Below are positions 1-20,798 of a DNA stretch of 20,798 nucleotides, in pieces (positions within the stretch are counted from its first letter, which is position 1; each line of letters starts with the position of its first letter). Where the stretch lies: the IMG/VR virus record IMGVR_UViG_3300045107_000498, positions 1-20,798 of that record; one strand, given 5' to 3'. The translations under genes were made by a program, and so were the position numbers. The notes under the pieces are model-generated. The model did no database searches. It was not told the DNA's origin and saw only the letters and a program-made list of their open reading frames with translations. The DNA is from a virus.

Positions 1-651
1 GTTGCGCTGACGCTGCTTACTATCGCGGCTGCACTCCGGCCTATTTCCTCACGCCCAGTTTCCTTCCTGCTAGACCCAATAATCTTGGAGTTCTGCTTAG
101 GCATGGCGATCGCGCTGGCGCATCGCGAGGGTGCACATTTGCCGCGTCTCCCAGCGATTATGTTGGCATTCGCCGCGGCGCTCACGTTTGTGCTCTCCGC
201 GATGTGGTCCGACACCGTCGCTTGGCGTACTGCTGTGTGGGGATTACCTGCCGCGATGCTCCTCGCTATCGTGACCCTGTGCACATCAGGAAAAAAGCAT
301 GAGCAGCCCTCAAGGCTGGTTCGCGCGTTTGAGATTTTAGGTGACGCGTCGTACTCGCTCTATCTATTGCATTGGATCGTGCTTCTCGGGATGGCACGGC
401 TCATTCCACACGTCTTTGATCCACCTTCTGCGCCGTGGATTTGCGTTGCGCTGTTGCTCGTTGCGCCAATCGCGACCGCGATCCTCTGTTATTTCGGATT
501 TGAGCGCCCTATCACCCGTTCTCTACAGTCGCGTCTTGCGATCTTGCTTGCGGCATCGAATGCCGGGGTCCAGGACCGCCAGGAAGTTACGGCGCGCCGA
601 AGTGACTTGGCGGTCGGTCCCGCCCTCGACGGGTCAGAGCGAAAGGCATGA
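1..651 (+). CDS. Acyltransferase family 3 membrane protein, C-terminal part (5' end outside window)
   Basis: The reading frame is open from base 1 and ends with TGA at 649-651, so the gene begins upstream of the window. The visible part has four hydrophobic segments. It carries two hallmarks of acyltransferase-3 (OafA/YrhL-like) proteins: a membrane segment reading LEFCLGMAIAL and, later, GDASYSLYLLHWIVLLG before a last helix and a short polar tail. Such proteins are inner-membrane enzymes that move acetyl or other acyl groups onto exopolysaccharide, O-antigen or lipid-linked sugars. The catalytic N-terminal part is not visible, so the acceptor cannot be named. The DNA looks less GC-rich than the phage genes that follow. 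The gene converges on the minus-strand phage module, so it may be the host flank or a lysogenic-conversion gene. Family assignment is firm; the role is inference. Confidence 0.85.
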   Translation, partial: VALTLLTIAAALRPISSRPVSFLLDPIILEFCLGMAIALAHREGAHLPRLPAIMLAFAAALTFVLSAMWSDTVAWRTAVWGLPAAMLLAIVTLCTSGKKHEQPSRLVRAFEILGDASYSLYLLHWIVLLGMARLIPHVFDPPSAPWICVALLLVAPIATAILCYFGFERPITRSLQSRLAILLAASNAGVQDRQEVTARRSDLAVGPALDGSERKA

Positions 652-769
652 GGCTAACAAGAGAGAGCAATGCTAACGTAAGCGCCCATCCCGCCGCGAT
701 GCAGGTCCAGTCCATCAGAGAAAGTTGAGCGAATTCCTGCCACATTGTCCGAACTCTGACTTAACGACT

Positions 770-1780
770 CTAGTATCGAATGCAGATCAGCGCCACCGCA
801 GAATGTGGGCGTGTCTCACCCCCCGAGCTATTGTTGACAATGACCGAGGTCGAGGCGCTTAACGAGGCGCTGGACCCGGCATGCGCGTGGTTGCCGATTC
901 CAGTCGACGTTGCAGTAATGCCAGTCGTCGCATTGCTGATCGTGCTGTTCAGAATCAGATTGCTCGGCCCGCCTGATCCCCCATCGCCGCCCCCCGCGGT
1001 CCACTTCACGACATTCGCGCTCGTGCCGCCGACAGCATGCGTATGACTTGGGTCGTTAATGAAGATGCTCGGTGTCCAGCCACCGTCTCCGACGATCGAC
1101 AGAGATACACTACCACTCGTACTCGCGCTTGCCGTATGGTTATGCGGCTTCACGTCGTCGGTCTGCGTCTGGCCTACGCTCAACGCCCCGCCGGCGGCGC
1201 GCAGGTAGCGGTTGTTGGTCACCAGGTCCGGCACATTGAACGTGGTCGCGCCGTTGCCGGGACCCCAGGTGGTGCCGATGGCGGCGAAGAGGTCGGGGTT
1301 GGCGGCGCGGGAGATGGCGCGGCCGTCGCAGGGGTAGTAGCCGGGCGGCGCGGTGGTGGTGGCGAAGAACTTGATCTCGCCGACCTCGGCGCGATCGTCG
1401 CGATAGAGATTGCCGGCGCCGTCGCAATAGAGCCGCTTCTGCGTCGCCTGCGGGATCGCGATCGCGCCGCCGGTGGCGGTCTTCAGCAGCAGGGCGAAGG
1501 CGCCCGCGAGATTGTTGAAGACGAGCAGCTGCTTGCTCAGGTTCGGCAGGATGATGGTCTGGTCCGCTGTCAGCGTGCCCTGCAGGCTGATCGCGCCGTG
1601 CTGGATCGGCGCGGCCGAGAGATCGAGCGTGCCGCCGGTCACCGTGTAGCTGGTGCGCCCCGCGATCGCGTTCTCGAGCGGCACGAACACGTCGCTGTTG
1701 AGCAGGTCGCCCCAGGTGTTGGAATTGCCGCCGGTCTGCTGCAGGCGCAGATTGAGCAACGTCGAAAAGCTGTCGGCCAT
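770..1780 (-). CDS. Phage tail-collar fibre protein
   Basis: This 336-residue protein is a tail fibre or collar protein, expected at the virion tail tip for receptor contact. Residues 1-35 (FSTLLNLRLQQTGGNSNTWG) are a typical fibre N-terminus. Residues about 133-195 form a phage tail-collar domain, recognisable from GEIKFF, APPGYYPCDGR, a short helix ending in FAAIGTTWGPG, then TTFNVPDL and RYLRA. After it come a Gly/Ser/Thr-rich stretch and three H-x-H sites (HNH, HTH, HAH), which in T4-type fibres can coordinate metal in a trimeric needle. The end, ETRPHSAVALICIRY, is the usual collar-protein closing strand. It is the last gene of the minus-strand module. An AAGG lies about 10 bases before the ATG. 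The distal third looks less GC-rich than the proximal part, as expected for a swapped receptor-binding tip. Confidence 0.88.
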   Translation of the reverse strand: MADSFSTLLNLRLQQTGGNSNTWGDLLNSDVFVPLENAIAGRTSYTVTGGTLDLSAAPIQHGAISLQGTLTADQTIILPNLSKQLLVFNNLAGAFALLLKTATGGAIAIPQATQKRLYCDGAGNLYRDDRAEVGEIKFFATTTAPPGYYPCDGRAISRAANPDLFAAIGTTWGPGNGATTFNVPDLVTNNRYLRAAGGALSVGQTQTDDVKPHNHTASASTSGSVSLSIVGDGGWTPSIFINDPSHTHAVGGTSANVVKWTAGGGDGGSGGPSNLILNSTISNATTGITATSTGIGNHAHAGSSASLSASTSVIVNNSSGGETRPHSAVALICIRY

Positions 1781-1814
1781 CGGTCAGTGCCTTGCGGTCG
1801 GCAGACCTTGCCGG

Positions 1815-2435
1815 TCAGCCCACATGGTTCTCGATCGCGAGCCCGCGATACGACAGATCGGACTCGGCATTGGTCTTCTGAATGAGCGTCGCGAGCTTCT
1901 GCAATTCGAGCTGCTGACGCGTGTCGTTGTTGCGGAACGCGTGCGCGCCCGCGAGGCAGGCGGTGCGCAGCAGATGCGGATAGCGCGCGGTGAGGAAATT
2001 CGTGCCGCTCGTCGCGAGCGGCGTCCATCGCGCGAAGTACAAGAGGCGCAGCGTGGCGGCGCCGTCATATTGCGTCTCGAACTGCAGCGCCTCGTCGAAG
2101 ATCGCGTAGCTCGTGGCCACGCCGGCGGCGAGCACGCCGGCCTCGTAGCGCCGCAGCCGCTCGAGATCCGCCTCGCCGCGCAGGCTGAGCGTCAGGGCGT
2201 TGGTGGTGTCGGTCAGCGCGATCGGATCGAGGAAGCCCGCCGGCAGCGCCTTTGCGCTCTCGCCGGCGGCGAGCGCGAGCGTCGCCGAGACGCGCATCTC
2301 GCGCACCCGCAAGGTCTGCGCAATCAGAGCCTCGGCCTCCTCGACGATCTGCGCGACGTCGAGGAGGTTGTGGTTCACCCATGACCTGATCGATCCGGCG
2401 GTCGCCTTGTCGGCGATCAGCGTGGCGTAGTCCAC
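1815..2435 (-). CDS. Putative head-tail adaptor / connector protein
   Basis: This 206-residue protein begins at GTG 2435, four bases after the preceding stop, with a GAGG just in front. No ATG lies nearby. It is mostly helical. Near residues 145-170 it has a stretch reading RYPHLLRTACLAGAHAFRNND, followed by a long C-terminal helix. That pattern of an aromatic-Pro-x-Leu helix, an Asp turn and a closing helix is seen in phage adaptor proteins (SU10-adaptor type) that sit under the portal. Position fits: it follows the capsid genes and precedes a tail fibre. I assign it from overall pattern and context, not from a catalytic motif; another small structural protein remains possible. Confidence 0.5.
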   Translation of the reverse strand: MDYATLIADKATAGSIRSWVNHNLLDVAQIVEEAEALIAQTLRVREMRVSATLALAAGESAKALPAGFLDPIALTDTTNALTLSLRGEADLERLRRYEAGVLAAGVATSYAIFDEALQFETQYDGAATLRLLYFARWTPLATSGTNFLTARYPHLLRTACLAGAHAFRNNDTRQQLELQKLATLIQKTNAESDLSYRGLAIENHVG

Positions 2436-2439
2436 GGCC

Positions 2440-2976
2440 TCACCCGCCGAGCTTGACGCGCGCCGGGTCGATCATCCTGGCGGACGTCATGTGCGCGATC
2501 ACGTCCGCGTAGGTGCGGAAGAAGCGGCCGAAGCGGTTCTTCGCCACGCGATAGACCACGTGCGGCAACAGCTTCAGCTCGCCATAGGCCCAGGCCTCGA
2601 GGCTGATGTCGGCATCGGGGTCGGTCTCGTGCGGCTGCTGCTCGCCGAGCGGGTTGGCGGTGTCCTCGACCGGCGTACTGGTCGCGGCCTTGTGCTCGTC
2701 GGCAAGCCGCTTGAGCTTGCGGGCGATCGCGTCGGCGGCGCCGGGAAACGCCGCCTCGAGCTCGCGCGCATTCTTCTTCTCGAACAGATGACGAATGAGC
2801 CGCCCGGCGCGGTCGAACGGGATGCCGTCCTGGATGAAGCCGAGATTGTGCTCCACCTGGTCGCCATGCACCTCGGCGAAGGGCCGCGTGCGGTCGAGCG
2901 TGAGGGTGAAATGCTCGGGCAGGCCAGCCGCTGTGGCGGCGGGCTTGCCGATCTCTGCGTTGGTGGCGCCGCTCAC
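2440..2976 (-). CDS. Hypothetical phage protein (178 aa)
   Basis: I do not recognise this protein family. The start is GTG 2976, one base after the upstream TGA, with a GGAG about 11 bases ahead. The protein is soluble and charged. It opens with a strand-like segment containing FAEVHGDQ, then QDGIPFDRAGRLI, then an Ala/Lys/Glu-rich helical region. An acidic Pro/Glu/Asp linker follows at about residues 105-125, and a compact C-terminal part contains AYGELKLLPHVVYRVAKNRFGRFF. No signal peptide or membrane segment is visible. It lies between small post-capsid genes and the adaptor-like gene with no gap, so it is probably a virion or assembly protein; that is inference from position. Confidence 0.7.
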   Translation of the reverse strand: MSGATNAEIGKPAATAAGLPEHFTLTLDRTRPFAEVHGDQVEHNLGFIQDGIPFDRAGRLIRHLFEKKNARELEAAFPGAADAIARKLKRLADEHKAATSTPVEDTANPLGEQQPHETDPDADISLEAWAYGELKLLPHVVYRVAKNRFGRFFRTYADVIAHMTSARMIDPARVKLGG

Positions 2977-2977
2977 C

Positions 2978-3193
2978 TCACAGCGCTCCCGACTTCGACT
3001 TGTCCTGCGCGACCGAGGCGACGCCTTTCAGCGAATGCGCCACATTGGTGCGGTCACCGGCGAGCCTGGCGCCGCGCGGGTTCTTCACCGCGAGGCTCGA
3101 ATTGTCGCGCGCGAAGTCCTGCACGATCACGGTGCGGCGCGCCGCTTTCGTCTCTTCCATGTCACAGCAGTCATGGTCTTCGGTCTTGGCCAT
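2978..3193 (-). CDS. Small hypothetical phage protein (71 aa)
   Basis: The start is ATG 3193, chosen because a perfect AAGGAGG lies six bases upstream; the frame is open further 5' but that extension runs through repeat DNA. The product is 71 residues, hydrophilic, with adjacent cysteines (HDCCDMEE) near the N-terminus and a basic middle. A sequence VKNPRGARLAGDRTNVAHSL suggests a short structured core. No known domain is recognised. The upstream gene's TAA stop forms part of this ribosome-binding site, and the downstream gene begins one base after this stop, so translation of the three is probably coupled. Confidence 0.72.
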   Translation of the reverse strand: MAKTEDHDCCDMEETKAARRTVIVQDFARDNSSLAVKNPRGARLAGDRTNVAHSLKGVASVAQDKSKSGAL

Positions 3194-3199
3194 CACGGG

Positions 3200-3207
3200 C
3201 CTCCTTA
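3200..3207 (-). promoter_or_regulatory. Ribosome binding site fused to the upstream stop codon
   Basis: Read on the minus strand the bases are TAAGGAGG. The TAA is the stop of the 68-residue gene, and AAGGAGG is the Shine-Dalgarno sequence of the 71-residue gene, whose ATG follows after six bases. This decides the start of that gene and implies terminating ribosomes are delivered directly to the next start. A shorter version (TAAGGA) occurs at the stop of the gene ending at 9612. Confidence 0.8.
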
Positions 3208-3411
3208 TTCGAGGGGACGACGCGGCCACGCGCGGACCGCATCGACGGGGGGACGGATGCCGCTCTCGCGATCGGCGCGTGAGAGACGCGTGTAGCCGTC
3301 GCGGCCGGCATCGCCGGTCGCGTCGTCGAGCACGCGCGGACGCTCGCGCCGGGTCGTCTGCCGGAGCGGCGTGTTGGGGTCGGTGGTGGTGCTGGTGGTG
3401 AGCGGGAACAT
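3205..3411 (-). CDS. Small hypothetical protein (68 aa), weakly supported
   Basis: From ATG 3411 the frame encodes 68 residues: a Thr-rich start (MFPLTTSTTTDPNTP), then an Arg/Asp-rich hydrophilic remainder with no known domain. Support comes from its TAA being built into the ribosome-binding site of the next gene, and from its lying in the same strand and spacing pattern as its neighbours. Against it, no good Shine-Dalgarno precedes the ATG, and the frame continues upstream through the adjacent heptamer repeat, so its 5' end may have been replaced by repeat DNA. It could be a decayed gene. Confidence 0.45.
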   Translation of the reverse strand: MFPLTTSTTTDPNTPLRQTTRRERPRVLDDATGDAGRDGYTRLSRADRESGIRPPVDAVRAWPRRPLE

Positions 3412-3424
3412 GGGGGGCTCGGTT

Positions 3425-3578
3425 GGGGGTGAGTGGTGAGTGGTGAGTGGTGAGGGGCGAATGGCGAATAGCGAATGGCGAAGGGCGGAGGGCGAGAGAG
3501 GAGCACGACTCACTATTCCCCACTCACCACTCCCCACTCACCACTCACCACTCGCCATTCGCCCCCTCCCCACTCGCC
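3425..3578. repeat. Heptamer-rich imperfect inverted repeat in intergenic gap
   Basis: The left part repeats GAGTGGT about three times and then GCGAATG-like units. The right part carries their complements (CACTCACCACTC, then CGCCATTCGCC). The two halves can pair to form a long imperfect hairpin around a short centre near 3495-3510. It fills the whole gap between the 152-residue capsid-accessory gene and the 68-residue gene. It may be transcribed as part of the operon and act as an RNA stem, a weak terminator or a processing site. It resembles intergenic repeats of Hyphomicrobiales genomes rather than phage sequence. Confidence 0.8.
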
Positions 3579-3581
3579 TCC

Positions 3582-4040
3582 TCAGAACCAGTCGATCGTC
3601 ACGCGCGACGTGCCGGTGCCGGCGGGCGTGCCGCCGGTGCCGGCCTTCATGGTGACGACGAACGGCGTGTCGGCCGGGATCAGTGCGGTCTCGAGCGCGA
3701 TGAAGCCCGCGAACGCGTTGTTGACCGGCGGCGTCGGATTGCCGCTGATCTGCGAGCGCGCGCGCTGCGGCGTGGACGCGGCCGTCATGCCGGCGGTGGC
3801 CGTGGTGCCGAGGCGCCAGCGCGCATAGGACGTGTCGCCGGAGGCCGTGCCGACATCGACCTCCGGCACGGTCGTGGTGCCGACGCAGTCGGCGGTGAGG
3901 AAGATCTCGATGTCGCGCACGAGGCCCTTCTTGCCCTTCGGGCCGACGTAAGTTTTCGTCGCCGTGGTGGCGCCGAATGCGCCGGTGGCGGATTCGTAGG
4001 TCTCGGTCTCGGGATTGGCGTAGTGAGCCTGAGCTCGCAT
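3582..4040 (-). CDS. Putative capsid accessory / decoration protein (152 aa)
   Basis: The start is ATG 4040 with AAGGAGA about seven bases upstream; the longer open frame beyond it is repeat DNA. The 152-residue product is rich in Thr, Gly, Ala and Val. It alternates predicted strands (KTYVGPKGKKGLVRDIEIFL, SYARWRLGTTA, TPFVVTMKAGTGG) and ends in RVTIDWF. No membrane segment or enzyme motif is seen. It is the first gene after the major capsid gene, where phages often place a decoration or minor head protein. The role is inferred from position and beta-rich composition only. Confidence 0.65.
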   Translation of the reverse strand: MRAQAHYANPETETYESATGAFGATTATKTYVGPKGKKGLVRDIEIFLTADCVGTTTVPEVDVGTASGDTSYARWRLGTTATAGMTAASTPQRARSQISGNPTPPVNNAFAGFIALETALIPADTPFVVTMKAGTGGTPAGTGTSRVTIDWF

Positions 4041-4107
4041 GGGTTTCTCCTTGAATGATGGATCTCGGGTGGAGCAGCGCGCATCGGAAAACTGCGGCGC
4101 ATGTATT

Positions 4108-4274
4108 TGCGCCCTCGCCCCGCCTGCGGGGAGAGGGCCGCGTCGACCGCTCAACGCGCTCGCTCCGGTGAGGGGGACTCTCGGCAAGCGCCGCCTGGGA
4201 GAGTCCCCCTCACCCAACCGCACGTGTTGATCCTGCGGTGCCGCCCTCTCCCCGCAAGCGGGGCGAGGGCGCAA
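4108..4274. repeat. ~166-bp nested-hairpin element, copy 1
   Basis: The ends are near-perfect inverted repeats (TTGCGCCCTCGCCCCGC and its complement). Just inside are GGGGAGAGGGC and its partner, and in the centre lies a second inverted repeat, GGTGAGGGGGACTCT with AGAGTCCCCCTCACC. A near-identical design recurs at 15511-15676. The element contains no gene and lies in the gap between the major capsid gene and its downstream neighbour. It looks like a small non-autonomous mobile or palindromic element of the host genome. If transcribed it would fold into a strong branched stem and could lower expression of distal genes relative to the capsid gene. Confidence 0.88.
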
Positions 4275-4313
4275 TCATGGCGTTCGCACGCGCGGCGCGG
4301 TCCGTGCCCCGCG

Positions 4314-5306
4314 TTACGTGGCGCTGTCCCACATCACGATGCGGGCGTCGGCGGCGGTGTCGTGGATGATGCCGAAGCCGGTGAGCGCGTACCACGCCAT
4401 CGCGCGCGAGCGGCCGAAGTCCTGCGGGATCGCGGCGCGGATCTCCTCCGGCACCACGATCGCCTCCATCACGGTGTCGCGGCCGAAGAAGAACGCCCAG
4501 GACGAGAGGCCGTTGGCCCAGGCCTGCGCGGTGCCGCTCCACGGATCATAGGTGGTGGCGTTGGCGGCGCCGCCCTTCGGGATCTGGTTCTGCTCGATGA
4601 AGCGCGTCCCCTCGTAGCGGCCGATCTCGCCGTTGAACACCTGGCTGATGCCGGTCTCGGTGTACTGCACCACCGACTCGAGCTGGTTGCGGAACGCGCG
4701 GAAGGTCGTGACGTGCGAGATGCAGCCGTAGTCGTCGCTCTGGAACGCCGGGACGTTGCGCTCCTTCATGGTGTCGACGATCGCCTTCACGTGGCCGGTG
4801 CCGAGCGCGAGATTGTTCGTGGTCGAGCACACGCCGTTGGTGTCGAGCGTGATCGCGCTCGCATTGTTGCCGCCGGTCGGCGCGGCGCGCAGCCTGGTGT
4901 TCTTGAACTGCAGGAACGCCTCGATGTCGAAGCACTTGCGCGCGTCGTCCTTGAGCATCTTGTCGATCCAGGCGACCACGTCCTGCTTGGCGAGCAGGTC
5001 GAGCTTGCCCGAGTAGGGCACGCTGTTGCCGAACTCGACGATCTGCAGCGAGCGCTGCGCGAGCGTGCCTTGGGTCTGCGGGATGGGCGCGGTCTCGCTG
5101 AGGCGGCGGCCCTGCGTCGCCACGTTGGAGCCGACGTTCCAGCGGAAGAAGTCGCCTGCGTGGAGGCCCTTCTCGGTGGCGTCGTCGCCGTCGGCGAGCT
5201 GGCGGAATTTCGTCGCCGGCTGCAGGCTCATGCGGAAGGTGTCGCTGAGCTCGTCCGAGTAGAGGTAGCCGCCATCGCTGGAGACTGACCAGAGTTGTCC
5301 GGGCAT
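4314..5306 (-). CDS. Major capsid protein, N4-gp56 type
   Basis: This 330-residue protein starts at ATG 5306, with AAGGAG nine bases ahead; a longer upstream frame exists but is unlikely. It fits the N4-gp56 family of major capsid proteins. The pattern includes an early basic and polar arm with ATQGRRLSE, then SLQIVEFGNSVPYSGKLDLL, the helix WIDKMLKDDARKCFDIEAFL, a central SHVTTFRAFRNQLESVV, and the family-typical NGEIGRYEGTRFIEQNQI near residue 235. The C-terminal third has AWAFFFGRD-like and RAMAWYALTGFG segments. It would assemble as hexamers and pentamers of the icosahedral head. It lies directly downstream of the scaffold candidate, the usual order. The family call is from recognised pattern. 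Confidence 0.85.
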   Translation of the reverse strand: MPGQLWSVSSDGGYLYSDELSDTFRMSLQPATKFRQLADGDDATEKGLHAGDFFRWNVGSNVATQGRRLSETAPIPQTQGTLAQRSLQIVEFGNSVPYSGKLDLLAKQDVVAWIDKMLKDDARKCFDIEAFLQFKNTRLRAAPTGGNNASAITLDTNGVCSTTNNLALGTGHVKAIVDTMKERNVPAFQSDDYGCISHVTTFRAFRNQLESVVQYTETGISQVFNGEIGRYEGTRFIEQNQIPKGGAANATTYDPWSGTAQAWANGLSSWAFFFGRDTVMEAIVVPEEIRAAIPQDFGRSRAMAWYALTGFGIIHDTAADARIVMWDSAT

Positions 5307-5361
5307 GGGGGGTGCACTCCTTGTATGTGTGTGGGGGCGTGCGCGTGGCTGCTGGCGCAAG

Positions 5362-5459
5362 CTCCGCTCACCCCCGCGAAAGCGGGGGTCCAGTCCTTTG
5401 ACCCGAAGCGCGGTCGGATCGGGTGCCCTGGATGCCCGCTTGCGCGGGCATGAGCGGAG
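5362..5459. repeat. ~98-bp GCGGG-type palindromic element, copy 1
   Basis: The element is bounded by perfect 9-base inverted ends (CTCCGCTCA and TGAGCGGAG). Each end carries its own hairpin: CCCCCGCGAAAGCGGGGG on the left and GCCCGCTTGCGCGGGC on the right. It sits in the gap between the scaffold and capsid genes. Related elements lie at 10241-10347 and 17482-17585. This is a REP-like host repeat with no coding content. Confidence 0.88.
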
Positions 5460-5473
5460 TATGTGGCAAGAAG

Positions 5474-6631
5474 CTACGTCACGATCGCGCGGCGGCGGCC
5501 GTGCAGCATCTTGTCGACCGCCGCGGAGCGCGAGCTCGGCACCTGGCGCGAGGCTTCGCGATGCTGCGGGGCCGCGGCGCGCGCGGGCTGTTGCGGGATG
5601 GCGGCGCGGCGTGCCGAACGATCGACGCTGACGCTGATCGTGTTGCCGCGCGGTTGCGCCGCCGGGTTCTGCTCCGCGCCGCGAGGACCGCGCCAGTCGA
5701 GGAAGGCGTCGCGCGACGCCTCGAGCAGCGCGGTGGTGTCGCGGACGCGTTGGCCGTGGATGCGGTGGAAACGGTGGGTCTCCACCAGGTGCGTGCGGTC
5801 CTGCGGGATCTGCTCGGCCGGCAGGCCGAGCGCGCGCAGGTCGCGCGCGATCTCGTCGTAGTAGAGGTCCTGCAGCACCAGCTCGTTGCGCCGGTCGTTC
5901 AACAGATCGGCGTTCTGCCGCTTGCCGGCGAAGGCCTGGTAGGCGGCCTTGGCGCGGTTCACGTCGAGATCGCGCTGGTGCAGGTAGATCGCCTTGCGGG
6001 TCGCCTCCGGGTCCTGCGCGCGGGCGATCACCTCGCGCAGCGCGTCGGCGGCTTCCTCGGGCGGGCCGTACTGGATCTTCTCCACGATCGCCTGCAGCGG
6101 ATCGCCCGCATTGGGCGGCGCGTCCGTGTCGGCGGGATCATCGTCGTCCGGGTGGGGACGCTGTGCGGCGATGTTGCGCAACGCCGCGGCCTCGTCGCGC
6201 AGAGACTTGGTCTCCGCCAGATAGCTCTCGCCGGCGGCGCCGATCTGCGCCAGCCGGCGCAGCTCGTCATCGTCGACCTCGCGCTCCTCGCGCCGCACCA
6301 CCAGGCGATGCTTGCGCGGAGCCGCGTCGTCGGACGCGCCGTCCGGCGGAGGCTCGGCCTGGCTGGCGGCCGAAGGGTCCGCGGAGTCCTGCGTCAGATG
6401 TCCGGCGCGCAGCTCGTCCGGCGCGAACGAGCCCGCGAACGCGATGTCCTCGTCCTGCGCGCGGCGCTGCGCGGCGAACTTGCGCCCGAGCGCGGCGCGG
6501 TCGACGCCGATGGCGGCTGGCGCCTCGCGCGCCGGCGCGCTGTCCGGCGGCGGCGGCGCCCCCTGCTCGGCGGCCGGCGCAAGCGGCGTGTCGTCGATGC
6601 GCGTCTCGATCGCGTGTTCGGTGTCGGTCAT
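5474..6631 (-). CDS. Putative capsid scaffolding protein
   Basis: The start is ATG 6631, with AAGGAAG about nine bases upstream. The 385-residue product has low-complexity Ala/Pro/Asp/Glu-rich stretches over the first ~110 residues. A charged helical middle follows (RREEREVDDDELRRLAQIG, then a helix through ETKSLRDEAAALRNIA). After it come an acidic Asp-rich linker, another long helical block with RKAIYLHQRDLDVNRAKAAYQAFAG-like content, and a basic C-terminus ending in HGRRRAIVT. A disordered acidic N-terminus, coiled-coil middle and short basic capsid-binding tail are typical of scaffolding proteins. It directly precedes the major capsid gene. No enzyme motif is seen. Function is inferred from architecture and position. 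Confidence 0.65.
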   Translation of the reverse strand: MTDTEHAIETRIDDTPLAPAAEQGAPPPPDSAPAREAPAAIGVDRAALGRKFAAQRRAQDEDIAFAGSFAPDELRAGHLTQDSADPSAASQAEPPPDGASDDAAPRKHRLVVRREEREVDDDELRRLAQIGAAGESYLAETKSLRDEAAALRNIAAQRPHPDDDDPADTDAPPNAGDPLQAIVEKIQYGPPEEAADALREVIARAQDPEATRKAIYLHQRDLDVNRAKAAYQAFAGKRQNADLLNDRRNELVLQDLYYDEIARDLRALGLPAEQIPQDRTHLVETHRFHRIHGQRVRDTTALLEASRDAFLDWRGPRGAEQNPAAQPRGNTISVSVDRSARRAAIPQQPARAAAPQHREASRQVPSSRSAAVDKMLHGRRRAIVT

Positions 6632-6673
6632 GGTGTCAGCTTCCTTGCATCGGTGTGTCGCAACACATTCCGC

Positions 6674-6780
6674 CCTCATCCTGAGGAGCCGCCGGAGGCG
6701 GCGTCTCGAAGGATGGCGGCGCGTTCGGAACGTGCGGCCATCCTTCGAGACGCTCGCTTCGCTCGCTCCTCAGGATGAGG
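6674..6780. repeat. ~105-bp double-hairpin REP element, copy 1
   Basis: The perfect inverted ends are CCTCATCCTGAGG and CCTCAGGATGAGG. The inner pair is GTCTCGAAGGATGGC with GCCATCCTTCGAGAC. Each half has a variable mini-hairpin tip: CCGCCGGAGGCGG on the left and GCTCGCTTCGCTCGC on the right. The element fills the gap between the 135-residue gene and the scaffold gene. Full copies recur at 13050 and 15278, and a half copy at 19277. No coding content. Confidence 0.92.
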
Positions 6781-6793
6781 CCGGAGGTCGGTG

Positions 6794-7201
6794 TCATTCG
6801 GTCGGCGCTGGCGTCTCGCTCAGCCCGAGCGCCGCGCGGGTCTCGTCGTCGAGCGCGATCACCAGGCTGCGCAGATAATCCGCGCGCTGCGCGTCGATCT
6901 TCTGTGCGGCGCGATCGCCCTCGGCGACGATCTCGCGCAGCCAGCGCACCAGCGTGTCGTAGCGCCAGATCGCGTTCTGCAGCGCGCGGATCACGTCGGG
7001 CCGATCGGCCGGCGCGGTCGCGAGACGCAGCATCGCGTCGGCCGCCTCGTCCTGCGCGCGCGACAGGATCGCGAGCAGCGGCGTCCAGTCCTCGGGCTGG
7101 CGCAGCTGCACCTCCGTGTTGGCGGCGAGGTCGACGAGCCTGCGGCAGGCCGCGAGCTCCTGGAACACGCGGATCGCCTCCTCGCGCCTGGCGTCAAGCA
7201 T
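6794..7201 (-). CDS. Hypothetical helical phage protein (135 aa)
   Basis: The start ATG 7201 overlaps the end of the upstream gene by eight bases (ATGCTTGA), which implies translational coupling; the longer open frame upstream is a shadow of that gene. The 135-residue product is almost wholly helical and charged (REEAIRVFQELAACRRLVDLA, then AILSRAQDEAADAMLRLA, then IWRYDTLVRWLREIVAEGD). It has no membrane segment and no recognised domain. It lies between the 20-residue-repeat protein and the scaffold candidate. It may be an assembly factor or small virion protein, but nothing in the sequence decides this. Confidence 0.7.
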   Translation of the reverse strand: MLDARREEAIRVFQELAACRRLVDLAANTEVQLRQPEDWTPLLAILSRAQDEAADAMLRLATAPADRPDVIRALQNAIWRYDTLVRWLREIVAEGDRAAQKIDAQRADYLRSLVIALDDETRAALGLSETPAPTE

Positions 7202-8063
7202 GCAATCCGACCTTGTCCTGCAGCGCCGCGAGCACGGCGACGATGTCCTGCGCGAGCGGATCCGGCATGTTGCGCAAGACGTCCACGAGGTCGCTCTCGT
7301 CCTGCAGCTCGGCAAGCGCGTGCATCGGTTCGTAGGGTGGGCTTCGCCACGCGAAGCCCACGCGTGGGCTCGGCTCGCGCCGAGCCCACCCTACGGGCTC
7401 CGTCAACGCCGGCAGCGCCCAGGCCGGCACCTCGGCAAGCGGCGGCGGCGGACGGAAGCGCTGCGCATAGCCGACGCGGCGCGTGACGCCGTCGCGATCC
7501 GTGACGGTGATCTGCCGCTCTGCGCGGCGCAGCTCTGGGCGGCGCAGCGCGCCGGGGCGTTTGGCGCCGCCGGCTCCGCGCGCCGTGAGCACGAAGTCTG
7601 TCGCCGGGCCGCCGAGCGCATAGGTGCCGGCCGCGGCCGGCATCGCGAGGCCGAACGTCACCGACAGGCCCGCGAGCGCATAGGCGCCCGGCGCGAGCAG
7701 CGCGCGATCGCCGAACAGCGCCGCATTGCCGCCGAGCGTGTAGCTGCCGCTCGCCAGAACCTCGCGCGTCGCGAACGCCGTCGCGGCGCCGGCCAGCGTG
7801 TAGGTGCCGCTCGCCGCCGGCTCGGTCGCGACGAAGGCTAACCCCTGCCCGCTCAGCACATAAGCGCCCGACACCACCGCCACGCGCGTGCCGAACGCGC
7901 CCGCTTGTCCGGCCAGCGTGTAGGCGCCGGCGCTCACGGTGACGGCCGGGCGAAACGCCGCGCCCTGCCCGGCGAGCGCATACGCGCCGGTCGCGGCGCT
8001 GAGAAAGATCGACTGGATATTGATGACGCCGCCGATCGGCGCGCCGATATAGCCGCCGATCAT
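7194..8063 (-). CDS. Phage structural protein with seven 20-residue repeats
   Basis: This 289-residue protein has three parts. Residues 1-25 are a glycine-rich hydrophobic start (MIGGYIGAPIGGVINIQSIF). Residues 26-165 are seven consecutive units with an exact 20-residue period, each opening G-x-Y-x-L-x-G and continuing through a hydrophobic x-F strand; this predicts a regular beta stack such as a fibre shaft. Residues 166-289 are a basic linker, a Pro-rich stretch, and a C-terminal helical part (LAELQDESDLVDVLRNM). Within the last part, residues about 223-245 are encoded by a 65-bp palindromic element. ATG 8063 has GAGG eight bases ahead. It sits between the Cys-motif gene and a helical gene it overlaps. 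A tail or fibre role is inferred from the repeats and from its location beside a fibre gene. Confidence 0.75.
   Translation of the reverse strand: MIGGYIGAPIGGVINIQSIFLSAATGAYALAGQGAAFRPAVTVSAGAYTLAGQAGAFGTRVAVVSGAYVLSGQGLAFVATEPAASGTYTLAGAATAFATREVLASGSYTLGGNAALFGDRALLAPGAYALAGLSVTFGLAMPAAAGTYALGGPATDFVLTARGAGGAKRPGALRRPELRRAERQITVTDRDGVTRRVGYAQRFRPPPPLAEVPAWALPALTEPVGWARREPSPRVGFAWRSPPYEPMHALAELQDESDLVDVLRNMPDPLAQDIVAVLAALQDKVGLHA
7331..7395. repeat. 65-bp palindromic element inside a coding region
   Basis: The perfect 13-base inverted ends are CGTAGGGTGGGCT and AGCCCACCCTACG. Between them are two adjacent hairpins, GGGCTTCGCCACGCGAAGCCC and GGGCTCGGCTCGCGCCGAGC plus two bases. The type is a common intergenic repeat in proteobacterial genomes. 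Here it lies in frame within the repeat-protein gene and is translated as a stretch containing VGWARREPSPRVGFAWRSPP. Confidence 0.85.
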
Positions 8064-8078
8064 CGTCTCGTCCTCGCC

Positions 8079-8492
8079 TCAGTCCTCGTCATGGCGCAGC
8101 GTCCGCCGCGGCGCGATCAGCGTGCCCGCCATCCCGGAAAGAAAGCTCTGCGTGGCGCGCGCGCTCTCCTGCCGCTCCGCCGCGGCCTGCGCGGCGAAGC
8201 TCTCGACCGCGGCGCCGACCGCGCCCGCCACGGTCTGCGCCGCGACGGCATTCTCGTTGCGCAGCTTGTTCAGCTCGACGGACGCTGCGCGCTGCTGCGC
8301 GGCGTTCTCGATCAGCAGCAGCGGCAGGAAGGCGAGCGCGCAGCCCCAGTGATCGACCGGCTCGGCGGTCTGCGGGCTCGTGCCTTTCACTTGGGTCCAC
8401 AGCGCGCAGCCGTGACACACCTCGCTCATGTCGCGCGCGCGGAACGGGCACGCGGCGCCCGGCGCGGCGCGCGGCTTTTCGGTCGGAGTCAT
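8079..8492 (-). CDS. Hypothetical phage protein with four-cysteine motif (137 aa)
   Basis: Starting at ATG 8492, with AAGGA about 11 bases ahead, this 137-residue protein has cysteines at 15, 26, 29 and 51 (CPFRARDMSEVCHGC, then DHWGC). That spacing could bind one metal ion. Next come LAFLPLLLIENAAQQ, a short hydrophobic helix too polar at its end to be a confident membrane anchor, and a long Ala-rich helix with LNKLRNENAVAAQTVAG. The C-terminus is basic then acidic. The pattern C-x2-C, hydrophilic loop, W-G-C-A and LP-LLIENA seems familiar from uncharacterised phage proteins in alphaproteobacteria, but I know no function. It is packed between the tail-fibre and repeat-protein genes. Confidence 0.7.
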   Translation of the reverse strand: MTPTEKPRAAPGAACPFRARDMSEVCHGCALWTQVKGTSPQTAEPVDHWGCALAFLPLLLIENAAQQRAASVELNKLRNENAVAAQTVAGAVGAAVESFAAQAAAERQESARATQSFLSGMAGTLIAPRRTLRHDED

Positions 8493-8498
8493 CGGCGC

Positions 8499-9350
8499 TC
8501 AGTCCTTCGTCGCGATGATCACGTCGACATACTGCACGCGGATGTCCATGCCGGCCGTGAAGGCCGAGCCGGAGCCCTGGCTGCCGGTCGACTGCGAGCT
8601 GCCGCTGTCGCCGAGCGTGCCGACGATTGCGTAGCTCGTGCCGGCCTGGATGCCGGTGTTGAGTCCGGAGCCGCCCGTGAAGGCGGTCAGCATGCGGTTG
8701 TCGAGCGAGTGGCTGTGCGGCGGCATGTTGCCGACGCCGAGCGCGACCGCGTCGGTCGTGGTGCGGGCGAACACGGTGGAGAAGGCCTGCACGCCGCCAC
8801 TGCCGGCCGCCCCGCTGACCACGCGCAACGCCTTGTCGTTGTGCGCGCCCTGCTTGGTCCAGCCGGTCGGCGCCGCGGTCTGCTGGAACAGCATCGCGGT
8901 GCCGGACGGGATCAGCAGCGCGAGCGCGGCCGAAGCCGAGCCCGCGGTGAACAGCGACACGCCGATGCTGCTGGCGCCGAGATTGGTCCGCGCGGTCGCG
9001 GCCGAGGCAAGATCCGACAGGTTGTTGGAACGGCGCAGCTGCTCGGCCGCCGGCACGTCGCAGGTGATGTCCTTTGTGCCGGCGGAGAAATTCACCAGCG
9101 CTCCTGCGTTCGAGCTCGCCAGCACGGTGTCGCGCACCAGAAGCCCGAGCGCCGCGCAATGCCCCGTTCCGTGCTCCCATTCGGCCGCGTCGCGGCTCGC
9201 GATGTAATAGTCGAACACGTTGGTGCCGCCGGTGCCGAAGCCGTTCGCGCCATCGCCGAACTGCACCTTGCCGTTCACCGCGGTGGTCGCGAAATTGCCG
9301 GTGCCGGTCGAGACCGACATCTCGTGGATCAGGTCCTTCTGCGTCGGCAT
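8499..9350 (-). CDS. Phage tail fibre protein
   Basis: This 283-residue protein starts at ATG 9350, four bases after the preceding TAG, without a strong ribosome-binding site. The N-terminal half is beta-rich, with polar low-complexity Gly/Thr. Residues about 108-125 (SNLSDLASAATARTNLGAS) are the widespread fibre repeat that leads into the distal domain. The C-terminal part has IPSGTAMLFQQTAAPTGWTK and ALRVVSG, the classic tail-fibre tip-chaperone region. Later come an H-S-H site (MPPHSHSLD) and a Gly/Ser-rich stretch ending in VQYVDVIIATKD. It would project from the virion and contact the host surface. A second fibre, the collar protein, ends the module. Confidence 0.87.
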   Translation of the reverse strand: MPTQKDLIHEMSVSTGTGNFATTAVNGKVQFGDGANGFGTGGTNVFDYYIASRDAAEWEHGTGHCAALGLLVRDTVLASSNAGALVNFSAGTKDITCDVPAAEQLRRSNNLSDLASAATARTNLGASSIGVSLFTAGSASAALALLIPSGTAMLFQQTAAPTGWTKQGAHNDKALRVVSGAAGSGGVQAFSTVFARTTTDAVALGVGNMPPHSHSLDNRMLTAFTGGSGLNTGIQAGTSYAIVGTLGDSGSSQSTGSQGSGSAFTAGMDIRVQYVDVIIATKD

Positions 9351-9353
9351 CGA

Positions 9354-9602
9354 CTATTCAGCCGCGGTGTTGCCGGAGAGAGCGCGCGCGAGCAGCGCGA
9401 GCTCGTTCTTCCTCTCGTAGAGGCCCGCCTCGGTCTGGCGAATGGCGGCGTCGTGCGCGGGCAATTCGCGCTCGATCTCCTGCAGGCGCGCCACCACGGC
9501 CTCGCGCGCGGCGCGCAGCGGCGCTGCGGCCTGCTCGATCGCCACGATCTCGTCGCGCAGCTCGTGGAAGCGCTGCTTCATCAGCGATTGGGCGGAGGGC
9601 AT
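9354..9602 (-). CDS. Small coiled-coil phage protein (82 aa)
   Basis: From ATG 9602, preceded by TAAGGA seven bases upstream (the TAA being the previous gene's stop), the 82 residues are nearly one continuous charged helix. Heptad-like hydrophobics run through KQRFHELRDEIVAIEQAA, then VVARLQEIERELPAHDAAI, then LYERKNELALLARAL. No membrane segment is visible. It probably forms a coiled-coil dimer or trimer. It lies between two structural genes; a fibre-assembly or chaperone function is possible but unproven. Confidence 0.72.
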   Translation of the reverse strand: MPSAQSLMKQRFHELRDEIVAIEQAAAPLRAAREAVVARLQEIERELPAHDAAIRQTEAGLYERKNELALLARALSGNTAAE

Positions 9603-9611
9603 GGCGCGTCC

Positions 9612-10037
9612 TTATGCCAGCGTGAACAGGCCGTTCGCCTGGTCGAGGTCGACGGTGAACGAGTTGCCGCTCGTGATCGTGATCGCGGTGCCGTAGTCGA
9701 ACCAGCAGATCAACGGCTTCAGCGGCGAGACCGGCGTCGCGTTGTAGACCACCGCATAACGGAACGCGTTGATCGAGCCGCCCGACGCCGTGAACGTCAC
9801 GTCGGCCAGCACCAGCTTGTAGGTGCCGGAGGCCTGCGCGCCCGACGAGAAGGTCGCGACATTGCCGCCCGCCGTGTAGCCGTTGCCGGCGCCGATCTCG
9901 ACGATGTCGGAGAAGATCGCGTTGGTGGCGACCGGCGCCGTGTTGGTCAGCGCGATGCGCAGCGTGTCGGCGTTGAGATTGTGGACCTTGGTGGCGAGGT
10001 CCTGCACGAACTGATTGAACTTGTTGAAGGCGGCCAA
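9612..10037 (-). CDS. Phage structural protein (141 aa), beta-rich
   Basis: The start is TTG 10037, supported by GAGGAG about eight bases upstream; no suitable ATG exists nearby. The N-terminus FNKFNQFVQDLATKVHNLNADTLRIALTNT, then NAIFSDIVEIGAGNGYTAGG, is a pattern familiar from uncharacterised virion proteins of siphoviruses and podoviruses. The rest alternates short strands (TYKLVLADVTFTASGGS, FRYAVVYN, FTVDLDQANGLFTLA). No enzyme motif is present. It lies directly downstream of the portal. A virion role is likely; its exact place is unknown. Confidence 0.72.
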   Translation of the reverse strand: MAAFNKFNQFVQDLATKVHNLNADTLRIALTNTAPVATNAIFSDIVEIGAGNGYTAGGNVATFSSGAQASGTYKLVLADVTFTASGGSINAFRYAVVYNATPVSPLKPLICWFDYGTAITITSGNSFTVDLDQANGLFTLA

Positions 10038-10045
10038 GGCCCGGT

Positions 10046-10051
10046 CTCCTC
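10046..10051 (-). promoter_or_regulatory. Shine-Dalgarno supporting a TTG start
   Basis: GAGGAG on the minus strand lies eight bases before TTG 10037. It is the reason for accepting a rare TTG start for the 141-residue structural gene. It sits in the short gap after the portal stop at 10061. Confidence 0.7.
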
Positions 10052-10060
10052 AAAGAGTCG

Positions 10061-12544
10061 TCAAACCACGAGATCGCCGCGCGGCGGCTCGGGCTGCGAC
10101 GTGCTGTTCGCCGCGACCTCCGTCACGCCGCTGATGCGGCCGTCGGGGCCGCGCTGCACGGTGAACTGGCGCTGGCGCGGCATGCGGAGCAGTTCGATAA
10201 GTTGCGCGAGCGGATTCTCATCTTCTTCCGCTTGTCCCCCTCGCCCGTCGAAGACGGGCGCGAACGCCCTTGAGGAAAGCGGGGACCCAGTTCTTGGGTC
10301 CGGAGCACCTGGCCCCTGGACCCCCGCTTCCGCGGGGGTGAGCGGAGATTGGATGTCGGTCTGTGCCTCGTCGGCTCCTCCCGCTTCGCGCAGCGCGAGC
10401 CCGTGCGCGTGCCCGAGCTCGGTGGCGCGCAGGTGGTGCAGCGCGTTGCGGTCGGCCTGCTCGGCGGCGAGGCGCTTGCCGCCGAGGTCGGCCCGGGCGG
10501 CGGACGCCATCGCGGCGATCAGCGCGGCGCTGCCCTGCTTCCTGCTCTTGTCGATGTCGGCGAGGATCTTCTGCGTCTGCAGCGCCTGCAGATTGCTCTG
10601 CGCGGCGGCGAGCGGGTTCGGCGCCGGCTGGCCTGCGTGGACGAAGCGCGTCGCGCCGTCGCGATAGCCCGCAAGGCTGAACACCTCGTCGGCGATCGCC
10701 TTCACGTCGATCTGCAGCGCGCCGCTCGCGAGCGCGGGATTGTCGCGGAACAGCGGGGCGACCAGCGCGAGCGCGCCGCCGAGCTTCTGCAGCTTCTGCG
10801 CCGGATCGGCATTGCCGATGCCGGCATCGACCGTGACGGTCACCTGCTGGCTCAGCAGCTCATCGTCGATGCGCGAGACGCCGAAGCGCTCGAGCAGGCC
10901 GGCGCGCGCGCCGCACAGCGCCAGCACGGTCGCGTCGCTCTCGTAATACTGGATGCACTTGATCAGCTGCGCGATGGTCGGCTCGACCCAGGTCTCGATC
11001 CAGACGCGCTGATCGAACTCGGTGACCGCATTGGCCGAGCCCGAGATGAGCTGCAGCCCGCCGACCGTCTCGCCGGTGAAGCGGCTCGCCTGCACGGTCG
11101 ACTGGTCGAAATTGCCCGACGAGGTGTCGAAGTCGTTGTTCAGCCGCTCCATGATGGCAAAAGCCGACGAGGAAATGTCCGGCGGCTTGTCCCAGGTGAC
11201 ATCGGAAGGATCCTCCACGAGAAACTGCGCGTTCGGCCCGAGGCGATTGAGTTGCGCGAGATCGACCTGCTTGCCGCGCACCACCTTCTTGATCGGCGAC
11301 ACCGCGAGCTTCGCGCTGTCCAGCATCAGGTTGGCGAAGTCGTTGATCTCGATCTGGCTCTGCTGCCAGCTCTCGACCGACGACATCGGAAACAGCCGGT
11401 GGCTCTCGAGATTGACCACGCCGAACGTATAGGGCCGCTCGCCGCCCTGCTCGGGATAGACCTCGTGCACGGGCTTCGGATCGGTCAGATAGGCGCGGTC
11501 CTGCGCGGCCCAGAACGTCATGTCGCGCCCGCCGACGCGCATGAACACCTCGTAGACCCACACGATCTCGAAGTCGCCGCGCCCGGTGTAGCGCGCGTCG
11601 AGGCGGTTGGTGCCCTCGCGGCTCGCCCGCGTGGCGCGCGCCGCGTCGTCGGTGCCGGACGCCATGCCGCGCAGCTCGGCGGCGGAGAGCGCGTGCCAGG
11701 GATGCAGCGGATGCTCCTGCATCTGCAGCACCTCGTCGATGGTCATCGGCACCTTGGCGATGAACACCGCGGCGCTCTGGATCGGGTTGAGCCAGTGCGC
11801 GGCCGGATCGATCTCGATGTTCTCGAGCGGAAACAGCATGCAGTCCGGCCGGTCGATGAAGGGCGCGTAGACGTCGCGCATCAGCGGCGCGCCGGTCTCC
11901 TCGTCGCGCAGCGGCGTGCCCTCCGCATCGGTCTCGGGCTCGGCGCCCATGTGGCGCAGCTCGAGCTTCCAGTACTGCTTCGACACGCAAGCCGAGGTGA
12001 TCATCGCGTCCTGATGCGCGCCGCCGCAGACGCGAAACCACGGGATCGCCGCCATGCCGCTGGTGCGGTCGGTGCGATAATTGAAGAGCGCCTGGATCAG
12101 CTTGGCGTTCGCCTGCTGCAGCGGATTGCTCTCGTCGCCGGCGGTGCATTTCACCGCGTCCTTGGTGGCGAACAGCGCCGCCACCGCGGCGGCATCGGCC
12201 TTGCGCACCGCGGTGCGGGTCTTCGGGCGGAACAGCTTCGAGCGGTTGCGGTATTCCGTGTGCCAGTATTTCGAGCCGTTGAAATGCTTGTTGCGGAAGG
12301 CGCGGTAGCTGGCGTCGATCGGCGCGGCGAGCTGCTCTTGGTAATACTGCGTCAGGCGCGGCCGCGCGTCGCGCAACAGCCGCAGGTAGTCATAGTCGTG
12401 CGCGGCGGCGTCGCCCGCCGCGAACGCCGTGGCCTGCGCGCGCGCCATCAGCGCGTTCACGCGCGTCTTCGACGAAGAACGCCCGAGCGTGTCGAAGCCG
12501 TCCTCCATCGGCGATGTGCGCTGCGGATCGGCGGTGTCACGCAT
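10061..12544 (-). CDS. Portal protein (N4/P22-like large portal)
   Basis: This 827-residue protein starts at ATG 12544, overlapping the upstream stop as TAATG; the longer frame upstream is a shadow. The length and content fit a large podovirus portal, the twelve-subunit ring through which DNA enters the head. Recognisable stretches are an N-terminal helical region, FRNKHFNGSKYWHTEYRNRS near residue 90, then charged blocks around DNPL-like helices. Later come VESWQQSQIEINDFANLML and SSGNFDQSTVQASRFTGETVGGLQLI, typical of the wing-to-stem region, followed by TEFDQRVWIETWVEPTIAQLI. The tail has LDAL-like Ala/Gln helices. Residues about 732-768 come from an inserted palindromic element (SPLTPAEAGVQGPG and following), so the C-terminal region is unusual. 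Neighbours are a small coupled gene upstream and virion genes downstream. Confidence 0.85.
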   Translation of the reverse strand: MRDTADPQRTSPMEDGFDTLGRSSSKTRVNALMARAQATAFAAGDAAAHDYDYLRLLRDARPRLTQYYQEQLAAPIDASYRAFRNKHFNGSKYWHTEYRNRSKLFRPKTRTAVRKADAAAVAALFATKDAVKCTAGDESNPLQQANAKLIQALFNYRTDRTSGMAAIPWFRVCGGAHQDAMITSACVSKQYWKLELRHMGAEPETDAEGTPLRDEETGAPLMRDVYAPFIDRPDCMLFPLENIEIDPAAHWLNPIQSAAVFIAKVPMTIDEVLQMQEHPLHPWHALSAAELRGMASGTDDAARATRASREGTNRLDARYTGRGDFEIVWVYEVFMRVGGRDMTFWAAQDRAYLTDPKPVHEVYPEQGGERPYTFGVVNLESHRLFPMSSVESWQQSQIEINDFANLMLDSAKLAVSPIKKVVRGKQVDLAQLNRLGPNAQFLVEDPSDVTWDKPPDISSSAFAIMERLNNDFDTSSGNFDQSTVQASRFTGETVGGLQLISGSANAVTEFDQRVWIETWVEPTIAQLIKCIQYYESDATVLALCGARAGLLERFGVSRIDDELLSQQVTVTVDAGIGNADPAQKLQKLGGALALVAPLFRDNPALASGALQIDVKAIADEVFSLAGYRDGATRFVHAGQPAPNPLAAAQSNLQALQTQKILADIDKSRKQGSAALIAAMASAARADLGGKRLAAEQADRNALHHLRATELGHAHGLALREAGGADEAQTDIQSPLTPAEAGVQGPGAPDPRTGSPLSSRAFAPVFDGRGGQAEEDENPLAQLIELLRMPRQRQFTVQRGPDGRISGVTEVAANSTSQPEPPRGDLVV
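10241..10347. repeat. ~107-bp GCGGG-type palindromic element, copy 2, inside the portal gene
   Basis: The right end reads CCCCCGCTTCCGCGGGGGTG and then AGCGGAG; the left end has the hairpin CGCCCGTCGAAGACGGGCG. The arrangement is the reverse orientation of the copy at 17482-17585 and shares the GCGGAG end of the copy at 5362. It is read in frame within the portal, adding about 36 residues that include TPAEAGVQGPG, the familiar translation of this repeat type. Confidence 0.85.
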
Positions 12545-13002
12545 TACGAAAGTCGTCCCAGTCCGCCGGGCGGCGCGCGGCGCGTCGCGAACGGCCCCTG
12601 CTGTTGCCGCACGGCCTTGACGAGCGAGAAGTCGATGGTCGAGCGCGGCAGGCCGTAGCGCTCGAGGATCTCGCCGCCGGCGCGCATCACGTCGTGCGGC
12701 CGAAGGCCGGCAAGATGCAGCACATAGGGATATTGCGGGCTCATCAGGCAGGAGAGCCACACCTTCGCAATCCCGGCGCGGCGGCTCACCCACACGTTCC
12801 AGTCATGGCCGTGATAATGCGCATGCAGCAGGCGGCCGATCGCGCGCGCGGTGCGGTCGTCGAAGGCGGCGTGCGGGTCATGTGTGTGGCCATCACGCGA
12901 GTCCTCGCTGCGCTCATGCGTGGTGAAGACGAGCGTGTGCGCGTTGCGCTGCGGGTCGAGCGTGTCGGCGTGGCGGATGCGTGTGTGCATGGTGATGTTC
13001 AA
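12544..13002 (-). CDS. Hypothetical phage protein coupled to portal (152 aa)
   Basis: I know no function for this protein. The start is uncertain: TTG 13002 has GGAG four bases upstream, while ATG 12990 lies 16 bases from it. The N-terminal ~45 residues are hydrophilic and His/Asp/Thr-rich. The conserved-looking core from about residue 50 contains ARAIGRLLHAHYHGHDWNVW, then AGIAKVWLSCLMSPQYPYVL and a final helix (DVMRAGGEILERYGL). No membrane or enzyme motif is clear, although the His-x-His-x-x-His-like cluster (HAHYHGHDW) could hold a metal. Its TAA overlaps the portal ATG as TAATG, so it is probably made in step with the portal. Confidence 0.72.
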   Translation of the reverse strand: MNITMHTRIRHADTLDPQRNAHTLVFTTHERSEDSRDGHTHDPHAAFDDRTARAIGRLLHAHYHGHDWNVWVSRRAGIAKVWLSCLMSPQYPYVLHLAGLRPHDVMRAGGEILERYGLPRSTIDFSLVKAVRQQQGPFATRRAPPGGLGRLS

Positions 13003-13049
13003 TTCACTCCGTCGTCATCCCGGACGCGCGGCCGCGCCGCGCATTCAGT

Positions 13050-13156
13050 CCTCATCCTGAGGAGCGAGCGCAGCGAGCGTCTCGAAGGATGGCGGCGAGC
13101 TCCGAGTGTGCGGCCATCCTTCGAGACGCGCCCTTCGGGCGCTCCTCAGGATGAGG
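13050..13156. repeat. ~105-bp double-hairpin REP element, copy 2
   Basis: The ends and inner pair are the same as in the 6674 copy (CCTCATCCTGAGG, then GTCTCGAAGGATGGC). Tips differ: left GCGAGCGCAGCGAGCG, right GCGCCCTTCGGGCGC, both still palindromic. It fills the gap between the LamG-nucleoside hydrolase gene and the portal-coupled gene. Confidence 0.92.
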
Positions 13157-13171
13157 TCGGAGTTGCCGGCG

Positions 13172-14764
13172 CTAACTCGTCAGCTCGAGGCTCGTCGCGA
13201 TCGCGCCGCAGATCAGGCCCATCTGGCTTGGATCGTTGGCGAGCGTCACCTGGCGGTGCAGGTTTGGCGCGGCGCCGGCCGCAAACGTGCTGACCCCGGT
13301 CGTGGCGTTCACCGTCACCTTGCCGGTCGGGCCGGCGACGAAATGATTGGTGAGGCCGCGCCCCGCGATCAGCACCGCAATCAGATCCCAGGCCGGACGA
13401 TTGTCGACGCCGAACAGCACCTGCGCGTATTTGATCGGATCGAGGTTCGGATCCGCGCCGGCGGCCGGGTTCTGCGCGCCGCGCGCCGACCAGGCGCTCG
13501 CCGCGCCGGTCTCGACCGGCGACTGCAGGATCGGCATGCCGGCATTGGCGAACACGTAAGCCGCCGAGGCCGGGTCGTTGGCGAAATTGTACTCGACCGT
13601 CACGCCGTCGGCGGCGCCGCCCATGATCACGATCTGGCTGATCTTCGCGGCGGCGAGCGCGCCTTGCGTCTGCAGCAGCGCCGCGAGATTCTGCAGGAAG
13701 CCGAGCGCGCAATAGGTCACGTTCGCGTTCGCCTGCAGCGCCGCCGTCAGCACGCTCGCCACTGCGGGATAGTCCGCGCGCGTCGCCGCCGGATTGAGGC
13801 CGAAGCGCGCCGCCACCTGCTGCACATAGAGCGAGGTCGTGGTGCGCGCGCCCTGCTCGTCCTTGTAGGCGCCGATCGGCACGCCGGTGAGGCCGTATTT
13901 GCGCAGCACCGCCTCGGCGCACGGCGCCGAATAGACATTGCTCGCGCTGGTGACGACCGCCACCAGGTTGATGTAGCCGGCCTGATGCAGCAGCGCCGCG
14001 ATCGCGAGCGCCGCGAGGTCGTCGTAGTCCTGGCACAGATCCGTGTCGATGATGACGTTCCGAGCCGAGACCGCGGCGAGCGCGCGAAACTTGCGCGCGA
14101 CCTCGTAGGCCGTGAGCGCGCGGCTCCAGCGGCTCACGCCGGGAAACTTGAGATCGCCGAGGAAGCCCTCGCCGTCCGTGGCATTGAGGCCGAAACGCAG
14201 CTCGCCCGCATGGGCGGTCGGCGGCGCCGCGCCGTATTGCAGGTCGCACACGCCGTTCACATAGAGCCGCGCGATCTGGCCGGCCGCATCGTAGGTGCCG
14301 ACGAGATGCGTGTCGGCGCCCGCGCTCAGGATCGTGGCGGCGTCGTTGCCAGTGGTCTGGTTGACGCGCCAGTGCACGACATTGCTGGCGTTGCCGGACT
14401 TGTAGAGGCCGGTCCAGTTGGCGCCGCTGCGGTCGTATTCGACGATCGCCTCCCAGGCGGCGAAGCCGCTCGGATTGACCAGCGCGTCATAGGAGAACGA
14501 CGCGCCGGCGAGCGAGGCGTCGGGCGCGATCACGACCTTCTCGGCGCCGGCAAAATGCAGCGGCAGCGCGGCGAGGCCGGTGGGCGTGCCGTTGCGGCCG
14601 CCGACGATGTCCTTGATGCCGCCGGCCGCGAACGTCGCGTTCGGCGCCTTCAGCGGCCACCAGTGCGTCAGCCCGGCCGCCACCGGCGGCGTCAGGCCGG
14701 CCTTGCGCGCGAGCGATCCGCCACGGCCGAACCCGCGGCCGAGACGTCCGATCCACGAGGGCAT
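13172..14764 (-). CDS. LamG-like lectin domain fused to nucleoside hydrolase domain
   Basis: This 530-residue protein starts at ATG 14764, one base after the upstream TGA. Residues about 30-228 look like a LamG/concanavalin-like fold: LTHWWPL, DIVGGRNGTPTG, GTYDAAGQIARLYVNG and a closing SRWSRALTAYEVA, the usual last strand and helix. Residues about 235-490 match the inosine-uridine nucleoside hydrolase fold. D240-T-D242 then D246-Y-D248-D249 is the calcium-binding aspartate cluster of the DxDxxxDxDD subgroup. Further matches are ALGFLQNLAALL (canonical ALGPLTNLA), MGG at 381-383, E391-x-N393-xxx-D397-P and AWD at 458-460 (canonical HD, here Trp for His). So most metal and ribose ligands are kept, while the Thr and His positions differ. 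Such enzymes cleave the N-glycosidic bond of nucleosides. There is no signal peptide. It is encoded among virion genes. Whether it is active and virion-borne is inference. Confidence 0.82.
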   Translation of the reverse strand: MPSWIGRLGRGFGRGGSLARKAGLTPPVAAGLTHWWPLKAPNATFAAGGIKDIVGGRNGTPTGLAALPLHFAGAEKVVIAPDASLAGASFSYDALVNPSGFAAWEAIVEYDRSGANWTGLYKSGNASNVVHWRVNQTTGNDAATILSAGADTHLVGTYDAAGQIARLYVNGVCDLQYGAAPPTAHAGELRFGLNATDGEGFLGDLKFPGVSRWSRALTAYEVARKFRALAAVSARNVIIDTDLCQDYDDLAALAIAALLHQAGYINLVAVVTSASNVYSAPCAEAVLRKYGLTGVPIGAYKDEQGARTTTSLYVQQVAARFGLNPAATRADYPAVASVLTAALQANANVTYCALGFLQNLAALLQTQGALAAAKISQIVIMGGAADGVTVEYNFANDPASAAYVFANAGMPILQSPVETGAASAWSARGAQNPAAGADPNLDPIKYAQVLFGVDNRPAWDLIAVLIAGRGLTNHFVAGPTGKVTVNATTGVSTFAAGAAPNLHRQVTLANDPSQMGLICGAIATSLELTS

Positions 14765-14765
14765 G

Positions 14766-15068
14766 TCAGGTGTTCGCCACGACCGAGATGACGCGGGAGC
14801 CCCGCACGCCGAGATATTCCAACGTGTCGGCCGGCAGCCGTTTGTCGTTCGTCGTCGCGACCGGCGCCGTCCCATAGGCGAGCGAGCAGACCGCGTCGGC
14901 GCACAGCCGCACGATCGTGGTGCGCGCGTCGAGCGTCTTCTCGGCATGGCCGCTGGTGAAGTCCGCGACCTGGGTCTGGATGAACGAGTCCTCGTCGACC
15001 AGCTGCGCCACGCCCGCGCCCTCGACGCGCTTGAGCGCAAAATATTCGCTGATGTAAAGCTTCGCCAC
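14766..15068 (-). CDS. Small hypothetical phage protein (100 aa)
   Basis: The start is GTG 15068, three bases after the upstream TGA, with GAGG about nine bases ahead. The 100 residues begin MAKLYISEYFALKR and continue with a mixed strand-and-helix pattern (QLVDEDSFIQTQVADFT, RTTIVRLCADAVCSLAYG, ending VRGSRVISVVANT). This resembles small beta-sandwich virion proteins but gives no family match I can name. One base separates it from the LamG-nucleoside hydrolase gene, so the two are probably translated together. It could be a partner or baseplate-like adaptor for that protein; this is speculation from arrangement. Confidence 0.7.
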   Translation of the reverse strand: MAKLYISEYFALKRVEGAGVAQLVDEDSFIQTQVADFTSGHAEKTLDARTTIVRLCADAVCSLAYGTAPVATTNDKRLPADTLEYLGVRGSRVISVVANT

Positions 15069-15071
15069 GTG

Positions 15072-15254
15072 TCACGCCTCGTCGTAGGGAAAACGCCGGC
15101 CCGGCGCGTCCTCGAACACGCGGCCATTCGCGAATTCGTAATAGGTCTCGCGCCCCGTCATCGCCGGCCGCCACTCCGGATCGACCGCGCGGATCAGCTG
15201 CTCCTGCGTGCGCGTCCGCGTGCGCGGCGGATGATACGGATACGGGACGGGCAT
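15072..15254 (-). CDS. Small hypothetical protein (60 aa)
   Basis: The start is ATG 15254, chosen because AAGGAAGG lies about six bases upstream; the open frame further 5' runs into a REP element. The 60 residues are Pro/Arg/Tyr-rich: MPVPYPYHPPRTRTRTQEQL, then RAVDPEWRPAM, then ETYYEFANGRVFEDAPG. No known domain is present. It heads the four-gene run that continues with the 100-residue gene and the LamG-nucleoside hydrolase, each separated by at most three bases. Confidence 0.7.
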   Translation of the reverse strand: MPVPYPYHPPRTRTRTQEQLIRAVDPEWRPAMTGRETYYEFANGRVFEDAPGRRFPYDEA

Positions 15255-15277
15255 GCGTTTCCTTCCTTCATTCCGAC

Positions 15278-15382
15278 CCTCATCCTGAGGAGCGAGCGCA
15301 GCGAGCGTCTCGAAGGATGGCGGCATGTTCGGAGCGCGCGGCCATCCTTCGAGACGGCGCTTCGCGCCTCCTCAGGATGAGG
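15278..15382. repeat. ~105-bp double-hairpin REP element, copy 3
   Basis: Perfect inverted ends and inner pair are as in the 6674 and 13050 copies. The left tip is GCGAGCGCAGCGAGCG, as in copy 2; the right tip is a different palindrome, GGCGCTTCGCGCC. The change in tip sequence preserves pairing. Confidence 0.92.
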
Positions 15383-15510
15383 GCCGGTCATGCAGCCACC
15401 CGCGTCAGCGGCGATCATCGCTGCCTTGCTGCGCCGGACTTATGGCAAGCCTGCCGGTGCGCGGGTGTTCGGTGATCCCAAGAACAGAATGCGAGCGCGA
15501 TGCGCATTGG

Positions 15511-15676
15511 TGCGCCCTCGCCCCGCCTGCGGGGAGAGGGCTGCGTAAACCTCTCAACAAGCTGGGTCGGGTGAGGGGGACTCTCCGCGCGCGCGCTCGT
15601 GGAGAGTCCCCCTCACCCAATTGCACGTGTTGATCCTGCGGTGTGGCCCTCTCCCCGTAAGCGGGGCGAGGGCGCA
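15511..15676. repeat. ~166-bp nested-hairpin element, copy 2
   Basis: The outer ends are TGCGCCCTCGCCCCGC and its complement, and the inner pair is GGTGAGGGGGACTCTC with GAGAGTCCCCCTCACC. The loop between the inner arms differs from copy 1 (4108-4274), while the right half keeps CACGTGTTGATCCTGCGGTG in both. It is in the same orientation as copy 1. Confidence 0.88.
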
Positions 15677-15695
15677 GATATGCGCGCCACGCGTC

Positions 15696-17477
15696 TCACG
15701 AATCCGCGAAGCTCTTTGGCTCGAGCTCGCCGGCCTCGTAGACGATCGGGCGCGTCGCGCCCATGTCGTAGATGCGCGAGACGGCGTCGATCAGGTCGTC
15801 CTTGGGCGCGAGCGGGAAGAACAGCGCCTCGGCGATCAGCTCGCGCGTCAGGTCGTAGACGGCGTTGTCCTCGTCGCGGCGGCGGATCGCGCGCACCACG
15901 CGATGGCCCTCGCCCGCCGCGATCAGCGTGCGCTGCTCCTTCGGCAGGTCGCGCATCGGCCGATAGACGATCTGGCCGGCCTGCTGCGTGTCATCCGCTG
16001 CCTCCTCGCCGACCACGCGCCACAGCGCGGCGCCGACCGGAACGGCGTTCGTCGCATCCCGCAGGCCGAACTCCGCATGATGCACCACGCCCGGCAGATA
16101 GAACCGGCTCTCGCGCATGTCGGGCTCGAGCCGCTCGATGCGGTCGGCCTTGGAATGGCGGCCCTGGCGCGGCGTGTTCAGCTCGTGCAGCGTGAAGACG
16201 TAATCCTCGCGCCGCATGTACTCGGCGAACACCTCGCAGTCGTTCTGCTGGCCGTAGATCTCGTAGCCCACCTTGACGAGCTGCACGCCGCGCTCGGCGC
16301 TCCACTTGGCGTGCAGCGCCTTGAGGCAGCGCCAGCGCTCCGAGAGCGGCATGCGATGGCGGTAGCCGTCGAGCAGATACATGTTGCCCTGCGGGTCGAG
16401 TCCGACCACCGCGATCGCGGTGCGATCCGAGCGCTCGGTCGCGCCCTTCGAGGGGTCGCACATGATGTACACGTTGAGCCGCGCGGGCCGCACCAGATAG
16501 GGCCGGCACCATGCGGCGCGAAACGTCTGCGTCGAATCGGCGAGCGGATTGAGCAGCATCTGCGCCGCCACCGTTTTGGTCTGCAGCCGGCACACCTCGG
16601 CCCAGCGCGCCGGGCTCATGTAGACCGGCGTGCCCTTGCGGGTGCCGTCGTCGGTCGCGGGATGGCGCCGCACTTTCAAGAGCTCGTTCTCGATGATCCA
16701 GCCGTATGTGTCGGCGAACGAGTAGCGCGTGCCGAAATGCCATTTGCGCGTCGCCCGCGCCTTTCCGAGATTGTCGGAGAGCTGGTACTTCTCGGTCACT
16801 TTCGCGACGATCGTGTCGTTCGCCACCAGGCGATCGGTGACGAGGTCGTCATAGTCGATCAGGTCGTAGTGCTTGCCGATCGGCATGCCGTCGATCAGGC
16901 CATGCGCCTCGACGGTCGCCTCCTTCGGGTTGCCGGTGCGCCGCACCACGATGCCGTCGGCGCGCGACCAGCGCGGCGCCTCGCGGCGCGGGTTGGCATA
17001 GAGCACATCCGGATAGAGCGCCTTCAGCTCCTCGTTCGTCTCCAGCTCGTGCTGGATCTGCGCCAGAAACGGTTTCGCGATCTTGTTGGTGGCCGACAGG
17101 ATGCACACCGTGATCTCGGGGTTGCAGGCGATCTCCTGAATGATGCCGGCGTGCGTTCCGATGCTCGACTTGAAATGATAGCGTGCCCAGAGATCGAGAT
17201 AGCCGTCGGGCGCGGCCTCGACCTCGCGGCAGCGCTGATAGAGCCACGGATGCAGCGCGGAGCCGTCGCCGGAGTGGCGCCTCAGCACCGCGGTGAGCAG
17301 GAAGTAGCGGTCGTTGCAGCCGAGCAGCGCGCGGCCGGCGCGATCGAGCGCCGGAAGTGTCGCGCGATACCAGCGCAGGCCGTCCTTGTAGTCGAGATAG
17401 GGCAGCTCATCGATGATGAAGCGCGCGAGTTTTTCGTTGCGTGTCGTGAGATAGCGTTCCGCGCGCAGGACTCTCAT
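15696..17477 (-). CDS. Terminase large subunit (DNA packaging ATPase/nuclease)
   Basis: From ATG 17477 this gives 593 residues; the frame stays open to 17609, but that extension is the repeat at 17482-17585. The ATP-powered motor pumps DNA into the capsid through the portal. Residues 98-105 (ARYHFKSS) occupy the Walker A position in the R-x-H-x-K-S form used by this terminase group. LIDYDD at 206-211 is the Walker B region. AAQMLLNPL near 304 is a family hallmark. The nuclease half has D341 and D351 in CDPSKGATERSDRTAI, a Gly/Asn strand NMYLLDGYRHR, and a final acidic KDDLIDAV near 559-566. These agree with the RNase H-type headful nuclease. Upstream genes include a possible small subunit. 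Start strength is weak (GAGCGG). Confidence 0.92.
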   Translation of the reverse strand: MRVLRAERYLTTRNEKLARFIIDELPYLDYKDGLRWYRATLPALDRAGRALLGCNDRYFLLTAVLRRHSGDGSALHPWLYQRCREVEAAPDGYLDLWARYHFKSSIGTHAGIIQEIACNPEITVCILSATNKIAKPFLAQIQHELETNEELKALYPDVLYANPRREAPRWSRADGIVVRRTGNPKEATVEAHGLIDGMPIGKHYDLIDYDDLVTDRLVANDTIVAKVTEKYQLSDNLGKARATRKWHFGTRYSFADTYGWIIENELLKVRRHPATDDGTRKGTPVYMSPARWAEVCRLQTKTVAAQMLLNPLADSTQTFRAAWCRPYLVRPARLNVYIMCDPSKGATERSDRTAIAVVGLDPQGNMYLLDGYRHRMPLSERWRCLKALHAKWSAERGVQLVKVGYEIYGQQNDCEVFAEYMRREDYVFTLHELNTPRQGRHSKADRIERLEPDMRESRFYLPGVVHHAEFGLRDATNAVPVGAALWRVVGEEAADDTQQAGQIVYRPMRDLPKEQRTLIAAGEGHRVVRAIRRRDEDNAVYDLTRELIAEALFFPLAPKDDLIDAVSRIYDMGATRPIVYEAGELEPKSFADS

Positions 17478-17481
17478 ATTC

Positions 17482-17585
17482 CGCTCATTCCCGCGAAAGC
17501 GGGAATCCAGGGGCCAGGGACGCCGCCGAAGGACTGGGTCCCGGCTTTCCGAACGGGCGTCCCGCCCGTCCTCGACGGGCGACCC
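17482..17585. repeat. ~104-bp GCGGG-type palindromic element, copy 3
   Basis: The left end is CCGCTCATTCCCGCGAAAGC followed by GGGAATCC, a hairpin. The right end is GCCCGTCCTCGACGGGC. It fills the gap between the small-terminase candidate and the large terminase, abutting the terminase ATG. The orientation is opposite to the copy in the portal gene. The terminase frame is open through it, so translation from an upstream start would add repeat-encoded residues. Confidence 0.85.
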
Positions 17586-17605
17586 CGACGAGCGGCAAAT
17601 TGACG

Positions 17606-17914
17606 TCAATCCTCCAATTCGCGCCCGTAGGCGTCGAGCGCGGGCCGCAGCGGATCCTCGCGCGCGCCCGCCTGGCCGCTCAGCGCGGCGAGCTTGCCGA
17701 GGCCGTCGGCGGCGGTGTTGATGGTCTCGCCGAGCGCGGCGAGCGCCTTGGCGACGACGTCGGGGCGCGCGAGGGTCAATTCGGTGTTGTCGGTGATCGT
17801 CGCGGCGATGCGCTCGGCCGAAAGGATCAGCGCGCGCAGGCTGCGCGCGGCGATCGCGGCATTGTCGTCGCGCGGCGGCGTGGATGGTCTGGCGCGCGGG
17901 CCGCGCGGAGCCAC
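17606..17914 (-). CDS. Small phage protein, possible small terminase subunit (102 aa)
   Basis: GTG 17914 is chosen because GGAGAG lies about ten bases upstream and the frame before it is a shadow of the preceding gene. The 102-residue product has an Arg/Pro-rich start, then two long helices (NAAIAARSLRALILSAERIAATI, then VVAKALAALGETINTAADGLGKLAAL) and an acidic end. Its position directly before the large terminase and its small helical nature fit a small subunit that recognises packaging sites, but no helix-turn-helix is evident. An alternative is an unrelated early virion protein. Confidence 0.6.
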   Translation of the reverse strand: MAPRGPRARPSTPPRDDNAAIAARSLRALILSAERIAATITDNTELTLARPDVVAKALAALGETINTAADGLGKLAALSGQAGAREDPLRPALDAYGRELED

Positions 17915-17918
17915 CGGA

Positions 17919-18407
17919 TCAGCTCTCCAAAGGGCCGGACGAGAGCGAGCTCGGGCCGCCATTGGTCGCAAGCCCGAGCGCGGCCTGGATCTCGCTCGCG
18001 GCCTTGTCGAGGTCGGCGACCACGCCGTCGGCGGTGTCGAGCACGCCGTTGAGATTCTGCACGCTGTCCTGCGCGCGCTGCGACAGCGCGCTGGCGCGGG
18101 CGGTCGCGGCCTTGAGCTGGTCGCGCAGGGTCTGCGCCAGGCCTGAGATCGCGGCGGGTGCCGGCATGTTCGTCCCCCTGTGCAGGTTGAGAATGTCGCT
18201 GGCGAGCCTTGCGGCGCGGAGCACGGCATCTCCGTCGCACGGGACCTCGACCGCGAAGGGCGTGCCGTCCTGGTGGAAGCCCGTGACGTGCAGCCGCGCG
18301 CCGTCGCTTTGTGGCGTCAGCGCCAGGTTGGCAAGCTGCAGCCGGCCGTCGGCGGCGGCAAGGAACGCGTCGCGCACCGCAAGCGCAAGCGGCTTCATGG
18401 CGTGCAT
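17919..18407 (-). CDS. Hypothetical phage protein (162 aa)
   Basis: ATG 18407 overlaps the upstream TGA as TGATG; a GTG three bases earlier is an alternative start. The first ~85 residues are beta-rich (LQLANLALTPQSDGARLHVTGFHQDGTPFAVEVP type pattern). The last half is a long helix with heptads (LKAATARASALSQRAQDSVQNL, then LDTADGVVADLDKAASEIQAAL), predicting a coiled coil. There is no membrane segment or recognised family. Its location at the head of the terminase cluster suggests a packaging or virion role, without direct evidence. Confidence 0.7.
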   Translation of the reverse strand: MHAMKPLALAVRDAFLAAADGRLQLANLALTPQSDGARLHVTGFHQDGTPFAVEVPCDGDAVLRAARLASDILNLHRGTNMPAPAAISGLAQTLRDQLKAATARASALSQRAQDSVQNLNGVLDTADGVVADLDKAASEIQAALGLATNGGPSSLSSGPLES

Positions 18408-18661
18408 CACGCTTCGAACTGGCGCGCCAGCGCGGCGAGGCCGGCCTTGAGCTCGGAGCGCTCGATGAAGAAGCGTTCCGGATCGCGCCGCGAGATGGTG
18501 AGCCGCGCGACGAGCTGCTCGAGCCGGCGCAGCTCGGCCGCGGTGGCGCGGCTGCTCGCGCTGCGCGGCGGCGTGCTTGCGGCCGCGGGCGGGCCGCGCC
18601 GCACGATGCGCTCGACCGGTCCGGCGAACAGCGCGTCGGAACGGCGGCGGGCGTGCAGCAT
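18407..18661 (-). CDS. Small helical hypothetical protein (84 aa)
   Basis: Beginning at ATG 18661, one base after the upstream TAG, the 84 residues have a basic, Ala/Pro-rich first half. A helical second half contains LRRLEQLVARLTISRRDPERFF and then SELKAGLAALARQFEA. The longer frame upstream is a shadow of the next gene. No known domain is recognised. The stop overlaps the next start, so the small genes here behave as one translational unit. Confidence 0.65.
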   Translation of the reverse strand: MLHARRRSDALFAGPVERIVRRGPPAAASTPPRSASSRATAAELRRLEQLVARLTISRRDPERFFIERSELKAGLAALARQFEA

Positions 18662-18662
18662 G

Positions 18663-18875
18663 CTATTCGCCCGCCTCGCAGGTGACCGCGAGCGCGCGGA
18701 ACGCGGCCTGGTGCGCCGCGATGTCGTTGACCAGCGCGGCGACGAACTGATGCAGCACGTGCTGCACCGTCTGCGCGCTCGGCGCATCGCCGAGATCTTT
18801 CGTGGCGCTGAGCGCGAGGTCGCGCGGCTTGCCGTCCTGGCTGACGGTGAGCGTCATGTTGGCGACGAGTTTCAT
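18663..18875 (-). CDS. Small hypothetical protein (70 aa)
   Basis: ATG 18875 gives 70 residues: a strand-like start (MKLVANMTLTVSQDGKPRDL), then a helix (AQTVQHVLHQFVAALVNDIAAHQAAFRALA). A weak GAG precedes the start; ATG 18917 would add 14 residues but also lacks a ribosome-binding site. No family is recognised. It is the rightmost gene of the tightly packed minus-strand run, so the promoter probably lies to its right. Confidence 0.62.
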   Translation of the reverse strand: MKLVANMTLTVSQDGKPRDLALSATKDLGDAPSAQTVQHVLHQFVAALVNDIAAHQAAFRALAVTCEAGE

Positions 18876-19387
18876 GGATGTGTCTCGGTTGCGCGGGAAG
18901 AGAGAAGCGCGGGCCATGCCGACGGGCCTGGGAGGGAGGCCGGCACGCCCGCGCTGCGGTCGCGGGGACGGCGACGGATCGGCGCCGCAAACGCGGCGAC
19001 GGATCCGGGTGATTCTGCTGATGACGATGTGCGGTGCGTGTGAGCGACGCGGCGACGACGTGGCGAGAAGCGCGACGCGTCAGATACGAAAACCGCATCC
19101 TAGAATTTGACGATGCCAGCGCGCCGGCGCGCGCGCAAGGCGCATGTGCCCGAAAATCGGTTCCATTGCGCGAATTATTTTTGCAGCGGCTCCGCGCGAT
19201 CTTTCGGCTGCGGCGCAAACCGGCGCGGCAAAAACTCTCCGACCTCGGCTTCGTAGCGCGGATGGAGTGAAACGAAATCCTTCGAGACGCTCGCTGCGCT
19301 CGCTCCTCAAGATGAGGTCCCGGAATTGCGGCGTCAGCGCCGAGATGCGCGTCAGCGCCGGAATGCACATCAGCGCCGAGATGCGCA
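18876..19387. other. Gene-poor stretch upstream of the phage gene run
   Basis: No supported gene is seen in these 512 bases. Contents are a GC-rich part, a local AT-richer patch near 19160-19190, a half REP at 19277-19317 and most of an 18-bp tandem array from 19327. Since the run of minus-strand genes starts at 18875, a promoter could lie here, but I cannot point to convincing -35 and -10 boxes. Confidence 0.5.
19277..19317. repeat. Half copy of the ~105-bp REP element
   Basis: It matches the right half of the full copies: ATCCTTCGAGACGC, the tip GCTCGCTGCGCTCGC, then CCTCAAGATGAGG, with one base changed in the terminal repeat. The left half is absent, suggesting that single half-units can exist alone or that the partner was lost. 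Confidence 0.85.
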
Positions 19388-19398
19388 TCAGCGCCGGA
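19327..19398. repeat. 18-bp tandem array 1 (four units)
   Basis: Four copies of ATGCGCGTCAGCGCCGGA, with A/G and G/A alternations, run at 18-base spacing. The 3' end and TGA stop of the 50-residue membrane-protein gene lie inside the last unit. The array may have grown from the gene's own end. Confidence 0.88.
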
Positions 19399-19540
19399 AT
19401 GCCATCACGACCGGGATGAAGATCAGCAGGATAATGGCGAGATTGACCACGTCGCCGAGGAGAAAGCCGACGCGCGTCAGCGGGTCCTTCGGATAGGGGA
19501 TCAGCCAGTCGGGTCGTTCCATCGGGGTGTTCACGTCCAT
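19388..19540 (-). CDS. Small single-helix membrane protein (50 aa)
   Basis: ATG 19540 is preceded by GGGAG about eight bases upstream. The 50 residues begin with a polar N-terminus, MDVNTPMERPDWLIPYPKDP. One membrane helix follows at about 23-47 (GFLLGDVVNLAIILLIFIPV and two to four more), and the end is basic, FRR. Such a short, one-helix protein could be a holin-like or host membrane peptide; nothing specific decides it. It stands alone between two 18-bp tandem arrays, between the nucleotidyltransferase pair and the phage genes. The frame upstream of the ATG is repeat DNA. Confidence 0.65.
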   Translation of the reverse strand: MDVNTPMERPDWLIPYPKDPLTRVGFLLGDVVNLAIILLIFIPVVMAFRR

Positions 19541-19556
19541 TGGCGCGCTCCCATGG

Positions 19557-19661
19557 TCTCGTGAAGTTACAGCGTGTCGTGACGTTACAGCGTGTCGTGA
19601 CGTTATAGCGTGTCGTGGCTTTGTAGCATGTCGTGACGTTTGTAGCGTGTCGCGACGCGAG
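19557..19661. repeat. 18-bp tandem array 2 (about five units)
   Basis: Units of CGTGTCGTGACGTTACAG recur at 18-19 base spacing with decay towards the right (a GGCTTTG variant, then one 19-base unit). The array ends about 17 bases before the ATG of the membrane-protein gene, in the place of a promoter or operator. It might bind a regulator or simply be a slipped repeat. Confidence 0.88.
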
Positions 19662-19701
19662 CGCCAACCTTCGTCGGAAAATGCGCCCACGCCGCTGAAC
19701 A

Positions 19702-20523
19702 TTATGGGTGAGCGGGGCTCCATCCGACCGCGTTGAATTCGGATGGCGCCGGCATCACCTCTGGCTCCTCGGTTGCTTTCCGCAGCATGGCATTGTCCTT
19801 CCTGCCATCGATCAGCTCGATCGGAACGCCTTGCCGGCTGGTTGCCAGAACACCAAGCAGGTCGGGAGAGGCCGCCATCACGTAGGCCTCTGCTTGCGCG
19901 ATGAAGCGGAGAGCCTCTTCCCGAATGAACGTCGCGGTCCAGTCGGAAGGAAGCCCCTTCACGGCGGCGAAGTCCTCGGCAGGAATTGACAGGATGTGCC
20001 GGCGGATCTCGTCGATCGTCCGCTTGGGAGAAAAGTTTGGCGGCTTCCCGGCCGCCGCGAGCACCAAGGGACCGATTGGGCAGTAGTCGCGGCCGATCGC
20101 GACGATATCGGCGATGTCCCGCGCTTTCGAGCGTCCCGACGCGGCCAGGACCTTATTGACAGCCAGGTCGGCCTGGTGAAGTCGGGCGCCCCACTCCTCG
20201 TCTCTCACCAGCGGAAAGAACCGGCGCTTGGTCTCCGAAAGCCATTGGATGATGGTCGAGGAATTGTCGTCGGATACGGTCGCCTCGACGCATCCATAAA
20301 CCACGACATCCTTCTTTGTCTTGAAGCCGGATTGATCGAGAACGGCCAGGTCCGCCATGGCTGCACCCGTGACCTCCTCGTCGGTGTCGTGAAAGATGTC
20401 GATGTCGTCAGAACGTCTTTTCCAGTTCTTGTTCAACATCAGACCGCCCGCCAGGTAGCTCGTCTCCGAGCGATTCCTGGCGAGGCATCGCAGGATGCTG
20501 CTCTGAAGCTGGGTGAGGGCCAT
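19702..20523 (-). CDS. AbiEii-like nucleotidyltransferase (possible toxin)
   Basis: This 273-residue soluble protein starts at ATG 20523, one base after the upstream TAA. Residues 24-46 (LAGGLMLNKNWKRRSDDIDI and following) give the nucleotidyltransferase signature: G26-G27, then R37-S-D-D-I-D42. D119 with K124, then R131, R135-D136 and D139 (DLAVNKVLAASGRSKARDIAD) match the second motif of the AbiEii/MenT family. These enzymes transfer nucleotides, for example to tRNA ends, and serve as toxins in type IV abortive-infection pairs. The remaining C-terminal part is helical without a clear match. The upstream gene takes the antitoxin position but does not look like AbiEi. DNA here looks less GC-rich than the phage genes. 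Family call is good; toxin role is inference. Confidence 0.75.
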   Translation of the reverse strand: MALTQLQSSILRCLARNRSETSYLAGGLMLNKNWKRRSDDIDIFHDTDEEVTGAAMADLAVLDQSGFKTKKDVVVYGCVEATVSDDNSSTIIQWLSETKRRFFPLVRDEEWGARLHQADLAVNKVLAASGRSKARDIADIVAIGRDYCPIGPLVLAAAGKPPNFSPKRTIDEIRRHILSIPAEDFAAVKGLPSDWTATFIREEALRFIAQAEAYVMAASPDLLGVLATSRQGVPIELIDGRKDNAMLRKATEEPEVMPAPSEFNAVGWSPAHP

Positions 20524-20524
20524 G

Positions 20525-20798
20525 TTACATGGTGCCTAAGCGGTCAAGCATCTGGCGCCCTATCGCAAAGGCACGGGCATCACCGCGGTCCATCATTGCG
20601 CGGGCTACGACAGCCGCACGAGACGGAAAATCGGGCAGCCTGTCGAGATCGACATTGTCGAGAATGCGCGAGCGGTAGGACTTCAGCGCGTCGTCGTAGA
20701 GCGACCTGAGTTGCTTGCCATTGCGGTGCTTCGATCGCAATCCGGCCGCGTGAGCAATGATCTCGTCGCGGGCAGACGGAGGCACAAGAACCTCCACG
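20525..20798 (-). CDS. Hypothetical protein, partial (partner of the nucleotidyltransferase)
   Basis: The frame is open to the window's right edge; a GTG at 20797 could be the start but the gene may begin outside. About 90 residues are visible: EVLVPPSARDEIIAHAAGLR, a basic helix, then SRILDNVDLDRLPDFPSRAA and a final helix ending MLDRLGTM. No clear winged helix is seen. It ends one base before the nucleotidyltransferase ATG, so both are in one operon. It may be the antitoxin or an unrelated first gene; the missing 5' part would help decide. Confidence 0.65.
   Translation of the reverse strand, partial: VEVLVPPSARDEIIAHAAGLRSKHRNGKQLRSLYDDALKSYRSRILDNVDLDRLPDFPSRAAVVARAMMDRGDARAFAIGRQMLDRLGTM

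Follow-up and report, generated by a model that had tools for sequence, protein, structure and literature searches.

Nucleoside hydrolases (NHs) use Ca2+ and an acidic pocket to distort the ribofuranosyl group toward an oxocarbenium-like state. The metal ligands in this family are two motif aspartates, the main chain at a Thr position and a C-terminal aspartate. An NH-like fold also occurs in a polysaccharide-related protein, Sde182_NH-like (PF07632), which the protein described here did not match in a Pfam scan at E up to 0.1. For IU-NH, the rate gain comes mainly from distorting the ribosyl group, and NHs act fast on an O-riboside, 4-nitrophenyl riboside, whose leaving group needs no protonation (PMC8910321). 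HopQ1/XopQ-like proteins carry a DxxxDxDD motif, as described in PMC3608555 and PMC11685791. HopQ1 showed no nucleoside hydrolase activity, and ribose-containing substrates of another kind were proposed for it (PMC3608555); XopQ is reported to hydrolyse 2',3'-cAMP/cGMP, as stated in PMC11685791. Phage fibres bearing SGNH esterases, GH modules or depolymerases likewise join an enzyme to a sugar-binding or fibre module within the structural cluster. We found no description of the NH fold in virions in the literature or in INPHARED; the NHs reported in the described phages Seuss and TCUP2199 are listed among nucleotide metabolism genes and are a different thing.

The DNA analysed here, referred to as the window, is one entire IMG/VR record of 20,798 nucleotides (IMGVR_UViG_3300045107_000498), and one of its genes joins a LamG domain to an NH domain (Table 1). 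We propose, with confidence about evenly balanced, that the product is a fibre- or spike-type protein acting as a virion-borne, sugar-targeted Ca2+ furanosidase (probably a ribofuranosidase) on a host surface glycan, a reading drawn from sequence comparison. A sequence-only reading of the window had placed the fusion at the right coordinates, and the gene there is on the minus strand. Pfam-A matches Laminin_G_3 (residues 76-223; 47.8 bits against a curated cut-off of 27.6) and IU_nuc_hydro (PF01156; residues 237-421; E 2e-20; 74.1 bits against 34.2) to this single gene, and both scores lie so far above their cut-offs that neither match is chance. The gene has a GC content of about 69-70%, and the plus-strand frame over the same interval is a spurious antisense frame of this GC-rich gene.

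Table 1. Coordinates in the window of the fusion gene, its parts, the surrounding phage genes and the palindromic repeats.
Feature	Coordinates	Strand	Basis or remark
LamG-NH fusion gene	13172..14764	(-)	530 aa; ORF translation; Pfam LamG_3 + IU_nuc_hydro; ATG at 14764, stop codon ends at 13172
GRLGRGFGRGG stretch, residues 6-16	14717..14749	(-)	Resembles GRLGKFFGKAG, which is N-terminal in the L013 protein
LamG (ConA-like) domain, residues 76-223	14096..14539	(-)	Pfam PF13385 (Laminin_G_3), E 2.2e-12
NH-fold domain, residues 235-530	13175..14062	(-)	Pfam PF01156; AF2 model; Foldseek
Aspartate motif DTDLCQDYDD (D240-D249), DxDxxxDxDD form	14018..14047	(-)	Conserved in 28/28 rows
E391-x-N393, ribose-binding pair	13586..13594	(-)	E in 24/27, N in 26/27 rows
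W459-D460: Trp at usual catalytic His position, Asp as last Ca2+ ligand	13385..13390	(-)	W in 23/27, D in 26/27 rows
84-aa gene, first in tight run	15072..15326	(-)	ORF list; no family match in Pfam or PHROGs
100-aa gene, coupled to fusion gene	14766..15068	(-)	Homologues in L013 and L103
orf12544, 152-aa gene	12544..13002	(-)	Homologues immediately upstream of portal in most relatives
SU10-type portal protein (longest frame)	10061..12793	(-)	Pfam SU10_portal, E 2.2e-21
Terminase large subunit (longest frame)	15696..17609	(-)	phrog_38, E 3.8e-40
Major capsid protein (longest frame)	4314..5360	(-)	phrog_1357, E 4.6e-14
SU10-type adaptor protein	1815..2435	(-)	Pfam SU10_adaptor, E 2.6e-14
Tail collar-type fibre protein; second, conventional fibre	770..1780	(-)	Pfam Collar, E 4.4e-20; phrog_19618
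Palindromic repeats, group 1	6659-6786, 13035-13162, 15263-15390, 19277-19317		
Palindromic repeats, group 2	4108-4273, 15511-15676		
Palindromic repeats, group 3	5363-5393, 10316-10351, 17480-17510		

Structure prediction followed by a structural search, the check that the sequence-only reading had suggested, bore out the NH half. In the AlphaFold model most ten-residue blocks from residue 231 to 420 have a pLDDT of 86-98. When the NH model was searched against the PDB with Foldseek, each of the top 50 matches was a nucleoside hydrolase or, like XopQ, an NH-like protein, and E. coli RihA (3g5i) was matched with E 3.7e-13 and a target-normalised TM score of 0.73. Since two structure predictions gave the LamG half a pLDDT below 50, its assignment comes from the Pfam match only. 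A BFVD fold search returned no confident match, which is weak evidence of absence given that the query model was half disordered and the search lacked a positive control.

The window protein shares with canonical RihA/B/C and IU-NH (PF01156) the fold, the aspartate cluster, the LG-x-L-x-N-L-A and MGG motifs, E-x-N and the C-terminal Ca2+-ligand aspartate. It differs in a motif two residues longer than the canonical DxDxxxDD, in W459 where the Rih enzymes have a general-acid His before the last aspartate, and in its LamG partner, phage structural context and separate clade; against the Rih-type NCBIfam equivalog it scores 36.4 bits, the cut-off being 382. With HopQ1/XopQ it shares the extended DxxxDxDD motif (D242-x3-D246-x-D248-D249), but it has no effector signal and has Trp where HopQ1 has Tyr383 before the last aspartate, scoring 30.6 bits against an equivalog cut-off of 500 (NCBIfam). 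All the residues named from the sequence alone stand where they had been placed, namely the cluster D240/D242/D246/D248/D249, ALGFLQNLA (residues 353-361), MGG (381-383), E391-x-N393 followed by D397-P398, and Q358 and W459 in place of the usual Thr and His. By alignment the Ca2+ ligands D242, D249 and D460 are present and position 358, a Gln, contributes through its main chain; the Ca2+ site (D242, D249, Q358 main chain, D460) and the ribose pocket (D248, E391, N393) are predicted to be intact.

The two substitutions had first been regarded as peculiarities of this protein, a view that comparison with its relatives overturns. In an alignment of 28 rows, 27 of which have a residue at E391, N393, W459 and D460, all five aspartates of DxDxxxDxDD are invariant, and the Thr position is occupied by T, S, K, A, R and others. 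Since the subfamily tolerates many residues at this position and keeps Trp459-Asp460, neither Gln358 nor Trp459 points to decay. In a tree of 98 NH domains, the clade with DxDxxxDxDD and Trp-Asp stands apart from canonical alphaproteobacterial NHs (support 98/96), and all phage copies fall in it together with cellular proteins of Bacteroidota, Planctomycetota, Verrucomicrobiota, Lentisphaerota and Bacillota. A prophage protein, L019, is the sister of the window copy (support 96/87), but fine placement is unsure because branches are long and the tree program warns of possible false joins. We found no description of an activity for the Trp-Asp subfamily.

The NH domain of this subfamily recurs in unrelated phage fibre-type proteins. 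Across 2.9 million viral contigs, a scan for the DNA motif DTD-x3-D-x-DD-xx-AL, with subsequent translation and profile search, matched 17 contigs and yielded four other phage proteins with this domain, each built differently. Peptides from L004, L005-L007, L010 and L017 were out of frame or chance matches and were dropped, and L011 and L016, which look like other stand-alone NH-like proteins, were set aside. The L113/L018 protein (903 aa), encoded straight after an Rcc01698-type tail hub, has the order DUF2793-NH-ArabFuran-catal (GH54-like), and INPHARED proteins annotated as tail fibres or minor tail proteins match its DUF2793 end. L013 (1439 aa) combines LamG, Ig-like and NH domains with the NCBIfam 'phage head spike fiber' domain (E 5.6e-17) and lies between the capsid and adaptor genes of an SU10-type genome. 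L019 (555 aa; NH-LamG), from a prophage of isolate genome 2738541331, is encoded last ahead of an endolysin-like gene that has GH19 and peptidoglycan-binding matches. The L002 gene, preceded by adaptor-like and nozzle-like genes, codes for a tail-fibre-like N-terminus and an NH domain that lies at the contig end. Domain order and anchor differ among the five phage proteins, the window's included, four of which pair the NH domain with a ConA-like or GH54-like module.

The design is therefore not unique. The search for the same fusion found none in INPHARED, and close relatives of the whole window protein were found neither there nor in the viral contigs; the NH domain itself occurs in the four differently built phage proteins and, in bacteria, also with sugar-binding and GH modules. 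tblastn against INPHARED (50,697 phages) returned no record, whether the query was a cellular member or the NH domain of L019, of L013 or of the window protein. Scans of IMG/VR with each of the other phage NHs as a single-protein query returned only the query itself, so every viral member is a singleton there at this sensitivity. In 397 genomes from the same order as Mesorhizobium only the NH domain matched, mostly in stand-alone NH-sized frames.

These pairings bear on whether the domain is an enzyme. We think it unlikely that the NH fold is a non-catalytic, Ca2+-dependent sugar- or receptor-binding module beside LamG, with the catalytic residues merely holding ligand and metal. The general-acid His is missing throughout the subfamily and ConA-like binding partners accompany four of the five phage proteins, as such a role would have it. 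Furthermore, in the L113 copy (L113:5060-5971) a Gly replaces the last metal-ligand aspartate, so that this copy may be non-catalytic or binding-only. Yet at an overall identity of only about 30-35%, L013, L019 and the window protein have all the other pocket residues in common, which points to selection on catalysis.

The cellular members of the subfamily look mostly secreted: by a crude hydrophobicity test, an N-terminal hydrophobic segment is present in 36 of 44 non-phage DxxxDxDD rows as against 2 of 49 other rows. Such Trp-Asp proteins of Bacteroidota, Planctomycetota and Verrucomicrobiota belong with the window's domain by tree and active site, and several are fused to sugar-binding or GH modules, as the window's is to LamG; they differ in being cellular and in mostly having these segments. 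A Lentisphaerae protein of 1155 aa (L028:5680-9144) fuses an NH-type domain to GH106, an alpha-L-rhamnosidase, and NH proteins of L022 and L032 have F5/8C, Big_2 and DUF1349 matches. Three NH-type genes lie with GH27, GH31 and LamG genes in a Bacteroidetes cluster (L043:4580-13187), one of whose NH proteins has, by eye, a LamG-like C-terminus; this cluster is a candidate glycan locus in which to look for the subfamily's substrate. Neighbours elsewhere include GH78 and GH106 (L038), SusD (L031), an apiosidase-like gene (L045) and a sulfatase (L044). Some neighbourhoods do not conform, such as L090, where the NH gene adjoins ClpB. As these neighbourhoods were picked by hand, the glycan-locus pattern is an association without a statistic.

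Since the cellular members mostly look secreted and several lie in glycan loci, the likely substrate is a furanoside of a surface glycan over free nucleosides or NAD. The sequence-only reading had proposed a virion-borne or lysis-stage enzyme, targeted by a sugar-binding domain, that acts on nucleosides, NAD-like or ribosylated ligands; comparison keeps the particle and the targeting, both of which are probable, and makes NAD less likely and free nucleosides unlikely as substrates. It had also speculated about counter-defence. A nucleosidase or nucleotide-cleaving enzyme, delivered by the virion or expressed early to blunt nucleotide- or NAD-based defence, could draw on a fold family that cleaves ribosides and whose related HopQ1 clan includes XopQ, with the activity noted above; the window protein scores weakly with the XopQ and RihC models. 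Sugar-binding partners and fibre-type contexts in unrelated phages, together with mostly secreted cellular relatives in glycan loci and the lack of any PADLOC match, speak against it, and we give this reading very little probability.

The fusion gene comes from a soil-type, podovirus-like (SU10-type) prophage, whose host we take to be Rhizobiales-like. The phage structural genes (terminase, SU10-type portal, major capsid protein, SU10-type adaptor and collar-type fibre) are all on the minus strand, and the fusion gene sits inside their cluster, between terminase and portal. The earlier description of its surroundings proved accurate: it is third in a tight run after two small genes, in which each stop is separated from the next start by just 3 nt (15072/15068) or 1 nt (14766/14764), and it precedes orf12544, the gene whose homologues accompany the portal. 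Homologues of the 100-aa gene lie directly upstream of the L013 LamG-NH gene and adjoin the portal in L103. Across nine related portal loci the terminase-portal slot is variable apart from small conserved genes. It can carry tail fibres, as in L105 (gp53-like C-terminus, Pfam) and, by appearance, L107, and also, by eye, non-virion cargo, namely glycosyltransferase-like genes (L103:3658-7048, L109:7112-8503), an epimerase-like gene in L103 and a ParA-like gene in L101; the glycosyltransferase- and epimerase-like genes possibly serve surface-glycan modification.

Scattered among the phage genes are palindromic repeats of three families, like those found between chromosomal genes, with one copy in the gap of about 170 nt between the fusion gene and orf12544. 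Because the region contains these host-type repeats the prophage looks old, which suggests a long-resident element. At the record edge, a frame at 85-651 (+) matches the C-terminal part of Acyl_transf_3 and is a host gene or an O-antigen-modifying gene. Beside the module, 19702-20523 (-) resembles an AbiEii-type nucleotidyltransferase weakly, at E 8e-4 and below the cut-off, and two short arrays of 18-nt tandem repeats (19556-19645 and 19334-19402) lie at one end of the record.

An old prophage with a slot open to such cargo could hold a moron, that is, a secreted or cytoplasmic enzyme that benefits the host and stays outside the particle. We consider this improbable: a signal peptide was not seen on the window protein, the gene is coupled by 1 nt to a small gene with a homologue ahead of the L013 LamG-NH gene as well, and other phage NH proteins carry fibre and spike domains. 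No virion-anchor or fibre domain was recognised in the window protein itself by Pfam, PHROGs or NCBIfam. Its N-terminal GRLGRGFGRGG stretch might just conceivably be a particle-anchoring or assembly peptide. When GRLG was scanned for as a pattern, to see whether it serves phages generally as an anchor, most of the 10 loci were chance matches and one short phage-contig frame (L137) begins MNFGRLGRVFGRLG, so that idea stays weak.

For the furanosidase that we favour, the sequence of events would be as follows. Carried as a fibre or spike of the SU10-type particle, the protein would dock through LamG on a host surface sugar, and the NH-fold domain would cut O-antigen, capsule or exopolysaccharide at a furanosidic bond, which is most likely beta-D-ribofuranosyl; cleavage would unmask or release a receptor, as SGNH esterase and GH modules do on other tail fibres. 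Its presence in the particle, its catalysis, its glycan substrate and the ribo-configuration are what we infer from the observed domains, residues and subfamily and from the recurrence of this subfamily's NH domain in unrelated phage fibre-type proteins and in secreted glycan-locus proteins. Loss of the general-acid His is compatible with hydrolysis of O-ribosides or O-furanosides because 4-nitrophenyl riboside needs no leaving-group protonation, and ribofuranose is present in alphaproteobacterial O-polysaccharides (PMC8537588, PMC4153317). Against this reading count the negative nucleoside hydrolase result for HopQ1, with its related DxxxDxDD element, the failure to recognise a virion-anchor domain in the window protein, the cargo genes in the variable slot of relatives and the Gly of the L113 copy. 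For the branch as a whole we suggest, more tentatively, that the DxDxxxDxDD/Trp-Asp proteins may be unrecognised Ca2+-dependent furanosidases by which glycan-degrading bacteria act on extracellular glycans, repeatedly captured as enzyme modules of phage fibres.

On our best reading, the novelty would lie in the NH fold as the enzyme of a glycan-active phage fibre, such fibres being already known with other enzyme folds. If this is true, a fold known mainly for nucleoside salvage doubles as a glycan-trimming tool, phage particles gain a type of entry enzyme for which we found no description, and bacterial glycan loci gain a missing furanosidase activity. It would also account for the failed nucleosidase assays of HopQ1-like NHs with a related aspartate motif. 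The phage and bacterial roles share one prediction, that Trp-Asp NHs would cleave O-furanosides, with beta-D-ribofuranosides as the first candidate.
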